A stretch of DNA of 64,000 nt from Chryseobacterium cheonjiense (GTDB lineage: Bacteria; Bacteroidota; Bacteroidia; Flavobacteriales; Weeksellaceae): positions 866,502 through 930,501 of the forward strand of contig NZ_JABBGF010000001.1 in the NCBI RefSeq assembly GCF_012927265.1, in the 5' to 3' direction. The position numbers and the translations under genes were made by a program. Every line of letters begins with the position of its first letter. The first letter of the stretch is position 1. This document shows, one piece after another, positions 1-64,000 of this stretch. The notes under the pieces were generated by a model. It did not search any database. It worked only from the letters and a program-made list of their open reading frames with translations, and had not been told where the DNA came from.

Positions 1-624
1 TTCTTTTTGGATGAGAAGGTCGCCTGTTTTCCATGGAGTATTTTTCACAAAAACAATATTTGTTTTATTGTGTCGCTCGAAGTTTGTTTTATTGTTGTTC
101 AAAAGGTCTGCTTCCTGCCGTGTAATAGCGAATCCTTTTTCAGCCAAATCTATCGCCGGTTGAATCAGCTGCTCCATCGGCAACTTGCAATGCTTCAGCG
201 TTGCAAAAAAACCGGCCACACTTCCTGGAACTCCCACAGCAAGTCTTCCGTTTTGTGAAAGATCAGTATCGGCCTTTCCTTTTTTATCAAGATACATATC
301 GTGAGTAGCCTTTGAAGGTGCTGTCTCACGGTAGTCGAGTGTGAATTTTTCACCATTATTTTTTACGCCTACCAAAAAGCCGCCGCCGCCGATATTCCCG
401 GCCTGCGGATAAACGACGGCAAGCGCATACTGTGTGGCAACAACTGCATCGTAAGCATTACCTCCCATCCTCAATATTTTAGCACCTGCCTCGCTTGCAA
501 GCGGATGTGCCGAAACAACAATACCTTTATTTTTTACCTTTACCTCTTTTACAATGTTGATATCAGTATATTGTGCTGATACTGTGGAAGTAAATAGAAT
601 CAGTAAAACAATAATCTTTTTCAT
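1..624 (-). CDS. ggt: Gamma-glutamyltransferase, 5' part (runs off the window)
   Basis: This is the first 208 codons of a gene whose 3' end lies before base 1. The translation starts MKKIIVLLILF with a signal peptide ending in SAQ. It continues with the gamma-glutamyltranspeptidase N-terminal signature: ASEAGAKILRMGGNAYDA, then GNIGGGGF and YRETAP, in the family order. The enzyme cleaves gamma-glutamyl bonds of glutathione in the periplasm and matures by self-cleavage at a Thr further downstream, which is not visible here. The start is the ATG complement at 622-624. The gene diverges from the threonine dehydrogenase. The family call is firm; the exact subfamily cannot be judged from this third of the protein. 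Confidence 0.9.
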   Translation of the reverse strand, partial: MKKIIVLLILFTSTVSAQYTDINIVKEVKVKNKGIVVSAHPLASEAGAKILRMGGNAYDAVVATQYALAVVYPQAGNIGGGGFLVGVKNNGEKFTLDYRETAPSKATHDMYLDKKGKADTDLSQNGRLAVGVPGSVAGFFATLKHCKLPMEQLIQPAIDLAEKGFAITRQEADLLNNNKTNFERHNKTNIVFVKNTPWKTGDLLIQKE

Positions 625-651
625 TTACAAATTTTGTAATCCAATTTACGA

Positions 652-688
652 TTTTGTTTTAAGATAGGCTTTAAAATATTTACTTTTG
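652..688 (+). promoter_or_regulatory. Bacteroidota-type promoter before the threonine dehydrogenase gene
   Basis: TACTTTTG at 681-688 fits the flavobacterial -7 consensus TAnnTTTG. A TTTTG at 652-656 could be the -33 element, at a spacing of 24, slightly long. The ATG follows 25 bases later, giving a short leader. Confidence 0.45.
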
Positions 689-713
689 CTTGTATCAACT
701 AATAAAAATAAAA

Positions 714-1679
714 ATGGAATCCCACACGGAAAGAATACTTATTACAGGTGCCTTAGGGCAAATCGGTACCGAGCTTACAAACAGACTTGTTGAAATTCAT
801 GGAACGGAAAACGTTGTTGCTTCCGGGCTCGACAGATGGCAGAAGGGCATTACTTCTGCAGGATATTATGAAAGAATGGACGTTACAAATACACAGTTGG
901 TAAGACAGATCATTAAAGATTATGAAATCACAACGGTTTATCATCTGGCTTCCTTGTTATCCGGTACTTCAGAAAAGCAGCCGATTTTCGCATGGAAGCT
1001 GAATCTTGAACCTCTTCTTCACTTCTGTGAAATGGCAAAAGAAGGACTTATTCAGAAAATTTTCTGGCCAAGTTCAATTGCTGTTTTCGGAAAAGGAATT
1101 CCAAAAGAAAATGTAGGGCAGGACGTAGTATTAAATCCTACTACCGTGTATGGAATATCTAAAATGGCAGGAGAAAAATGGTGCGAGTATTATTTCGACA
1201 AACATGGGGTAGATGTAAGAAGTATTCGCTATCCCGGATTAATTTCATGGAAGACTCCGGCAGGTGGCGGAACAACAGATTATGCTGTTGAGATTTTTTA
1301 TGAAGCTATAGAAGAAGGAAAATATACAAGTTTCATTTCTGAAAATACAGGGATGCCGATGCTTTATATGGATGATGCCATCAATGCAACGCTTAAGCTT
1401 ATGGAAGCTCCGAAAGAAAATCTTAGCGTACGATCTTCTTACAATCTCGGAGGAATGTCTTTCACCCCGAAAGAACTTGCTGAAGAAATTAAGAAAAAAA
1501 TACCGGAATTTGAAATTGATTACAAGCCGGATTTCAGACAGCAGATTGCAGATTCCTGGCCGGCATCAATCGATGATTCTGTGGCAAAAAATGATTGGGG
1601 ATTATCGTATGATTACGGAATTTCTGAAATGACGAAAGACATGATTAAGAATCTGAAAGTGAAACTTAATAAAAATTAA
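714..1679 (+). CDS. tdh: NAD-dependent L-threonine 3-dehydrogenase, epimerase (SDR) type
   Basis: The protein oxidises L-threonine to 2-amino-3-oxobutyrate with NAD+, feeding glycine formation. It is an extended short-chain dehydrogenase: the Rossmann motif GALGQIG is at residues 12-18, S120/S121 lie in WPSSIAVFG, and the catalytic pair is Y146 and K150 in YGISK. RYPGLISW and PAGGGTTDYAVEIF are characteristic of the non-zinc threonine dehydrogenases known from Flavobacterium and Cupriavidus. An in-frame TTG at 690 would add eight residues, but the ATG at 714 gives MESHTERILITG, the normal start, and sits 25 bases after a promoter. The product is 321 residues, typical for the family. Confidence 0.88.
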   Translation: MESHTERILITGALGQIGTELTNRLVEIHGTENVVASGLDRWQKGITSAGYYERMDVTNTQLVRQIIKDYEITTVYHLASLLSGTSEKQPIFAWKLNLEPLLHFCEMAKEGLIQKIFWPSSIAVFGKGIPKENVGQDVVLNPTTVYGISKMAGEKWCEYYFDKHGVDVRSIRYPGLISWKTPAGGGTTDYAVEIFYEAIEEGKYTSFISENTGMPMLYMDDAINATLKLMEAPKENLSVRSSYNLGGMSFTPKELAEEIKKKIPEFEIDYKPDFRQQIADSWPASIDDSVAKNDWGLSYDYGISEMTKDMIKNLKVKLNKN

Positions 1680-1762
1680 TAAGTAAAGTTTTACTTTAAT
1701 TAGGATATAATTTAACATCTGATTTTTAAATATTTAAAAATTTTATCTAAAAATTACTTAAT

Positions 1763-2515
1763 ATGATATTATTGAATTTTAACATCGTGAATATTGAAGC
1801 TAAATGCAAAAATGGTGCTGAAGTTTCCGATGATGAAAGACTGAAAATTTCAGAAAATAATACAAAAGCTATTTTAAGAATTTTAGATATTCATGATATA
1901 AAAGCAAGCTTTTTTGTTGAAGTTTCTTTGGTAGAAAAATTACAGAACTTACTAAAAGCAATTTCATTCCAGGGGCATGAAATTGCTTTTTACAATAAAG
2001 ATTCTAATCCTGAAGAAATAGAAAATACCAAAAGGATAACCCAGGATTTTTTAGAAAAACACATAAAAGGATTCCGGCAGAAGGATAATAAAATCTCTTA
2101 TCAAAGTCTGAAATTAATGGAATTCAGTTATATTTCCAATATTGATAATGCCGGTATTCTTTTTCCTTTTAAACGGCTCAGAAGAGATACGACAATTATA
2201 GAAGAAGACGGATTGAGCATTGTTCCTGAAAGTATTTCCCCTTACAGTCAGCTGCCTTATAATGATTTTATATTTCAGGTTCTGCCGATGAAATATTACC
2301 AGAATATGGTTTTTGAAACATTGAAGAACGATGAGTTTGTCCTGATATATTTAAATTCCTGGCAGTTTACCGATTTCAAAAAGTATCATTTTGATGTTCC
2401 TTTTTACAGAAGGCTGAATTCCGGCAAAAAAATGGAGGACAAATTAGATGCCCTCCTTACCTGGATCAACGAGAAAGAAATGGCTACTTCCCGTATGAAA
2501 GATTATATTTTTTAA
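1763..2515 (+). CDS. Degenerate polysaccharide-deacetylase-like protein
   Basis: This 250-residue protein has the outline of the NodB/polysaccharide deacetylase fold: a first strand ILLNFNI, then AILRILDIHDIKASFFV, GHEIAFYNKD at 71-80, and GFRQ near 103-106. The catalytic groups are lost. The first Asp of the usual FD(x)E/D motif is N7, and the metal-binding His expected after GHEIA is Y77. No replacement HxxxH is seen. I therefore read it as a non-catalytic relative, possibly a carbohydrate-binding or structural protein; that is inference. It has no signal peptide. The gene stands alone and converges with the methyltransferase gene, with only 3 bases between the two stops. Confidence 0.6.
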   Translation: MILLNFNIVNIEAKCKNGAEVSDDERLKISENNTKAILRILDIHDIKASFFVEVSLVEKLQNLLKAISFQGHEIAFYNKDSNPEEIENTKRITQDFLEKHIKGFRQKDNKISYQSLKLMEFSYISNIDNAGILFPFKRLRRDTTIIEEDGLSIVPESISPYSQLPYNDFIFQVLPMKYYQNMVFETLKNDEFVLIYLNSWQFTDFKKYHFDVPFYRRLNSGKKMEDKLDALLTWINEKEMATSRMKDYIF

Positions 2516-2518
2516 GTT

Positions 2519-3349
2519 CTATTCTTCGTTTTTACAAATTGCCAGAAGATCTGTGGAATACCGTATCTCTTTTTCAAATACAATATCTTCATGGGAATAC
2601 TGTTGTGAAAAGTCAGAAGAATCTGTGTTTTCCGAATGGTTTTCAGTTGATCTCTTACCTTTCATTTTTCGTAAAAACTCAAACATTTTTTTCTGAACAT
2701 TTAAAAGAAAAACTCTCAGCGGATAAGGATAAATAGCCAAAGTAGAAGGGAGTACGGCTATTCTCTGCTTTCTCGTTCTTCTGATTTCTTCCAGAATTAA
2801 ATCTGCATCTGAACCTATTTTTAAAATTTCAACCTCTGTAAAATTCTTTTTAAGAAGTCTTTTCAGACTTTCCGGTGTATATTCTTTCAGGTGAAAAATA
2901 TTCCAGGGCTGCTGGATATAGTTAAAAAGCCTGTGCTTTTTATCTGGAGTTGATATCAGTACAATTCCGCCCTGATTTAAAAGCTGTCCAATTGCAGATG
3001 CGTATTTTTTATCGTCGGGCACATGTTCAATAACCTGGAAAGAAGTAATGACATCAAATTTTTCATTGCCTAATTCCGCAATCGTTTTAAAATCCAGATT
3101 TGGAGCCGTGTATTGGTTGTTTGCAAAATCAACCGCTTCCTGGCTGATATCAACACCTGTTACACTTGCGGCAGACTCAGAAAGCATATGTGAACCATAT
3201 CCCGAACCACATCCGTAATCCAGTACTTTTTTGCCTTTTACCAGTTTTTTGGCATATTCATAGGTTGCAATGTGCATCAGATGAAGATATAATTCAGATT
3301 TATTGCTGAATTGCTGATTGATGATATGTCTTTCTCCTGTATCCTTCAT
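2519..3349 (-). CDS. Class I SAM-dependent methyltransferase
   Basis: The protein has 276 residues and a Rossmann-type SAM site: motif I VLDYGCGSGYG at about 42-52, GVDIS following, and the post-motif FDVITSFQVIEHVPDD typical of the methyltransferase 11/ubiG-like group. The C-terminal third is basic and charged (RKMKGKRSTENHSEN) and unlike any known substrate domain I can name. No signal peptide is present. It starts with an ATG at 3349 and is probably transcribed alone, 27 bases downstream of the phosphoesterase stop. The substrate is unknown; similar genes often sit in polysaccharide or lipid clusters, but nothing nearby tells which. Confidence 0.75.
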   Translation of the reverse strand: MKDTGERHIINQQFSNKSELYLHLMHIATYEYAKKLVKGKKVLDYGCGSGYGSHMLSESAASVTGVDISQEAVDFANNQYTAPNLDFKTIAELGNEKFDVITSFQVIEHVPDDKKYASAIGQLLNQGGIVLISTPDKKHRLFNYIQQPWNIFHLKEYTPESLKRLLKKNFTEVEILKIGSDADLILEEIRRTRKQRIAVLPSTLAIYPYPLRVFLLNVQKKMFEFLRKMKGKRSTENHSENTDSSDFSQQYSHEDIVFEKEIRYSTDLLAICKNEE

Positions 3350-3376
3350 TGATAAATTTTTCGAAAAAAATTGAAA

Positions 3377-4582
3377 TTAAGCCAGTTCAAAAAGCGTAAT
3401 CTCCGGTAATACGCCCACTCTTCCGGGGTAAGCCAGTACTCCAAAACCTCTGTTTACATACAGCATTTTGCCTTCACTTTCATACAAATCTGCCCATTTC
3501 GGATATTTATACTGAACCGGAGACCATTTAATATTTTTAAGATCAAGTCCGAACTGCATCCCGTGTGTATGCCCGGAAAGTGTCAGATGGATGTTTCCGG
3601 GGTGTTTTTTTACAACGTAATCGAAATGGGTAGGGTCGTGACTCATCAGGATTTTTGTAGCGGATTCCGGCACTCCTTTTAACGCATCGTCAATTCTCCC
3701 GAATTGCGGAAAGGGTTTCAATCCCCAGTTTTCAACGCCAAGAATGTATAGTTGCTCGCCGTTTTTTTCAATAATACGGTGTTCATTTCTAAGCATATCA
3801 AAACCGGCTTGCCTTTCATAATCAATTAAAGTATCGAGGTTTTGTTTTTTCTCATCCAAAGATTTCCAGCTAATATAATCGCCGTAATCATGATTGCCTA
3901 AAACGGCAAATTTGCCATCTTTCGCTTTTATTTTTGAAAACAAAGGGATAAATGGCTTAAATTCTTCCGCCACATTATTCACCATATCTCCTGTGAATAA
4001 TACAAGGTCTGGATTTTGCTCGTTGATAAGGTTGATGGCATGTTCCAGTTTGGAAGGATCCGAAAAACTTCCGCTGTGCACATCCGAAATCTGTACAATT
4101 TTATATCCTTTGAAGCTTTTTGGCAGATTGGCAAAATTGATTCTTACTCTTCTTACCTTATGACGATACTTTCCAAAGGTAATTCCATCAATGAAAAGTG
4201 CCGAAAGCACACCTCCGAGTCCTAATCCTACGATACTTAAAAATTTTCTTCTTTCAGGAAAGAAATTCTCTGAAGATCCCGCTAATCCGATCAGGTATCC
4301 TCCGGTTCTGATGATATCATCAATAAGGAGAAACAAAACAACAAAGATTTTAGGAAGAATAAAGATCAGGAATATGGATATCATGATCTGTGCTCTCATC
4401 ATGCTTCTGTCGGCTCTGCTGAAATTGGAGATTTCGTATGCGAAAAAACCGTATACCGCAAGGGTAATAACCCAATAACCGATCCTGATCCAGGAGTTAT
4501 CCGTAAGGGTTCTGATAGCCTGGTAAATGTATGCTTCCAGCAAAAGGAAGACGGCTGCAATAATAAAAAAGTTTCTTTGCAT
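3377..4582 (-). CDS. Membrane-anchored calcineurin-like metallophosphoesterase
   Basis: Several hydrophobic helices occupy the first 140 residues, followed by a complete metallophosphoesterase domain. With the start used here, the metal ligands are D167/H169 (ISDVHSG), D199 (FTGD), N230/H231 (GNHD), H315 (SHDP) and H337/H339 (GHTH). This matches the YkuE/YaeI-like group that hydrolyses phosphate esters at the membrane, possibly lipid A or phospholipid substrates. An ORF start 8 codons upstream would place its first codons inside the terminator hairpin at 4596-4629, so the ATG at 4582 (MQRNFFI) is preferred. It lies 67 bases downstream of the FabH-like gene, behind that terminator. Confidence 0.82.
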   Translation of the reverse strand: MQRNFFIIAAVFLLLEAYIYQAIRTLTDNSWIRIGYWVITLAVYGFFAYEISNFSRADRSMMRAQIMISIFLIFILPKIFVVLFLLIDDIIRTGGYLIGLAGSSENFFPERRKFLSIVGLGLGGVLSALFIDGITFGKYRHKVRRVRINFANLPKSFKGYKIVQISDVHSGSFSDPSKLEHAINLINEQNPDLVLFTGDMVNNVAEEFKPFIPLFSKIKAKDGKFAVLGNHDYGDYISWKSLDEKKQNLDTLIDYERQAGFDMLRNEHRIIEKNGEQLYILGVENWGLKPFPQFGRIDDALKGVPESATKILMSHDPTHFDYVVKKHPGNIHLTLSGHTHGMQFGLDLKNIKWSPVQYKYPKWADLYESEGKMLYVNRGFGVLAYPGRVGVLPEITLFELA

Positions 4583-4595
4583 AATCTGTTTAAAA

Positions 4596-4629
4596 AAAAA
4601 GCACAAAGAATAATTTCCCTGTGCTTTTT
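4596..4629 (-). terminator. Terminator behind the FabH-like gene
   Basis: A perfect 10-bp inverted repeat (4596-4605 with 4620-4629) has the stem AAAAAGCACA. Read on the minus strand it ends in a T-run from the A-tract at 4592-4600. It separates the FabH-like gene from the phosphoesterase gene. Confidence 0.75.
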
Positions 4630-4649
4630 GTATTTTAAATTAAATAATA

Positions 4650-5717
4650 TTAAGGAAATCTGTACACGATAGCATTGATGTTCATTCCGGCACCTACCGA
4701 AGTCATTACAATGTTACCTTTTTCTTTAAACGATTGACCTTCCATTTTTCCTTTAATTATTAAATCAAACATGGTAGGGATGGTCGCTACTGAAGAATTT
4801 CCGAATTCCTGAATTGTCATTGGCGATATGGAGTGATCGTAATCTTTCACATTGTACAATTTGTGTAGCCTTTCGATCATGGCATAATCCATCTTGGCGT
4901 TAGCCTGGTGGATCAAAATCTTATTGATGTCTTCAATAGAAAGACCTGCATCTTCAATAGTTTCTTTTATCGCAGCAGGAACGTTTTTCAACGCATACTC
5001 ATATATTTTTCTTCCCTGCATTCTTACGAAAATGCGTGTCTGGTCAGATTCTTTATTGATGGATGGCCCATTTGCTAAATAATCCAGTTCGGGGCCGTTA
5101 TCACAAATGGTATTGTGGGCAATAATGCCTACGTTTTCTTCATCAGTGGCTTTTACCACTACAGCACCTGCACCGTCTGCAAAAATCATCCTGTTTCGGT
5201 CATGAGGATCCGTTACTCTGCTCAGTGTTTCTGCGCCGATTACAAGAACGGTTTTGGCAACTTTAGCTTTAATCAGATTATCTGCCAGAATCATAGCCTC
5301 TACCCAGCCAGGACAACCGAAAAGCATATCATACGTTACGCACTTTCTGTTTTTAATTCCGAGTTTATTCTTCACTCTTGCAGCCATAGTAGGCATGAAA
5401 TCCGCATACCCGTGCGCAGTAACTTCACCGAAATTACTTGCATAAATGATATAATCAAGCTCTTCCTGATCTATTTGTGCATCTGCAATCGCTATTTTGG
5501 CAGCTTCGTAGCCGATTTTAGAATTGGAAAGATCTTCTTCTATGAATCTTCTGTTTTCTATCTCAGTAATTTCTACAAACTTTGCAATCGTTTCTTCAGC
5601 AGGCTTATCAATCTTTACCCCGTCTTCTGTATAAAACTCTGAACCTAAGAAATAGTCTCTCCCGATAATTCTGCTGGGAAGGTAAGATCCAGAACCAATT
5701 ATGATCGTATTCGGCAT
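4650..5717 (-). CDS. 3-oxoacyl-ACP synthase III family protein (FabH-like)
   Basis: This 355-residue thiolase-fold condensing enzyme carries the full KAS III catalytic triad: C135 in FGCPG, H270 in IHQANAKM and N307 in FGNSSVAT. Members condense an acyl-CoA starter with malonyl-ACP in fatty acid or aryl-polyene/quorum-type synthesis. The N-terminus (IIGSGSYLPSRIIG) is normal. The roughly 25-residue stretch EFYTEDGVKIDKP after the first strand is longer than in housekeeping FabH. It resembles the paralogue group seen in Bacteroidota, so I avoid the symbol fabH. The gene is monocistronic, with its own terminator at 4596-4629. Confidence 0.85.
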   Translation of the reverse strand: MPNTIIIGSGSYLPSRIIGRDYFLGSEFYTEDGVKIDKPAEETIAKFVEITEIENRRFIEEDLSNSKIGYEAAKIAIADAQIDQEELDYIIYASNFGEVTAHGYADFMPTMAARVKNKLGIKNRKCVTYDMLFGCPGWVEAMILADNLIKAKVAKTVLVIGAETLSRVTDPHDRNRMIFADGAGAVVVKATDEENVGIIAHNTICDNGPELDYLANGPSINKESDQTRIFVRMQGRKIYEYALKNVPAAIKETIEDAGLSIEDINKILIHQANAKMDYAMIERLHKLYNVKDYDHSISPMTIQEFGNSSVATIPTMFDLIIKGKMEGQSFKEKGNIVMTSVGAGMNINAIVYRFP

Positions 5718-5818
5718 TCGTTTAAATGATTTTTTAAAGATGCAAAGTTAATAATTAATATTAATAACAGAGAATTAAAAATATTATTAAATTTGCAAAA
5801 ATTGTACTTTACAATCCT

Positions 5819-6388
5819 ATGAAAAATAATGCATCCTTAAAAGGTTTACTTATTGCAATTGCGGCATTTATCTTTGCCTTTGGGATTTACTTTCTCTTTC
5901 TGGCCAAAAAGAATTATTACGTGGTGGATAATCCCACACCCAATACTTTTTATTATAAAATAAACAACGGTTCCGAAGGTACTATTGCAGGAGGCCAGAC
6001 TGTTCATGTAGATCTGAATACCGGCAAAAATTCCATTAAAGTTTTTGACCAGAATAAAAAAATGCTGTTCGATTCGGCTTTTGAAGTTAACAAAATAAGA
6101 GGGCTGATTAATATTGCGCATCAGGATTATTACATCCACGAACAATATTACGGCTACAATCTTAAAAAAGATTCACTACTTTTGGCACTTGATAAGACTA
6201 TAATTGACGGGAAAGCATATTTTGGGGGAGCAAAACACTTCAACAAACTGTTTACCGATGATTTTTATTACAATGTAGATGAAGATTATGATAAAGTGAT
6301 CAAAAACGTCCAGAAGGTAGAGTCGAGATCAAAGATCTTCAGAAAGCAGGATTACCTTAATTACTATAACGAATATTACAAGTTTTAA
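5819..6388 (+). CDS. Unknown single-pass membrane protein, first gene of a ubiE-porT operon
   Basis: I do not recognise this 189-residue protein. It has one hydrophobic helix at about residues 8-28 (GLLIAIAAFIFAFGIYFLFL), then a soluble, strand-rich domain rich in Tyr and Asn with a very tyrosine-rich tail. Topology suggests a short cytoplasmic N-terminus and a periplasmic body. A -7 box TAAATTTG lies at 5788-5795, 23 bases before the ATG. The stop is only 3 bases before the ubiE start, so the three genes are very probably one operon. A role beside PorT in envelope secretion is possible from position only. Confidence 0.7.
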   Translation: MKNNASLKGLLIAIAAFIFAFGIYFLFLAKKNYYVVDNPTPNTFYYKINNGSEGTIAGGQTVHVDLNTGKNSIKVFDQNKKMLFDSAFEVNKIRGLINIAHQDYYIHEQYYGYNLKKDSLLLALDKTIIDGKAYFGGAKHFNKLFTDDFYYNVDEDYDKVIKNVQKVESRSKIFRKQDYLNYYNEYYKF

Positions 6389-6391
6389 GTT

Positions 6392-7123
6392 TTGACAAAA
6401 GATATTACCAAAATTACACCCTACAACTCTGAAGCAACCAAGAAGAGCCAGGTAGAGGATATGTTTGACAACATTGCACCGAAGTATGATCTGCTCAATC
6501 ATGTGCTGTCCATGAAAATTGATGTTTTATGGAGAAATACTTTGGTGAACTGGATGAAAAAAGACAGCCCGCAGGAAGTGCTGGATGTAGCTACCGGAAC
6601 CGGAGATCTTGCCATTGCCGTTGAAAAAGGTACAGGCTCAAAAGTGATCGGATTGGATTTATCGCAACAAATGTTAAATGTTGGCGTTATTAAAATAAAA
6701 AAACTTAAATTAGACGGCAAAATTTCCATGCAAAAAGGGGATGCAGAAAATTTACCTTTCGAGGACAATAGATTTGATGCGGTTTCCGTTGCATTTGGAG
6801 TGAGGAATTTTGAAAACCTTACCAAAGGTTTGGCAGAGTTAAGAAGAGTTGTTAAAGATAACAAGAGTGTTTATATACTGGAGTTTTCAAAGGTTGAGGG
6901 TTTCATGGCGCCATTGTATATGTTTTATTTCAAAAATATATTACCTGCTATCGGCAGACTGGTTTCCAAGGATAATAGGGCATACACATACCTTCCGGAT
7001 TCTGTAAATGCTTTTCCTTTCGGGGAAAAGATGAGACAAATTCTTTTAGATACAGGATTTAAAAAAGTTGAATATAAAAAACTAAGTTTAGGTATAGCCA
7101 CAATTTATAAAGCAACAAAGTAA
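6392..7123 (+). CDS. ubiE: Demethylmenaquinone methyltransferase
   Basis: The enzyme C-methylates demethylmenaquinone in the last step of menaquinone synthesis. Its 243 residues show the UbiE signatures YDLLNHVLSMKIDVLWR, the SAM motif VLDVATGTGDLA, GLDLSQQML, the acidic DAENLPF segment and FGVRNFEN, ending SLGIATIYKATK. The reading frame opens with TTG at 6392, three bases after the upstream stop. No ATG exists before the conserved region, so a TTG start is likely. As flavobacteria use menaquinone only, the methylated product is menaquinone. porT follows three bases after the stop. Confidence 0.92.
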   Translation: MTKDITKITPYNSEATKKSQVEDMFDNIAPKYDLLNHVLSMKIDVLWRNTLVNWMKKDSPQEVLDVATGTGDLAIAVEKGTGSKVIGLDLSQQMLNVGVIKIKKLKLDGKISMQKGDAENLPFEDNRFDAVSVAFGVRNFENLTKGLAELRRVVKDNKSVYILEFSKVEGFMAPLYMFYFKNILPAIGRLVSKDNRAYTYLPDSVNAFPFGEKMRQILLDTGFKKVEYKKLSLGIATIYKATK

Positions 7124-7126
7124 CCT

Positions 7127-7909
7127 ATGAATAAATTTTTATTAAAAGCACTGGTTTTAGCCTCAGTAAATGTTGCGTTGTTAGCAAACGCGCAATTCAG
7201 AACCCGTAACAGAATGGATAAGTTGGAAGACTTTGATGAGCAGAAATTCAGCTGGGGTTTTTATCTGAATGGTAACAGACTAGACTACCGTATCGTTCTG
7301 AATCCAAGATATGGCTCAAGTAATAATCAAAATCTTGTTACATCTAAAGAAAGCTACAGTTTCGGTGCCGGATTAATCGCAAAATGGAGACTGAACGACT
7401 ATCTGGATGTAAGATTAGAACCGGGGTTACAATTTGGTCAGAGACAATTAACTTTCAATACGCAGTCTAATGACCAGTATGCGGCAGGTACTTTGACAAA
7501 CGATCCTTTCATCCCGATCCCTTTGACGGAAAAAGACAGAGTGAGAGAAATCAAAACCACATTGGTTGATGTTCCCGTATTGCTGGAATTCCACGGACAG
7601 AGATGGTATAACTCAAGACCCTACGTAGCAGCAGGGGTGAACTATATTGTTAACCTTCAGTCGAATTCAGACTCTACTGATGATAACCTTCAGCAGGTAT
7701 TCAGATCTACCACGCACAACTTTGCATGGTCTGCAGAAATGGGAATTCAGTTTTACTTTAATAAATTTAAGCTGACTCCTGCCATCAGAGGAACGTTCAT
7801 CATGAATAACGAGATTGTGGCAGATAATGCGACTACACCTCCGTACTGGACTTCAGCAATGTCAACCCTACAGACAAGAGCTGTATTCTTCGTGCTGAAA
7901 TTTGAATAA
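7127..7909 (+). CDS. porT: PorT-like outer membrane protein of type IX secretion
   Basis: The 260-residue protein has a signal peptide ending in ANAQ and a beta-barrel pattern of alternating aromatic strands (SYSFGAGLIAKWRLNDYLDVRLEPGL in part, then LVDVPVLLEFHGQRW). It ends in a hydrophobic strand with a C-terminal Phe-Glu. PorT is one of the membrane proteins required for T9SS protein export and gliding in Bacteroidota. The direct ubiE-porT adjacency seen here is common in the phylum and supports the call. The gap to ubiE is 3 bases, so they are co-transcribed; the strong hairpin at 7931-7958 ends the operon. Confidence 0.85.
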   Translation: MNKFLLKALVLASVNVALLANAQFRTRNRMDKLEDFDEQKFSWGFYLNGNRLDYRIVLNPRYGSSNNQNLVTSKESYSFGAGLIAKWRLNDYLDVRLEPGLQFGQRQLTFNTQSNDQYAAGTLTNDPFIPIPLTEKDRVREIKTTLVDVPVLLEFHGQRWYNSRPYVAAGVNYIVNLQSNSDSTDDNLQQVFRSTTHNFAWSAEMGIQFYFNKFKLTPAIRGTFIMNNEIVADNATTPPYWTSAMSTLQTRAVFFVLKFE

Positions 7910-7930
7910 GAAAAAACAACTGAAAACATA

Positions 7931-7958
7931 AAAAGGAGACACATTTGTGTCTCCTTTT
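7931..7958 (+). terminator. Terminator of the ubiE-porT operon
   Basis: A perfect 13-bp inverted repeat (7931-7943 with 7946-7958), with a two-base apex and a stem of the AAAAGGAGACACA type, is followed by a pyrimidine-rich tract. It lies 22 bases after the porT stop. Confidence 0.85.
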
Positions 7959-7990
7959 CCGTTTGAAATCAAAATATAGAGACTTTTATT

Positions 7991-8020
7991 TTTGTTAGTG
8001 TTAATATTTTGTTATTTTTG
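7991..8020 (+). promoter_or_regulatory. Promoter of the zapA operon
   Basis: TTTG at 7991-7994 (-33) and TATTTTTG at 8013-8020 (-7, fits TAnnTTTG) are separated by 18 bases, a near-ideal flavobacterial promoter. The ATG follows at 8049. Confidence 0.6.
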
Positions 8021-8048
8021 CTACTAGTTAGAATATACAAAACCTGAA

Positions 8049-8351
8049 ATGCTTCAAGATTTAGAAAACAATTTTTCAGAATTAGAGAAAAAGATTTTGC
8101 TATTACAAAAGAATTATAAAAATCTTACTGAAAAGTTCTCGGAATTAAATATTGAGCATGAAGACCTGAAAAAGAGGTATGATGAGGAGAGAAAGAAAAA
8201 TCAGGTATTAGCAGAAGAACAAAAAAATATAAAACTTTATTCAGCAATATCAGGAAATCCTGAACATAACCGATTGATGAAAAACCACATCAACAGGTTG
8301 GTAAAAGAAATAGATTTCTGTATTGCACAGCTTCAAAACAGTGGATTATAA
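8049..8351 (+). CDS. Small coiled-coil protein preceding zapA
   Basis: This 100-residue protein is almost entirely heptad-repeat helix up to about residue 65 (ENNFSELEKKILLLQKNYK and onward), with a conserved-looking tail NRLMKNHINRLVKEIDFCIAQL. It overlaps the zapA start by one base (TAATG), implying translational coupling. Such a coiled-coil gene in front of zapA is usual in Flavobacteriia. A role as a partner of the FtsZ ring comparable to ZapB is plausible from position and structure, but it is not shown by recognisable homology. Confidence 0.75.
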   Translation: MLQDLENNFSELEKKILLLQKNYKNLTEKFSELNIEHEDLKKRYDEERKKNQVLAEEQKNIKLYSAISGNPEHNRLMKNHINRLVKEIDFCIAQLQNSGL

Positions 8352-8638
8352 TGGAAGTAAGAAGAATAACCATTAATATTGCAGGAAGAGTATATCCGCT
8401 GAACGTGCCGGCAGCAGAAGAAGAAACACTGCGTAAAGTCGGGAAGCAGATTGAAAATATGATTAAAGATTTTGAACAGAATTTCGATGTGAGAGACAAA
8501 CAGGATGCTTTGGCCATGTGTGCCCTGAAATTGGGAACCAATGCAGAAGTGGTGTCTATGAACTACGAAAAAACAATACATTCTACCAACGAAAGATTAG
8601 CAAAAATCAATCAGTCGTTGAATGAAACAGGGAAATAG
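8351..8638 (+). CDS. zapA: Cell division protein ZapA
   Basis: This 95-residue protein has the ZapA layout: an N-terminal beta segment (VRRITINIAGRVYPLNVPAAEEE), then a long helix with KQDALAMCALKLGTNA. ZapA tetramers bundle FtsZ filaments at the division site. The start ATG overlaps the stop of the coiled-coil gene by one base. Downstream lies the 6S-like RNA and then rny, matching the zapA-6S RNA order that is also known in proteobacteria, which strengthens the identification. Confidence 0.88.
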   Translation: MEVRRITINIAGRVYPLNVPAAEEETLRKVGKQIENMIKDFEQNFDVRDKQDALAMCALKLGTNAEVVSMNYEKTIHSTNERLAKINQSLNETGK

Positions 8639-8654
8639 ATTTTTTTTCCCAACA

Positions 8655-8830
8655 AGTACTGCCTACAATAATTCTAACACATTAAAGGTAAACTCAACGC
8701 TAAACAATTACCGAACAAATGTCCATTGAATGGCGTGCCGGTTCGTCCGGATTACAGACAGTGGAAATCAGTTCAAATCGTGTTGATTAGGAGTTTACTC
8801 TCAATCTCTGGATTATTGTGGGCTTTTTTA
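8655..8830 (+). ncRNA. ssrS: 6S RNA (Bacteroidota type)
   Basis: The gap between zapA and rny holds a long rod-like inverted structure. The closing stem pairs 8661-8672 with 8812-8823 (12 pairs, one G-U). An inner perfect stem pairs 8688-8695 (GTAAACTC) with 8791-8798. The centre holds an open bubble with a GC-rich tip around 8735-8750. The closing stem runs into TTTTTT at 8824-8829, acting as its own terminator. This rod with a central bulge, about 165-175 bases long, directly after zapA, is the 6S RNA pattern (sigma-factor-RNA polymerase mimic). Ends are approximate. Confidence 0.78.
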
Positions 8831-8860
8831 TGTAAATACAATTAAAACTCAATATACATT

Positions 8861-10426
8861 ATGATAGAAGTTATAGTCGGCATTGTTTGTTTAGTAATCG
8901 GAGCGGCAGCAGGAATATTTTTCTCCAAAAGCTCACTCAATACTAAAGCAAAATTTATTATAGATGATGCAAAGAAAAATGCCGAAAACCTTATAGAAAA
9001 AGCCAACGTTCAGGCCGAGTCCATAAAAAAGGAAAAAAACCTTCAGGCAAAAGAAAAATTTCTGGAGCTGAAATCACAGCATGACGCTGATATTCAGGTA
9101 AGAGAAAAGAAAATGCAGGAGATTGAAAAAAGAATTAAGGATAAGGAACATAAGCTGAACGATGAGCTAAGCAAAGCAGGAAAGCTTGAAAAAGATCTTG
9201 ACAGACAAATCGCTGATTATGCCAAGAAAAATGAGATTCTAGACAGAAAACAGCAGGAACTGGATATTGCAACTGCCAAAAAAGTTGAAATTCTTGAAAA
9301 AATTTCCAACTATACGGCAGAAGAAGCGAGAGCCGAATTGGTGGAGACCATGAAAGCAGAAGCCAAAACAAGAGCTCAGGCACACGTGCAGAGCATCATG
9401 GAAGAAGCCCAGCTTAATGCAAAAAGCGAAGCCAGAAAAATTGTTATTCAGACAATCCAGAGAATCGGAACTGAGCAGGCCATTGAAAATTCCGTATCGG
9501 TATTCAATATTGAATCAGATGAAGTAAAAGGTAGAATTATCGGTAGAGAAGGAAGAAATATCCGTGCTTTGGAAGCGGTAACAGGAGTGGAAATTATTGT
9601 AGACGATACACCTGAAGCGATCCTTCTTTCATGTTTCGATCCGGTAAGAAGAGAGATTGCAAGATTATCACTCCACAGATTGGTAACAGATGGTAGAATA
9701 CACCCGGCAAGAATCGAAGAAGTTGTTGAGAAAACCAGAAAACAGATCGAAGAAGAAATTATTGAAGTCGGAAAAAGAACGATCATCGATTTGGGAATCC
9801 ACGGATTGCACCCTGAATTAATCAAGATCGTAGGTAGAATGAAATACCGTTCATCTTACGGACAAAACCTATTACAGCACTCCAGAGAAGTAGCAAACAT
9901 TGCTGCAACGATGGCCGCTGAATTAGGATTAAATGTAAAATTAGCTAAAAGAGCAGGTCTTTTACACGATATCGGTAAAGTTCCTGAGCAGGAATCTGAG
10001 CTTCCTCACGCTTTATTAGGAATGCAGTGGGCTGAAAAATACGGTGAAAATGCAGAAGTGGTAAATGCCATTGGTGCCCACCACGACGAGGTGGAAATGA
10101 CTTCACTATTATCACCGATCATTCAGGTTGCCGACGCCATTTCAGGAGCAAGACCGGGAGCAAGAAGACAGGTGCTTGAATCATATATCCAAAGATTAAA
10201 AGATCTTGAATCTGCAGCCCTAAGCTTCGATGGTGTTTCATCAGCGTATGCGATCCAGGCGGGTAGAGAATTAAGAGTAATGGTAGAAAGCGGTAAAGTG
10301 AATGACGAAGTCGCTTCCCAGCTGTCTTATGATATTTCCGAAAAAATTCAGAACGAGCTTACTTATCCTGGACAGGTAAAAGTGACTGTAATCAGAGAAA
10401 CAAGAGCGGTAAATATTGCGAGATAA
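8861..10426 (+). CDS. rny: Ribonuclease Y
   Basis: This is the membrane-anchored endoribonuclease that initiates mRNA decay. The order is as in the family: an N-terminal transmembrane helix ([17 protein letters not shown]), a coiled coil to about residue 200, a KH domain with the [17 protein letters not shown] loop, then an HD domain with H-S-R-E and [10 protein letters not shown] carrying the HD metal pair. The ending [14 protein letters not shown] is the conserved C-terminus. At 521 residues it is full length. It starts 30 bases beyond the 6S RNA end and is followed by a terminator hairpin. Confidence 0.95.
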
Positions 10427-10448
10427 TAATCGTAAAAAGATATTTCAT

Positions 10449-10478
10449 AAAAACCTTTCAAGAAATTGGAAGGTTTTT
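10449..10478 (+). terminator. Terminator after rny
   Basis: Inverted repeat AAAAACCTT (10449-10457) with AAGGTTTTT (10470-10478), followed by further T residues. Confidence 0.75.
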
Positions 10479-10506
10479 TATTTTTAGCAAAATTTAAAAC
10501 TCCGAA

Positions 10507-11748
10507 ATGCAAGAACTTTTCACGTCTTCGAAACTGAAGTATATTTTTTCAATTCCTGTCATCATTTCTGCTTTAGGATACTTTGTGGATATTTATGATC
10601 TGCTTTTGTTCGGCATTGTCCGTATTCCCAGTTTAAAAGCTTTGGGTTTAAATCCGGATACGGACGGAACTTTTATCCTGAATGCGCAGATGGTGGGATT
10701 ACTGATCGGAGGTATATTTTGGGGAATCTTCGGAGATAAGAAAGGCAGATTGTCTGTTTTATTCGGGTCTATTTTGGTGTATTCGTTGGCCAATATTGCT
10801 TGTGGTTTTTTACCGCATTTTCCAAAAGAACATTTGGTGTATCAATATGCGGCTTTACGATTCGTTGCAGGGATAGGACTGGCCGGAGAGCTTGGAGCAG
10901 GAATAACCCTGGTTTCTGAAAGCCTGCCGAAGAATTTAAGGGCGATCGGCACCTCTGTTGTTGCCGGTTTTGGATTAATGGGAGCTGTTGTAGCTCAACT
11001 CACAGTGGAGCTGGCCGGTGGCTGGAATATTTCTTACATCATCGGAGGAATACTTGGCATTTTATTATTATTCCTGAGAATAAGCGTATCCGAATCCGGA
11101 ATTTATAAAAATATTGAACACAAATCCGTTTCCAAAGGAAATTTTCTGTCTTTCTTCACCAATAAAGATCGTTTCGTAAGATATTTAAAATGCATTGCTA
11201 TTGGTTTGCCGACGTGGTACTGTATTGGGATTTTGGCGGTACTTGCGAATCAGTTTGCGCCGGAATTGGGGATCATAGATCTGAGTCCCGGTAAAGCTAT
11301 TATGTGGGCGTATATAGGGATTTCCGTGGGGGATCTGGCGAGCGGGTTTATTTCACATTTTTTAAAATCGCGGAAAATGGCTATTTTCTATATGCTGATT
11401 TTTACCATTATCGGTGTTGCCTTCATGCTGTTCGGAAATACCGATACTGAAACAAAGTATTACTTTTTCTGCGTATGGCTTGGCCTGGGAACAGGATATT
11501 GGGCCATGTTCGTCACACTGGCGGCAGAGCAGTTCGGAACGAATATCAGGAACACCGCTACTACCACTGTTCCGAATATGGTTCGCGGCCTTGTTCCTGT
11601 GATGATTCTGGCTTTCGATTTCTTTAAAAATGATTTCACGGTGATTGTAAGTGCCGCATTGGTTGGGCTTATCGTTTTCGGACTTGCATTTTATTCCTCC
11701 CTTACCATATCCGAAACCCATAATAAAGATCTTGAATTTACAGAATAA
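10507..11748 (+). CDS. MFS transporter of the sugar/metabolite symporter type
   Basis: A 413-residue, 12-helix permease. GYFVDIYDLLLFGIVR in helix 1, the loop 2-3 signature GDKKGRLSVLFGS, and RFVAGIGLAGELGAGITLVSE in helices 4-5 place it in the major facilitator superfamily near the metabolite:proton symporters. Its substrate is not evident. It starts at the ATG at 10507, 29 bases after the rny terminator, and no partner gene is adjacent. The protein is complete, with normal length for the group. Confidence 0.8.
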   Translation: MQELFTSSKLKYIFSIPVIISALGYFVDIYDLLLFGIVRIPSLKALGLNPDTDGTFILNAQMVGLLIGGIFWGIFGDKKGRLSVLFGSILVYSLANIACGFLPHFPKEHLVYQYAALRFVAGIGLAGELGAGITLVSESLPKNLRAIGTSVVAGFGLMGAVVAQLTVELAGGWNISYIIGGILGILLLFLRISVSESGIYKNIEHKSVSKGNFLSFFTNKDRFVRYLKCIAIGLPTWYCIGILAVLANQFAPELGIIDLSPGKAIMWAYIGISVGDLASGFISHFLKSRKMAIFYMLIFTIIGVAFMLFGNTDTETKYYFFCVWLGLGTGYWAMFVTLAAEQFGTNIRNTATTTVPNMVRGLVPVMILAFDFFKNDFTVIVSAALVGLIVFGLAFYSSLTISETHNKDLEFTE

Positions 11749-11905
11749 TTATAACTGTTTAAGAAATATTTTGATATCCTTTACCGTTATAAAAACAATA
11801 AGTAGAACAAAATAAATAAATTATAAAATTTAATATTAAATTATGCTGTGAATAATTAATATTTGTTTAACTTTGAAATATAATAAACCTTAAAAACCAA
11901 TCACA

Positions 11906-12094
11906 ATGCAGAATTTTTTAAAAAACGCAACAAAATTAAAAAAAGCTGACCTTAAAAACATTACCGGAGGTATTAGCGGAACTCCTGATCTTTCACTTTG
12001 CGGATGCGACTGTGCAGGATCTGTTACAGGACCGAAATACTGCATCCAATACATAGCATGCCCGCAGGTATATACTTGCAAGGATGTTATATAA
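11906..12094 (+). CDS. Bacteriocin-like double-glycine leader peptide
   Basis: This 62-residue peptide begins with a charged helical leader, ATKLKKADLKNITGG, whose Gly-Gly at about residues 21-22 is the classic cleavage site for C39-peptidase ABC exporters. The expected core is ISGTPDLSLCGCDCAG followed by a tail with three more Cys, giving six Cys in 40 residues. Such peptides are frequent and poorly studied in Chryseobacterium. A -7 box TAACTTTG is at 11868-11875, and a terminator follows at 12141-12166, so it is a self-contained gene. No modification enzyme or exporter is next to it. Function as a bacteriocin is not shown. Confidence 0.72.
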   Translation: MQNFLKNATKLKKADLKNITGGISGTPDLSLCGCDCAGSVTGPKYCIQYIACPQVYTCKDVI

Positions 12095-12140
12095 AAAAAT
12101 TATTTCATTAGAAATAAACATTTCCACATTTAATACGCAG

Positions 12141-12166
12141 AAGCCTTTCGGGACACCGGAAGGCTT
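12141..12166 (+). terminator. Terminator of the peptide gene
   Basis: An 11-bp stem (12141-12151 with 12156-12166, one G-U pair) is followed by TTTT. It stands 46 bases after the peptide stop. Confidence 0.7.
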
Positions 12167-12195
12167 TTGTAATTCCTATCCTTACAGTACAGATC

Positions 12196-12326
12196 GAAAT
12201 TTTTTGGCAGCTGTTCCCGCTTTCCGCACTCGCTATTTTTTATGATAGGGCTGCGGCGGCAAAGCCGCCGCAGCCCTATCATAAAAAATGAGCTCAAACA
12301 AAGCTGCAATCGGGGCTGGGTTACAG
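12196..12326. repeat. REP-like palindromic element, copy A
   Basis: The core is a perfect inverted repeat with 26-bp arms (12235-12260 with 12264-12289) and an AAA loop. It is GC-rich at the tip and AT-rich at the base. On each side are short unpaired flanks: GGCAGCTGTTCCCGC and TTTCCGCACT on the left, GCTGCAATCGGGGCTGGG on the right. Read on the minus strand, these flanks match those of the element at 18504-18610 (AGCCC.GAT on one side, AGTG..GAwAGCsGGA on the other), while the stem sequence differs completely. It lies between two convergent genes and codes for nothing. Confidence 0.7.
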
Positions 12327-12337
12327 ACATCATAGTA

Positions 12338-13276
12338 CTATTTCATATAAAGTATACATAAAAGGCTTCCCATACTGACGAAAGCCCAGAGCAATACAGC
12401 AAAAAGCAAAGGTTTTAGCCCGATCCCTTTTAATGCCTGAACAGATAGGGTAGAACCAATCAGAAATAAAGTAAGGTTAAGTCCCGATTTTGCTGCAAAG
12501 GATATAATTGTGCTGATGCCTTTGATCGGCACATAAGTATTCAGCAGAATAGCCATTACAAAATAACCGATGAACCAGGGAATTTTAATTTTAGACGCTT
12601 TGTTTTTGAAAATGAACATGGTCACCATAGAAACAGGGATAATCCATAAGGCGCGGGCAATCTTAACGGTAGTTGCAGTTTTCAGGGCTTCGTTGCCGTA
12701 TTTACCGGCGGCTCCTACAACCGAACTCGTATCATGTATTCCAATTGCGCACCACAGCCCGAACTGTTCCTGGCTCAGGCTCAAAAGATGCCCAATTGCA
12801 GGATATAGAAACAGAGCAATGGAATTCAATGTAAATACAATGGCAAGAGCAAGAGAAATCTGTTTCGCTTCCGGTTTGATGATAGGAGAGGTGGCAGCTA
12901 TGGCGCTTCCTCCACAAATGGCCGTACCCACTGAAATTAAAAAAGATAGCGGTCTTTCTAATTTAAAATACTTTCCTGCAAAATAACCAAGAGTCATAAC
13001 GGCAGAAATGCTAATTACCGTTAGCATAAACCCTGATTTTCCTGCTTCCAGCGCTTCATTTAATTTTAATCCGAAGCCCAGACCTACGATCGAAATCTGC
13101 AATAGGAGATGAATGTACCGGTGCAGGCTTTTTTCAAACGGGTTTCCGAAAAATACAGCCATCATAAAACCGATTAACAAAGCAGCCGGTGAGGAAATAA
13201 AAGGGCTGAGGCATAATGCTGCCAGAAAAATGAAAAGAACCTTTATGAATCTTTCATTTTGAACAAAATTTTTCAT
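12338..13276 (-). CDS. YeiH family putative sulfate exporter
   Basis: A 312-residue membrane protein with about 10 helices and the UPF0324/YeiH signatures FGNPFEKSLHRYIHLLLQISIVGLGFGLKLNEA (in parts), SVGTAICGGSAIAATSPII and IGIHDTSSVVGAAGKYG. The family is described as sulfate or inner-membrane anion exporters, with weak functional proof. It lies 92 bases downstream of a LysR regulator in the same orientation. The same pairing (yeiE/yeiH) is known elsewhere, supporting regulation by that protein. No clear terminator is seen before the REP element. Confidence 0.85.
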   Translation of the reverse strand: MKNFVQNERFIKVLFIFLAALCLSPFISSPAALLIGFMMAVFFGNPFEKSLHRYIHLLLQISIVGLGFGLKLNEALEAGKSGFMLTVISISAVMTLGYFAGKYFKLERPLSFLISVGTAICGGSAIAATSPIIKPEAKQISLALAIVFTLNSIALFLYPAIGHLLSLSQEQFGLWCAIGIHDTSSVVGAAGKYGNEALKTATTVKIARALWIIPVSMVTMFIFKNKASKIKIPWFIGYFVMAILLNTYVPIKGISTIISFAAKSGLNLTLFLIGSTLSVQALKGIGLKPLLFAVLLWAFVSMGSLLCILYMK

Positions 13277-13368
13277 TTGTAAAACTTTAAATTAACCATT
13301 CAAAATTCTACAAATTATTATTACAAAGTAAATTGTATTTTGTTATCCGGAATAACTTTTTGTTATAA

Positions 13369-14250
13369 TTAAATGCTGCCGACAAACTGCAGGAAAAGTT
13401 TTATCAGTTCAGACTGTTCACCTTTCGGAAGAATGAAATGAAAATTTCTCTCAATGCTGAAATTTTTAATATCAATAATACTCAGCTGATTATTTTTAAG
13501 TTCATTCAAAACCGTACTGATTGACAGGAATGCCATGCTTTCCGAATGCAGCAGATAATTTTTAATGCTTTCACTGCTTCCCAGCTGCATTACGATATTC
13601 AGTTCATCAATGCCGATTCCTTTTTCCCTCAGCCGGTTCTGGATAAATTCTAATGATCCTGAACCCGGTTCCCTGAAAACCAGATCAATGGTGTATAAAT
13701 CTTTCAGTGTTATGTTTTTATTAGCCAAAAGGTGACTGGCTTTTGCGACAAGAACAATTTCGTCTCGTCTGAATCTTTTATATTCAAAAAAGCTGGATTG
13801 CGATTCACCCTCAATAATGCCGAGATCAATTTTTCCTTCTTTCAGCTGCTCTGATATTATTTCTGTATTGTGGGCAATCAGTTCCACTTTAATATCTTTA
13901 TAATAAGATTTAAAAGTAGCCAGTATTTCCGGTAAAATATATTGGGCAATGGTCGTACTCGCCCCGATAATAAGTTTTCCTTTCTGCTGTTGATTAATCT
14001 GGCCGATTTCAAATTCAAGATCCCGGTAAATATTCCTGATCTTCTCCACATAGTCAAACAATATCTTTCCACTTTGCGTCAGCTGAATCGAAGTTCCTTT
14101 TCGGTCAAACAATTTGGTGTTGAGCTGGCTTTCTATTTCTTTAATATGCTTTGTGACGGCAGGCTGTGAGATATTAAGTTCTTCCGATGCTTTCGTGAAG
14201 CTCGATCTTGATGCTACGGCATGAAAAACTTTTAATCTGTAATCAAACAT
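13369..14250 (-). CDS. LysR family transcriptional regulator
   Basis: This is a 293-residue LysR protein: an N-terminal winged helix-turn-helix (FHAVASRSSFTKASEELNISQPAVTKHIKEIE), a linker helix, and a two-lobed effector domain beginning at about residue 90 (GKLIIGASTTIAQYILP). It most resembles the CysB/YeiE-like regulators. Given the YeiH gene immediately downstream, it probably controls that exporter in response to an anion or sulfur metabolite; this is inference. Start ATG at 14250. Confidence 0.85.
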   Translation of the reverse strand: MFDYRLKVFHAVASRSSFTKASEELNISQPAVTKHIKEIESQLNTKLFDRKGTSIQLTQSGKILFDYVEKIRNIYRDLEFEIGQINQQQKGKLIIGASTTIAQYILPEILATFKSYYKDIKVELIAHNTEIISEQLKEGKIDLGIIEGESQSSFFEYKRFRRDEIVLVAKASHLLANKNITLKDLYTIDLVFREPGSGSLEFIQNRLREKGIGIDELNIVMQLGSSESIKNYLLHSESMAFLSISTVLNELKNNQLSIIDIKNFSIERNFHFILPKGEQSELIKLFLQFVGSI

Positions 14251-14337
14251 TCTTACTGATAATTTTTAGTTGATCGTTTTGAAGATTTAAAATGGTAATT
14301 ACTATTCACTAATAACCAATGATATAACTGGAACATT

Positions 14338-15654
14338 CTACAAATCTGAGAAATTTTTATCCTGTAAACGCTCAAATCTGCTGTTTTTTGCTTCCCCAAT
14401 TTTTTGTTTTGTATAAATGCTGTTATTCCCTGAAAATAAATAAGATACGATACAGGCAATTGCGACATAAATTCCGCATTCGGCACCGAAGAGCTCAATT
14501 CCCATCAGCATACAGGCGAGCGGAGTGTTTGTTGCACCTGCAAAAACGGACACAAATCCCATTCCGGCCAGCAAACCAAAAGGAAGAGGAATAAATAACG
14601 ACAACGCACTTCCCAGCGTTGCTCCGATAAAGAAAAGGGGAGTGACCTCACCTCCTTTAAATCCTGCGGAAAGGGTAACGACTGTGAAAATCATCTTAAG
14701 GGCAAAATCATATAAAGGAAGCTGTTTTTCGAAAGATTCTACAATGGTCGGAATTCCCAGACCGATATATCTTGAAGTTCCCATCGCGAAAACAGCAACA
14801 GCAACTATAATTCCGCCGACAAAAGGTCGCAGCGGAGGATATTTTATTTTAGATTTAAAACCCGAACCCATAAAATGAAGCATTCTGCTGAAGGCTGCTG
14901 CACATACCCCAAAGATGATTCCTGCCAAGACACTGTATAAAATCGGCAGAAACTCAAGTTTCGGGATAAGATCAATATGATAGTGTGTATGTTTTGCTTT
15001 CCAGAGATTGGTTACAACATCAGCAAATACTGCGGAAGCAAAGGCCGGAAAAATTGCATTATAACGAATTCTTCCGATCAGGAAAACTTCAAGTCCGAAA
15101 ACAGCTCCTGCTAAAGGAGTTCCGAAAACAGAACCGAAACCCGCTGCAATGGCAGAAATCAGCAGGGTTTTTCTGTCGTTTTTATCAAGTCTCAGGATGT
15201 TTGTCAATTGGTCTGAAATCGCTCCCGCCATTTGAAGCGCAGTTCCTTCACGACCCGCAGACCCGCCGAAAAAATGGGTGACAATGGTTCCCAAATAGAC
15301 AAAAGGAGCCATTTTAAAAGGAATAATTTCTTTAGGTTCCTGAATATTTTCGAGCAGTAAATTGTTTCCTGCTTCCACATCTTTCCCGAAATAATAATAC
15401 AGCAGTCCCACTAAAAATCCGCCCAATGGCAAAAATGCAACCAGCCACAAATGATTCTCCCTGAAATCAGTTGCCCATTGCAGGGATGTTAAAAAACCGG
15501 CAGAAGCACTTCCAACGAAAATTCCAATAATAAGACTAATGAAAAGCCATTTCAGAATATAAGGAAAAGCCGGATATTTTCTGAAGAAAAACCTTGTTTG
15601 AAGTCGTGTTGTTCGTGTTAAATTTCGATGTTGAGACATAATTTTCCTGATCAA
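14338..15654 (-). CDS. ClC-family voltage-gated chloride channel/antiporter
   Basis: A 438-residue multi-helix protein with the ClC filter motifs: GSASAGF near 48-54, GREGT at 134-138 holding the gating Glu E136, and GGEVTPLFFIGATLGSAL, equivalent to GxFxP. The gating glutamate suggests Cl-/H+ exchange is possible, but this cannot be decided from sequence alone. No CBS domains follow, as in other short bacterial ClCs. The first five residues (MIRKI) may be extra, because MSQHRN at residue 6 is an alternative start. It is preceded by the isomerase gene on the same strand, 96 bases away. Confidence 0.85.
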   Translation of the reverse strand: MIRKIMSQHRNLTRTTRLQTRFFFRKYPAFPYILKWLFISLIIGIFVGSASAGFLTSLQWATDFRENHLWLVAFLPLGGFLVGLLYYYFGKDVEAGNNLLLENIQEPKEIIPFKMAPFVYLGTIVTHFFGGSAGREGTALQMAGAISDQLTNILRLDKNDRKTLLISAIAAGFGSVFGTPLAGAVFGLEVFLIGRIRYNAIFPAFASAVFADVVTNLWKAKHTHYHIDLIPKLEFLPILYSVLAGIIFGVCAAAFSRMLHFMGSGFKSKIKYPPLRPFVGGIIVAVAVFAMGTSRYIGLGIPTIVESFEKQLPLYDFALKMIFTVVTLSAGFKGGEVTPLFFIGATLGSALSLFIPLPFGLLAGMGFVSVFAGATNTPLACMLMGIELFGAECGIYVAIACIVSYLFSGNNSIYTKQKIGEAKNSRFERLQDKNFSDL

Positions 15655-15750
15655 TTACTGTTAATAATCTTCTAATCAGGCGTCATCAGCTTTTGAAAAG
15701 CGGTTGGGTAAGGAAGAACACCATTTCCTTTTGTTGGACAAAGATAAAAA

Positions 15751-16623
15751 TTATTTTAAAAAGAAATTGTTTTTAGCTATAAATTCGCTGCTGATGCAGA
15801 TACTCTCAAAAATATCTTTATCACTGGAATCCTGCTCCAGGAACCAGTATCGAAGACCTGCCTGCTTTCTGGCTTTAAAAATTCGCTCAAAATCTATAGT
15901 ACCATTTCCGATCTCGGTGAAATCTTTTGTCCCGGCTTTCATATCTTTTACGTGCCACAGCGGAAATCTTCCGGGATATTTCTCGAAATACTTCAGCGGA
16001 TCGATTCCTGCTTTTGAAATCCAGTATAAATCCAGCTCCATTTTAACCAGTTCTGATGATGAATTTTCTAAAATAAAATCATAAACATTTCGGTTGTCAT
16101 CAAATTTTTCAAATTCAAAATCGTGATTATGGTACGCAAACTGAATTCCGGCTTCTTTTGTAACTTTTCCTGAATTTTCAAGCAGTTCAGGAAGTTTCTT
16201 ATAGTTTTCCAAAGTTCGTTCTGCCGGAAAAAGGTAAGAGCAAACCATATATTCTGAACCGATAAAATGAAGATCTTCCACAGATTTTTTCCAGTTATAG
16301 AGTAAAGTTCCCTGTCCTTTATTAAAATTTCCTGTTATATGATGTGAGCTGATGACTCTCAATCCTGTATTTTTAAGAATGCGCTGAAATTCCTGAGGGG
16401 ATTTTCCGAAAAAAGTACTGTTGTACGCATAGATTTCCAGTCCGGTAAAGCCCATGGCTGCCAGTCTTTCGAGTGTTTTTTCAAGGTTTGCCGACATTGC
16501 ATCCCGGACGGTGTATAACTGAATTGCCAATGTGTTTTGTCTTTTTTTAAATGGAGAAATTCCGCAGGAATATAAACCCAGGAATCCCAACGATGAAAGT
16601 TTGATAAAATCTTTTCTATACAT
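15751..16623 (-). CDS. Sugar phosphate isomerase/epimerase-like TIM-barrel lipoprotein
   Basis: This 290-residue xylose-isomerase-like barrel has AIQLYTVRDAM at strand 1, GLEIYAYN, SSHHITG, AYHNHDFEF, MELDLYWISKAG, FPLWHVKDM and WFLEQDSS. The Glu, Asp, His and Glu ligands of the divalent metal site are all in place. The N-terminus FIKLSSLGFLGLYSC has a lipobox-like LYSC, so it is probably a lipoprotein or exported enzyme; related proteins are often in sugar or inositol catabolism. It overlaps the thioesterase stop codon by one base and is co-transcribed with it. Substrate unknown. Confidence 0.8.
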   Translation of the reverse strand: MYRKDFIKLSSLGFLGLYSCGISPFKKRQNTLAIQLYTVRDAMSANLEKTLERLAAMGFTGLEIYAYNSTFFGKSPQEFQRILKNTGLRVISSHHITGNFNKGQGTLLYNWKKSVEDLHFIGSEYMVCSYLFPAERTLENYKKLPELLENSGKVTKEAGIQFAYHNHDFEFEKFDDNRNVYDFILENSSSELVKMELDLYWISKAGIDPLKYFEKYPGRFPLWHVKDMKAGTKDFTEIGNGTIDFERIFKARKQAGLRYWFLEQDSSDKDIFESICISSEFIAKNNFFLK

Positions 16624-17090
16624 TACAGGAAGGGTTTCATTTCATCTTCAATCTGTGTACGCAGCTGCATTAGCCGTATAGCGTACTGTTCTTTCTGTCT
16701 GTCTTCTTCGGTTTCAGGAATCCATTTCGGGACCGGAAGTTTTTTTCCGTTCTCATCAACTGCCACAAATACAATGATGCAGTGTGTTTTCTTGTCGAAT
16801 TTCGGCTGCTTAAGATTTCTGGAGAACACATTGATGGCGATATGCATGCTAGAAGAACCGGTGTAGATCACCTGCGCTTCCACTTTTACAATTTCCCCGA
16901 TTTTTATCGGCTCATAGAAACGAATGCCGCCTACATAAACGGTAACCGAATAATTCCCGCTCCAGGTGGTGGCACATGCATAGCCGGCCTGGTCAATCCA
17001 TTTCATCACGCTTCCTCCATGTACATTTCCTCCGTAATTGACGTCTGAAGGCTCAGAAATAAACTGAAAAGTCACAGGTTTGTTCTCCAT
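16623..17090 (-). CDS. Acyl-CoA thioesterase, hotdog fold
   Basis: A 155-residue single-hotdog protein of the BFIT/YciA-like group: VNYGGNVHGGSVMKWIDQAGYACATTWSG holds the Asn-His-Gly-Gly and Asp of the active site on the central helix, followed by VTVYVGGIRFYEPIKIGEIVKVEAQV. It hydrolyses acyl-CoAs to free acids. The stop codon shares a base with the start of the isomerase gene downstream. The charged C-terminal helix is normal for the group. Confidence 0.85.
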   Translation of the reverse strand: MENKPVTFQFISEPSDVNYGGNVHGGSVMKWIDQAGYACATTWSGNYSVTVYVGGIRFYEPIKIGEIVKVEAQVIYTGSSSMHIAINVFSRNLKQPKFDKKTHCIIVFVAVDENGKKLPVPKWIPETEEDRQKEQYAIRLMQLRTQIEDEMKPFL

Positions 17091-17200
17091 TCTTTTAAAA
17101 TTTGAATAAAGGTATTTATAATTTTTAAAACTTTAGATTAAATCTTACTTTTGAAGAATGAAAATGAATATTTTCTGTTAACGATTAGAATATAATTTAA

Positions 17201-17557
17201 ATGAAAAAAGTTTTTCACCTGAATACGTGTGATACCTGCAGAAAGATTTTAGCGCAATTCGATTTGTCAGACTGGGAACTGCGCGAGATCCGAAAAGAAC
17301 CGGTTACAGAAGAGGAATTAGCCGAAATGTATGAGAAAACCCAATCTTATGAAACATTATTCAGTAAAAAGTCTACGCAGATCAAATTGAGAGGCCTGAA
17401 TGTAAAGTCTTTAACAGAAAAGGATTTTAAAGAATTGTTACTGGATCATTATACGTTTTTGAAGCGCCCGGTTTTTATTACCAATGATAAAATTTTCGTG
17501 GGAAATGATAAAAAGAATGTAGAAGCGTTGCAGGAGTTTTTTGGAGTGAAGTCGTAG
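17201..17557 (+). CDS. ArsC/Spx-family thioredoxin-fold protein
   Basis: This 118-residue protein carries a CDTCRK motif at residues 10-15, the first Cys being the catalytic one of arsenate reductases. The C-terminal KRPVFITNDKIFVGNDK is the conserved RP-containing strand. The CxxC spacing is that of Spx/YffB relatives rather than of ArsC proper, so reductase activity on arsenate is uncertain. A TACTTTTG -7 box lies at 17146-17153. No arsenic genes are nearby. Confidence 0.75.
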   Translation: MKKVFHLNTCDTCRKILAQFDLSDWELREIRKEPVTEEELAEMYEKTQSYETLFSKKSTQIKLRGLNVKSLTEKDFKELLLDHYTFLKRPVFITNDKIFVGNDKKNVEALQEFFGVKS

Positions 17558-17603
17558 ATATTCTCAAAGTTTTATAAATGTTTTTTGACGTAGACTCAAA
17601 ACC

Positions 17604-17637
17604 AAACCTCACAGGTTTTTCAAAACCTGTGAGGTTT
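17604..17637 (+). terminator. Long perfect hairpin after the ArsC-like gene
   Basis: 16-bp arms (17604-17619 with 17622-17637) form a perfect hairpin around a two-base apex, with an AAACCTCACAGGTTTT stem. This stem is common downstream of genes in flavobacteria. A T-run follows. It is an efficient terminator, longer than usual. Confidence 0.8.
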
Positions 17638-17777
17638 TTATTTTTTAAAAATTACTTAAAATTCAAATATTCTGACGGAAGTCTCAAACAAGGTTGCAGA
17701 AAACGGAGTACGAAAAGGAATTCTAAACAAAAGAGTTCAAACTAACCGCCCTGTAAATCCTATATAGCAGTTTTATA

Positions 17778-18296
17778 TTATTTTCGAAATAGATTTCTTT
17801 TTTTAAGACCATGGTTATTCATCATTTTTAATTCATGGTTGTGATGAAACGGGAGGTTGTCGGAAAGCTGTTCTGTAAATTTCTCAATTCCTTTACAGTA
17901 CTGATCTAGAAATTCATATTTTTCATCGGATGTAATTAATTCAATACCGGAATGAGTTTGTTCATGCAAAAAAGGAATTTTGAATGCATTAACTTCTAAA
18001 ATGTCTGAATATTTAATATATTTTTTAGATTCCGATTTCGTGGTAAAATAAAATCCTTCAGCAGTATAACTGAAGATACCGTCTTCCGTATAAAGCTTGT
18101 CCATTTGCTTTTCTGTGGAATCATAATCAACAGGTTCATTAGCTGTCATGATGTTAGCTCCTGAAAAACAAAGCATGGCAAAACATATAAAAATAATTGC
18201 ATAAGATAGCCATTCTTGGTCCCATACCGGATAATAGATAAAGACGGCAATGAGGATAATTACGGCAATTATTGAAAATAGTATGCTTTTTTTCAT
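17778..18296 (-). CDS. Unknown two-helix membrane protein
   Basis: I do not recognise this 172-residue protein. Two hydrophobic helices (about 4-22 and 31-50) are followed by a soluble domain with GIFSYTAEGFYFTTKSESKKYIKYSDILEVNAFK. This alternation of strands recalls the YcxB/PH-like domains of small bacterial membrane proteins, but only loosely. The C-terminus is His- and Lys-rich. It is probably the last gene of the short minus-strand run here. There is no clear operon partner, only the remnant ORF upstream. Confidence 0.6.
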   Translation of the reverse strand: MKKSILFSIIAVIILIAVFIYYPVWDQEWLSYAIIFICFAMLCFSGANIMTANEPVDYDSTEKQMDKLYTEDGIFSYTAEGFYFTTKSESKKYIKYSDILEVNAFKIPFLHEQTHSGIELITSDEKYEFLDQYCKGIEKFTEQLSDNLPFHHNHELKMMNNHGLKKRNLFRK

Positions 18297-18503
18297 GGTT
18301 TCCTATGTTTAGTACATCAGAATTTTTTCTTATTCAGATTTTTAATGTTAAGTTTAAGAATAAAATTAATCCGATTATTATAAAAAGAGTGACCCATAAC
18401 AATTAAAATCAGTCCATTGAAAATTAAAGTTAAAATAGTAAGGGTTTTTAAAGTTGTCATACATGCAAATAAAATGAATAAAATTGAAATACCGGATAAA
18501 AGT

Positions 18504-18610
18504 GTGCTAGCCCGGATAGAAACGGCATCCTTTTGTTTTGTTTTCGGCGGGAGCGAAGCTCCCGCCGAAAACAAAACAAAAGATATAGTGGATAGCCGGA
18601 TTAAGCTCCT
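18504..18610. repeat. REP-like palindromic element, copy B
   Basis: A perfect inverted repeat with 25-bp arms (18530-18554 with 18558-18582) and a GAA loop. The base is TTTTGTTTTG-rich and the tip GGCGGGAGC. Flanks are AGCCCGGATAGAAACGGC on the left and AGTGGATAGCCGGATTAAGC on the right. These correspond to the flanks of copy A read on its minus strand, though the stem sequences are unrelated. It is followed at once by the gcvT terminator. Confidence 0.7.
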
Positions 18611-18616
18611 AAAAAA

Positions 18617-18643
18617 ATAAAACCTGCAAAAAGCAGGTTTTAT
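18617..18643 (-). terminator. Terminator of the gcvT operon
   Basis: An 11-bp perfect stem (18617-18627 with 18633-18643), AAAAA loop, then T7 when read on the minus strand. It lies 55 bases after the gcvT stop. Confidence 0.8.
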
Positions 18644-18697
18644 GGTATTTTTAAATTTTGTCAAAGATTTTCAAATTTGACAAAATAATGTTGAAAA

Positions 18698-19774
18698 TTA
18701 AACGAAAGGAGCCTTCACTACCTGGGCAGGAATATTTTTATTCCTTACCTGTATGAAGATCTCAGAACCTATTTTAAAGTGAGGCTTATCTACGTAAGCA
18801 AGACCTAACCCTACTTTTTTCATAGGAGACTGTGTTCCTGAAGTTACTTTCCCGATTACGTTTCCTTCTGCGTCTACAACAGGGTAGTCGTGTCTTGGAA
18901 CCCCTTTATCGGTTAATTCAAAACCAACTAATTTGCGGGTAATGCCTTCTTCTTTTTGCTTGGCGAATGTTTCTTTGGAGAGGAAATCTTTATCAAATTT
19001 GGTGATCCAGCCTAGTCCAGCTTCGATTGGAGAGGTAGTATCGTCGATATCGTTTCCATAAAGGCAGAATCCTTTTTCCAGTCTCAAAGTATCTCTGGCA
19101 GCCAATCCGCAAGGAATAATTCCTTCTTCTGCACCTGCTTCGATGATCGCATCCCAAAGCGTTAAGGCATCTTCATTTTTGAAATAAATTTCAAAACCAC
19201 CGCTTCCGGTGTAGCCTGTGTTGGAGATGATGACATCACTTACTCCAGCTACCGAACCTACGGCAAAGTGATAATAAGGAATTTCTGAAAGATTGGTTTC
19301 CGTTAATTTCTGAAGAATTCCGGTAGCTTTCGGGCCCTGAACTGCCAGTAATGACATATCATCAGAAGCATTCGTCATGTTCGCTCCGAAAGTGTTGTAT
19401 TTAGAAATATGGTCCCAGTCTTTATCAATGTTTGAAGCATTCACAACCACGAAATATTTGTCGTCTTCCATTTTGTAAACGATAAGGTCGTCCACAATTC
19501 CTCCGTTTTCATTAGGAAGACATGAATACTGCGCTTTTCCGTTTTCCAGAGCATCTACATTGTTGGTGGTAACGTATTGCAATAGTTCTTTTGAACCTGC
19601 TCCCTCAATGAAAAACTGTCCCATGTGAGAAACATCGAACAAACCTGCTTTTTCTCTTACGGCAAAGTGTTCTACAGTAACTCCGGAATATTGTACAGGC
19701 ATTTCAAAACCTGCAAAAGGTACGATTTTAGCGCCTAAAGATACGTGCTTGTCGTACAATGCTGTTTTCTTCAT
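18698..19774 (-). CDS. gcvT: Aminomethyltransferase (glycine cleavage T protein)
   Basis: The 358-residue T protein transfers the methylene group of the aminomethyl-lipoyl H protein to tetrahydrofolate, releasing ammonia. Signatures run in order: [43 protein letters not shown]-type stretch, [14 protein letters not shown] (folate site) and [21 protein letters not shown]. It lies 15 bases downstream of a secreted-protein gene and behind idi, so it is probably the last gene of that operon. No glycine riboswitch is seen upstream. The other cleavage-system genes are not in the window. Confidence 0.95.
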
Positions 19775-19789
19775 AGTTAATTTTTATTT

Positions 19790-20266
19790 CTATTTCTTTA
19801 TTTTAAAACTGTCAAAAGCTTCATTGAAAAGCTTCATAAAATTGCCATTCCAGTACTTCTGTCCGCAATTTACGGACACAAGATACAGGTCTTTATCTTT
19901 CTGAAACACTTTAGTGATCCAAATGAGCTTTTGCTTTTCATCAAGGTATTCGTAAAAGTACTCTGTATATCCTTTTTTGCCGCTTTTCGAAGTTACCTTC
20001 TTTTCGTCATCGGAAGATTTATAAAGGGCAAGGATGAATTTTTTGGTTTCGGATTTCGGCAGATTCAGGTCGTGATATTCTGAAATGGTTATGGCCCCTA
20101 TCTGGCTTGGCGGAAATATATTGATAATCTCGCTGTCATTGGTAACTTTCCAGCCTTGAGGATAAACAATAGAATAGTTCTCATGATCATAAACTTCCGT
20201 AGGAATTGCCTGTGCCGTTAACAAAGACGCGGCGAACAGAACAAGGGCGAGAAAAATCTTTTTCAT
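19790..20266 (-). CDS. Small exported protein with PsbP-like pattern
   Basis: The 158-residue product has a signal peptide (MKKIFLALVLFAASLLTAQA) and a body HENYSIVYPQGWKVTNDSEIINIFPPS followed by short strands. The YP.GW segment is the hallmark of the PsbP/DUF1795-like exported proteins, whose function is unknown. The start ATG overlaps the idi stop by four bases and gcvT follows after 15 bases. The operon linkage is therefore clear, though it gives no functional clue. Confidence 0.7.
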   Translation of the reverse strand: MKKIFLALVLFAASLLTAQAIPTEVYDHENYSIVYPQGWKVTNDSEIINIFPPSQIGAITISEYHDLNLPKSETKKFILALYKSSDDEKKVTSKSGKKGYTEYFYEYLDEKQKLIWITKVFQKDKDLYLVSVNCGQKYWNGNFMKLFNEAFDSFKIKK

Positions 20267-20778
20267 GAATTAAAATGGTGTTTGTATTCATCAAGGATAA
20301 TCTTGAACCATTCCGTAAAATGATCAGGATTTTCAGACATCTCTTGATCAAGATTTTCTATTGAAATGTAACGTACTTCCTCCACTTCATCTTTATTAAG
20401 ATTAAATTCATCTTCAAAAATGCCCGTAAAAACATGGTCAAGCTCATGTTCCCAGAGTCCGTTTCCAACATCAGCTCTGTAAATAAAACTGAATTTTTCT
20501 GAAAGATCGGCTTCTATTCCCAGTTCTTCTTTCAGACGGCGTTTGGCTCCTTCGAGATAGGTTTCTTCAATTCTGGGATGGGAGCATACCGCGTTGGTCC
20601 ATTTCAATGGGGAATGATATTTTCCGGAAGCTCTTTTCTGCAAAAGCATTTCACCTTTACTGTTGAACAAAAATACAGAGAAAGCACGGTGCAGAAGGCT
20701 ATTGATGTGCGCCTGCTGCTTTTCCATTAAACCGAGAACCTGATCTTCAGGGTTTACTAAAACTACGAATTCTTCCAT
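20263..20778 (-). CDS. idi: Isopentenyl-diphosphate delta-isomerase, type I
   Basis: This enzyme interconverts isopentenyl and dimethylallyl diphosphate. The 171-residue Nudix protein has NAVCSHPRIEETYLEGAKRRLKEELG with the catalytic Cys and Nudix-box Glu residues, preceded by HRAFSVFLFNSKGEMLLQKRA and followed by LWEHELDHVFTG, the standard type I layout. It is the promoter-proximal gene of the idi-exported protein-gcvT run. The 254-base gap before the divergent HAD gene must hold promoters for both. Confidence 0.92.
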   Translation of the reverse strand: MEEFVVLVNPEDQVLGLMEKQQAHINSLLHRAFSVFLFNSKGEMLLQKRASGKYHSPLKWTNAVCSHPRIEETYLEGAKRRLKEELGIEADLSEKFSFIYRADVGNGLWEHELDHVFTGIFEDEFNLNKDEVEEVRYISIENLDQEMSENPDHFTEWFKIILDEYKHHFNS

Positions 20779-21032
20779 TTCTACAAATGTAAGTGTAATA
20801 AATGTATTCTGAAAATTTTTGGTAAAACATCATGATTTTGAAATTCCTTTACGCTAGTGGTACAATAATCAGTTATCGCAATGAAAGAATATTTTTAACT
20901 TTAATTATAAAAATTATTAATTTAGATTAAAATTATTCGCTAAATATTTAATTTTAGTTTAAAAAATTTACATTTGACAAGTTTCGCGGGGCTTATTACT
21001 GTAAAAAACGTAACTTTGCCATTCAATTTTTT

Positions 21033-21446
21033 ATGATGGAATTAGAGTACAAAGATCACATTAGCCCTATCCTGAAAGACGGTGTAAAAAACTATCTTAT
21101 TGATATCGACGGAACCATTACGGAAGACGTCCCGAACGAAGAACCCGAAAGAATGGTTACCTGCGAACCTTTTCCTGATGCGCTGGAAACCATCAACAAA
21201 TGGTATGATGAAGGCCATCAGATTTGTTTTTTTACGTCGAGAACGGAAAACCTGAAACAGATTACTATCGACTGGCTGGATAAACACGGCTTCAAATACC
21301 ACAGTGTATTATGCGGAAAACCCAGAGGTGGAAACTATCACTGGATAGATAACCATCTGGTAAGAGCAACAAGATATAAAGGCAGATTTACTGATCTTGT
21401 AGAAAAGCAGGTGACCATTGAAGTTTTTAAAGAAGACGAAGAATAA
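21033..21446 (+). CDS. HAD-like phosphatase-fold protein
   Basis: A 137-residue protein with the HAD nucleophile motif YLIDIDGTITED (D24 and D26), then FFTSRTENLKQITIDWL (motif II Thr/Ser), GKPRGGNYHWIDNH (Lys and acidic motif). The cap is minimal. Homologues in flavobacteria are sometimes mislabelled phosphoheptose isomerase; the HAD motifs speak against that. ATG pairs stand at 21033 and 21036; either may be used. A TAACTTTG -7 box at 21011-21018 gives a leader of only about 8-10 bases. Substrate unknown. Confidence 0.7.
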   Translation: MMELEYKDHISPILKDGVKNYLIDIDGTITEDVPNEEPERMVTCEPFPDALETINKWYDEGHQICFFTSRTENLKQITIDWLDKHGFKYHSVLCGKPRGGNYHWIDNHLVRATRYKGRFTDLVEKQVTIEVFKEDEE

Positions 21447-21521
21447 AAATTTAATCCAAAGATTAAACGATTAATTTTGATATAAATAATTCGTTAATCT
21501 TTAATATAATCTCAAAAGTTT

Positions 21522-22481
21522 ATGAAAGTTTTAGCAAACGACGGTTTGGATCAATCCGGGATTGATGCATTGACTGAGAAAGGTTTTGAAGTAATCACCA
21601 CGAAAGTTCCGCAGGAGTTTTTAATGGATTACATTAATGAGCATAAGATCCGCACATTGCTGGTACGCAGTGCCACACAGGTAAGAAAAGATATTATTGA
21701 CAACTGTCCTTCTCTTGAAATCATCGGGAGAGGCGGAGTAGGAATGGATAATATTGATGTGGATTATGCCAGAGAAAAAGGAATTCATGTAATCAATACC
21801 CCTTCAGCTTCTTCAGAATCTGTAGCAGAGCTGGTTTTTGCCCATCTGTTTTCCGGAGCAAGATTTTTGCAGGATTCCAACAGGAAGATGCCTTTGGTAG
21901 GTGATAGTGAATTTGCTTCTCTTAAAAAAGCATATGCAGCAGGTATAGAGCTGAAAGGAAAAACAATCGGTATCGTAGGAATGGGAAGAATCGGGCAGGA
22001 AGTAGCTAAGATTGCTTTAGGGCTCGGAATGCGAGTGGTAGCGGCAGACAGCAATGTAGGGAAAGCAAGCATTAAAGTAACTTTTTACAATAAACAGTTC
22101 ATCAATGTTGATATTGAAACGGAACCGCTTCAGGATGTGCTTAAGCATTCCGATTTTATAACCCTTCACGTACCAGCCCAGAAAGACGGATACATGATCG
22201 GTAAAAATGAATTTGAAATGATGAAGGACGGCGTAGCCATCGTAAACTGCTCAAGAGGCGGCGTAATTGATGAGACTGCTCTGGTTGAAGCTTTAGATTC
22301 AGGAAAAGTGAAGTTTGCAGGACTTGATGTTTTTATTAACGAGCCTACACCTTCCAGAGAGATCCTGAACCATCCTAAAATTTCCATGACGCCACATACC
22401 GGTGCTTCAACGCTGGAAGCTCAGGACAGGATCGGACTTTCGCTGGCAGAGCAGATATCCAGTATTTTACAAATTCAGTAA
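21522..22481 (+). CDS. D-2-hydroxyacid dehydrogenase, SerA-like
   Basis: A 319-residue NAD-dependent dehydrogenase: VRSATQVRKDIID and GRGGVGMDNIDVDYA, the dinucleotide motif GMGRIG at 153-158, NCSRGGVIDETALVEAL with the catalytic Arg, and the catalytic His in PHTGAS. It fits short phosphoglycerate dehydrogenases, the first step of serine synthesis. It lacks the C-terminal ACT domain, so serine feedback through that domain is absent. serC is not adjacent. A convergent hairpin shared with mscL ends the transcript. Confidence 0.8.
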   Translation: MKVLANDGLDQSGIDALTEKGFEVITTKVPQEFLMDYINEHKIRTLLVRSATQVRKDIIDNCPSLEIIGRGGVGMDNIDVDYAREKGIHVINTPSASSESVAELVFAHLFSGARFLQDSNRKMPLVGDSEFASLKKAYAAGIELKGKTIGIVGMGRIGQEVAKIALGLGMRVVAADSNVGKASIKVTFYNKQFINVDIETEPLQDVLKHSDFITLHVPAQKDGYMIGKNEFEMMKDGVAIVNCSRGGVIDETALVEALDSGKVKFAGLDVFINEPTPSREILNHPKISMTPHTGASTLEAQDRIGLSLAEQISSILQIQ

Positions 22482-22496
22482 TATCCAGAAATAAAC

Positions 22497-22521
22497 AAAG
22501 CACTTCATCATGAAGTGCTTT
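22497..22521. terminator. Bidirectional terminator between serA-like gene and mscL
   Basis: An 11-bp perfect stem (22497-22507 with 22511-22521, AAAGCACTTCA) is flanked by T-rich sequence on both sides of the convergent gene ends. Confidence 0.8.
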
Positions 22522-22525
22522 TTCT

Positions 22526-22912
22526 TTATATATTATTTTTACTTTTCAGCAAATCTCTGATTTCTGTAAGCAGTTTCTGGTCTTCGGTAAGTACCGGTGG
22601 CGGAGGTGCGGTTTCCGGTTTTTTGTTAAGGCTGTTCACGCCTTTAATAAGAAGGAACAACACGAAAGCAACAATAAGGAAACTGATGACCGAAGATAAA
22701 AAATTACCGTATTTTACCCCTTGCCAGGAAAGTTCTGCAATATTCTTTACATTAGCCTTTTCCAAAGCCGGATTCAGAAGAAGCGGCGTGATGATATCAT
22801 CTACAAATGACTTTACAATGGCACTGAATGCAGCACCAATGATGACACCGACTGCAAGATCAAGAACGTTCCCTTTGAACGCAAATTCTTTAAATTCTTT
22901 GACAAATCCCAT
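22526..22912 (-). CDS. mscL: Large-conductance mechanosensitive channel
   Basis: This 128-residue channel protein opens at high membrane tension to release solutes. The N-terminal FVKEFKEFAFKGNVLDLAVGVIIGAAFSAIVKSFVDDIITPLL is the highly conserved first helix. A second helix (LSSVISFLIVAFVLFLLIKGVN) follows, and a short charged C-terminal helix comes after PPPP. Length is normal. It converges with the SerA-like gene and shares its terminator. Confidence 0.95.
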   Translation of the reverse strand: MGFVKEFKEFAFKGNVLDLAVGVIIGAAFSAIVKSFVDDIITPLLLNPALEKANVKNIAELSWQGVKYGNFLSSVISFLIVAFVLFLLIKGVNSLNKKPETAPPPPVLTEDQKLLTEIRDLLKSKNNI

Positions 22913-23114
22913 ATTTATATTTTTTAATTGTTGTCTAAATCAGGGTTTAAATTACAAAAAAATGTAATTATTTTAATGCAATTGAGGGTTTAATTAATAA
23001 TTTATTGAGATATATACTTTTTAAGGTATCATATTAACATAAATTTTTACTTACTTCAATCATTTAAAATTACTTTTTGTAAATTGCTGTTAGCATACCA
23101 TTAAATGTACTTCA

Positions 23115-24629
23115 ATGAAAATTTTTACAGCAGAGCAAATCCGCAATTGTGATCAATATACGATAAAGAATGAACCTGTTTCTTCTGTACATCTCATGGA
23201 AAGGGCGGCGGAAGCATGTGTGGAATGGATCTCCGAAAATTGCAACAATCACAGGAATTTTGCTGTTTTCTGCGGTAGCGGAAATAATGGAGGGGATGGC
23301 TTTGCTATTGCCAGAATGCTGTACCAAAAAGGTTTTGACGTAGATGTATTCACGAATACGAAGGCTAAATTTTCTTCCGATGCTCAGGAGAATTTTAAGC
23401 ATATCAAAGAAATTTCAGGAATTACCATAAGAGAATTTAAAGAAGCATCAGGCTACCGTTTCGACGGCCGAACAGTGATTATTGATGCGCTTTTCGGTAC
23501 CGGATTGTCACGCAAGCTGGATGGTGATATAAAAGACCTGGTGGAATTTTTAAACCGTAAAAAAAATATAAAAATTTCGGTTGATCTCCCTTCGGGACTC
23601 ATGGCAGACGCTATTTCAGATCATGATGCCGTAGTATTCATGGCTGACTATACGCTGAGCTTCCAGTTTTGGAAAAAGTCTTTCCTTCATGCCGAAACCG
23701 GAAAATTTGCCGGAAAGATTGAGATTTTAGATATTAATTTAAGTGAAGATTATGTCGAAGAAACAGAAACCAAAGATTATGTAATCAATGATGAGGTTAT
23801 TAAAAAGATTTTTAAAGTAAGAAGTGAATTCTCACACAAAGGCACTTACGGAAAAGCTGTTATTATCGGAGGAAGTTATGGTAAAATGGGAGCGGCAGTA
23901 CTTTCTACCAGAGCTGCTCTGAAGGCAGGGGCAGGACTTACTTTTACCGTTGCTCCGAAATGCGGATATGAAATTTTACAGACCTCCGATCCTGAAGCGA
24001 TGTTCATCGAAGGCGGAGAAGATTATATTGAAAGTTTTAATGTTGAAGAAACAGCGGTATGCGGAATTGGTCCCGGATTAGGAACTCATGAGAATACGGC
24101 AAAAGGTCTTTTAAAATTTTTAAAAAACTACACGAAGCCATTGATTCTTGATGCCGATGCTTTAAATATCATCTCTCAGAATTATGAAAGTATACAGTTA
24201 ATTCCTGAAAAATCTATTATCACCCCTCATCCCAAGGAATTTGAAAGACTTTTCGGCAAAACGGAAAATTCTTTCGAAAGAACAGAACTTGCTAAAAATA
24301 AGAGCCGTGAACATCAGATCTATATTGTTTTAAAAGACCATCATACCCAGATTATCACTCCGGAAGGTGAGGTGTTTTATAATATTACCGGCAACTCGGG
24401 GCTTGCAAAAGGCGGTAGCGGGGATATACTGACAGGAATTATCACTTCCTTGCTTGCACAGCAGTATTCCGAACAGGAAGCAGCAGTGTTGGGAGTATGG
24501 TTCCATGGAAAAGCGGCCGAGTTTGCTGCGGAGAAGTATTCTAAGGAGGCGATGCTTCCTTCTGATGTAATCAATGAATTTGGCAATGTTTTTTCTGAAT
24601 TAAATGGCAAAGTACAAAAGCTTTTATGA
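23115..24629 (+). CDS. nnr: Bifunctional NAD(P)HX epimerase/dehydratase
   Basis: The 504-residue fusion repairs hydrated NAD(P)H. The N-terminal epimerase domain (YjeF_N) covers about 1-210 with FCGSGNNGGDGFAIARML and VIDALFGTGLSR. The C-terminal ADP/ATP-dependent dehydratase spans the rest with GTYGKAVIIGGSYGKMGAAVLS, GPGLGTHENT, LDADALNI, TPHPKEF and NSGLAKGGSGDILTG. Both sets of active-site residues look intact. It is a single gene, read from a 200-base divergent gap shared with mscL. Confidence 0.95.
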   Translation: MKIFTAEQIRNCDQYTIKNEPVSSVHLMERAAEACVEWISENCNNHRNFAVFCGSGNNGGDGFAIARMLYQKGFDVDVFTNTKAKFSSDAQENFKHIKEISGITIREFKEASGYRFDGRTVIIDALFGTGLSRKLDGDIKDLVEFLNRKKNIKISVDLPSGLMADAISDHDAVVFMADYTLSFQFWKKSFLHAETGKFAGKIEILDINLSEDYVEETETKDYVINDEVIKKIFKVRSEFSHKGTYGKAVIIGGSYGKMGAAVLSTRAALKAGAGLTFTVAPKCGYEILQTSDPEAMFIEGGEDYIESFNVEETAVCGIGPGLGTHENTAKGLLKFLKNYTKPLILDADALNIISQNYESIQLIPEKSIITPHPKEFERLFGKTENSFERTELAKNKSREHQIYIVLKDHHTQIITPEGEVFYNITGNSGLAKGGSGDILTGIITSLLAQQYSEQEAAVLGVWFHGKAAEFAAEKYSKEAMLPSDVINEFGNVFSELNGKVQKLL

Positions 24630-24765
24630 GAAGACTTTGAAGATATAGACTAATAGATGATAGATAATAGATGAATGGATATTAGATTGATGATATTAAA
24701 GTAATTTCAGGGTATTATGGGACATTAGAATCTTGCGATAGAAAAACTACAAGATAACGATAAAC

Positions 24766-24797
24766 AGAAAAGCAAGTCTCTGAGGACTTGCTTTTCT
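24766..24797. terminator. Bidirectional terminator between nnr and lgt
   Basis: A 13-bp perfect stem (24766-24778 with 24785-24797, AGAAAAGCAAGTC) with a six-base loop, between convergent genes. The 24645-24700 stretch before it is a low-complexity TAGATGATAG-type run. Confidence 0.8.
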
Positions 24798-24824
24798 TCT
24801 ATATGTTATTTTGATGATTTAAAA

Positions 24825-26093
24825 CTATTCAGGTTTTTCGTTTTCCGCCTGAGTAATCCTGAATTTTTTAGATACAATCATGATGACTACCCCGGCGATC
24901 ATAAACGGAATGGATAATACCTGTCCCGTATTCAGTCCTCCGAATTGAATAAATTCATCACCCTGTGGTTCTTTCAGGAATTCCACAAAGAATCGGATCG
25001 CCCAAAGAATAATGAAAAATAATCCGAATAACCATCCCTGCTGATATTTTTTATTGGTTTTTCTGTATAAAATCCACAACAGGACGAACAGGCAAATATA
25101 TCCGAATGCTTCAAAAAGCTGCGAAGGATAACGTGGAACCGTCAATCCGTATTCACTGCTTTGTTGCGGGAAAAGCAAGGCAAAAGGAGAATTGGGATCA
25201 GCCGGTTTTCCTATAATTTCAGAATTAAAGAAATTCCCCAGTCTTACGAAGGCTCCGCCCAGCGATACTACTATTCCCAGTCTGTCATATACCCAGAAAG
25301 GATTTTTCTTAATAATTTTAAATGAATAATAAAGGGTGGTGAAAATCAATGCAATGGTTGCACCATGACTTGCCAATCCCGAAAACCCTGTAAATTTAAG
25401 ACCGTTTTTAGTACTGATCGGTAAAAACACACTCCAGAAATCTTCTTTAAACAATTCCGGTTGGTAAAAGATGACGTGTCCCAGACGTGCTCCAAGGATT
25501 GTTCCTATTAAAGTCCAGGTGAAAAGTGGTTCGAGATATTTCTGATTAACATTGTCGATCTTAAATATTTTGTTCATTAAAATATATCCGAAACCGAAAG
25601 CAAAAATGAACATCAAGCTGTAAAAATGCAGGGTAATAGGCCCTAAAACAATTCCCTTCGTCGGATCCCATATTTTAAAAGGCGTTTCCAGACTTACCTG
25701 ATCGGAAGAAGCAACTGGTTTGTTTGATTTTACCGCGTACTTGAAAGCTCCAATATTCTCTTTCGTGGCTTGTGTTTCTATAAGCCTGAAATTTTTATCC
25801 AAAAACTGGTAGTGAGCTGTTTTGAGCTTATCCAGTGTAAGAGCGATGATGTTGAAATACGCAGGTTCGAAATTAGATTCGTTCAGAATAATCAGTACGT
25901 TTCCTTCTACTTTTCTGTCGGGGAACACGTTAAGGTCTCCAAGCTCCGTAGTACTGTAGATCTTTACAGGGACACTTGCATTATTGATTTTTAGAGTTCC
26001 GTCTGACATTCCGTCCGGATAATTCTGCGCAAAAAGACATTGGGTAATCAACGCAAAAATGACGAGATACATTCTGAAAAAAATATTACTCAT
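24825..26093 (-). CDS. lgt: Prolipoprotein diacylglyceryl transferase with an exported N-terminal extension
   Basis: Lgt transfers diacylglycerol to the lipobox Cys of prolipoproteins. The core from about residue 137 matches: LGPITLHFYSLMFIFAFGFGYI, ARLGHVIFYQPELF, GLASHGATIA, VRLGNFFNSEIIGKP, RYPSQLFEAFGY and IRFFVEFLKEPQ. The protein is 422 residues where Lgt is usually near 270-300. The extra N-terminus (about 1-136) has its own signal (MYLVIFALITQCLFAQ) and a beta-rich exported region. It starts 26 bases after the yidD stop. Several conserved Lgt residues are conservatively changed (HGA for HGG), as is usual in the phylum. Confidence 0.9.
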   Translation of the reverse strand: MSNIFFRMYLVIFALITQCLFAQNYPDGMSDGTLKINNASVPVKIYSTTELGDLNVFPDRKVEGNVLIILNESNFEPAYFNIIALTLDKLKTAHYQFLDKNFRLIETQATKENIGAFKYAVKSNKPVASSDQVSLETPFKIWDPTKGIVLGPITLHFYSLMFIFAFGFGYILMNKIFKIDNVNQKYLEPLFTWTLIGTILGARLGHVIFYQPELFKEDFWSVFLPISTKNGLKFTGFSGLASHGATIALIFTTLYYSFKIIKKNPFWVYDRLGIVVSLGGAFVRLGNFFNSEIIGKPADPNSPFALLFPQQSSEYGLTVPRYPSQLFEAFGYICLFVLLWILYRKTNKKYQQGWLFGLFFIILWAIRFFVEFLKEPQGDEFIQFGGLNTGQVLSIPFMIAGVVIMIVSKKFRITQAENEKPE

Positions 26094-26119
26094 TTTTATT
26101 TTTTTAGTAGTTGTTTATT

Positions 26120-26371
26120 CTAAATTTTACTCTTCTTGGGTGGTACAGGATCATAACCGCTTCCTCCCCAAGGGTGGCATCTTGAAATTCTTTTTATTCC
26201 CAGCCAGAAACCCTTCACCGGACCGTGCACCTGCAATGCTTTTACCATATAATGCGAACAGGTAGGTTCATACCTACAGTTTTTAGGAAGTAGCGGCGAT
26301 ATAAACCATTGGTAAAACTTAATTAGGATTACCAGAGGAAAGGTGATGATCTTATTGGCTGTACGTTTCAA
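26120..26371 (-). CDS. yidD: YidD membrane protein insertion efficiency factor
   Basis: The 83-residue product is the small factor that helps YidC insert membrane proteins: [38 protein letters not shown] followed by [23 protein letters not shown], with all three conserved Cys. A longer open frame goes to 26506, but nothing in it looks conserved. A -7 box (TATTTTTG on the minus strand, 26379-26386) lies between, so the TTG at 26371 is the best start. No ATG is available. That start is only about 7 bases from the -7 box, which would make the mRNA nearly leaderless. Confidence 0.8.
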
Positions 26372-26530
26372 AACATTGCAAAAATAGCGTAAAAAATTGG
26401 AAGTTGGCTGAAATATACCGGAAGTTTCAGCAGGATAGGAGCTTGTTTGTCGGAGATATTTTGGTGTTGGTCGATTTGTGGATTTAGATAAGTGAGAAAG
26501 AATCAAAAGATCGTATTACTGTAATAAATA

Positions 26531-26553
26531 AGCTGCCTTCATTTGAGGCAGCT
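26531..26553. terminator. Terminator-like hairpin in the gap downstream of the accessory cluster
   Basis: AGCTGCCT (26531-26538) pairs with AGGCAGCT (26546-26553), with T-rich sequence on both sides, strongest on the plus strand. It stands alone in the 430-base gap between yidD and the GLPGLI-like gene. The rest of that gap is AT-rich with no other feature seen. Confidence 0.5.
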
Positions 26554-26801
26554 TTATTTTATTTTTTTTAACCGCCCAATAATGACGGTTTACAATTATT
26601 TATTCAGAGTAATCTTCACTATCATATCTTTCTTTCTTCCTTCACTCTTTAGATACCGAACAGGATGACAAAACGAATAATGTTAGTATATATTTAATTT
26701 TAAAAAGAATATTTCTCATTTTTCCTTAAACCAATATTACAATTTTAATTAATCACTTTTTAAAAACTGTTTTCTCTTTTCTGCGGTTAAAGTTATCAAA
26801 A

Positions 26802-27587
26802 CTATAAAAGTGTAAGTTTATTTAATATATAGGTCCTTTCAAATCCTTTTACTCCTTTAATTGTTTCTTTAACTTCTAAAGGGTAATATTTTTTTATAAT
26901 CTCTTGCTCATCTACAACAGGATGAAAAACACTTTTAATTTTATCAGTGACCCATGCTTCTCTTCTATATACAATATTTTCAGCAAAATAACTTTTAGCT
27001 TCAATTACTTTAAACTCATAAATAACCTTGAAACACTCAAAATTATTAATGTTTTTTCTTATATTTCTCTTTTCTAAAATCTTTGTGATTTTAATAGGAG
27101 AATAACTGTAAGTATATTTTTCTATAATTCGTGTAGAATCATTTTGGGAAAGATTAAACAATATATTGCTTTTAATATTTATTTTCTCCCTACTAGTAAT
27201 TTTATTATTAGATAATTTTCTTTTATTGTACCAAATTACTGAATCTGTATATTTATGAGTGTATATAGCTGAATCCTCAATAAATAACATTGTTTTTTCA
27301 ATAAAACTGGAAGTAAATAGTTTTTTATATAGATCTTCTTGTTGTTTTACTATTTTATGATCAGGATTGTTACCATTTCTTATCTTATCCGTTCTTCGTG
27401 TTGCTTCAATAAATACTTTTTTATATTTTTTAAAAGTTTTGTCAAATAGTTTTCTATCAGCAATTTTTGCCTTACTTATAAAAACAACTTCACCCTTGGT
27501 AGGTTTATAAATTTGGGCATTAATACCCAAATCTATAAACATTGTAATTATTATTAATTTAAATTTTACCGTCATATTTTTCTTCAT
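26802..27587 (-). CDS. GLPGLI-like secreted protein
   Basis: A 261-residue protein with a signal peptide (LIIITMFIDLGINAQ). The C-terminal half, ECFKVIYEFK then REAWVTDKIKSVFHPV and YYPLEVKETIKGVKGFERTYIL, follows the strand order of the GLPGLI family of Bacteroidota secreted proteins (AWYT..IP..GP..GLPG..), but the name-giving GLPGLI is not preserved, so the match is distant. It lies 10 bases after the last of three tandem lipoprotein genes and ends the operon. Codon use is strongly AT-biased, like the three genes above it. Function unknown. Confidence 0.6.
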   Translation of the reverse strand: MKKNMTVKFKLIIITMFIDLGINAQIYKPTKGEVVFISKAKIADRKLFDKTFKKYKKVFIEATRRTDKIRNGNNPDHKIVKQQEDLYKKLFTSSFIEKTMLFIEDSAIYTHKYTDSVIWYNKRKLSNNKITSREKINIKSNILFNLSQNDSTRIIEKYTYSYSPIKITKILEKRNIRKNINNFECFKVIYEFKVIEAKSYFAENIVYRREAWVTDKIKSVFHPVVDEQEIIKKYYPLEVKETIKGVKGFERTYILNKLTLL

Positions 27588-27597
27588 TTCAATATTT

Positions 27598-28092
27598 TTA
27601 TTTTTCAGACCAATCCGTACTATTGTATCCGTTTATTCCAATAAATTTTATCTTTTCAATTTTCATATTAGAAAAGAACTGCACAAAAGTATTATTCCAT
27701 TCACCATGATTTTGTAAAACCATATTGTTAATTTGATTAGGAATTTCATTTTCGAAAGTTATAGAAACCCAAGGGTACTGAAATGGATTATCTGTCGCCA
27801 CAGACCATAAGTCAGAGTCTTCAAAATATAATCTCAGAATATAATATTTAGAACTTGGATCAACTTTCGTATCGCAATCAATTTTTACAACATTTACTTG
27901 CTTATTCAACATTTCGTTATAAAAGACAGAAAAATTCTGTCCATAGAACTGTGTCTTTACATTTGCTAAAATATTAAGTTTTGGAACCAAATTATTGTAA
28001 AACGCAATATAATCGTTTACGGACTGTGATTTACAGGATAATGTAAATAGTAAACTTATAATGATTGAGATTTTAAAAAATATCGGTTTCAT
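27598..28092 (-). CDS. Tandem lipoprotein paralogue 3
   Basis: A 164-residue protein with a short hydrophobic signal and Cys at position 20 (TLSCKSQ), so probably a lipoprotein. The body starts VNDYIAFYNNLVPKL and ends MKIEKIKFIGINGYNSTDW. It shares length and layout with the two genes upstream but is the most diverged in its C-terminal part. Its first ~80 bases are nearly identical to those of paralogue 2. The start ATG directly abuts the stop of paralogue 2, with no spacing, so translation is probably coupled. The family is not recognised. It may be an immunity or ligand-binding protein; see findings. Confidence 0.65.
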   Translation of the reverse strand: MKPIFFKISIIISLLFTLSCKSQSVNDYIAFYNNLVPKLNILANVKTQFYGQNFSVFYNEMLNKQVNVVKIDCDTKVDPSSKYYILRLYFEDSDLWSVATDNPFQYPWVSITFENEIPNQINNMVLQNHGEWNNTFVQFFSNMKIEKIKFIGINGYNSTDWSEK

Positions 28093-28587
28093 TTATTTTA
28101 TAGTTCTATCCGGATTATTGTATCCATTAATGCCCACAAACTCTATTTTCTCTATTTTCATATTGGCAAAGAACTGTGCAATGGTAGCATTCCACCTGCC
28201 TTGACTTTGTATGCTCAACTGATCTATTTGTGATGGGATTTCATTTTGAAAGGTTATTGATATGAATGGTACTTGAAAGTGATTATCGATTCCAACACTC
28301 CATATTCTATTTTCCATTAAACGCAAGTCTATAACATAGTATTGTGTTCCAGGAATGACTCTAGGACTGCACATAAAAAATGTAATATCGATACTTTTGC
28401 TCTGTAAATAATTATAAAAATTAGAGAAATTTTTGTTATAATATTGTGTTTTATTAGGAACCATTGTATTGAGCTTGGGAACCAAATTATTGTAAAACGT
28501 AATATAATTGTTTACGGTCTGTGATTTACAGGATAATGTAAATAGTAAACTTATAATGATTGAGATTTTAAAAAATATCGCTTTCAT
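28093..28587 (-). CDS. Tandem lipoprotein paralogue 2 (mosaic)
   Basis: A 164-residue protein with a lipobox-type Cys at position 20. The N-terminal ~45 residues match paralogue 3 almost exactly at DNA level. The C-terminal third (QIDQLSIQSQGRWN then FANMKIEKIEFVGINGYNN) matches paralogue 1 almost exactly. The middle, about residues 45-105, is its own. The gene abuts both neighbours with no intergenic base. This mosaic pattern points to tandem duplication with gene conversion and a diversifying centre. Function unknown; position behind the JAMM lipoprotein gene suggests a cognate partner. Confidence 0.65.
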   Translation of the reverse strand: MKAIFFKISIIISLLFTLSCKSQTVNNYITFYNNLVPKLNTMVPNKTQYYNKNFSNFYNYLQSKSIDITFFMCSPRVIPGTQYYVIDLRLMENRIWSVGIDNHFQVPFISITFQNEIPSQIDQLSIQSQGRWNATIAQFFANMKIEKIEFVGINGYNNPDRTIK

Positions 28588-29082
28588 TTATTTTATAGTT
28601 CTATCCGGATTATTGTATCCATTAATCCCCACAAACTCTATTTTCTCTATTTTCATATTGGCAAAGAATTGGGCAATGGTAGGGTTCCACCTGCCTTGGC
28701 TTTGTATGCTCAACTGATCTATTTGTGATGGGATTTCATCTTGAAATGTTATTGATATAAAAGGTCTTCTGTAAGAATTTTCACTTGCAATTTTCCACAT
28801 ATCAAGTTCAATAAAATTTAAGTTTAAAACATAATATTGAATTCCGGGAATAACTTTTGGATAATAAGTAAAAGATATGATATTAATGCCATTGTTTTGG
28901 AGTTCTGTATTAAAATTGGAAAAATTTTGGTTATAATATTGAATTTTGTTGGGTACTAATGAATTTAGTTTAGGTACTAAATTATTATAAAATGTTATAT
29001 AGTCATTTGTTGTTTGTGACTTACAGCTATATATTAAAAGAAAATTTGTTACAACTAATATTTTTAATAATAATGTTTTCAT
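28588..29082 (-). CDS. Tandem lipoprotein paralogue 1
   Basis: First of three equal-length (164-residue) paralogues. The signal MKTLLLKILVVTNFLLIYSC puts a candidate lipidation Cys at position 20. It continues KSQTTNDYITFYNNLVPKLNSLVPNKIQYYNQNF. The C-terminal half has SYRRPFISITFQDEIPSQIDQL and ends GYNNPDRTIK, shared with paralogue 2. It begins 25 bases after the end of the JAMM lipoprotein frame. No database family comes to mind. Being exported and adjacent to an exported putative toxin fits an immunity role, by inference. Confidence 0.65.
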   Translation of the reverse strand: MKTLLLKILVVTNFLLIYSCKSQTTNDYITFYNNLVPKLNSLVPNKIQYYNQNFSNFNTELQNNGINIISFTYYPKVIPGIQYYVLNLNFIELDMWKIASENSYRRPFISITFQDEIPSQIDQLSIQSQGRWNPTIAQFFANMKIEKIEFVGINGYNNPDRTIK

Positions 29083-29107
29083 AAGTTGAATGTTTTAAAG
29101 GTTAAGA

Positions 29108-30844
29108 TTAAGGACATTTAGAAACTACAATTTTTTCATCTGGAAAGCCATTGGTAGTAGTTTGTTCTATTGATACATTTACTTTTTTTAAATTACCATT
29201 TGCATCTACTTTTGCAAGACTTATTCCCGCATTGTGCTTATCCAGAATATATGCTAACGCTAATGCATAGTCGTTATGGTTTTCACCTGAATTATTGCTT
29301 ATATTATTATGTTTGTAAATAGTTGTTATTCTATCAACATCATCATAGAAATCACTTTCCTTTTTAAACCAATGCGTAGCATCATCATAGTTTTCGCTTT
29401 TAGGAAAACTGCTGAAAAAAGTTCCTGCTAAATCTTTATCGGTTATTACAAGGGCATATACTTCCACACTACCGTTGTTTATCCCGTATACATAACTTTG
29501 CCTGTAATTCAGGTAGTTTACCTGTGACAATTGCAGTGTGCTGTAAAGATCCAATGCAGAAGGAGAGCCTCTTTTCTTGGCGTGGCTGTGGCCGGATGCA
29601 ATATATTTATTTCCCAGGTTGGCAGAGGGGAAATTGGAAGTTGTAGGAGTGCCTTCGTTGGGACCCTCTACCATATAATTTCCCGTAGCAATATCCAGCC
29701 CTACAGCAACAGCCCATTCATTCGGGGCATCTGCTTTTCCTTTTAATGCAGCATCCATCTGCGCCTTTACCGTTGGGTTTTTTAAAATAGCATTGGCTTT
29801 ATCAATAGATGGTTTTGTTTTTTTACAAGGGCTGTCCGCTGAAAGATATTGATTATAGAACTCTTCCCAAGTAGCATTAGGATGATCCATAAAATACTGT
29901 ACCGCTTGGTTATGGAAATTCAAATTTTCTGTATTGTTGGCAGTAGAATAATTGTTAAGGTAGCTCTCTATGATATTCTGGTAAATGCCTGCATTTCCAC
30001 TCGCCCACTGGTGCTATGTGGCTCCCGGAAGCTGCTCCGAAAACAGATATGCTCTCAGCGCTCTTACATAGCCTTCATCAGTAGAAGGCAGTACATTAGG
30101 ATCAAAAACATATCCGCTCGGGTCTGTAAGATATGCAGCAGAGCCACCCTCTGTAATAGGGTCTACAGGAGGCGGCGGACTGGAAGGGTTTCCGTTACTT
30201 GGGCCGCCAAAACCACCGGAGTTATCTCCGCCTCCACTTCCTACACACACTGTTAATGTTTCCAAACATTCAGGGCATTTGTCGCACGTATCCCAAGAAT
30301 GACCATTTTTGCAATGCCATACACTCACGCTGTAAGAAGCCAGGCAGTCTTCATAACTTGAGGTTTTGGCAACCGCATTTTTGTGAGAGTGTTTTTGGGC
30401 TGCGGAAGCCGCTTCGGAATCGTAAAGAACATAAGGAATATTCCCTATTATCCTTATAATAGAATAATGCAGCGTGCCGTCATTTCTCTTGCGGTATACC
30501 ATATTATAGACATCCTGGGGATTGCCGAACAGAGAATAGATTCTAAAGGCATAGGTAGAAATATCCCCATTGGCTTTAATACGGTTGATCGTTTCTGTAT
30601 CAATGAGGAATCCCGAAAGTGGGTCGTCATGCTGACTGTTTTTTTGTGCGGTACTTATCGGAGAAATTACCTCTCCAACTTTTTGAATCTGTGTTTCTTT
30701 TTGGAAAGCGGAAAAGGAAATAATATCCCGTTTTCTATTTGCAGAAGCTTCATTTAAAATATCCTGCTCATTCCTACAGGAAAATAAGGCAAGGAACACC
30801 GTTAATAAAAACAGCCATGAAATTTTCTTTCTCATCATTTGCAT
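29108..30844 (-). pseudogene. JAMM-motif lipoprotein gene split by an in-frame TAG
   Basis: One continuous minus-strand frame of 578 codons is broken only by a TAG at 30014-30016. The 5' part (30017-30844) encodes a lipoprotein signal (LALFSC, Cys 23), a linker, a Cys/His-rich stretch HCKNGHSWDTCDKCPEC and a Gly/Pro-rich hinge. After the TAG the frame stays open: 30 codons, then the C-terminal domain. That domain holds a full JAMM/MPN+ motif: Glu in NEWAVAVGLD, then H-S-H, seven residues, S, two residues, D. The 3' half has no ATG start, only a TTG at 29923. The parent gene most likely encoded one surface or periplasmic metalloprotease-like protein. A sequencing error at the TAG is possible. 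Confidence 0.7.
30014..30844 (-). CDS. N-terminal product of the interrupted JAMM lipoprotein
   Basis: If the TAG is real, this 276-residue product is what is made: signal and lipobox (M-R-K-K start at 30835 is also possible), a helical/strand segment with AFRIYSLFGNPQDVYNMVYRK and SIIRIIGNIPYVLYDS, the putative zinc-knuckle HCKNGHSWDTCDKCPEC, and a disordered GGGDNSGGFGGPSNGNPSSPPPP linker-like region (in part). The ending DEGYVRALRAYLFSEQLPGAT runs straight into the stop. This would be the binding and anchoring part without the catalytic domain. Whether it is stable or functional cannot be seen. Confidence 0.5.
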   Translation of the reverse strand: MQMMRKKISWLFLLTVFLALFSCRNEQDILNEASANRKRDIISFSAFQKETQIQKVGEVISPISTAQKNSQHDDPLSGFLIDTETINRIKANGDISTYAFRIYSLFGNPQDVYNMVYRKRNDGTLHYSIIRIIGNIPYVLYDSEAASAAQKHSHKNAVAKTSSYEDCLASYSVSVWHCKNGHSWDTCDKCPECLETLTVCVGSGGGDNSGGFGGPSNGNPSSPPPPVDPITEGGSAAYLTDPSGYVFDPNVLPSTDEGYVRALRAYLFSEQLPGAT

Positions 30845-31050
30845 TTGTTATTTGTGGTTTAAATTAATTCTTTTAACTAGAGATGCATCTTTTATCCGTA
30901 AGGTTGGAAAGAGATAAAAACCAATCTATAGTTGTGCAACAAATCTAAAGAAAATATTTCACATGCATCTGAACTAAAGTTGTAAAAACGCCAACAAAAG
31001 TTGTATTTTTTGAATATAAAAAATAGTAAATTAGCTGAAAATTATTTGAT

Positions 31051-31413
31051 ATGTCTTTAGGAACTAAACTCAGGGAGCTGAGAACGGGAAGAAATTTATC
31101 GCAGACACAGGTAGCCATGGAGCTTGATGTTTCGCAGACCGCGAATGGTAAGTGGGAAAGCGACCAGTCGAAACCGGGACTCGATAACCTGCTGAAAATT
31201 TCTGAATTTTATGAGACGGATATTTATGATTTGATAGGACAGAAAGAAGGGAATAATAATTTTATTAACAGCTATGATAGCTCTACTGTTAACAACGAAA
31301 TTGCTACAATAAATTATTATGTTTCAGAAAAGCTGGTAGAGCAATACGAAGAACGCATCAAAGAGCTACAGGAAAGAAACCAGGAGCTGAAAGACCAGCT
31401 TGCTTTCTGGTAA
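31051..31413 (+). CDS. XRE-family transcriptional regulator with C-terminal coiled coil
   Basis: The 120-residue protein has an HTH_3 domain at residues 3-62 (LGTKLRELRTGRNLSQTQVAMELDVSQTANGKWESDQSKPGL) and a coiled-coil tail YEERIKELQERNQELKDQL, probably for dimerisation. It diverges from the JAMM lipoprotein operon across a 206-base gap and may regulate it; the gap shows no clear operator. It is followed by the four 42-43 bp repeats and the DUF6261-like gene. Such XRE genes are common alone in Chryseobacterium, so the link to the operon is only positional. Confidence 0.75.
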   Translation: MSLGTKLRELRTGRNLSQTQVAMELDVSQTANGKWESDQSKPGLDNLLKISEFYETDIYDLIGQKEGNNNFINSYDSSTVNNEIATINYYVSEKLVEQYEERIKELQERNQELKDQLAFW

Positions 31414-31462
31414 AGCCAGGCTGAAAGCTGCAAATAATATCTAATCTTCCGGAAAGTTTGCC

Positions 31463-31630
31463 GTACCCTCGCGGGAAGTTTTCCGGAACACCGGGAAACC
31501 TCCACGCACCCCTGCAACGGCTTTTCCGGTAACCGGGAAAGGTTGTTGCACCCCTGCGACAAACTTTCCCGGAAGCAGGAAACCTTCTTGCACCCTCGCA
31601 ACAAGGTTTCCCGGAAAAACGCAAACAATG
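31463..31630 (+). repeat. Four tandem 42-43 bp repeats with internal dyads
   Basis: Units run 31463-31505, 31506-31547, 31548-31589 and 31590-31630. Each starts G(C/T)ACCC(C/T)(T/C)GC and contains a CTTTTCCGG...CCGGGAAAG-like dyad, so each can form a small hairpin. Identity between units is imperfect. The array is GC-rich in an AT-rich neighbourhood and fills the gap between the XRE gene and the DUF6261-like gene. All three minus-strand frames are open because the unit is near a multiple of three, but there is no start signal. Confidence 0.75.
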
Positions 31631-31639
31631 TAAAAAAAT

Positions 31640-32383
31640 ATGAATACAATTGAATTAAGATTACTTCGCAATGCAGAATACCTGCAATACGTAAAAGACT
31701 TCTCAGGAATTATCGCCTTAAACAATCCAGCAACTTTACAGATCGACGCCAAGCTTTCAACCTTTAATAACCGGATTTCCGAACTGGAAAACCTGTATAA
31801 AAAAGCATTGGCGAATGACAAAACACAGGAACTTTTACAGTTGGACGAAAGAAGGGATAATGCCATTAACGGAATTTATTATTTTCTTTTGGGGCATTCT
31901 TATCATTTCGAAGCAGATAAAAAACAGAAGGCACAATTGCTTCTCGACAATATGGCTCTGTACGGAAGCGGTATTGCCCGTTTAAACTATCAGGCAGAAA
32001 CCGCCACGCTTAACAATCTCATCAGGGATTGGGAAAACAAACCGGAACTTATAAATGCGGTTGCCTCCTTTAATCTTTCTGCATGGATCAATGAGATGAA
32101 AACAGCCAATGACCTGTTCAATACCACGTATCTTTCCCGTACCCAGGAATACGGGGATGCCAGTCCGGAAACCATTAAATCGAAAAGGGAAGAGGTGAAT
32201 GCCGCCTACTACGCATTGCGTGACAGGATCGATGCACTTCATCTTCTGGTAGATACACCGCCGTCACCATACGCCACCGTCATCAACCAGCTGAATGCGC
32301 TTACCGATCAGTACAATGTATTGCTGGTCAATAGAAAAGATACTTCGCCTATAGAAGGAAAAGATCAGAATCCGCCTTTGTAA
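31640..32383 (+). CDS. DUF6261-like protein
   Basis: A 247-residue, mostly helical, soluble protein without signal peptide. Features are MNTIELRLLRNAEYLQYVKDF, repeated NNRISELENLYKKAL-type helices, DERRDNAINGIYYFLLGHSYHF and a conserved-looking LYGSGIARLNYQAETATLNNLI. This order resembles the Bacteroidota DUF6261 proteins, whose role is unknown; I am moderately sure. It begins 10 bases after the last 42-bp repeat unit, so the array lies in its 5' leader or promoter region. A good terminator follows. Confidence 0.6.
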   Translation: MNTIELRLLRNAEYLQYVKDFSGIIALNNPATLQIDAKLSTFNNRISELENLYKKALANDKTQELLQLDERRDNAINGIYYFLLGHSYHFEADKKQKAQLLLDNMALYGSGIARLNYQAETATLNNLIRDWENKPELINAVASFNLSAWINEMKTANDLFNTTYLSRTQEYGDASPETIKSKREEVNAAYYALRDRIDALHLLVDTPPSPYATVINQLNALTDQYNVLLVNRKDTSPIEGKDQNPPL

Positions 32384-32401
32384 TAAAGAATCGACATACG
32401 T

Positions 32402-32427
32402 AAACCCGTCAATCTATTGGCGGGTTT
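32402..32427 (+). terminator. Terminator after the DUF6261-like gene
   Basis: A 12-bp stem (32402-32413 with 32416-32427, one G-U pair) followed by a T-run. Confidence 0.75.
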
Positions 32428-32624
32428 TTTTATACAACATATTCTTATCTTTACTTTAAATAATGAATTATACTTTGGCTTAAAATATATCCGCAGGAAT
32501 ACAATTAGTACTACGTTGCTAAAAGTAATACCACTGTTTAAGTAAGGAATAGAGTAATAGAAATTCTTTGTCTAACTTTGCATTGACAACTCACCTTACA
32601 TCAATTTAAAATAATTAAAATACC

Positions 32625-33902
32625 TTGAATCAAAATATTCCATTAGCTGAAAAATTAAGGCCGAAGACGCTGGAAGATGTTCTCGGGCAGGAACACCTGA
32701 CAGGAGAAAAGGGAACCATCCGGAAAATGCTGCAGAATAACACCCTAAATTCTCTGATTTTTTGGGGACCGCCGGGAACCGGAAAAACAACACTGGCTGA
32801 AATTGTCTCCGAACAGTCGGGAAGGAAGTTTTATAAGCTTTCTGCGGTTTCTTCAGGAGTTAAAGATGTCCGCGATGTAATCGAAGATGCCAAAAAACAG
32901 AATCTTTTTTCGGGAAAATCCCCGATCTTGTTTATTGATGAAATTCACCGTTTCAATAAATCCCAGCAGGATTCTTTGCTTCATGCTGTGGAGAAGGGCT
33001 GGATCGTTCTGATAGGAGCAACGACGGAAAACCCAAGTTTTGAAGTCGTTTCTGCATTGCTTTCGAGAAGCCAGGTGTATATTCTGAAAGCTTTAAGCTA
33101 TGAAAAGCTTGAAGAATTAATAGATATTGCCCTTGAAAGATTTAATAATGATGAAAAGTCCGGCTTTAAGATTCTTGAAAAAGAAGCGTTTATACAATAT
33201 TCCGGAGGGGATGCAAGAAAGCTGATCAATTCTGTGGAACTGGTTTTAAATCAATATAAAAATTCAGGAAAACAGGAAATTAAAAATGAAGATGTGCTTG
33301 AAGTATTGCAGGAAACCATGGCACTGTATGATAAGAATGGTGAACAGCATTATGACATCATTTCGGCATTTATCAAATCCATGCGCGGAAGCGATCCCAA
33401 CGGAGCCGTATATTGGCTTGCAAGAATGATTGCAGGCGGTGAAGATATTAAATTCATAGCAAGAAGAATGCTGATCCTTGCGGCAGAAGATATCGGACTG
33501 GCCAATCCGAATGCCCTGATAATGGCCAACACCTGTTTCCAGGCAGTAAATGTGATCGGAAATCCGGAAGCAAGAATTATTTTAAGTGAAACGGCAGTTT
33601 ATCTGGCTGTTTCTCCGAAGAGCAATTCTACCTATATGGCTATTAATGAAGCATTGGCGCTGGTAAAGAAAACCGGGAATCTTCCCGTTCCCCTGCATCT
33701 GAGGAATGCTCCCACTAAGCTGATGAAAGACCTGGATTATGGGAAGGAATATAAATACGCCCATTCTTATGAAGGTAATTTTGTAGACCAGGATTTTCTT
33801 CCGGAAGAAATACGTGATATGACACTCTACCAGCCCGGAAACAATGCAACGGAAAAGAAAATCTATGACGAACTGAAAAAGAAATGGAACAATAAATATT
33901 AA
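32625..33902 (+). CDS. rarA: Replication-associated recombination protein A
   Basis: A 425-residue AAA+ protein (RarA/MgsA/Mgs1 family) that acts at stalled forks. It shows PLAEKLRPKTLEDVLGQEHL, Walker A GPPGTGKTTLAE, Walker B ILFIDEIHRFNKSQQDSLL, GATTENPSF (sensor 1), arginine finger region SRSQVY, and the C-terminal tetramerisation domain with RLRNAPTKLMK-type and YKYAHSYEGNF. It starts with TTG at 32625 (MNQNIPLAEKLRP), since no ATG lies earlier. A TAACTTTG -7 box is at 32573-32580. Confidence 0.93.
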   Translation: MNQNIPLAEKLRPKTLEDVLGQEHLTGEKGTIRKMLQNNTLNSLIFWGPPGTGKTTLAEIVSEQSGRKFYKLSAVSSGVKDVRDVIEDAKKQNLFSGKSPILFIDEIHRFNKSQQDSLLHAVEKGWIVLIGATTENPSFEVVSALLSRSQVYILKALSYEKLEELIDIALERFNNDEKSGFKILEKEAFIQYSGGDARKLINSVELVLNQYKNSGKQEIKNEDVLEVLQETMALYDKNGEQHYDIISAFIKSMRGSDPNGAVYWLARMIAGGEDIKFIARRMLILAAEDIGLANPNALIMANTCFQAVNVIGNPEARIILSETAVYLAVSPKSNSTYMAINEALALVKKTGNLPVPLHLRNAPTKLMKDLDYGKEYKYAHSYEGNFVDQDFLPEEIRDMTLYQPGNNATEKKIYDELKKKWNNKY

Positions 33903-33925
33903 AGTTCTGATTCAGTTGGCAAATA

Positions 33926-33955
33926 AAAAAGGATACTTCAGCAAGTATCCTTTTT
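33926..33955. terminator. Bidirectional terminator between rarA and the exported protein gene
   Basis: A 13-bp perfect stem (33926-33938 with 33943-33955, AAAAAGGATACTT) with a four-base loop between convergent genes. Confidence 0.8.
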
Positions 33956-33975
33956 ATTATTATAATTTAAATTGA

Positions 33976-34413
33976 TTATTCTTTAGTGGTAACTGATACG
34001 GCTTTCGCTCCGTTGTTATCAATAACTTTCATATTGTTCAGGATGTCTCCGTAAACTTTTGTATCGCTGTTCTTAAATTCATAACCATCGATGATTACAG
34101 GCGTATCTTTAGGAAGTCCGTACTGAGTATTAATTTCTGAAAGAGCAATTCTGTCAATGGCGCCCTGACCGTTTTTTAATTTATATTCTACCAAACCGTT
34201 TTCGGCAATAAAGCTGTATTTTTTAAGGTTCTGTGGAAGCTGTGCCGCCGACTTGTACGTCTGCGTACTTTGGATCGCATCTTTATGATTGGCAGTAAAC
34301 ATATCTACTGTTCCGACAATATCATCAGCCACTGCAAATTTTGTAGAGGCATTCTTCTGGGCAAATAATGTAGCAGAAGATAATATTAAAAAGGAGTAGA
34401 GCAACTTTTTCAT
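33976..34413 (-). CDS. Unknown exported protein
   Basis: A 145-residue protein with a clear signal peptide ending LFAQ. The mature part has no motif I recognise: NLKKYSFIAENGLVEYKLKNGQGAIDRIALSEINTQYGLPKDTPVIIDGYEF contains several predicted strands and is of ordinary composition. The gene is monocistronic, converging with rarA. It probably encodes a small periplasmic or secreted protein typical of Chryseobacterium; the function is open. Confidence 0.65.
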   Translation of the reverse strand: MKKLLYSFLILSSATLFAQKNASTKFAVADDIVGTVDMFTANHKDAIQSTQTYKSAAQLPQNLKKYSFIAENGLVEYKLKNGQGAIDRIALSEINTQYGLPKDTPVIIDGYEFKNSDTKVYGDILNNMKVIDNNGAKAVSVTTKE

Positions 34414-34528
34414 AATGTTTTTGGAATATGTATGTTAAAAACTTGATAAATATAAGTATTTTTTAGAATCTGTAAAGAAAATTTTATAATATTTTAAACA
34501 ATTAATGAAAAATAGCCTTTTTTGGGGG

Positions 34529-36739
34529 TTATTGCATATCGGTTTCATTTCTTTCAATCTTTTCATCACTTTTCTCGACCATGGTGGCCACTATATTTTT
34601 CAGGCGCTGGAACAAAAAAGAACTGAGCAGTAAAATGATCCCAAGAATGATAAATGCGATGATTCTTGAAACATTATCCATTTTCCAGACATCATACAGG
34701 TATAATTTTACAATGGTAATTCCCAGTAAAGCAAATCCGGCTTTGCCATACTCGCGGGCATCGGTTTTTAATCCTTTAAAAATAAAAATGCTTGCCAGCA
34801 CAGCCCAAATGATGGGAAGATAAAGCAGAGTGAAATATTCCTCCAGTTGTTCCATATCAGCCCTGTTTTCTGAGCAGATCAGCAGGTAGATATGATATGC
34901 TTCCATACTTACTGCTGTTACAACAGCCGTTGCCAGGAACCAGTAAGAAAGTTTTATCCTGAAAAAATATGAGCCAGGAAGTATTTTCACTGCGGTATAA
35001 ACCATAGGAATCAGGTATAGCCCGTACATTAAGTAATAGTTCAGGTCAATATCTTTCATGATAATATGCGTTATAATTCCTGTGCCGGCAATGATGGTAT
35101 TTATGATAATCAGAGAGAAAAAGATATAAATCAGTCCCACTTCAAGAGTATGGTTTATATCAAATTTTTTTCTAAAAAGCAGCATCGCAAAAATATAATA
35201 CAGACTGAAAAGCATCCCGATGCTGAAAATAACAATCAGAGGTTTTCCTGAGATGTGGTAAATGATTTCCAGTAAAATGGCAGTATAAAAGATTGCATAG
35301 CTTACGGCGGTAAATATATTTTCAAAAAAACGACTGTTGTTTTCTCTTCTTTCCGGGAGCTTTTTCAATAAAAGCAAGTTAATGAATGCAGTACATGCTG
35401 TTACGGAACTGGTAAGAAACAGAGGATTAAAAATGATATTGAGATTTTTAGCATCCATATATTTCGTCCAGGTCATCATTTGGGCAATGATTACGAGAGG
35501 AAAGATGATATAAAAGAAATTTCTAAAAATACGAAGCTCGGTCTTTTTCCATATAAACAGCAGAAGCGTGGCTTCAACAGCCCATACACAGGTGATTAAA
35601 TTTGCTCTGAACTGAAGGGCAAACGCGACAGTGACAAGGCTGACCGCAATACCTGAAAATACGGAATAAGCGGTGCCAAATCTTTTTTCCGTATGCTCTC
35701 TGTACAGCAGAAAACTATTGAGTAAAGCAAATCCTGAAGGGAAAATAATGATGGGATCGTATTGTAGTTGTTTAAAAATATAAACAGTGCCGATAACGCC
35801 CGTAAAATTGATCAGAACAAGCATTAAAATATCCCACGGGAAAAGATTCTTTTTCGTGAAATAATTCTGTAACGCAAACGCGTAGAAAACGATATAGCTG
35901 ACCGCATAAAAATAGACCGTGATGAATTCAGGAGTTGCTATTGTCCAGTAACCAAGGTAAATGCTTGTAAAGATAAACGCAATCCATCCGATGCTTTTCC
36001 ATCCCCTAAGAAATGCAACCGCAAGCATCCCGGTATTGATAAGGGTAATGTAAATAAAAAGAAAAGGATAATTGCTTTGCCCGGTACTGATCATCAGCGG
36101 CGCAAGAAATCCTCCGATCAGGGAAAAAATAATAAGGATTTCACTTTTGTAATAATACGATAGAAATATCGAAACCACCGTTATCAGGCAGGTCATTAAA
36201 AATGCAGTGTTTTGGGAAAACAGATGGTATTCCCTGAATGCAATGGTAGCTGTAAAATACAGTACGGCGATCCCGCCACCGGTAATGATGGAAGCAAAAA
36301 CGTTATAATTTTTCCTGAGAAAATGCCCGGTACCGATGATCAGTGTTCCTGCAGCAAATCCTATTCCCGCCCTTGCAGCCTCACCGATCCAGTTGTTATC
36401 AACAGCATATTTCACAAAATACGCGATACCCAGAACCAGCGTGAAAATTCCGACTATTGCAAGGGCATTTTGCTTTAAAAAATCAAATACAGGACTGACG
36501 TGAATCTTATCTTCAGCCTGAAGCTCTTGAGTTTCAAAAGGATTTTCGTCTTTTTCGCTATTCTTGTCTGCCGCTGGTGACAATTGGTTTACAGAAAAAT
36601 CTTTTACTTCATTATCCTTAATGTCAGTTAGATTCTTTTTGATTTCGAAAATCTCATTTTCCAGGTTCCTGATCCTTTTATTCAGAGTGCTGAAAAGAAT
36701 AATAATGATTATACATAAAATGGCGATCAGGATATACAT
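34529..36739 (-). CDS. DUF2339 multi-pass membrane protein
   Basis: A 736-residue protein. After one N-terminal helix come a coiled coil (LNKRIRNLENEIFEIKKNLTDI) and an acidic linker. Then come some 20 or more hydrophobic helices beginning DFLKQNALAIVGIFTLVLGIAYFVKYAVDNNWIGEAARAGIGFAAGTLII (in parts), which is the DUF2339 signature. It ends with a run of charged residues. Function unknown. Length is within the usual range of about 700-900. It stands alone, 115 bases downstream of nothing similar. Confidence 0.82.
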   Translation of the reverse strand: MYILIAILCIIIIILFSTLNKRIRNLENEIFEIKKNLTDIKDNEVKDFSVNQLSPAADKNSEKDENPFETQELQAEDKIHVSPVFDFLKQNALAIVGIFTLVLGIAYFVKYAVDNNWIGEAARAGIGFAAGTLIIGTGHFLRKNYNVFASIITGGGIAVLYFTATIAFREYHLFSQNTAFLMTCLITVVSIFLSYYYKSEILIIFSLIGGFLAPLMISTGQSNYPFLFIYITLINTGMLAVAFLRGWKSIGWIAFIFTSIYLGYWTIATPEFITVYFYAVSYIVFYAFALQNYFTKKNLFPWDILMLVLINFTGVIGTVYIFKQLQYDPIIIFPSGFALLNSFLLYREHTEKRFGTAYSVFSGIAVSLVTVAFALQFRANLITCVWAVEATLLLFIWKKTELRIFRNFFYIIFPLVIIAQMMTWTKYMDAKNLNIIFNPLFLTSSVTACTAFINLLLLKKLPERRENNSRFFENIFTAVSYAIFYTAILLEIIYHISGKPLIVIFSIGMLFSLYYIFAMLLFRKKFDINHTLEVGLIYIFFSLIIINTIIAGTGIITHIIMKDIDLNYYLMYGLYLIPMVYTAVKILPGSYFFRIKLSYWFLATAVVTAVSMEAYHIYLLICSENRADMEQLEEYFTLLYLPIIWAVLASIFIFKGLKTDAREYGKAGFALLGITIVKLYLYDVWKMDNVSRIIAFIILGIILLLSSFLFQRLKNIVATMVEKSDEKIERNETDMQ

Positions 36740-36860
36740 TATTTTCCGGATTTGATAGTATCAAATATAATCAAATGTTTTTTAAGTAGCGATGATTAAG
36801 AGCTGCGGCTATCCTGTTGAACATACAACTGCAATAATGAATTGTTTTTTAATAATCTTT

Positions 36861-37709
36861 TTAGCTCTCCAGACAAAACTCTTTGTAATTTCCCAGGAAA
36901 GAGGTTTCTGCATCCAGCGCCTTTAATTCTTCCAGTGCGTTATGATGAAGAGCAGATTCCCATTTTCCCACGACATTGATGAAAAAGAAGTAATTACCCA
37001 ATCCTGTTTTTAGTGTTCTTGACTCTATTTTGCTGAGGTTCATGTTACGCCATGCAAATACCGATAATACCTGATGAAGGCCTCCTGCATGATCTTCTGG
37101 TAACGTTACCAGCAATCCTGACTTTTCACCTAAAACTTTCAGGCTGTTGTTCTCATAGCTTTCGGAATCTTTGGAAATGATAATAAATCTTGTATGATTC
37201 TGCTCAAAATCGTGGATATTGTGATGAATAATTTTAAGTCCGTACAGATTGGCGGCAAACTGATTGGCAACAGCCGCTAAATTTCTTTCCGCATTTTCTG
37301 AGACATATCTTGCAGCGGCAGCAGTTGAAGAGAAGTCCTGTTTCTGAACTTCTTTAAAATGCGTATCCAAAAAGTGGAAACTCTGGGCCAATGCCTGTGG
37401 ATGCGAGTAGATCTTTTCAATTGATCCCGAATCAGAATCGGGATGGATCATGAGGTGGTGGGCAATCGGCATAACGGCTTCGGCAAGTATTTGTATTCCT
37501 GATGTTTTGTATAAATAATCGAGGGTCATGGAAACCGTACCTTCAATAGAGTTTTCGAGGGGAACAACGGCTCTTTCCGCTTCGCCTTTTTCTACTGCTT
37601 CAAAGCAGTCGAGAATGTTCGGTTGAGGAATCAGCTCTTCACCGGGAAAAAGCTGAATCGCAGCAAGCTGTGTAAAACTGGCCTCCGGGCCCAAAAATGC
37701 AATCTTCAT
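36861..37709 (-). CDS. pheA: Prephenate dehydratase
   Basis: This 282-residue enzyme converts prephenate to phenylpyruvate in phenylalanine synthesis. Domain order: prephenate dehydratase (AFLGPEASFTQLAA, VPLENSIEGTVSMTLD, SHPQALAQ, STAAAARYVSE, catalytic NHTRFIII) and C-terminal ACT domain (GLLVTLPEDHAGGLHQVLSVFAWRNMNLSKIESR), which binds Phe for feedback. It has no chorismate mutase domain. It lies 23 bases downstream of the thioesterase gene, suggesting co-transcription. Confidence 0.94.
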   Translation of the reverse strand: MKIAFLGPEASFTQLAAIQLFPGEELIPQPNILDCFEAVEKGEAERAVVPLENSIEGTVSMTLDYLYKTSGIQILAEAVMPIAHHLMIHPDSDSGSIEKIYSHPQALAQSFHFLDTHFKEVQKQDFSSTAAAARYVSENAERNLAAVANQFAANLYGLKIIHHNIHDFEQNHTRFIIISKDSESYENNSLKVLGEKSGLLVTLPEDHAGGLHQVLSVFAWRNMNLSKIESRTLKTGLGNYFFFINVVGKWESALHHNALEELKALDAETSFLGNYKEFCLES

Positions 37710-37732
37710 TATTTTATGATTATGGTTGAAAT

Positions 37733-38143
37733 TTATTCATTCCAGTTCTTTTTGATAAGTTCCATCAGGTAATCCGGGCATTTTACCACTTTATTGGTTT
37801 TGGCATCCAGAAAGAAAAGAGTGGTAGAAGCTTCTGTGATTTTAATGTTTTCCTCATTAAAAATTTCATACTCGAATTCAATTCTGACACCCGGAATTTT
37901 TTTAACATATGTATGTATTTCCAGTTCTTCATCATAAAAAGCCGGCCGCAGATACTTAATTTTATACTCCGAAACGGGCAGCCAAATTCCTTGATTCTCA
38001 ATCTCATTATAAGACATCCCGATGCTCCGGAAAAGTTCTACCCGGCCAATTTCGAGATACTCTGCGTAATTGCCGTAGTAAACGTATTTCATAGGGTCTG
38101 TTTCTCCGTAACGTACTCGTAATGAGTGTTTTGTGTGTATCAT
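37733..38143 (-). CDS. Acyl-CoA thioesterase, YbgC/4HBT family
   Basis: A 136-residue hotdog protein: VRYGETDPMKYVYYGNYAEYLEIGRVELFRS gives the catalytic Asp and the tyrosine-rich helix of the 4-hydroxybenzoyl-CoA thioesterase family, and the final strands IKITEASTTLFFLDAKTNKVV fit. It probably hydrolyses short or aromatic acyl-CoAs. It is the first gene of a short minus-strand pair with pheA and diverges from dnaA. Confidence 0.85.
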   Translation of the reverse strand: MIHTKHSLRVRYGETDPMKYVYYGNYAEYLEIGRVELFRSIGMSYNEIENQGIWLPVSEYKIKYLRPAFYDEELEIHTYVKKIPGVRIEFEYEIFNEENIKITEASTTLFFLDAKTNKVVKCPDYLMELIKKNWNE

Positions 38144-38280
38144 TATTCCTGCTTAATTATACATACAAATATATTTTTAAATAATCAATAAGCACAATAT
38201 TTTTTTTTGAAATAAAAAATTTGGACCTTTGTCTTCCTTCTAAAAACAATACTAACTAAGAACTAATCGGGGCATAAATT

Positions 38281-39735
38281 ATGGATGAAAATTTAATGTT
38301 GACATGGCAGAAGTGCCTTCAGTTCATGCGCGATAATCTAAACGCTGCTGAAGATAATTCTGATCTTAAAAAACTTGAAAAATCTTTCGATTTGCTGTTT
38401 GATAAAGTACAACCAATTTCTTTGGTTGACAACAATCTTACACTGATGGTCCCGAGTGATTTTTACAAGGAATATATTGAGGATAATTACCTGTCCTTGC
38501 TTTCTGCTGCCCTGAAGAAAAATATAGGAAAAGGTGTGAAATTATGGTACTCGGTAATGGAAAATAAGCCTTCCGGTTTAGAAAAGCCCGTTACTATGAA
38601 CATGAAAGGAAAAACCGTTCCTACCCCTAAAGTTCAGGAAACAATGCCTCAGGGATTTTCATCAAATATCGTCAATCCTTTTGTAGTACCGGGAATCAAA
38701 AAAGTAAATATTGATTCCAACTTAAAATCGGATTTCTCTTTTGACAATTATGTAGAAGGAGAGAGCAATAAATTTGCGGCAACCGTAGCAAGATCTATTG
38801 CAAAAAGACCAGGTGCAACAGCTTTCAACCCCTTATTTTTATATGGTGGTTACGGGGTAGGGAAGACCCACCTCGGCCAGGCTGTAGGACTGGAAGTGAA
38901 AAGCCAGTTTCCGGATAAAGTCGTTTTGTATCTTTCTTCCGAAAAGTTCATCCAGCAGTTTATTTCGGCTGCCAAAGCACATAAGCAGACAGAATTTGCC
39001 AACTTTTACCAGATGGTGGATGTTTTGATTATTGATGATATCCAGTTCCTTTCCGGTAAATCTGCAACGCAGGACAGCTTCTTCCATATCTTCGACTATC
39101 TTCATCAGAACGGAAAACAGATTATCCTTACTTCTGATAAAGCTCCGGCCGATATTATGGATATTCAGGACAGAATTGTTTCCCGTTTCAAATGGGGACT
39201 TTCCGCAGAGATTAAATCTCCGGATTACAGCACCCGTAAACAGATTATCGTTGATAAGTTAAGCAGAGACGGTATCGTCCTTACAGATGATATGCTGGAT
39301 TTTTTAGCTTCTGAAGCCAAGACAAATGTTAGAGAGCTTATTGGTGTCATCAATTCTGTGATTGCGTATTCTACCATTTATAAATCAGATTTAAGTCTTG
39401 AATTATTAAAGGATACCATTAATAAAATTGCTGCCAATCAGAAGAAAATTATCAATATTCCGTATATCCAGGAAGTGGTTTGCGATTATTTCGGGATTAA
39501 AAGAGAGCAGCTTTTATCCAAGACAAGAAAAAGAGAAATTGCACTGCCAAGACAGCTGGCCATGTATTTTGCGAAAGAGCTTACGAACGCAACTTTCACT
39601 AAAATAGGTGAGGAAATGGGCGGAAAAGACCACTCCACAGTAATGTATGCCTGCGAAACGATTAAAGATGTTTCCAAAATTGATAAAGAGGTGAAAAAAT
39701 ACGTGAAGGAATTATCAGAAAGGATCAAGCAATAA
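38281..39735 (+). CDS. dnaA: Chromosomal replication initiator protein DnaA
   Basis: The full-length 484-residue initiator opens the replication origin. Domain I is N-terminal (MLTWQKCLQFMRDNL) and a short linker follows. The AAA+ domain has Walker A GYGVGKTHLGQ, Walker B VLIIDDIQFLSGK and sensor motifs. The C-terminal domain IV has ALPRQLAMYFAKELT and GGKDHSTVMYACE for DnaA-box binding. No clusters of TTATCCACA-like boxes were seen next to the gene, so the origin is probably elsewhere. A strong terminator follows. Confidence 0.97.
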   Translation: MDENLMLTWQKCLQFMRDNLNAAEDNSDLKKLEKSFDLLFDKVQPISLVDNNLTLMVPSDFYKEYIEDNYLSLLSAALKKNIGKGVKLWYSVMENKPSGLEKPVTMNMKGKTVPTPKVQETMPQGFSSNIVNPFVVPGIKKVNIDSNLKSDFSFDNYVEGESNKFAATVARSIAKRPGATAFNPLFLYGGYGVGKTHLGQAVGLEVKSQFPDKVVLYLSSEKFIQQFISAAKAHKQTEFANFYQMVDVLIIDDIQFLSGKSATQDSFFHIFDYLHQNGKQIILTSDKAPADIMDIQDRIVSRFKWGLSAEIKSPDYSTRKQIIVDKLSRDGIVLTDDMLDFLASEAKTNVRELIGVINSVIAYSTIYKSDLSLELLKDTINKIAANQKKIINIPYIQEVVCDYFGIKREQLLSKTRKREIALPRQLAMYFAKELTNATFTKIGEEMGGKDHSTVMYACETIKDVSKIDKEVKKYVKELSERIKQ

Positions 39736-39757
39736 GAAATAATTTAATGTAAATAAT

Positions 39758-39789
39758 AAAAATGGAGAATAATTTTATTCTCCATTTTT
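39758..39789 (+). terminator. Terminator after dnaA
   Basis: A 15-bp perfect stem (39758-39772 with 39775-39789, AAAAATGGAGAATAA type) with its T-arm doubling as the T-run. Confidence 0.85.
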
Positions 39790-39846
39790 ATTTAGTTTTG
39801 TGGATTAAAGAATTTAAAGCTTTTATCATTTAATTGTCTTAAGAAT

Positions 39847-40293
39847 ATGAAAATATTAATGGTTTGTCTGGGAAATATTTGCAGAAGCCCTTTAGCTGAA
39901 GGAATTATGAAATCCAAAGCACCCGAAAATTTCTTTATTGATTCGGCAGGAACCATCTCAATGCATGAAGGTAAACATCCAGATCAAAGAGCAATACAAA
40001 CGGCATCACGCCACGGGATTGATATTTCTCAACAGAGATCCAGACCCATTACACAAGCGGATTTTGAAAATTTTGATAAAATCTATTGTATGGATGTGGA
40101 TGTATTGGCAGATGTTGTTTCCAAAGCACGGAATGAAGATCAACGGAAAAAAGTTTCTTTATTTCTGGAAGTGCTCGGCGATCATCAGAATGCTGAAGTT
40201 CCGGATCCGTATTGGGGAGATATGAAAGAGTTCGAAGAAGTTTTCCAATTACTGGATCGTGGCTGTGAAGCTATTTTAAAACAAATAATTTAA
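39847..40293 (+). CDS. Low-molecular-weight protein tyrosine phosphatase
   Basis: 148 residues. The P-loop C-L-G-N-I-C-R-S near the N-terminus (residues 7-14) is the CX5R active site, with the first Cys as nucleophile, and DPYW near 119-122 supplies the general acid Asp. Partners are unknown; such enzymes often act on BY-kinases of polysaccharide export, none of which is in this window. It is followed at once by a SnoaL-like protein gene (one base gap) and then an RsmI-like gene. Confidence 0.85.
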   Translation: MKILMVCLGNICRSPLAEGIMKSKAPENFFIDSAGTISMHEGKHPDQRAIQTASRHGIDISQQRSRPITQADFENFDKIYCMDVDVLADVVSKARNEDQRKKVSLFLEVLGDHQNAEVPDPYWGDMKEFEEVFQLLDRGCEAILKQII

Positions 40294-40294
40294 T

Positions 40295-40795
40295 ATGAGA
40301 AAGATATTAATCTTACTTTTGCTGAGCTGTAATTTTATTTTCGGACAGACTAAAGATGAAAAGGCTGTCAGACAAGTAATGACTGATTTTATGAATTGCA
40401 TTAAAACGAGGGATGAAGCTAAATTTATTTCTCTTTTTCAGGAACCTGTTCTCTGGACAGGTGTATATACTGATCGGACTTACAGAAAAGTTTTAGAAAA
40501 AGATCCCAATGAAAAAAGTTTTTTTACAGATAATTATAAAGCATTTATCAAAAGTTTTAAAAACAATAAATCTGAAGAGCGGTTTGATAATGTTAAAATT
40601 ATAGAAGACGGATCAATTGCTTCTGCTAATTTTGACTACAGCTTTTGGTACGATGGCAAGATGCTAAATTGGGGAAAAGAAATATGGACACTGATGAAGA
40701 TCAACGGTCTATGGAAAATAACATCCGTTTCTTTTTCAATGGATATGACAGAATATTACGTACAACCTTCTTTACAAGAGAGACTTAAAAAATAA
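40295..40795 (+). CDS. Exported NTF2/SnoaL-like protein
   Basis: 166 residues with a signal peptide (MRKILILLLLSCNFIFGQ) and a cone-shaped-fold pattern: DEKAVRQVMTDFMNCIKTRDEAKFISLFQ, the WTLMKINGLWKITSVSFSM C-terminal strands. This is the NTF2-like/SnoaL (DUF4440-type) outline. Most such exported proteins have no known substrate. It is co-transcribed with the phosphatase upstream (one base apart) and the methylase downstream (five bases apart). Confidence 0.68.
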   Translation: MRKILILLLLSCNFIFGQTKDEKAVRQVMTDFMNCIKTRDEAKFISLFQEPVLWTGVYTDRTYRKVLEKDPNEKSFFTDNYKAFIKSFKNNKSEERFDNVKIIEDGSIASANFDYSFWYDGKMLNWGKEIWTLMKINGLWKITSVSFSMDMTEYYVQPSLQERLKK

Positions 40796-40800
40796 TATAA

Positions 40801-41499
40801 ATGCTTTTCTTACTTCCGGCTTACCTTTCCGAAAATACTTCTATCACGCATTTTTCACCAGTGATAAAAGATTACATCATGCAAACTGACTACTTTTTTG
40901 TGGAAAATGAAAAAACCGCAAGAAAAGTGGTGAAATTCTTTGCTCCTGAAAAAAAACAATCGGATCTTAAACTTTTTCTTTTAGATAAATACACTGAAAA
41001 TGCGGATATCAAAGAAGCACAGGAACTGATGCTGAAAGGTCAGGATTTTGGACTGCTTTCAGAGGCAGGACTTCCGTGTATTGCTGATCCGGGTAATCTT
41101 ATGGTGAAATGGTGTCATGAAAAAAATATCCGGGTGATTCCTATTTCCGGGCCTTCATCAATTATTCTGGCTTTGATTTCGAGTGGTTTTAACGGTCAGG
41201 AATTTACCTTTAACGGCTACCTTCCCATTGATAAAGGTGAAAAGAAAAAACAGATTCTGCATCTTGAGAACATGGTTCAGAAGACCGGTTATTCCCAGAT
41301 TTTTATGGAAACCCCTTACCGCAACAACCCGCTTTTTGAAGATTTGACGAAGTTTTTATCCCCGAATACGAAACTGTGTATTGCTGCCAATATCAACGAT
41401 CCGGAACACGAGTTTATCAAAACCAAAACCATAAAGGAGTGGCAGAAGCAGAAACCGGAACTTCATAAAATCCCGGCTGTATTTGTACTGGGGAAATAA
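40801..41499 (+). CDS. RsmI-like SAM-dependent methyltransferase (tetrapyrrole methylase fold)
   Basis: A 232-residue protein with the RsmI fold: GLLSEAGLPCIADPGNLMVKWCHEKNIRVIPISGPSSIILALISSGFNGQEFTFNGYLP and a conserved FMETPYRNN. RsmI methylates the 2'-O of C1402 of 16S rRNA. Flavobacteria often carry this shorter second paralogue, so I withhold the symbol. The usual N-terminal GNLxDI motif is absent (the start is MLFLLPAYLSENTSITHFSP). A third gene of the phosphatase operon. Confidence 0.75.
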   Translation: MLFLLPAYLSENTSITHFSPVIKDYIMQTDYFFVENEKTARKVVKFFAPEKKQSDLKLFLLDKYTENADIKEAQELMLKGQDFGLLSEAGLPCIADPGNLMVKWCHEKNIRVIPISGPSSIILALISSGFNGQEFTFNGYLPIDKGEKKKQILHLENMVQKTGYSQIFMETPYRNNPLFEDLTKFLSPNTKLCIAANINDPEHEFIKTKTIKEWQKQKPELHKIPAVFVLGK

Positions 41500-41580
41500 A
41501 TTTTATAATCTCCCGCTGATTTTTGCAGATTATGCAGATTTATTGTCAAATTTTGATTTGCGTAATCTGTTAAAAAGATA

Positions 41581-41653
41581 CTTCGACGAGCTCAGTATGA
41601 CATCTCTAATACTAACTGTTGTTGTGTAGGGTATTACGCTGAACCTGCCGAAG
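41581..41653. repeat. Inverted pair of a 16-mer found in flavobacterial spacers
   Basis: CTTCGACGAGCTCAGT at 41581-41596 and, in inverse orientation, GCTGAACCTGCCGAAG at 41638-41653. A third copy, GCTGAGCTTGTCGAAG, is at 63898-63913. Consensus CTTCGRCNNGYTCAGY. It lies in the 200-base non-coding gap between convergent genes; the remainder of the gap shows only a weak GCAGATTATGCAGATT repeat. Confidence 0.5.
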
Positions 41654-41700
41654 TTTTTCTAATGATCAAGTTTTATATATATTGAAAATATCTTTATCCT

Positions 41701-42564
41701 TTATTTTTTCTTCCTGTTTCTCCATTTTCTCCAGAGAAATACAACAACAGGAATCAGCAGAAAGAAAGGCCAAAGCGAAATAACTCCTAAAAGAAAAGCT
41801 ACAAAACTGTTCCAGCCTTCCGTTACAGAATCACCAAACCGGCTTCCAAAACCTATTTTTGAAGTAGCAGAACTTCTGATTTTTTCTGTGTATAAATTTA
41901 CATTCAAAGTGCTGTAATTCACGCGGTCATCAATAAAACGGAGCCTGCCTTCCGCAACGTCAATTTCATCTTCCAGAGCTCGGATATTTTCCTGGATCTC
42001 CAGTATATCTTTCGTTGTTTTAGCGGTCTTAAGCATTTCACGGTATTTTTCAAGATAAATTTTCTTGTTTCCGAGTTTAATGGAAACATCGGTATATTCT
42101 TCCGTTACATCATTGGATGAAATATTTTTAGACAATACAGCACCGAGCCCACTAGAAAAAGAATGGATCAAACCATCAAAATTCTGATTAGGAACCCGAA
42201 TAGTAAGGTCCAAATTTTCATCAGTATCCGTATTCTGAAATTCTTCTTTCTGAATATAAGCTTTATTGTTTTTAAGAATGGAATTAATCTGCTCCTGCGC
42301 CTTTTTGATATCACCAACCTGAATTCTCATTTCACCATTTTTAATAATCTTCTTGGTAATTGTGTTAATCTGTGAAGACGGATTTGCAGGATCAACTTCC
42401 TGATTTGGAGGCATCATTTTTTCAGATAAAGAAGTTGGTGCACTTACTGCAGCTACTTTATCTTCCTGAATGACATCAACAAGACTGGCATTAAGCGACT
42501 GCGCTTCATTTTTTTTACAATGGATAAGAATTAAACAGAATAAAGGGATCAGTAATTTTTTCAT
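41701..42564 (-). CDS. DUF4349 lipoprotein
   Basis: 287 residues from the start at 42564 (MKKLLIPLFCLILIHCKKN, lipobox Cys 16); the extra 9 upstream codons add an implausible signal. It has a long coiled coil (TTKDILEIQENIRALEDEIDVAEGRLRFIDDRV), the DUF4349 core KIIKNGEMRIQVGDIKKAQEQINSILKN, and a C-terminal helix (FFLLIPVVVFLWRKWRNRKKK) that would anchor it a second time. The domain is of unknown function, often linked to envelope stress. Transcribed alone. Confidence 0.82.
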   Translation of the reverse strand: MKKLLIPLFCLILIHCKKNEAQSLNASLVDVIQEDKVAAVSAPTSLSEKMMPPNQEVDPANPSSQINTITKKIIKNGEMRIQVGDIKKAQEQINSILKNNKAYIQKEEFQNTDTDENLDLTIRVPNQNFDGLIHSFSSGLGAVLSKNISSNDVTEEYTDVSIKLGNKKIYLEKYREMLKTAKTTKDILEIQENIRALEDEIDVAEGRLRFIDDRVNYSTLNVNLYTEKIRSSATSKIGFGSRFGDSVTEGWNSFVAFLLGVISLWPFFLLIPVVVFLWRKWRNRKKK

Positions 42565-42682
42565 GAATAAAAGTTTTATTGAGCATAGCAAAAAGTGTAC
42601 TGAAAATTATATCAGACTCCAATGCTGGTTTTTCTCTGGTTTATATTAAAGATACATTGAAATAATTTTATATTTTTAGTCA

Positions 42683-43750
42683 ATGAAAAAAAGTCTTTTA
42701 GCTATTGTCTTTTCTCCGTTTTTTATGTTTGCCCAGGAAGTTCCGAAACTTACGGATGAAGTAGCTGTAAAACTATCTGAAAAGCCGCTTCACTGCATCA
42801 CTCAGGAATATCCGAACAAAACGGCACATATCATCAACAATGAAAATGAAGTTCCTTTAAGCCCGAAAGCGCTGCATCCAAGCTTTTATGGCTGTTTCGA
42901 CTGGCACAGTTCGGTTCACGGACACTGGATGCTGGTTCGTTTATTGAAAACAAAACCAGACCTTTCCATAGCAAAAGAAATTGAAAATACGCTGGATCAA
43001 TCATTCAGTAAAGAAAATCTGCAGACAGAAGCCGATTATTTTACCAAATATCAGCTTACCGGTACTTTTGAAAGAACCTACGGCTGGGCCTGGTTATTGA
43101 AGCTTGACGAAGAGCTCATAACATGGAACCACCCCAAAGCAAAAATCTGGCATCAGAATCTTAAACCTTTAACGGATAAAATTCTGACAGCCTGGAAAAC
43201 GTATCTTCCGAAACAGACTTATCCGAACAGAACCGGTGTTCACCCAAATAGTGCTTTTGCAATGGCTTTTGCGCTGGATTGGGCAAGGTCGACCGGTGAT
43301 AAGGGGTTTGAAAATCAGTTGGTCGAAAAGGCAAAATATTTTTATTTAAAAGACGAAAAAACGCCTGCCTATCTTGAACCCGACGGATCGGATTTCTTTT
43401 CTCCGAGCCTCGAAATAGCAGATTTAATGAGAAGGGTTTTACCACAGAAAGAGTTTGTACAATGGTTTGATAAGTTTTACGAGAAACGCAGCATCGAAAA
43501 TATAGAAAAAATCCCTGTTGTCAGTGATTTGTCAGATTATCAGACGATACATCTTGTCGGGTTGTCTTTTTCAAAAGCCTGGTGTATGAAGGGAATTGCA
43601 AAGTCTCTTCCGAATGGTCATCCCCTGAAAAAAGAATTTCAGAAAACAGCCGCATTATTTTTAAATAACGGCCTTCCTCTGCTTTTCCAGGGAAATTATG
43701 GAGGCGACCATTGGCTGGCCAGTTTTGCGGTGTATGCTCTGGAAGATTAA
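42683..43750 (+). CDS. DUF2891 family exported protein
   Basis: 355 residues with a signal peptide ending FAQ. The mature protein has an alpha/alpha-barrel look: LHPSFYGCFDWHSSVHGHWMLVRLLK, then QLTGTFERTYGWAWLLKL, HPNSAFAMAFALDWARS, SDFFSPSLEIADLMRRVLP and NYGGDHWLASFAVYAL. These are the DUF2891 signatures. Function unknown; the conserved HxxxHGHW and acidic residues suggest a hydrolase or metal site, by inference. The gene stands alone. Confidence 0.82.
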   Translation: MKKSLLAIVFSPFFMFAQEVPKLTDEVAVKLSEKPLHCITQEYPNKTAHIINNENEVPLSPKALHPSFYGCFDWHSSVHGHWMLVRLLKTKPDLSIAKEIENTLDQSFSKENLQTEADYFTKYQLTGTFERTYGWAWLLKLDEELITWNHPKAKIWHQNLKPLTDKILTAWKTYLPKQTYPNRTGVHPNSAFAMAFALDWARSTGDKGFENQLVEKAKYFYLKDEKTPAYLEPDGSDFFSPSLEIADLMRRVLPQKEFVQWFDKFYEKRSIENIEKIPVVSDLSDYQTIHLVGLSFSKAWCMKGIAKSLPNGHPLKKEFQKTAALFLNNGLPLLFQGNYGGDHWLASFAVYALED

Positions 43751-43841
43751 TCAGCCTTGAAGCATGATCCTGGAAGAAGAAGGAAACTAGATTATGAAAC
43801 CTACTTCCATCATCTGGCTCCCATTTTCTATTCCAACAATT

Positions 43842-44315
43842 TTAATATCTTATTCCCAATTTTTTAACGATAAAGCTCAATAGCCAGATCGGACCGACTA
43901 ACAGAAACTGTAAATCTTTAAGAAAAGAGGGCTTTTTACCTTCAATTTTGTGACCTACAAACTGGAAAATCCAGGTGATTACGAAAACAAAAAGGTAAAC
44001 CAACCACGCGTTTTCTTTAAACCGGATATTAATGCCGTAGGCAAAACTTTCCATAATTACCATCAGTATAAACATGATAATACTGATGATCAATGAAAGC
44101 CGCATATAAAAAATGGTAACTAAAACAATTGCTGCAAAACTTATATAGCTGATCTCTCCAATGTAGATAAAGCCGATTGACTTTGACGGAATAAGGGAAA
44201 TAAACCCTAAAATACTCCAGAAAACCAGCGGGACACAGATCCAGTGGATCAGTTTGTTGGTAGAATTCCTGTGACTTTCGGCATATTCTGCAAAAAGCAA
44301 ATCAATTTTTCTCAT
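43842..44315 (-). CDS. DUF962/Mpo1-like membrane protein
   Basis: 157 residues from MRKIDLLFAEYAESHRNSTNKLIHWICVPLVFWS, the DUF962 hallmark (dioxygenase-like, related to yeast Mpo1 of phytosphingosine alpha-oxidation), with four or so helices and a second conserved His in FVGHKIEGKKPSFLKDLQFLLVGPIWLL. The six residues before it (MFQITA) are likely untranslated. In Chryseobacterium, which has sphingolipids, a fatty acid alpha-dioxygenase role is plausible. Divergent from the AraC gene. Confidence 0.82.
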   Translation of the reverse strand: MRKIDLLFAEYAESHRNSTNKLIHWICVPLVFWSILGFISLIPSKSIGFIYIGEISYISFAAIVLVTIFYMRLSLIISIIMFILMVIMESFAYGINIRFKENAWLVYLFVFVITWIFQFVGHKIEGKKPSFLKDLQFLLVGPIWLLSFIVKKLGIRY

Positions 44316-44346
44316 AGCTGTAATTTGGAACACTAAAATAATAAAT

Positions 44347-44379
44347 TTTTGTAATCACTCAGCAGATTGCTTACATTTG
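44347..44379 (+). promoter_or_regulatory. Promoter immediately before the AraC gene
   Basis: TTTTG at 44347-44351 (-33) and TACATTTG at 44372-44379 (-7) with 20 bases between. The gene's ATG is at 44384, so transcripts would start at or near the start codon (leaderless or nearly so). Confidence 0.5.
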
Positions 44380-44383
44380 TTCT

Positions 44384-45229
44384 ATGTCTGTCTTAGAAAA
44401 ATTCGGGGTTGAAATCTTTACGCAACATAATATCTTCGAGAGAATTGCTGTCGACAAACCGTTCCGTCCGGAAAATCCTGCATTTATATTTATCAAAACA
44501 GGAACGATAAAGCTGAAGCAGCATTTCAGGGATCTGGAACTTTCTGCCAATATGTTTATGGTAACAGATCCGCAGACGGTCTATGAAATGATCTCCGTAA
44601 GCGATGATTTCCAATCGAGGATGGTTTCCTATAAAAGAGAATTTATTTCTGCTTTATCGTTAAAATTCAACAGGTTAATTACATACCGGTATTTCAGGCA
44701 GCAGATGAATATTGGCGTTCCTTTTCATGCCGATGAAATGGAAGTCGTATGGAAAAGCGTAAATTTTTTAAAGTATATTTTGGATTCCAAAACGGAGATG
44801 ACGTATAAAAAAGAAATCGTGGAGCATCTTTTTTCCGTATTCTGCTACCAGATGGCCGGGATTATTTCTAAAGAAGACAGCAGCGCTATGAACCAGATGT
44901 CAAGACAGGAAGAAATTGTTTTTGTTTTCCTTAATGATGTTGCTAAGTACCATAATGCCGAAAGAAGTGTAGAGTTTTATGCAGGGAGGCAGTCAATTAC
45001 AACCAGACATCTTTCATCGGTAATAAAGTCTGTGACAGGGAGGTCTGCGAGTGAGATCATTGCTTTAATTGTTATGAATGAAGCTAAGGTGCTTCTGAAC
45101 TCCTCCAATAAGCCTGTTTCTGAAATTTCCTCGATGCTGGGCTTCAGCGATCAGTATTCTTTTTCTCACTTTTTTAAAAAGCATGTGGGTGAAAGCCCAA
45201 CACAATATAGAAATCAGTTCGAAAACTGA
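44384..45229 (+). CDS. AraC-family transcriptional regulator
   Basis: 281 residues: an N-terminal ligand-binding cupin-like part (PAFIFIKTGTIKLKQHFRDLELSANMFMVTDPQ) and a C-terminal double helix-turn-helix with SITTRHLSSVIKSVTGRSASEIIALIVMNEAKVLLNSSNKPVSEISSMLGFSDQYSFSHFFKKHVGESPTQYR (in parts). It sits 90 bases before the tolC-emrA-emrB-like efflux genes and probably controls them; a candidate operator is at 45236-45276. It has only a 4-base gap after its -7 box. Confidence 0.85.
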   Translation: MSVLEKFGVEIFTQHNIFERIAVDKPFRPENPAFIFIKTGTIKLKQHFRDLELSANMFMVTDPQTVYEMISVSDDFQSRMVSYKREFISALSLKFNRLITYRYFRQQMNIGVPFHADEMEVVWKSVNFLKYILDSKTEMTYKKEIVEHLFSVFCYQMAGIISKEDSSAMNQMSRQEEIVFVFLNDVAKYHNAERSVEFYAGRQSITTRHLSSVIKSVTGRSASEIIALIVMNEAKVLLNSSNKPVSEISSMLGFSDQYSFSHFFKKHVGESPTQYRNQFEN

Positions 45230-45235
45230 AATCCT

Positions 45236-45298
45236 ACATTTGAACATCTTTTTCCAAAATTCAAACATTTGTTTGACTCTTTACCTGCCATAACTTTG
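45236..45298 (+). promoter_or_regulatory. Promoter and operator of the efflux operon
   Basis: The -33 TTTG at 45268-45271 and -7 TAACTTTG at 45291-45298 are 19 bases apart. A perfect 7-bp inverted repeat TCAAACA/TGTTTGA (45261-45276) overlaps the -33 element. The heptamer ACATTTG occurs at 45236-45242 and 45265-45271, 29 bases apart, as direct repeats of the kind AraC proteins bind. Confidence 0.5.
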
Positions 45299-45318
45299 CA
45301 TTCGTAAAACAAGGTAAA

Positions 45319-46629
45319 ATGGTACAGAATATAAAAACAGCGCTGTCATTCATGATAGCCGTATTTCCTGCGCTGTTTTTTTCCCAGGAAATAAAACAGA
45401 TGACAGCGAATGAAGTGGCAGAACTTGCCCTTCAGAATCATCAGCAGCTGAAAGTTTCGGCACAGAATATTGATATTGCAAAACAGAATACAAATGTTGT
45501 AAAACTTCAGAAACTTCCGAATATAACTGCTTCTACAAGTCAGTTCTATTTGGGTGATGCGGTAGCAATTGAAAAAGATTTTTCAAATTCAACAAATGTT
45601 CCGATGCCTCACTATGGAAGCTCGTACGCTGTACAGGCAACGCAGCTGATCTTTAAAGGTGGACTGGTGAATAAATCTATTGAAATGGCCGGACTTCGTG
45701 AGCAGCTTTCCGAACTTGATCTGGAGAAAAACAAGCAGGATGTGAAAATTCTGGTGATTTCCAATTATCTGGATGTCTATAAAATTGTAAACCAGGAAAA
45801 AGTTTTTCAGAACAACAAAAAGCTGGCACAGGAAAGGCTTAAAAATATTCAGAAATTTTATCAGCAGGGAATGGTTACCCGTAATGAAGTGATTCGTGGC
45901 GAGCTGGCAATTAAAAACCTTGATCAGGGAATTGTTACGTTAGCCAACAATAAAAAAATTCTCAATTATAATTTAAGTGTTGCCCTCGGATTAGCTCCGG
46001 ATACGGAAATCGTTCCTGTAGAAAGTCTTGAAAATAAAGAATCAGGCATTGGTATTAACTATTATTTGAATCTTGCTCACGATAACAATCCTTTACTGAA
46101 ATCTGCACAGACTAATGTTAATGTTGCCGATAAGAATATCGAAATCATTAAAACGGATAAGATGCCAACCATTTCAGGTTTTGGCGGATATAGTTTGCAA
46201 AGACCCATTACGACAAGAAATCCTGTGTTGGATATGTATTCCGGAGGTTGGCAAACCGGAATTTCCCTGAGCTATAATATTGATAATTTATATAAAACCA
46301 AAGAAAGGGTAAAATTGGGTGAGCTTCAGAAAAATCAGGCCAATGATGCGGTTATGCTAACACAGCAGAATATTGACATGGCGGTAAATGCCGCTTACAT
46401 CAAATATCATGAATCCATTCAGCAGGCAGAAATTCTTAATGATGCTAAAAAATTAGCAGAAGAAAACTACAAAATTACGGAAGCCAAATATCTGAATCAG
46501 CTTGCCGTGCAGGCGGAAATGATCGATGCACAGAATCAGAAATTACAGTCGGAACTAGATTATGCCAATGCAGAGATCAATATGCTGTACCAATATTACA
46601 ATCTTCTGAAATCAACAGGAACATTATAA
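45319..46629 (+). CDS. TolC-family outer membrane efflux protein
   Basis: 436 residues with a signal peptide (LFFSQ) and two long helical hairpins typical of TolC: ALQNHQQLKVSAQNIDIAKQNTNVVKLQKLPNITAS and a second copy LKSAQTNVNVADKNIEIIKTDKMPTIS. It forms the outer membrane exit of the efflux pump encoded by the two genes downstream. The 20-base gap to the periplasmic adaptor gene indicates one operon. Confidence 0.9.
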   Translation: MVQNIKTALSFMIAVFPALFFSQEIKQMTANEVAELALQNHQQLKVSAQNIDIAKQNTNVVKLQKLPNITASTSQFYLGDAVAIEKDFSNSTNVPMPHYGSSYAVQATQLIFKGGLVNKSIEMAGLREQLSELDLEKNKQDVKILVISNYLDVYKIVNQEKVFQNNKKLAQERLKNIQKFYQQGMVTRNEVIRGELAIKNLDQGIVTLANNKKILNYNLSVALGLAPDTEIVPVESLENKESGIGINYYLNLAHDNNPLLKSAQTNVNVADKNIEIIKTDKMPTISGFGGYSLQRPITTRNPVLDMYSGGWQTGISLSYNIDNLYKTKERVKLGELQKNQANDAVMLTQQNIDMAVNAAYIKYHESIQQAEILNDAKKLAEENYKITEAKYLNQLAVQAEMIDAQNQKLQSELDYANAEINMLYQYYNLLKSTGTL

Positions 46630-46650
46630 TTTTTTAAGGTAAATAGAACA

Positions 46651-47766
46651 ATGGAAAACAAGGAACAAAATATTCAAAATACATCTTCAGTGCAAACCAG
46701 TGCTGCAGCAAAGAAGAAGGAAAATAAAAAGAACAAAATAAGAGCAGTTATCTCCAATATCATCGTCTTTCTGGTGATTGGTTTCGGATTATTCTGGCTG
46801 GTACGGGAATATTTCCATGTGGGCGATAAAACTTATACAGAAGCAGCACAGGTGGAAGAGTTTATCAATCCTATCAACACCAGGGTTTCGGCATATATTA
46901 AAGAAATCAGATTTACAGAACATCAGCCTGTAAAAAAAGGAGATACGCTTGTCATTCTTGATGACCGTGAGATTCTCACTCAGCTGGGACAGGCAGAAGC
47001 CGCTTACCAGAACGCTCTTGCCCAGAGAACGGCTACCAATTCTTCTGTTAATACAGTATCTAACAACGTCAGTGTCATGGAATCCAATATTGCAGGCGCG
47101 AAAGCAAGACTGTGGAATGCGGAGCAAAACCTCAACCGTTACAAAAACCTTCTGGCTTCCGAAGCGGTCACCAGGCAGCAGTACGACCAGGTAAAAACTG
47201 AGTATGATGCACAGAAAGCAGCTTATGAAACTTTAATCAACCAAAAACATTCGGCAAATCTTTCCACAACAGAGGTGAAAAGTAAACTTGGGATCAATGA
47301 TGCTGAAATTAAAAGAACAAAAGCGGCTCTCGATATGGCGAAGATCAGCCTTTCTTACACGGTAATCACTGCTCCTTATGACGGCGTGATGGGACGAAGA
47401 ACCATCTCTGAAGGTCAGCTGATACAACCCGGACAGCAGGTAGCCACCATTGTATTAAACGGACAAAAGTGGATAACCGCCAACTTTTTGGAAAGCCAGA
47501 TGCCTGATGTGAAAATCGGTGAAAAAATGATGATGACCGTAGATGCATTGGGTGGAAAACAGTTTGAAGGTGTGGTAAAGGCGATTTCAGCAGCAACAGG
47601 ATCAAGATATTCCAGTATTCCGACGGATAATTCTACCGGAAACTTTATTAAAGTTCAGCAGAGAATACCAGTGAGAATAGAATTTACATCATCCAATAAA
47701 AAAGAAGATCTCAATAAACTGAGTGCGGGAATGAATGTGAATGTGAGTTTAGTAAGTAAAAAGTAA
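46651..47766 (+). CDS. HlyD/EmrA-family periplasmic adaptor
   Basis: 371 residues: one N-terminal anchor helix (AVISNIIVFLVIGFGLFWLV), biotinyl-lipoyl halves (INTRVSAYIKEIRFTEHQPVKKGDTLVILDDREIL and ISYTVITAPYDGVMGRRTISEGQLIQPGQQVATIV), and a long helical hairpin between them. This is the EmrA type that couples an MFS pump to TolC. The first 30 residues are Lys- and Gln-rich. Next gene after 150 non-coding bases. Confidence 0.9.
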   Translation: MENKEQNIQNTSSVQTSAAAKKKENKKNKIRAVISNIIVFLVIGFGLFWLVREYFHVGDKTYTEAAQVEEFINPINTRVSAYIKEIRFTEHQPVKKGDTLVILDDREILTQLGQAEAAYQNALAQRTATNSSVNTVSNNVSVMESNIAGAKARLWNAEQNLNRYKNLLASEAVTRQQYDQVKTEYDAQKAAYETLINQKHSANLSTTEVKSKLGINDAEIKRTKAALDMAKISLSYTVITAPYDGVMGRRTISEGQLIQPGQQVATIVLNGQKWITANFLESQMPDVKIGEKMMMTVDALGGKQFEGVVKAISAATGSRYSSIPTDNSTGNFIKVQQRIPVRIEFTSSNKKEDLNKLSAGMNVNVSLVSKK

Positions 47767-47916
47767 AAAGAGCCAAGTTAAAAGTATAAGGTATAAAGGT
47801 TTTGAAGTAAGAAAGTTGCGTAAAAACTCTAACAAATTTGGTGAATTTGCAACTTGCATGATACTTGGCTCTTCTGACTTTTTACCTGGTTCCTTTAACC
47901 TTTAAAATCAACAAAA

Positions 47917-49509
47917 ATGTACAATAAAGGATTATACAACGACTGGGTTCCCAAACCGGTACAGCTTCTTCTTATCGTATTGCTGCTTGCAGTAGTAATG
48001 CCGTTGGGTGGCGTGTATACGGGAAATATCAGCTATCTCGCAAACGGAACCGGGGCGATGACAGAATATTTCATGTGGGCCAATTATGCAACCACGATCG
48101 GAATGGGAGCCTGTATGCCGATTGTTCTCAGGATGAAAATGAGATTTAAGGTGCGTGATAAAATGACGGTTTTACTGGTGCTTTTAGGATTATTAAGTTA
48201 CCTGAATTCCACAACCTATGATCCTATGATCTTTGTCTTCAGCTCACTGTTGATCGGCTTTTTAAAAATGATGGTTACCATTGAGTTATTTCTCCCGCTT
48301 ATGGCGATGATCGGTAACCGTGGAATGTTCTACGGTGCATTTTACACCTTCGTCCTTGTGCTGAATCAGGTTGCAGCTTATTATGCGGCAGATATTTCCA
48401 TCCGGTACAACTGGCAGCATTTTTATGTAATGGCTTCGGTCGCATGTTTTGTTCTGGCTCTTATCCACTGGATTTTTATGCATAATAAGTATTTTGCATT
48501 AAAAGTTCCGCTGCATTATATAGACTGGCTCAGCGTATTGCTTTTCATGGCAGCCTTTATGTTTTTGGCGTATGTTTTTTCATTCGGAAAACAGCAGGAC
48601 TGGCTTCATTCAGCCAATATCATCAATGCCGGAATTGCAGCTTTCGTAAGTTTTGCATTGCTTGCCATTAGGCAACAGACTTTAAAGAGACCGTATTTAT
48701 CGTTTAAAATTTTCACTAAAAATAATGTTCGGCATGGGCTGTTTATGCTTTTGTGCCTGGGTATGTTCTTAGGAACGACGTCCATTCAGAATACTTTTGC
48801 TGTGGGAGTGTTAGGATACGATCAGCTTACGAATGCAAAACTGAATCTCTTAATGATCCCCGGTTTAATTCTGGCAGGTGTAACGGCTGTTTTCTGGTTT
48901 AAAAATGACATTCCGCTGAAAATGTACATCTTTTCAGGTTTTGCCGCGATGTTGGGATATGCAATTATCATGTATTTTTCAATGGTACTGGAATTCAGTT
49001 ACCATTACTGGTACCTTCCGATGTTCCTGAAAGGATTCGGAATGGGCGCTTTGTTCATCTCTGTTTGGTTTTATACGCTGGACAAACTTGAGATGGATGA
49101 AATGCTTGCCGCAATTGGTTTGGTACTCGTATGGAGAACATTTCTGGCAGTCGGTATTTTTTCAGCGCTGTATTCCTGGTTCCAATACCGTTTTCAGGTA
49201 ATGGCAATAGGTGATCTGGCGGTATATATGGATGGGATGACGGTGACGCCGCAGAATGTTGCGGGCAATATGAAGCTCATTCAGCTGAACGCTATTCTTG
49301 TGGCTTCCAAAAAAATATTCGGATATATCATTCTTGCCGGGATCTTTATCCTGATCTATATTTTTACCCATCATTTCGGAAAAGAACGTTTCGAATACCT
49401 TCGCTTTATCAGAATGCTGACGGGGAAATCGGTAATTGCCAGAAGAAGGCTCCGCGAGAAGAGAAAACTGTTAGAAGAAATAAAAGACGCAGCAGGACCT
49501 GCGCTGTAA
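47917..49509 (+). CDS. EmrB-like MFS multidrug transporter (14 helices)
   Basis: 530 residues and about 14 hydrophobic helices in the DHA2 pattern: GAMTEYFMWANYATTIGMGACMPIVLRMKMRFKVRDK, then a helix-rich body with YVFSFGKQQDWL and PGLILAGVTAVFWF. It completes an EmrAB-TolC-like pump with the two genes upstream. It has a long charged C-terminal helix (RFIRMLTGKSVIARRRLREKRKLLEEIKD). The family expels hydrophobic drugs and weak acids; the native substrate is not evident. A terminator at 49537-49570 follows. Confidence 0.87.
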   Translation: MYNKGLYNDWVPKPVQLLLIVLLLAVVMPLGGVYTGNISYLANGTGAMTEYFMWANYATTIGMGACMPIVLRMKMRFKVRDKMTVLLVLLGLLSYLNSTTYDPMIFVFSSLLIGFLKMMVTIELFLPLMAMIGNRGMFYGAFYTFVLVLNQVAAYYAADISIRYNWQHFYVMASVACFVLALIHWIFMHNKYFALKVPLHYIDWLSVLLFMAAFMFLAYVFSFGKQQDWLHSANIINAGIAAFVSFALLAIRQQTLKRPYLSFKIFTKNNVRHGLFMLLCLGMFLGTTSIQNTFAVGVLGYDQLTNAKLNLLMIPGLILAGVTAVFWFKNDIPLKMYIFSGFAAMLGYAIIMYFSMVLEFSYHYWYLPMFLKGFGMGALFISVWFYTLDKLEMDEMLAAIGLVLVWRTFLAVGIFSALYSWFQYRFQVMAIGDLAVYMDGMTVTPQNVAGNMKLIQLNAILVASKKIFGYIILAGIFILIYIFTHHFGKERFEYLRFIRMLTGKSVIARRRLREKRKLLEEIKDAAGPAL

Positions 49510-49536
49510 CGATACCTTGTTTTTCATTTACTCAGT

Positions 49537-49570
49537 CAAAGCTTCATTTTATTTATAGAATGGAGCTTTG
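49537..49570 (+). terminator. Terminator after the efflux operon
   Basis: A 12-bp stem (49537-49548 with 49559-49570, one G-U pair), followed by a T-rich tract. Downstream to 49957 there is no gene, only the 23-bp repeats. Confidence 0.7.
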
Positions 49571-49633
49571 CGTTTTGTTTAAGTGTGGATAGTACGATGC
49601 AGTGGGTATGCATCGCACGAAGCATAGTGTCTT

Positions 49634-49725
49634 CTTCAAGGCTGGTAGAGTGTGTACTTCGAGGCTAGTGAGGTGCTTACTTCGAGGCTAGTGGAACGCT
49701 TACTTCGAGGCTGGTAGGGTGATTA
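49634..49725 (+). repeat. Four tandem 23-bp repeats
   Basis: Units 49634-49656, 49657-49679, 49680-49702 and 49703-49725 follow a CTTCGAGGCTAGTG-type consensus, G-rich and imperfect, within a 448-base non-coding gap. A short dyad (CGATGCA/TGCATCG, 49595-49615) lies just before. Nothing else is seen in the gap. There is no start codon or frame that would make it protein coding. Confidence 0.65.
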
Positions 49726-49957
49726 ATTATGCCATTACTAATATGAAGAGTGTTTGATTCAGAGTATTTATTTATAACTAAAAATTTTGTATTTCCTTAA
49801 TAAGATAATCGGCTTTGTTTATTTCAGGTGAGAAACCGATACATTTATTCGTTTAGCATTGTGGTAAGATTTCAGTCTGCAATTGTAAAGATATTATTGA
49901 ATAAGTATCTTAAAAAATAAATCAAAAACCTATATCTTTACAGTCAGAATTAACGCT

Positions 49958-50662
49958 ATGAAAGACCTTATGGGAAAGGCGATCTGGGATTATTACCATC
50001 AGGAAAATCCTCAGGATCTGCAGACTGAAACTTCAATCTCCGAGCTGGATGAGCTTCCGGTTCAATACCTCTTCCGGGATTTTGAGGACATGAATGAAAT
50101 CGAACAGAAAGCATTGGAACTGTCGCGGGGAAAAGTCCTTGACATAGGAGCCGGAGCCGGATCACATTCTTTATATATTCAGAATGAAAAAAATCTCGAC
50201 GTAACAGCCTTAGATATTTCTCCTAAATCCATAGAAGTGTGCCGGATGAGAGGAATAAAAAAAGCTGTAGCTGAAAACATGCTGCATTTTTCCGGTGAAA
50301 CTTTTGATACGATACTTTTATTAATGAACGGAACCGGTATTTTCCAGAGCCTCCACGTCATTGATATCTACCTGAAGAAGTTGCACTCACTTCTGAACGA
50401 AAACGGACAGATCCTGATCGACAGTACCGATATTCTGTATATGTTCGATCGTGATGAAGACGGCGGGGTCTATATTCCGGCAGAAGGCTATTATGGCGAG
50501 CTGGATTATATTGTTCATTACAAAGGAGAATCTGAAGACCCGATCAAATGGTTGTATCTCGATTTTAATACGTTAAAAAACGCTGCTGAAAACAATGGCT
50601 TTAAGATCGAAAAATTGCTTAAGGATGAAGATGCTTATCTGGCGAGGTTGACGAAAGAATAA
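49958..50662 (+). CDS. Class I SAM-dependent methyltransferase
   Basis: 234 residues with the SAM-binding motif KVLDIGAGAGSHSLYI and VTALDISPKSIEVCRM, the acidic post-motif FDTILLLMNGTGIFQ and QILIDSTDILYMFDRD. The C-terminal lid is rich in Asp and Glu. The protein resembles small unclassified methyltransferases of flavobacteria; the substrate is unknown. It stands alone between the repeat-bearing gap and metG. Confidence 0.72.
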   Translation: MKDLMGKAIWDYYHQENPQDLQTETSISELDELPVQYLFRDFEDMNEIEQKALELSRGKVLDIGAGAGSHSLYIQNEKNLDVTALDISPKSIEVCRMRGIKKAVAENMLHFSGETFDTILLLMNGTGIFQSLHVIDIYLKKLHSLLNENGQILIDSTDILYMFDRDEDGGVYIPAEGYYGELDYIVHYKGESEDPIKWLYLDFNTLKNAAENNGFKIEKLLKDEDAYLARLTKE

Positions 50663-50671
50663 AGTATAAGT

Positions 50672-50703
50672 CATTGCGAGGAGCAAAGCAACGAAGCAAT
50701 CTC
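50672..50703. repeat. Copy of the common CATTGCGAGGAGCAAAGCAA spacer repeat
   Basis: A 30-base sequence (GTCATTGCGAGGAGCAAAG and onward, with a direct GCAACGAAGCAAT tail) of the type found between many flavobacterial genes. It lies 10 bases after the methyltransferase stop and codes for nothing. Confidence 0.4.
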
Positions 50704-50828
50704 TCTCTCTCAATAATCTTAACACTTAATAAACCTCAATATTTAATTTTAACAATAAGGCTTTAAGTAAAATTAAGCTTAATGCTATTTAAATTGATAT
50801 TACCAGCTTCCTGTTATAACGAAAAACA

Positions 50829-50855
50829 AATCCACATGAAAAACTCATGTGGATT
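50829..50855. terminator. Terminator between the methyltransferase and metG
   Basis: An 11-bp perfect stem (50829-50839 with 50845-50855, AATCCACATGA) with a five-base loop. It stands 22 bases beyond the metG stop. Confidence 0.75.
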
Positions 50856-50877
50856 CTGTTTATCTAAGAATAATGGA

Positions 50878-52917
50878 TTATCCAATCTCAATCCCGTTTT
50901 CTACATTGCTGTCATCCGGAGTTACAAAAGACAGTTTGCCGTCCGGTTTTGTCGTTAATAACAACATTCCCTGCGACTCAATACCTCTGATTTTTCTCGG
51001 GGCAAGATTTAATAGAATCATTACCTGCTTCCCGATTACTTCTTCCGGTGTAAAGCTTTCTGCAATCCCTGAGACAACGGTTCTTACGTCAACACCTGTA
51101 TCAACAGTCAGCTTTAGTAATTTATCTGCTTTTTCTACCTTTTCAGCTTCCAGAATGGTGGCAGTTCTCAGGTCGATTTTTGTAAAATCATCAAAAGTGA
51201 TTTCTTCTTTCATAGGGTTGGCGTTAGGATTTGTTTTTTTATTATTCTGTTTGGTCTGTTCCAGTTTTTCTACTTGAGCCTCTATTAATTTGTCTTCAAT
51301 TTTTGAATAAATTAAAGGTGCTTTTTCTATAATTTTATGCCCTGCATCAATTAAAACTTTTGAGTTTTCAATAGTAGTCCAGTCTGACTGACTGACATTG
51401 AAAATTTCATAGATCTTTTGAGCAGTAAAAGGAAGAAATGGCTCAGCTAAATTTCCTAATGCAACTGCAATCTGCGCTCCGATGAATAATGTGTTTTTAG
51501 TTTTTTCCACATCTTTTTCAAAAGTTTTCCATGGCTCTTCATTTTGAAGATATCCATTTCCAAACCTTGCTAAATTCATGAAAGCAGTTAGGGCGTTTCT
51601 AAATTCATATTTATCTAAATAATTTCTGATTTCAATCGCACTTTTGCTTATTTGCTCTAATTCAGGCGCATCAATATCTCCTTCAGGAACTTTTCCCTCA
51701 AAGAATTTATTAATTAAAACCGCAACACGATTTATGAAATTACCAAAAATATTTACCAGCTCAGAATTATTTTTTGTCTGAAAATCCTTCCACGTAAAAT
51801 TATTATCCTTTGTTTCCGGAGCCGATGAAAGGAGAGCATATCTCAATACATCCTGCTGTCCCGGGAAATCTTCAACATATTCGTGTGCCCAAACAGCCCA
51901 GTTTCGTGAGGTTGAAATTTTGTCATTTTCAAGATTTAAAAATTCAAAGGCGGGTACATTTTTTGGCATGATAAAATCGCCGTGAGCCTTCATCATGCTT
52001 GGAAAAATAATACAGTGGAATACAATATTATCTTTTCCGATAAAATGCACAAGATCGGATTCTTCGCTTTGCCAGTAATCTTTCCAGTCTTTCCCGTTTT
52101 TCTCTGCCCATTCTTTAGTGAAAGAAATATAGCCGATTGGTGCATCAAACCACACATACAATACTTTACCTTCTGCGCCGGGAAGCGGAACAGGGACTCC
52201 CCAGTTGAGGTCTCTGGTCATAGCACGAGGTTTCAGACCGTCATTCAGCCATGATTTTACCTGTCCGTACACGTTCGGTTTCCAGTCGTCTTTATGGCCT
52301 TCGATGATCCATTCATTCAGGAAACTTTCGTATTCATTTAATGGGAGGTACCAGTTTTTTGTTTCTTTCAGGATCGGAACATTTCCGCTCAGCATTGATT
52401 TCGGATTAATCAATTCTGAAGGAGACAGGGTAGTGCCGCATCGTTCACACTGGTCACCGTAAGCGTTTTCATTTCCACAATTCGGGCATGTCCCAACAAT
52501 GTAACGGTCTGCCAGGAATTCTCCTGCCTGCTCGTCAAAATACTGTTCAGACATTTCTTCCGTGAACTTTCCTTTTTCATAAAGAACTTTGAAAAAATCC
52601 TGACTTGTTTCGTAATGATTTTTGGAGGTGGTTCTTGAATATTCGTCAAATGAAATTCCTAAATCTGCAAAAGATTTTTTAATGATTTCATGGTACTTGT
52701 CAACAATATCCTGAGGGGTAACTCCTTCTTTCTTAGCTCTTATGGTAATAGGGATCCCATGTTCATCTGAGCCACAAATGAACGCTACATCTTTTCCCGA
52801 TCTTCTCTGAAATCTTGCATAAACATCCGCAGGAATATATACACCTGCCAAATGTCCTATATGAACCGGCCCGTTTGCATAAGGCAAGGCTGCCGTAATC
52901 ATCTTTCTGTTCGACAT
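50878..52917 (-). CDS. metG: Methionyl-tRNA synthetase
   Basis: 679 residues. It has the HIGH motif (NGPVHIGHLAG) near the start, a zinc knuckle CPNCGNENAYGDQCERCG, and a KMSKS-like loop reading DKISTSRNW, a known variant of the motif in this phylum. The anticodon domain comes next, then a Lys-rich linker, then a C-terminal tRNA-binding OB fold (FTKIDLRTATILEAEKVEKADKLLKL and RKIRGIESQGMLL). It is monocistronic, starting from the ATG at 52917. Confidence 0.95.
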   Translation of the reverse strand: MSNRKMITAALPYANGPVHIGHLAGVYIPADVYARFQRRSGKDVAFICGSDEHGIPITIRAKKEGVTPQDIVDKYHEIIKKSFADLGISFDEYSRTTSKNHYETSQDFFKVLYEKGKFTEEMSEQYFDEQAGEFLADRYIVGTCPNCGNENAYGDQCERCGTTLSPSELINPKSMLSGNVPILKETKNWYLPLNEYESFLNEWIIEGHKDDWKPNVYGQVKSWLNDGLKPRAMTRDLNWGVPVPLPGAEGKVLYVWFDAPIGYISFTKEWAEKNGKDWKDYWQSEESDLVHFIGKDNIVFHCIIFPSMMKAHGDFIMPKNVPAFEFLNLENDKISTSRNWAVWAHEYVEDFPGQQDVLRYALLSSAPETKDNNFTWKDFQTKNNSELVNIFGNFINRVAVLINKFFEGKVPEGDIDAPELEQISKSAIEIRNYLDKYEFRNALTAFMNLARFGNGYLQNEEPWKTFEKDVEKTKNTLFIGAQIAVALGNLAEPFLPFTAQKIYEIFNVSQSDWTTIENSKVLIDAGHKIIEKAPLIYSKIEDKLIEAQVEKLEQTKQNNKKTNPNANPMKEEITFDDFTKIDLRTATILEAEKVEKADKLLKLTVDTGVDVRTVVSGIAESFTPEEVIGKQVMILLNLAPRKIRGIESQGMLLLTTKPDGKLSFVTPDDSNVENGIEIG

Positions 52918-53023
52918 TTATAGTAAGTTTTAGTCTGCAAAGATAATGAATATCTCCGGAATAGTATATGGTATTAATTTACGCGATTTTATAGTCTATT
53001 AATACGATCGGGTATTACATTTA

Positions 53024-53041
53024 GTTAAACAAATGTTTAAC
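53024..53041. promoter_or_regulatory. Palindrome upstream of the starch locus
   Basis: A perfect 8-bp dyad GTTAAACA/TGTTTAAC around AA, 205 bases before susC. Its core AAACA-WW-TGTTT recurs at 45263-45274, in front of the efflux operon. It may be an operator for the starch genes; no regulator is adjacent. Confidence 0.35.
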
Positions 53042-53245
53042 TTATTGTTAAATTTAATGTTGTATTATGCTGTGCATATTTTATGTTATTCTATTGATAG
53101 TTAATAAAATAGATTTAAATCATCGTTTAATTTACATAATTTTATGAAAATTTTTAAAAAATTTATAATAATTATGTTTTTTTTTTAAATTGCAGAAGGC
53201 TGAGGCCAGTATGATGAAAAAAGTAACTATATAAAAAATAATATT

Positions 53246-56107
53246 GTGAGAAATTTTACAACGGTATTAAAAATTGCACCTGCATTTCTATTGGCAAGTG
53301 CAATGATTCATGCACAAACCAGTGACTCTGCAACCAAAGAGAAAAAAATTGAAGAGGTTGTATTGGTTGGTTATGGAGCGAAAAAGAAATCAGATCTTAC
53401 AGGATCAATTACGGCAGTTTCTGAAAAAGACTTCAACAAAGGAGCGATTGTTTCTGCTGACCAATTAATTGCTGGTAAAGCTCCTGGTGTGAGAATAACA
53501 AATTCAGGTGGTTCTCCGGATGCTGCACCAAATATTAGAATTAGAGGCGGATCTTCTTTTAGTGCTAATAATAATCCTTTGATTGTAATCGACGGTGTTC
53601 CATTGGATACCAATAATCCTGCGGGAGTTGCGAATCCATTAAATTTGATTAATCCAAATGATATTGAGTCTTTTTCAATATTAAAAGATGCTTCAGCAAC
53701 GGCAATTTACGGAAACAGGGGTTCTAATGGGGTTATTATCATTAAAACCAAAAGAGGAGGAGGAAAACTGAAAGTAACCTTGAATACGAATGTTTCGGTA
53801 GGTACTGTTACAAGATATGTTGACGTGATGAATGCCGATCAGTTTAAAAGTTTTATCAATCAGAATTATCCAAATTATAATTATTTATTGGGTGTCGGAG
53901 GAAGTGTCTCTAATCCTACCCAGCCGGGAACTATATATGACACTGACTGGCAGAAAGCAATCTACAGAAATTCAGTGTCGTCGGATAATAACCTAAGTAT
54001 TTCAGGCAGTTTATTTAATAAGATTCCTACTAGATTATCTGTAGGGTATAACAGAACTGAAGGTGTTATAAAAACCAGTGATTATGAGAGATTCTCGGCA
54101 GGCCTAAATATCACGCCTTCTTTTTTTGATAATCATTTGAAAATTGATTTCAGCTTAAAAGGGTTGGTTTCCAAGCTTAATGCTATTGACGATGGAGGAG
54201 CAATTGGAGGAGCAGTTAATATGAACCCGACCTTGCCAATTTACCTTTCTCAAACAAGTTTAACAGGTGGGGCATATGACAGATTTGGAGGGTATTATCA
54301 GAATACAGTTTTAACGGGTAATCAATACCTAATTCAAGGACAAAGTAATCCTTTAGCTATTCTTTTGCAAAGAGAATCTCCGCAAAGAATTTCTAAATTT
54401 CTAGGAAATGCGGAGATTAATTATAAATTCCATTTCTTACCGGATTTAAGAGCTATTGTAAACTTAGGATTGGAAGCATCACGATCCAACCTTAAAACAG
54501 TATACAGTAATAATGCTGTTGCCACATACAGAAATCCTCAAAATTCTGTTGCTCCTAACGATTACGTATTCAGTCCGGGGGTTGATTATGCAGAACATCA
54601 GAATATTGTTAATCAAACAATGGATGCTTACTTGGTGTATGAAAAAAAATATTCCGGATTTTTATCTCATTTCCTTGTTCAGGGAGGATATTCTTACCAG
54701 AACTTTAAGAATGACGGATATAAGGATAATTACAGATATGATGATGCAACCGGTTTAAGAGTTCCGAATCCTGGCACTGCACTGAACCCTAATAACAGAT
54801 ATTATAATGTATTGAATCTACAGTCATTCATTGGAAGAGCGAATATTGATTTTTATGATAAATATTTATTTACATTAAATTTCAGAGCAGATGCTTCATC
54901 ATTATTTCAGAAAGGTGAAAGATGGGGATATTTCCCGGGAGTGGGTTTTGCTTGGAAAGTTAATAAAGACTTCTTTAATAGTTCCCCAAATGTGAATGAT
55001 ATTAAATTAAGATTAGGATGGGGTAGAACGGGTAACGCAGATATTGTTGGTGTTGCAGGGTTTTATCCTTCCAGCCCATACTTCTCTATTGGGGGTTCAA
55101 ATTCTCAATATTTTCCTGGGGTAGGTACTTATAGTGCATTAGCATTTAATCCTGGATTAACTTGGGAAACAACAGACACATGGAACGGAGGTATTGATTT
55201 TTCTTTCTTTAGACAGGAAAGATTATCAGGAAGTATAGATGTTTATTCAAGAAAAACAACTAATCTTCTTGCTAAAGTACCTTTGCCGTCCGGGCAGGGA
55301 TTAACAAACGAATTTACTGAAAATGTAGGGTCTTTAGAAAATAAAGGAGTTGAATTGAATCTAACCGTAGTTCCTGTAAAAAATGAAAACCTAAACTGGT
55401 CGGTATCAGGTAATTTTGGATATAATGATGCTAAAATTGTTGATCTTGGAGATGTAAGTTATTTCCCAGATAACTCCAGTACGTTGCCAATCGGAACTGG
55501 GATTAAAATTGCGAATAATGCTGTAAGCTATCAGCCTTATTCTGCCTGGGTATTACAGCAGGTATATGATTCTAATGGAAATCCTCTTGATAATGTTTAT
55601 GTTGACAGAAATAATGATGGAATCATTAATGAAAATGACAGGTATTACAAAGCAATCAGACCAAGATGGACTTATGGTTTCAGTACCTCTTTAAATTATA
55701 AAAACTGGGATTTGAATGCCGCTTTCAGAGGACAGATTGGAGGATTGATTTACAATACAAGAAAACTTGCTCAAGGATTCAAAAGTTACACCGTTCCTCA
55801 AAATTCACAAAATTTGAATAACGTTCTGGTATCTACTGCAGATTCTCCATTTACGCTTTCCGATAATTTATATTTCTCGGATTACTTCCTGGAAGATGCT
55901 TCGTTTTTAAAACTGGATAACGTAACAGTTGGTTATTTATTTAAAAATGTGTTTAAAAGTACAAATGTAAGAGTATATGCATCGGTAAACAACGTTTACA
56001 CATGGACCAATTATTCTGGTCAGGATCCTGAAAATTTTAACGGAATTGATAATAATTTTTATCCAAGACCAAGAACATATACAATTGGATTTAACTTTAA
56101 TTTCTAA
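53246..56107 (+). CDS. SusC-like TonB-dependent outer membrane transporter
   Basis: 953 residues from a GTG start (MRNFTTVLKIAPAFLLASAMIHAQ signal). A TonB-box-like EEVVLVGYG is at 36-44. The plug follows (GAIVSADQLIAGKAPGVRI, IRGGSSFSANNNPLIVIDGVPL), then a long barrel to the terminal Phe (FNFNF). The usual N-terminal carboxypeptidase-D-like regulatory domain is missing: the box comes almost immediately after the signal. Imports large maltodextrins with SusD. The upstream region has a 7-codon ORF (MMKKVTI) at 53211-53234, possibly a relic. Confidence 0.92.
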   Translation: MRNFTTVLKIAPAFLLASAMIHAQTSDSATKEKKIEEVVLVGYGAKKKSDLTGSITAVSEKDFNKGAIVSADQLIAGKAPGVRITNSGGSPDAAPNIRIRGGSSFSANNNPLIVIDGVPLDTNNPAGVANPLNLINPNDIESFSILKDASATAIYGNRGSNGVIIIKTKRGGGKLKVTLNTNVSVGTVTRYVDVMNADQFKSFINQNYPNYNYLLGVGGSVSNPTQPGTIYDTDWQKAIYRNSVSSDNNLSISGSLFNKIPTRLSVGYNRTEGVIKTSDYERFSAGLNITPSFFDNHLKIDFSLKGLVSKLNAIDDGGAIGGAVNMNPTLPIYLSQTSLTGGAYDRFGGYYQNTVLTGNQYLIQGQSNPLAILLQRESPQRISKFLGNAEINYKFHFLPDLRAIVNLGLEASRSNLKTVYSNNAVATYRNPQNSVAPNDYVFSPGVDYAEHQNIVNQTMDAYLVYEKKYSGFLSHFLVQGGYSYQNFKNDGYKDNYRYDDATGLRVPNPGTALNPNNRYYNVLNLQSFIGRANIDFYDKYLFTLNFRADASSLFQKGERWGYFPGVGFAWKVNKDFFNSSPNVNDIKLRLGWGRTGNADIVGVAGFYPSSPYFSIGGSNSQYFPGVGTYSALAFNPGLTWETTDTWNGGIDFSFFRQERLSGSIDVYSRKTTNLLAKVPLPSGQGLTNEFTENVGSLENKGVELNLTVVPVKNENLNWSVSGNFGYNDAKIVDLGDVSYFPDNSSTLPIGTGIKIANNAVSYQPYSAWVLQQVYDSNGNPLDNVYVDRNNDGIINENDRYYKAIRPRWTYGFSTSLNYKNWDLNAAFRGQIGGLIYNTRKLAQGFKSYTVPQNSQNLNNVLVSTADSPFTLSDNLYFSDYFLEDASFLKLDNVTVGYLFKNVFKSTNVRVYASVNNVYTWTNYSGQDPENFNGIDNNFYPRPRTYTIGFNFNF

Positions 56108-56118
56108 AAAATACTAAA

Positions 56119-57678
56119 ATGAAAAATATTAAATATAAAGTACTTACTCTTCTCACATTTCTGGCTGTGAATACAGCTTGTATTAGCGATTTAGATACAG
56201 AACCTAAAGTAGAATTAACCTTGGAAAACCTTCTGGCAGCTGATCCTAATGCGGTAGAAGGATTGCTTTCAAGATTATATGCCAGCTTTGCTCTTTCGAG
56301 TGTGGAAGGACCGGATAAATCTGATATCTCAGGCGCAGACCCGGGAGAATCTCCGTTTGTAAGAGGTTTGGTAAACCTTCAGGATTTTACCGCAGATGAT
56401 ATGAAGAACAGATGGGGAGATAATGGATTGGATCAGCTTACAACGACTTCAAACTGGACATCCAATAATAAATTCTTCAAATATGTTTATGACAGAATCT
56501 ATTATACGATTCCACAGGCTACCAATTTAATTCTAATCATGAAGAGTGGCCAGGTTAATTATGCAAATAAAGATCAGGTTGTTGACGAATTAAGATTTTT
56601 AAGAGCTTTATCATACTACTATTTAATCGATTTTTTTGGAAAAGGAGTATTGGTAAAAGATGATAACTTTAATACCAGCGCACTTTTACCGGAAACTTCA
56701 AGAAAAGATCTTTTCAATTATGTTGAAAGTGAGCTTTTGGCAATTGAGTCTACTTTACCTGCAACGAACTCTTATGGTAGAGCAAACAAATCTTGTGCGA
56801 GAATGCTTTTGGCTAAATTATATCTTAATGCAGAAGTGTATACAGGAACAGCCAGATATAATGATGCTGCAACCTATATCAATAAAATTATCAATGAAGG
56901 AGGATATCAGCTGGAGTCTAATATCAGGAAAAACTTTTCATCTGATAACAATACGTCCAAAGAAATAATTTTTCCGCTTCTTGCAGATGCAGTTTCCAGC
57001 CAGAGTTTTGGAAATACCACTTATCTTGTAAATGGTAGCCTTAGCACAGATACTATGGTGCCTGCAAATTTCGGAGCTTTAGAAGGATGGGCAGGTCACA
57101 GAGCTACAAAAGCCTGGTACGGTCTGTTCGGAAATAGTGTTGCAGATCTTCAGGCAAGTACTGATAAAAGAGCAAAATTGTTCTGGACTCAGGGGCACAA
57201 CTGGGAAATGAATGACTATAAAGCATGGACTGATGGATTACCATCGGATAAATTCTGGAATAAGGATTCTAACGGAAATGGTGGTGCAACTAAATTCTCA
57301 TCAACAGATTTCCCGTTATTCAGATTAGCTGATGTTTATTTAATGTATGCCGAATGTGCATTAAGAGGAGCCACAGGAACTTCTGTTTCTCAGGGATTAA
57401 CTTATGTCAACCAGGTTAGAGCAAGATCAAGTGCTACAGCATTAACTTCTATCACATTAAATAGTCTTCTTGATGAAAGAGCAAGAGAACTTAATTTTGA
57501 AGGTATGAGAAGACAAGACCTGATAAGATTTGGGAAATTCACAGGTGCCAGTTATCTATGGCCATGGAAAGGCGGTGTAAAAAATGGAACCTCAATTTCC
57601 GATAACTACAAGTTGTTCCCGATTCCAAGTTCAGCACTACAATCAAATCCTAATTTAACACAAAACCCTGGTTATTAA
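56119..57678 (+). CDS. SusD/RagB family glycan-binding lipoprotein
   Basis: 519 residues with a lipobox (AVNTACISDL, Cys 22), the SusD N-terminal part with DAVEGLLSRLYASFALS, TPR-like helices and the RagB signature RFLRALSYYYLIDFFGKGVLV and VNQVRARSSATALTSITLNSLLDERARELNFEG. It caps the SusC barrel and binds starch oligosaccharides. It follows SusC after 11 bases and precedes the SusE-like gene after 18, so one operon. Confidence 0.93.
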   Translation: MKNIKYKVLTLLTFLAVNTACISDLDTEPKVELTLENLLAADPNAVEGLLSRLYASFALSSVEGPDKSDISGADPGESPFVRGLVNLQDFTADDMKNRWGDNGLDQLTTTSNWTSNNKFFKYVYDRIYYTIPQATNLILIMKSGQVNYANKDQVVDELRFLRALSYYYLIDFFGKGVLVKDDNFNTSALLPETSRKDLFNYVESELLAIESTLPATNSYGRANKSCARMLLAKLYLNAEVYTGTARYNDAATYINKIINEGGYQLESNIRKNFSSDNNTSKEIIFPLLADAVSSQSFGNTTYLVNGSLSTDTMVPANFGALEGWAGHRATKAWYGLFGNSVADLQASTDKRAKLFWTQGHNWEMNDYKAWTDGLPSDKFWNKDSNGNGGATKFSSTDFPLFRLADVYLMYAECALRGATGTSVSQGLTYVNQVRARSSATALTSITLNSLLDERARELNFEGMRRQDLIRFGKFTGASYLWPWKGGVKNGTSISDNYKLFPIPSSALQSNPNLTQNPGY

Positions 57679-57696
57679 TTTTAAAAAGAAACTATA

Positions 57697-58809
57697 ATGA
57701 AAAAAATATTTAATGTTTTTTTAGTAGTACTGGTAGGGCTTTATCTTACCTCATGTGCTAAAGAAGATGATAAAATAGAACTAAATAATACATCGCAGGG
57801 AAAATTATCTGCAGATAAAACATCCGTTGTTTTAAATGAAACTATCGCAGATCAAGCTGCCCTGACCTTTACATGGGTAAATCCAACTTTTAGCCCTAAT
57901 GTTAAGATGGCAAACTCATTGCAATTTGGCGTTGCGGGTACAAATTTTTCTCAAAGTGTATTGCAGGATTTACCCGTAGATAATAATACTATTTCTGTAA
58001 CGCATCTTCAGCTAAATAATATCTTGGCACAAATGAGTGTGGCAGCAAACGTTGCTAAACCTATCGAAGTCAGAATGAGATCTGCTTTGAACAGTACAAC
58101 ATTTTATTACTCAAATGTACTTACTGTAAACATGACCGCATATACTCCAAATCCGGATTTAGTATATCCTAAAATAAATGTTCCTGGAGGATATGCCGGT
58201 GCGGCTGGATATGCAGACTGGAATCCGGCGAATGCCCCAAATTTATTCTCTCCTGAAAAAAATAACAAATACAGAGGATTTATTTATGTAACTAATCCTA
58301 ATAGTGAGTACAAGTTTACCATTAATCAGGACTGGGCAGGAGATAAAGGAGACGATGGTACATTTACAGGAAAACTGGTAGAAACAGGAGAGCAGAATGT
58401 GAAAGCAGCTTTGGCAGGAACATATTACCTAAAAGTTGACTGGACTGGAAATACGTACTCTGCTACAATGGCTAACTTTGGAGTTATCGGAGATGCAACG
58501 CCTACAGGTTGGGGTTCGGATACAAATTTTGTCTACAATCCTGCTACCAAAACATATGTAATTAATTCTATCGCTTTAAGCAATTCAGGAGTTTTTAAAT
58601 TCAGAGCAAATGATGATTGGGCAATCAAGTTTCAGCCAGAATCAGCAGATGAGACAATTGTATCAGGAACTGCAATAAAAACATTCCTTAACACTGAAGG
58701 AACTGTAAATGGAGATCCAAGCTATAAAGTTTCTCAGGCTGGAAATTATAAGATAGAACTGGATTTACATAATTCAGCATACTATAAATTAACAATTACT
58801 AAATTGTAA
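57697..58809 (+). CDS. SusE-like outer membrane starch-binding lipoprotein
   Basis: 370 residues, lipobox LTSCAKE (Cys 20). The N-terminal SusE domain (LSADKTSVVLNETIADQAALTFTW) is followed by an Ig-like middle and a C-terminal SusE/SusF carbohydrate-binding part (GVIGDATPTGWGSDTNFVYNPATKTYVINSIALSNSGVFKFRANDDWAI). These surface proteins hold starch near the cell. It ends the SusC-D-E unit; a terminator hairpin at 58829-58854 stands before GH97. Confidence 0.85.
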   Translation: MKKIFNVFLVVLVGLYLTSCAKEDDKIELNNTSQGKLSADKTSVVLNETIADQAALTFTWVNPTFSPNVKMANSLQFGVAGTNFSQSVLQDLPVDNNTISVTHLQLNNILAQMSVAANVAKPIEVRMRSALNSTTFYYSNVLTVNMTAYTPNPDLVYPKINVPGGYAGAAGYADWNPANAPNLFSPEKNNKYRGFIYVTNPNSEYKFTINQDWAGDKGDDGTFTGKLVETGEQNVKAALAGTYYLKVDWTGNTYSATMANFGVIGDATPTGWGSDTNFVYNPATKTYVINSIALSNSGVFKFRANDDWAIKFQPESADETIVSGTAIKTFLNTEGTVNGDPSYKVSQAGNYKIELDLHNSAYYKLTITKL

Positions 58810-58828
58810 AAATATAAAATAACATAGC

Positions 58829-58854
58829 AAAGTGTTGCTGAAAAGCAGCACTTT
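58829..58854 (+). terminator. Terminator after the susC-D-E unit
   Basis: An 11-bp stem (58829-58839 with 58844-58854, one G-U pair), GAAA-type loop and T-rich tail. Partial read-through to GH97 is likely. Confidence 0.7.
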
Positions 58855-58885
58855 CTTTATTTTTAGACGTTTATAAATAATCATT

Positions 58886-61042
58886 ATGAAGAAAATTACA
58901 GTGGGAGCATTATTGTTCTCGACAATGTTTGTTGGTATTAATGCCCAATCTTTACAATCACCGGACGGGAAGTTTGAGATGAACTTCCAGCTAAAGCAGG
59001 GAATCCCGTATTACAACCTAAAGTATAACGGAAATGTAGTGGTGGAGGATTCTAAATTGGGCCTGAGATTATTTAAAGATACCGCCATTAAATTTGCCTC
59101 GGAGATTGCTAAACCCGAAGATGCAAAGTTTGACCTGAACAACGGCTTTACCAAAACAGAAGAAAAAAGGGATTCTAAAAATGAAACCTGGCAGCCTGTG
59201 TTGGGAGAGAAGAAAAACTACATCAATCAATATAATGAATTGGCGGTAACCCTTCATCAAGACGCTACCGATAGAAATATTGTAGTTAAGTTCAGATTGT
59301 TCAATGACGGGTTAGGTTTCCGATATGAATTTCCACAGCAGAAAAACCTTAATTATTTTGTCATCCGTGAAGAAGATTCTGAAATTGATTTTCCAACGGA
59401 TATGAAAGCTTGGTGGATTGCAGCCGATTATGATTCCCAGGAATACCAGCCGCAGACAACAAAAATTTCTGAAATTCCGGCAAGATGGCCTAATTCATTC
59501 GACAGTAATGCGTCGCAGCAAATGGTGCCGAATGCCGTTCAGTCGCCTTTAATGCTGAAAAAAGAAGGAAAAGATCCTTTGTACGTAAACGTTGGTGAAG
59601 CTGCGGTGTTAAATTATCCTGCTTCACATCTTGAAGTAGATCCGATTAATTTTAAATTTAAAACACACTTAACTCCCGACAGACAGGGTGCAAAAGGATA
59701 CATCCAAACCTCTTCCGTTTCCCCATGGAGAACTATTATTGTTTCCCCGAAAGCTGAAGAAGTTTTAGCATCTAAAATGATGTTCAACCTGAATGAACCT
59801 ACAAAATATACAGACACCTCGTACATTCACCCTACAAAATATATGGGTGTCTGGTGGGAAATGATCATCGGAAAATCTCAGTGGGCGTATTCCACCGCTG
59901 AAAACGTTCATATTGGAGTGACGGATTTTTCCAAACTAACACCCAATGGAAAACATGCCGCAAATAATACGAAAGTAAAAGAATACATTGATTTTGCTGC
60001 GGCCAACGGTTTCGGAGGACTTTTAATTGAAGGCTGGAATGCCGGATGGGAAGACTGGTTCGGACATTCAAAAGAATTTGTTTTCGATTTCATCACTCCG
60101 TATCCTGATTTTGATATCAAAATGCTGAATGAATATGCACATTCAAAAGGAATTAAGCTCATCATGCACCACGAAACCTCAGGTTCGGCCACGAATTACG
60201 AAAGATGGGCAGACAAAGCTTTTAAATTAATGAATGATTATGGTTATGATGCCGTGAAAACCGGTTATGTAGGAGACATTATCCCAAGAGGTGAGCATCA
60301 TTATTCCCAATGGACCATCAACCATTTCTACAGGATTGCTGAGAAAGCCAATGAGTATAAGATCATGGTAAATTCCCATGAGTCGGTAAGACCGGGAGGA
60401 GAAAGCAGAACCTATCCGAACTGGATCTCTGCAGAAGCAGCAAGAGGAACAGAATTTGAAGCCTTTGCCGGAAACAATCCGGATCACCAGACGATTCTTC
60501 CGTTCACGAGATGGATGGGAGGACCGATGGATTATACACCGGGGATTTTCCAGACTAAACTGGATTATTATTTCCCGGGAGACAATCGTTTTGTAAAAAC
60601 AACGCTGGTAAAACAGCTCGCTTTGTATGTGGTGATGTACATGCCGCTTCAGATGGCTGCAGATTTACCGGAGAACTACCAGAAACACATGGATGCTTTC
60701 CAGTTTATTAAAGATGTGGCTGCAGACTGGGATGATACAAAGATTTTATCAGCAGAGCCGGGAGATTATATCATCACGGCCAGAAAAGCAAAAGGTACAG
60801 AAAACTGGTTTGTAGGAGGAATCACCGACGAAAACAAACGTGATTACACGGTAGATTTTTCATTTTTAGATAAAGGAAAAAAATACGAAGCCACGATTTA
60901 TGAAGATGGGAAAGACGCGGATTACATCAACAATCCACAGAGTTACAACATCTACAAAAAGCAGATCACGAGTAAGTCTAAAATCAATTTTAAAATGGTA
61001 AGAAGCGGAGGTTTCGCAATCTCTATCAAGCCTGTAAAATAA
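58886..61042 (+). CDS. Glycoside hydrolase family 97 (SusB-like alpha-glucosidase)
   Basis: 718 residues with a signal peptide ending NAQ. It has the GH97 architecture: N-terminal beta-sandwich (LGLRLFKDTAIKFA), catalytic barrel with NGFGGLLIEGWNAGWEDWFGHS, LIMHHETSGSATNYERW and MVNSHESVRPGG, and a C-terminal sandwich. The Glu in HHETSG and SHESVRP match the base Glu pair of inverting SusB, so it probably splits maltodextrins with inversion. It is periplasmic and acts on products imported by SusC. Confidence 0.92.
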   Translation: MKKITVGALLFSTMFVGINAQSLQSPDGKFEMNFQLKQGIPYYNLKYNGNVVVEDSKLGLRLFKDTAIKFASEIAKPEDAKFDLNNGFTKTEEKRDSKNETWQPVLGEKKNYINQYNELAVTLHQDATDRNIVVKFRLFNDGLGFRYEFPQQKNLNYFVIREEDSEIDFPTDMKAWWIAADYDSQEYQPQTTKISEIPARWPNSFDSNASQQMVPNAVQSPLMLKKEGKDPLYVNVGEAAVLNYPASHLEVDPINFKFKTHLTPDRQGAKGYIQTSSVSPWRTIIVSPKAEEVLASKMMFNLNEPTKYTDTSYIHPTKYMGVWWEMIIGKSQWAYSTAENVHIGVTDFSKLTPNGKHAANNTKVKEYIDFAAANGFGGLLIEGWNAGWEDWFGHSKEFVFDFITPYPDFDIKMLNEYAHSKGIKLIMHHETSGSATNYERWADKAFKLMNDYGYDAVKTGYVGDIIPRGEHHYSQWTINHFYRIAEKANEYKIMVNSHESVRPGGESRTYPNWISAEAARGTEFEAFAGNNPDHQTILPFTRWMGGPMDYTPGIFQTKLDYYFPGDNRFVKTTLVKQLALYVVMYMPLQMAADLPENYQKHMDAFQFIKDVAADWDDTKILSAEPGDYIITARKAKGTENWFVGGITDENKRDYTVDFSFLDKGKKYEATIYEDGKDADYINNPQSYNIYKKQITSKSKINFKMVRSGGFAISIKPVK

Positions 61043-61054
61043 TTTTAAATAATT

Positions 61055-61084
61055 AAAACCTTACAGATTTTCTGTAGGGTTTTT
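61055..61084 (+). terminator. Terminator after the GH97 gene
   Basis: A 13-bp stem (61055-61067 with 61071-61083, one G-U pair) with a T-run. Confidence 0.75.
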
Positions 61085-61099
61085 TTAACACAAATTCCT

Positions 61100-61570
61100 A
61101 TGATAAAAAGAATTATAAATCCCATTCAAATGCCATTTTGGTGGCAGGATTTTCTGTTTACTATTCCCAGAATAGTGTGTGGATATTTACTGACTAGCGA
61201 CTTTGGAGCCGCAAAATTTGGTTTGCCATGGTCCCCGGAAGATAACAATTTGAAATTTTTTGAAGTAGCATTCTGGTTTCCAAATGATGTTTCTGAATAC
61301 GGAGGGATTTTTGCAATGTTTCCCGCATTCTTTGCGTGGATGGGAGCATTCAGTGAAGGAGTGGGAGGGATTTTTTTATTATTGGGACTGTTTACCAGAC
61401 CTTTCGCAGTTCTTATTTTCATTACCATGTTCGTAGCTGCATTTTTTCAGCAGGCAAATCAAGGTGTCTGGAATATGTTGCCGGCAATGGGAATTATGTG
61501 GTTGAGTTTATTTTATATCATTTTAGGCTCAGGAAGATTGGGATTAGATTATCTAATTGCTAAAAAATGA
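61100..61570 (+). CDS. DoxX-family membrane protein
   Basis: 156 residues with four hydrophobic helices and the DoxX features RIVCGYLLTSDFGAAKFGLPW, GGIFAMFPAFFAWMGAFSEGVGGIFLLLGLFTRPFAVLIFITM and a second conserved helix pair. DoxX proteins have roles from quinone handling to oxidative-stress response; its place inside a starch locus is unusual and not explained. The stop is four bases before the next gene's start, so the two are translationally coupled. Confidence 0.75.
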   Translation: MIKRIINPIQMPFWWQDFLFTIPRIVCGYLLTSDFGAAKFGLPWSPEDNNLKFFEVAFWFPNDVSEYGGIFAMFPAFFAWMGAFSEGVGGIFLLLGLFTRPFAVLIFITMFVAAFFQQANQGVWNMLPAMGIMWLSLFYIILGSGRLGLDYLIAKK

Positions 61571-61574
61571 GCAG

Positions 61575-61934
61575 ATGAATAAAATAGTACTTCTTATAAT
61601 CTCTTGTTTTATAATGAGTAGCTGCGTTCAGAAGGCATATAAGCAGACTGTAATTTACACACTCAAAGTTCCCGCCCAGACAGAAGTTAAATCCATTGGG
61701 ATAAGGGGAAGCGATAAACCTTTGAACTGGGAGCAGGATACCGAACTCGAAAAAATAAATGGCGATAATGTATATCAGGCGGAAGTAACCTATTTAACGG
61801 GTTATAAATTCACGGAAGTAAAATTTACATTGAATGGAGAATATGAACTTCAAAATATGCCGAATCGGAGGGTGGAATTTAAAAATTCGGGAATAACACA
61901 CTACAATGCGGTTTTTAATAGGCCGGTAAAATAA
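61575..61934 (+). CDS. Small starch-binding-like lipoprotein (CBM20-like)
   Basis: 119 residues from MNKIVLLIISCFIMSSC (lipobox at Cys 17); the six earlier codons are implausible. The mature domain, YTLKVPAQTEVKSIGIRGSDKPLNWEQDTELEKINGDNVYQAEVTYLTGYKFTEVKFTLN (in parts), has the strand order and GSDKPLNW..  of a CBM20-like starch-binding module. Together with the SusE-like protein it may help starch capture at the surface. DoxX precedes it by four bases, the amylase follows after 35. Confidence 0.6.
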   Translation: MNKIVLLIISCFIMSSCVQKAYKQTVIYTLKVPAQTEVKSIGIRGSDKPLNWEQDTELEKINGDNVYQAEVTYLTGYKFTEVKFTLNGEYELQNMPNRRVEFKNSGITHYNAVFNRPVK

Positions 61935-61969
61935 TATTTAATCACTCATGTAATTTTTAATAAATAATT

Positions 61970-63823
61970 ATGTATCAGAAATTTATATATACAGTTTCAC
62001 TTTTTGCTTCATCTTTATTTTTTTCACAAATTCAGAAAGTAGAACCTGCCTTTTGGTGGAAAGGGATGAAGAATCCTGAACTTCAGATTTTGGTTTATGG
62101 AAAAAACATTGCCAATGACCAGATTGAGTTTTCAGACGGAGTTCAGATTAAGGATATTCAAAAGGTTGAAAATCCGAATTATGTTTTTGTAACGGTAAAT
62201 ACCAATGAAATCAATGTTCCGAAATTCAATATCAGTATTAAGAAAGGAAAAAAGAACATCAGCACGTACACCTATGAGTTGAAACAGAGACAGTCTAATT
62301 CCGCAGCAAGGGAATCCTTTACCTCGAAAGATGTAATGTACCTGATTATGCCAGACCGTTTTGCCAACGGTGATGAGAAAAACGATTCGAGCCCGCAACT
62401 AACAGAAAAAGCAAACAGAAGTCTTCCCGGCGGACGTCACGGTGGAGATTTACGCGGAATCATCAATAACCTCGACTATATTCAAAACCTGGGAGCAACA
62501 GCAGTATGGCTAACCCCTGTGAATGAAGACAACGAAAAAGTGTATTCTTATCACGGCTATGCACAAACCGATTTATATAAGATCGATGCACGGTATGGAA
62601 CCAATGAAGAATATCGCGAACTTTCACAAAAATTAAATAAAAGGAATATGAAACTGGTGATGGATTACGTCACTAATCATTGGGGAGTTTCGCATTGGAT
62701 GATCAAAGATTTGCCGACAAAAGATTGGATTCACTGGTTTGAAGATGGTGAAAATGGATTTAAACGGTCTAATTACAAAACCACCACCCAATTTGATACC
62801 AATGCTTCCGATATAGACAAGAAAATCGCCCTTGACGGATGGTTTGATACTACAATGCCTGACATCAACCAAAAAAATCCGCTGGTGTTAAAGTACCTTA
62901 CACAAAATGCAATCTGGTGGATTGAATATGCTGAACTTGGCGGCTTCCGTGTAGATACTTATCCTTACAACGATAAGGAGGCTATGGCAAAATGGGCAAA
63001 AGCCATTACCGACGAATATCCTAATTTTAATATCGTGGGAGAAACGTGGCTGAATACAGCGGGGCATATTTCGGCATGGCAAAAAAATTCAAAAACAGGG
63101 GAGGCGGCGAATTACAATTCGTATCTGCCATCGGTCATGGATTTTATGCTGTACGGAGACCTTCCGAGAGCACTTAAAGAAAAAGAAGGCTGGGACAGCG
63201 GGATGAACAGGATTTACAATACCTTATCCAGCGATTTCCTGTATCCCGATATCAATAATGTGATGGTTTTCTTTGAAAATCATGATACCGAAAGATGGAA
63301 CGAAATTTTTAACGACGATCCGAAAGCATATCAATTAGGATTAACCCTGATTGCTACCGTTCGCGGAATTCCACAGATTTATTACGGTTCGGAAGTGGGA
63401 ATGCGGGGTGACAAAAACAAAGGTGGTGACGCGGATATTAGAAGAGATTTTCCCGGCGGCTGGAAATCTGATAAACAAAATGCCTTTAATCCTTCAATGC
63501 AGACGTCCATGCAAAAAGAATTTTATCAGTTTACCCAAAAGCTCCTGAACTGGAGAAAAGGAAAAGAAGTCATCCATACCGGAAAAACAAAAAATTTCTT
63601 CCCTCAGAATGATGTTTTTGTGTATTTTAGATATAATGAAAAAGAAAGTGTGATGGTTGTTTTAAATAACAGCGATGCGGAACAGGCTGTAGATGTAAAA
63701 CATTTCGCAGAATCACTTAAAACTTTTACGAAAGGAAAAGATATTCTCTCTGATAAAGAATTTTCAATAAGGGAAAACTTTAAAATTCCTGCAAAAACGT
63801 CGATGGTTGTTGAATTGAAATAA
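61970..63823 (+). CDS. GH13 alpha-amylase with cyclomaltodextrinase-type N-terminal domain
   Basis: 617 residues with a signal peptide (LFFSQ, no lipobox, so periplasmic like SusA rather than surface SusG). An N-terminal cyclomaltodextrinase domain is followed by the GH13 barrel: catalytic D329 (GGFRVDTYPY), E358 (NIVGETW), D439 (FFENHDTER), and MDYVTNHWG near 231-239. It ends with a short C-terminal beta domain. It would hydrolyse maltodextrins and pullulan-like chains. The last 177 bases of the window hold no gene. Confidence 0.93.
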   Translation: MYQKFIYTVSLFASSLFFSQIQKVEPAFWWKGMKNPELQILVYGKNIANDQIEFSDGVQIKDIQKVENPNYVFVTVNTNEINVPKFNISIKKGKKNISTYTYELKQRQSNSAARESFTSKDVMYLIMPDRFANGDEKNDSSPQLTEKANRSLPGGRHGGDLRGIINNLDYIQNLGATAVWLTPVNEDNEKVYSYHGYAQTDLYKIDARYGTNEEYRELSQKLNKRNMKLVMDYVTNHWGVSHWMIKDLPTKDWIHWFEDGENGFKRSNYKTTTQFDTNASDIDKKIALDGWFDTTMPDINQKNPLVLKYLTQNAIWWIEYAELGGFRVDTYPYNDKEAMAKWAKAITDEYPNFNIVGETWLNTAGHISAWQKNSKTGEAANYNSYLPSVMDFMLYGDLPRALKEKEGWDSGMNRIYNTLSSDFLYPDINNVMVFFENHDTERWNEIFNDDPKAYQLGLTLIATVRGIPQIYYGSEVGMRGDKNKGGDADIRRDFPGGWKSDKQNAFNPSMQTSMQKEFYQFTQKLLNWRKGKEVIHTGKTKNFFPQNDVFVYFRYNEKESVMVVLNNSDAEQAVDVKHFAESLKTFTKGKDILSDKEFSIRENFKIPAKTSMVVELK

Positions 63824-64000
63824 AACACGAATAGCACAAAATATTTTCACAAATATCACAATTAATCTTTGTGATCTTATTTAAGTGAATAGTTTATGCT
63901 GAGCTTGTCGAAGCACCTTTGCGAACTTAAAAACAGTTAGTAGTTAAAAGAAAATTTTGCGCTCTTTGCGTTAAAAAATAAAATTTTAAGGTTTATAATT
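63824..64000. other. Gene-free end of the window with a spacer 16-mer
   Basis: AT-rich non-coding sequence. It includes GCTGAGCTTGTCGAAG at 63898-63913, the third copy of the 16-mer at 41581 and 41638. No other structure seen. Confidence 0.6.

What the first reader, a model, noticed from the sequence alone, without database searches (positions are those of the whole stretch)
30014..30016. Single in-frame TAG splits an otherwise intact 578-codon lipoprotein gene
The reading frame continues open through 30 codons and a complete JAMM domain after the TAG, and the second half has no ATG of its own. This looks like one recent nonsense change, a read-through stop, or a base error. The break separates the lipid anchor from the catalytic domain, so it would disarm a toxin while the partner genes downstream stay intact, a typical decay path for such systems.
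Basis: seen in the sequence. Interest (0 to 1): 0.6.

Follow-up and report, generated by a model that had tools for sequence, protein, structure and literature searches.

The report
Nonsense-broken lipoprotein toxin gene
A single stop codon has cut a lipoprotein gene, probably an antibacterial toxin, in a Chryseobacterium genome while three neighbouring, probably protective genes remain whole; related species carry the gene uncut or broken elsewhere, so this looks like ordinary gene decay.

Summary
The TAG at 30014-30016 (minus strand) is real. It ends a 276-residue lipoprotein; the frame then stays open for 301 codons holding a JAMM-type metalloprotease domain with all its conserved residues. 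The syntenic relative G110 has one uninterrupted 581-residue gene, and 40 of 53 JAMM loci compared (window included) are uninterrupted lipoprotein genes. Of the other 12, seven carry lesions elsewhere (in-frame stops, frameshifts), two are cut by contig ends, two have another front part, one is an orphan cassette. Both Chryseobacterium takakiae trunk copies are frameshifted too. Best reading: recent pseudogenization of an antibacterial polymorphic toxin. A base error cannot be excluded without reads. Read-through is unlikely: no suppressor tRNA among 58 of 59 tRNA matches typed. One detail of the finding is wrong: an in-frame ATG stands 42 codons after the stop, ahead of the JAMM domain, but its product would lack the signal peptide. 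Three intact lipoprotein genes follow, the likely immunity genes; their family follows the JAMM gene in 30 of 53 loci. Toxicity, immunity and delivery are inferred, not tested. Relatives of the trunk carry other ends, including Tae4 amidase, which points to the cell envelope as target.

The parts
30017..30844 (-). 276-residue lipoprotein trunk: signal peptide, lipobox, conserved N-terminal part
   Evidence: no Pfam family; 93% identical to G110 over residues 1-275
30776..30844 (-). signal peptide up to the lipobox cysteine (residue 23), followed by an acidic residue at +4
   Evidence: sequence; acidic residue at +4 in 41 of 41 lipobox-bearing relatives
30014..30016 (-). in-frame TAG
   Evidence: sense codon in this column in G110 and both C. 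takakiae copies
29111..30013 (-). 301 sense codons after the stop: rest of the trunk, then JAMM domain
29888..29890 (-). first in-frame ATG after the stop (42nd codon); product would be 260 residues without signal peptide
29111..29842 (-). JAMM-type domain with E (29717-29719), H (29588-29590), H (29582-29584), S (29558-29560), D (29549-29551) and two flanking cysteines invariant in 35 of 35 rows
28588..29082 (-). lipoprotein, probable immunity gene 1 (164 residues)
28093..28587 (-). lipoprotein, probable immunity gene 2; 5' end like copy 3, 3' end like copy 1
27598..28092 (-). lipoprotein, probable immunity gene 3

Best explanation
A recent nonsense mutation has inactivated one polymorphic-toxin-like gene of a Chryseobacterium. 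The whole gene codes for a lipoprotein: an exported, lipid-anchored trunk carrying a C-terminal JAMM metalloprotease-like toxin domain, with lipoprotein immunity genes right behind it. Shown: the stop, the uninterrupted relatives, the conserved JAMM residues, the linkage to the lipoprotein genes, and other lesions in other members. Inferred: that the JAMM domain is toxic in the envelope of competing bacteria, that the lipoproteins protect against it, that lipid anchoring and surface exposure serve delivery, and that the stop leaves a harmless trunk fragment while the immunity genes go on protecting the cell.
For: Single ORF of 581 residues in G110. Of 53 JAMM loci (window included; 54 of the 90 match rows), 40 are uninterrupted lipobox ORFs with the JAMM domain. 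Stop column sense in 3 of 3 close relatives. Window matches 18 of 18 columns that are at least 90% conserved in the other 34 aligned domains, and the trunk after the stop looks as constrained as before it (dN/dS 0.12 from 12 S and 7 N in 57 codons, against 0.21 from 18 S and 14 N in 205): the break is recent. Other lesions: in-frame TAG in the trunk (L169), in-frame TAG in the signal peptide (L168), in-frame TAA after the lipobox plus a TGA in the toxin part (L007), frameshifts (L021, L167, L134), A-run contraction at the start codon (L035); two frameshifted C. takakiae trunk copies. Lipoprotein immunity candidate downstream in 30 of 53. Trunk relatives with Tae4 amidase ends (E 4e-17 and 1.1e-14).
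Against: No reads, so a base error is open. The window's JAMM domain by itself matches no Pfam family, and the best solved structure for the family profile is not significant (2kcq, E 0.17). In the close subfamily the window departs at 3 of 29 columns that are invariant in the 14 others, though relatives depart at 0 to 5 of theirs. The dN/dS counts are small, and part of the post-stop changes sit in a short mosaic tract. 23 of the 53 loci lack this immunity family downstream.
Confidence: 0.8

Rival explanations
1. Base-calling or assembly error: the true genome has a sense codon and the gene is whole.
For: Everything around the stop is undamaged; no reads were available to check it.
Against: Real lesions of this kind recur in the family (7 of 52 other loci). 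The stop sits in a tract of clustered differences from G110 (15 of 45 bases in codons 271-285) part of which matches the C. takakiae C40 copy, so the tract is real allelic variation and not one isolated odd base.
Confidence: 0.12
2. The post-stop part is still made, from the ATG at 29888-29890 or by read-through of TAG, as a shorter cytoplasmic protein or a little full-length protein.
For: In-frame ATG ahead of the JAMM domain; the domain shows no decay. Orphan Rhs toxin ends in Salmonella can act as internal toxin-antitoxin pairs (PMC7043789, passages seen).
Against: No CUA tRNA in 58 of 59 matches typed (one match, in L149, was not called by ARAGORN). The internal product would lack the signal peptide, while the partners are exported lipoproteins and so would not meet it. 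The two invariant cysteines flanking the domain suggest folding outside the cytoplasm (inference).
Confidence: 0.06
3. The two halves are natural separate genes.
For: The C. takakiae C40 copy also has separate front and back ORFs.
Against: There the cause is a one-base deletion upstream of this column, in another frame, and the column itself is sense. 40 of 53 loci are single genes.
Confidence: 0.02
4. The gene is broken, but it is not a toxin: a JAMM lipoprotein of another function with lipoprotein partners.
For: No activity has been tested; no Pfam or NCBIfam toxin family is matched by the window's two halves above cut-off.
Against: Trunk shared between unrelated ends including Tae4, tight linkage to tandem recombining lipoproteins, orphan cassette in L006: the pattern of polymorphic toxins described in PMC3482391 (passages seen).
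Confidence: 0.12

Closest known systems
Tox-JAB-1 / Imm65 of Bacteroidetes polymorphic toxins (Zhang et al. 2012, PMC3482391; passages seen)
   Different: Tox-JAB-1 is reported with N-terminal RHS repeats; here the front part is a lipobox trunk. No Pfam match ties the window's domain or partners to those models.
Tox-JAB-2 / DUF4329 (PMC3482391; Pfam PF14220)
   Same: E, H[ST]H, S, D residues; 9 of 35 aligned domains match DUF4329 at E up to 0.1, best 2e-5.
   Different: The window's own domain does not match; the partner named in that paper is an NTF2-fold protein, not a lipoprotein.
SitA lipoprotein toxins of myxobacteria (PMC8546572, passages seen; PMC5562445, search listing only)
   Same: Lipoprotein with a conserved front part and exchangeable toxin end, immunity gene beside it.
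   Different: SitA is delivered by TraA/B outer membrane exchange; no such route was looked for or is known to me in Chryseobacterium. Sequence relation to SitA was not tested.
Orphaned and broken toxin ends with kept immunity genes (bee gut Rhs and VgrG, PMC8125069, passages seen)
   Same: Toxin genes lost by nonsense mutation or displacement while immunity genes stay.
   Different: Other secretion system and other toxin carriers.
Recombining tandem immunity genes (esaG, tipC; PMC9484751, abstract seen)
   Same: Tandem non-identical immunity paralogues that recombine through end blocks; copy 2 of the window is such a mosaic.
   Different: T7SS of firmicutes.

Membership tests
Pseudogene by nonsense mutation | Uninterrupted homologous gene across the same junction | tested here: met
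   G110, 581 residues; 40 of 53 JAMM loci uninterrupted
Pseudogene by nonsense mutation | Stop confirmed in reads or in a second isolate | not testable with these tools
   no reads and no conspecific genome at hand; the one genome-contig scan gave only C. takakiae
Stop-codon recoding / suppression | Suppressor tRNA or conserved stop in homologues | tested here: not met
   58 of 59 tRNA matches typed, none CUA; column sense in 3 of 3 relatives
JAMM/JAB superfamily | E, HxH, x7, S, xx, D | tested here: met
   E, first H, S and D invariant in 35 of 35 rows; second H in at least 90% (L003 has N)
JAMM/JAB superfamily | Profile or fold match | tested here: inconclusive
   Prok-JAB in 16 of 35 members at E up to 0.1 (best 7.5e-4), window none; 2kcq E 0.17; single-sequence model pLDDT 40.9, unusable
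Polymorphic toxin system | Shared front part with exchangeable toxin ends | tested here: met
   JAMM variants, Tae4 and unassigned ends on related trunks
Polymorphic toxin system | Immunity gene directly downstream | tested here: met
   lipoprotein family downstream in 30 of 53 loci; protective function not tested
Polymorphic toxin system | Toxicity neutralised by partner | not testable with these tools
   needs expression experiments
Tox-JAB-1 / Imm65 | Match to the family's models; RHS repeats in front | tested here: not met
   no Pfam match for domain or partners; front part is a lipobox trunk, not RHS. Whether Pfam holds a model for this clade is recalled, not checked
Bacteroidetes lipoprotein export signal (PMC5080379, passages seen) | C-X-K-(D/E)2-X after the lipobox cysteine | tested here: inconclusive
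   acidic residue at +4 in 41 of 41 lipobox relatives and in the window, but no K at +3 and the second acid is often missing
SitA-like delivery | TraA/B-dependent outer membrane exchange | not tested
   not searched

The most novel reading that the evidence does not exclude
The stop has turned one lipoprotein toxin gene into two usable parts: a lipid-anchored trunk without toxin and a free toxin cassette, started at the conserved internal methionine codon, kept under selection as a stored end that recombination can put back behind another trunk or as an internal growth regulator.
Probability: 0.05. Interest if true: 0.5.

Novelty: new member of a known kind. Interest (0 to 1): 0.25.

Why it matters
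As a broken gene it matters little. It does lead to a genus-wide set of lipid-anchored, end-swapping toxin-like proteins in Chryseobacterium, with JAMM and Tae4 ends and lipoprotein partners, in which breakage is frequent (8 of the 53 loci, window included). Four searches of the paper library brought up no paper whose title or listed abstract describes such a family in this genus; papers outside the library, and bodies of papers not opened, were not checked. It gives a natural series of intact and broken alleles for asking what JAMM toxins do in the envelope.

Tried and rejected
Structure prediction of the post-stop piece on its own failed (pLDDT 40.9), so no fold search was run. No alignment-based fold was tried, because the tool admits relatives only from certain sources and mine came from the genome search. 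T6SS: VipB (PF05943) not found in the own genome; the Bacteroidota-type TssC (PF17541) is in 170 of 173 genus genomes, so co-occurrence says nothing about delivery, and the 14 control genomes rang in none for that family. Natural split, conserved stop and suppression were considered and rejected as told above. Position-of-lesion bias (front against toxin end) was considered, but the loci were found with the toxin end as query, so the count is biased and no claim is made. Rows left out: of the 90 match rows (53 loci) were examined; the other 36, trunk-only, short or partial matches, were not classified, and some of these may hold JAMM-like ends (G077, G158). A lipobox was judged by pattern, not by a trained predictor. 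The alignment A1 holds 34 of the 52 other loci.

Full report
What is there. The TAG at 30014-30016 on the minus strand follows 276 codons that start at 30844 with a signal peptide and lipobox, and is followed in the same frame by 301 sense codons. The window lies in a genome of the genus Chryseobacterium: the genome counted in its genus as G187 has a contig of the same length as the named C. takakiae record that was fetched. Same-frame neighbours are not rare in this window (8 cases with both sides of 150 or more codons, the other 7 ending in TAA), so homology has to carry the argument.

One gene, cut. The relative G110 has one ORF of 581 residues at the same place, followed by one lipoprotein gene of the family that follows the window's gene in three copies. 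DNA identity is about 91% from upstream of the gene to about codon 350; the JAMM domains behind are only 44% identical. In the codon alignment the stop column is a sense codon in G110 and in both C. takakiae copies. Of 53 JAMM loci (window included), 40 are uninterrupted ORFs with a lipobox and a JAMM domain, one of them (L003) with an altered HxH. The remaining 12 besides the window: seven lesions (next paragraph), two cut by contig ends (L038, L151), two with a front part of ferredoxin-like cysteine motifs and no lipobox (L160, L164), one orphan cassette (L006).

Breaks elsewhere. L169 has an in-frame TAG in the trunk, L168 an in-frame TAG in the signal peptide, L007 an in-frame TAA after the lipobox and a TGA in the toxin part, L021 and L167 frameshifts in the front part, L134 a frameshift in the toxin part, L035 a one-base shorter A-run at the start codon than its sister copy L169. 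L035 could also be a homopolymer sequencing error. The two C. takakiae trunk copies, which carry other ends, have a one-base insertion and a one-base deletion at different places. The lesions differ in kind and place, which fits loss of function and not a programmed stop.

Age of the break. The window matches 18 of 18 columns that are at least 90% conserved in the 34 other aligned domains; in the close subfamily it departs at 3 of 29. The trunk after the stop shows 12 synonymous and 7 non-synonymous changes on the window's lineage in 57 codons, before it 18 and 14 in 205. The counts are small, and some of the changes after the stop belong to a mosaic tract: the bases after the stop match the C. 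takakiae C40 copy better than the orthologues, and codons 271-285 differ from G110 at 15 of 45 bases. Recombination among trunk copies has touched the very place; whether the stop came with it is open.

Reading of the stop. 58 of 59 tRNA matches of the genome were typed and none has the anticodon CUA; the remaining match was not called as a tRNA.

What the whole gene is. The domain has the JAMM residues E, HxH, S, D; Prok-JAB is matched by 16 of 35 members and DUF4329 by 9 of 35 at E up to 0.1, the window's own by neither. Two cysteines at the domain's ends are invariant in 35 of 35, which I read as a disulphide formed outside the cytoplasm. Related trunks carry other ends: Tae4 amidase in C. 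takakiae and G089 (E 4e-17 and 1.1e-14), other histidine-rich domains and unassigned ones. Tae4 is known as a peptidoglycan amidase (established knowledge), which suggests the envelope as target. The lipoproteins behind the gene belong to a family that follows the JAMM gene in 30 of 53 loci, mostly within 50 bases. The three copies in the window are intact; copy 2 matches copy 3 in its first 90 bases (86 of 90) and copy 1 in its last 180 (168 of 180), a recombinant. An acidic residue at +4 after the lipobox cysteine is present in 41 of 41 lipobox relatives, reminiscent of the Bacteroidetes export signal (PMC5080379, passages) but without its lysine.

How it most likely works. Inferred: the lipoprotein is exported and displayed, its JAMM end cuts a substrate in the envelope of a touched competitor, and the lipoprotein partners protect the producer. 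The stop leaves a trunk without toxin; a product from the internal ATG would stay in the cytoplasm, away from the exported partners. The delivery route is unknown; a Bacteroidota-type TssC is present here, but also in 170 of 173 genomes of the genus.

Comparison. The closest described pairs are Tox-JAB-1 with Imm65, whose immunity protein has a lipobox, and Tox-JAB-2 (PMC3482391, passages); SitA is the closest analogue in design (PMC8546572, passages). Loss of toxin genes by nonsense mutation and retention of immunity genes is described for bee gut bacteria (PMC8125069, passages). The finding is therefore an ordinary broken member of a known kind of system.

Noticed in passing
window 27598-29082: Three tandem lipoprotein genes of 495 bases each with no bases between them; copy 2 is a mosaic of copy 3 (5' end) and copy 1 (3' end).
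   Followed up: partly
window 29111-29842 and the relatives of alignment A1: Two cysteines flanking the JAMM domain are invariant in 35 of 35 rows, suggesting a disulphide.
   Followed up: no
L160 (332-residue ORF) and L164 (328-residue ORF): JAMM domain behind a front part with two ferredoxin-like cysteine motifs and no lipobox: an odd carrier for such a domain.
   Followed up: no
L035 and L169 (same genome G100): A-run right after the start codon has 7 A in one copy and 8 in the other, shifting the start out of frame; slippage-prone tract or sequencing error.
   Followed up: partly
window codons around 30014, tract of about 30 bases after the stop: Sequence there matches the C. takakiae C40 trunk copy better than the orthologues: signs of gene conversion between trunk copies.
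   Followed up: partly
window 31440-31630: Repetitive G+C-rich stretch between the HTH gene and the next gene, seen by eye.
   Followed up: no
window 18505-18606 (+) and 15670-15737 (-): Flavo-1 RNA and a fluoride riboswitch above Rfam gathering scores.
   Followed up: no
L006: JAMM end without trunk, behind another short toxin-end and lipoprotein pair: an orphan cassette array.
   Followed up: no
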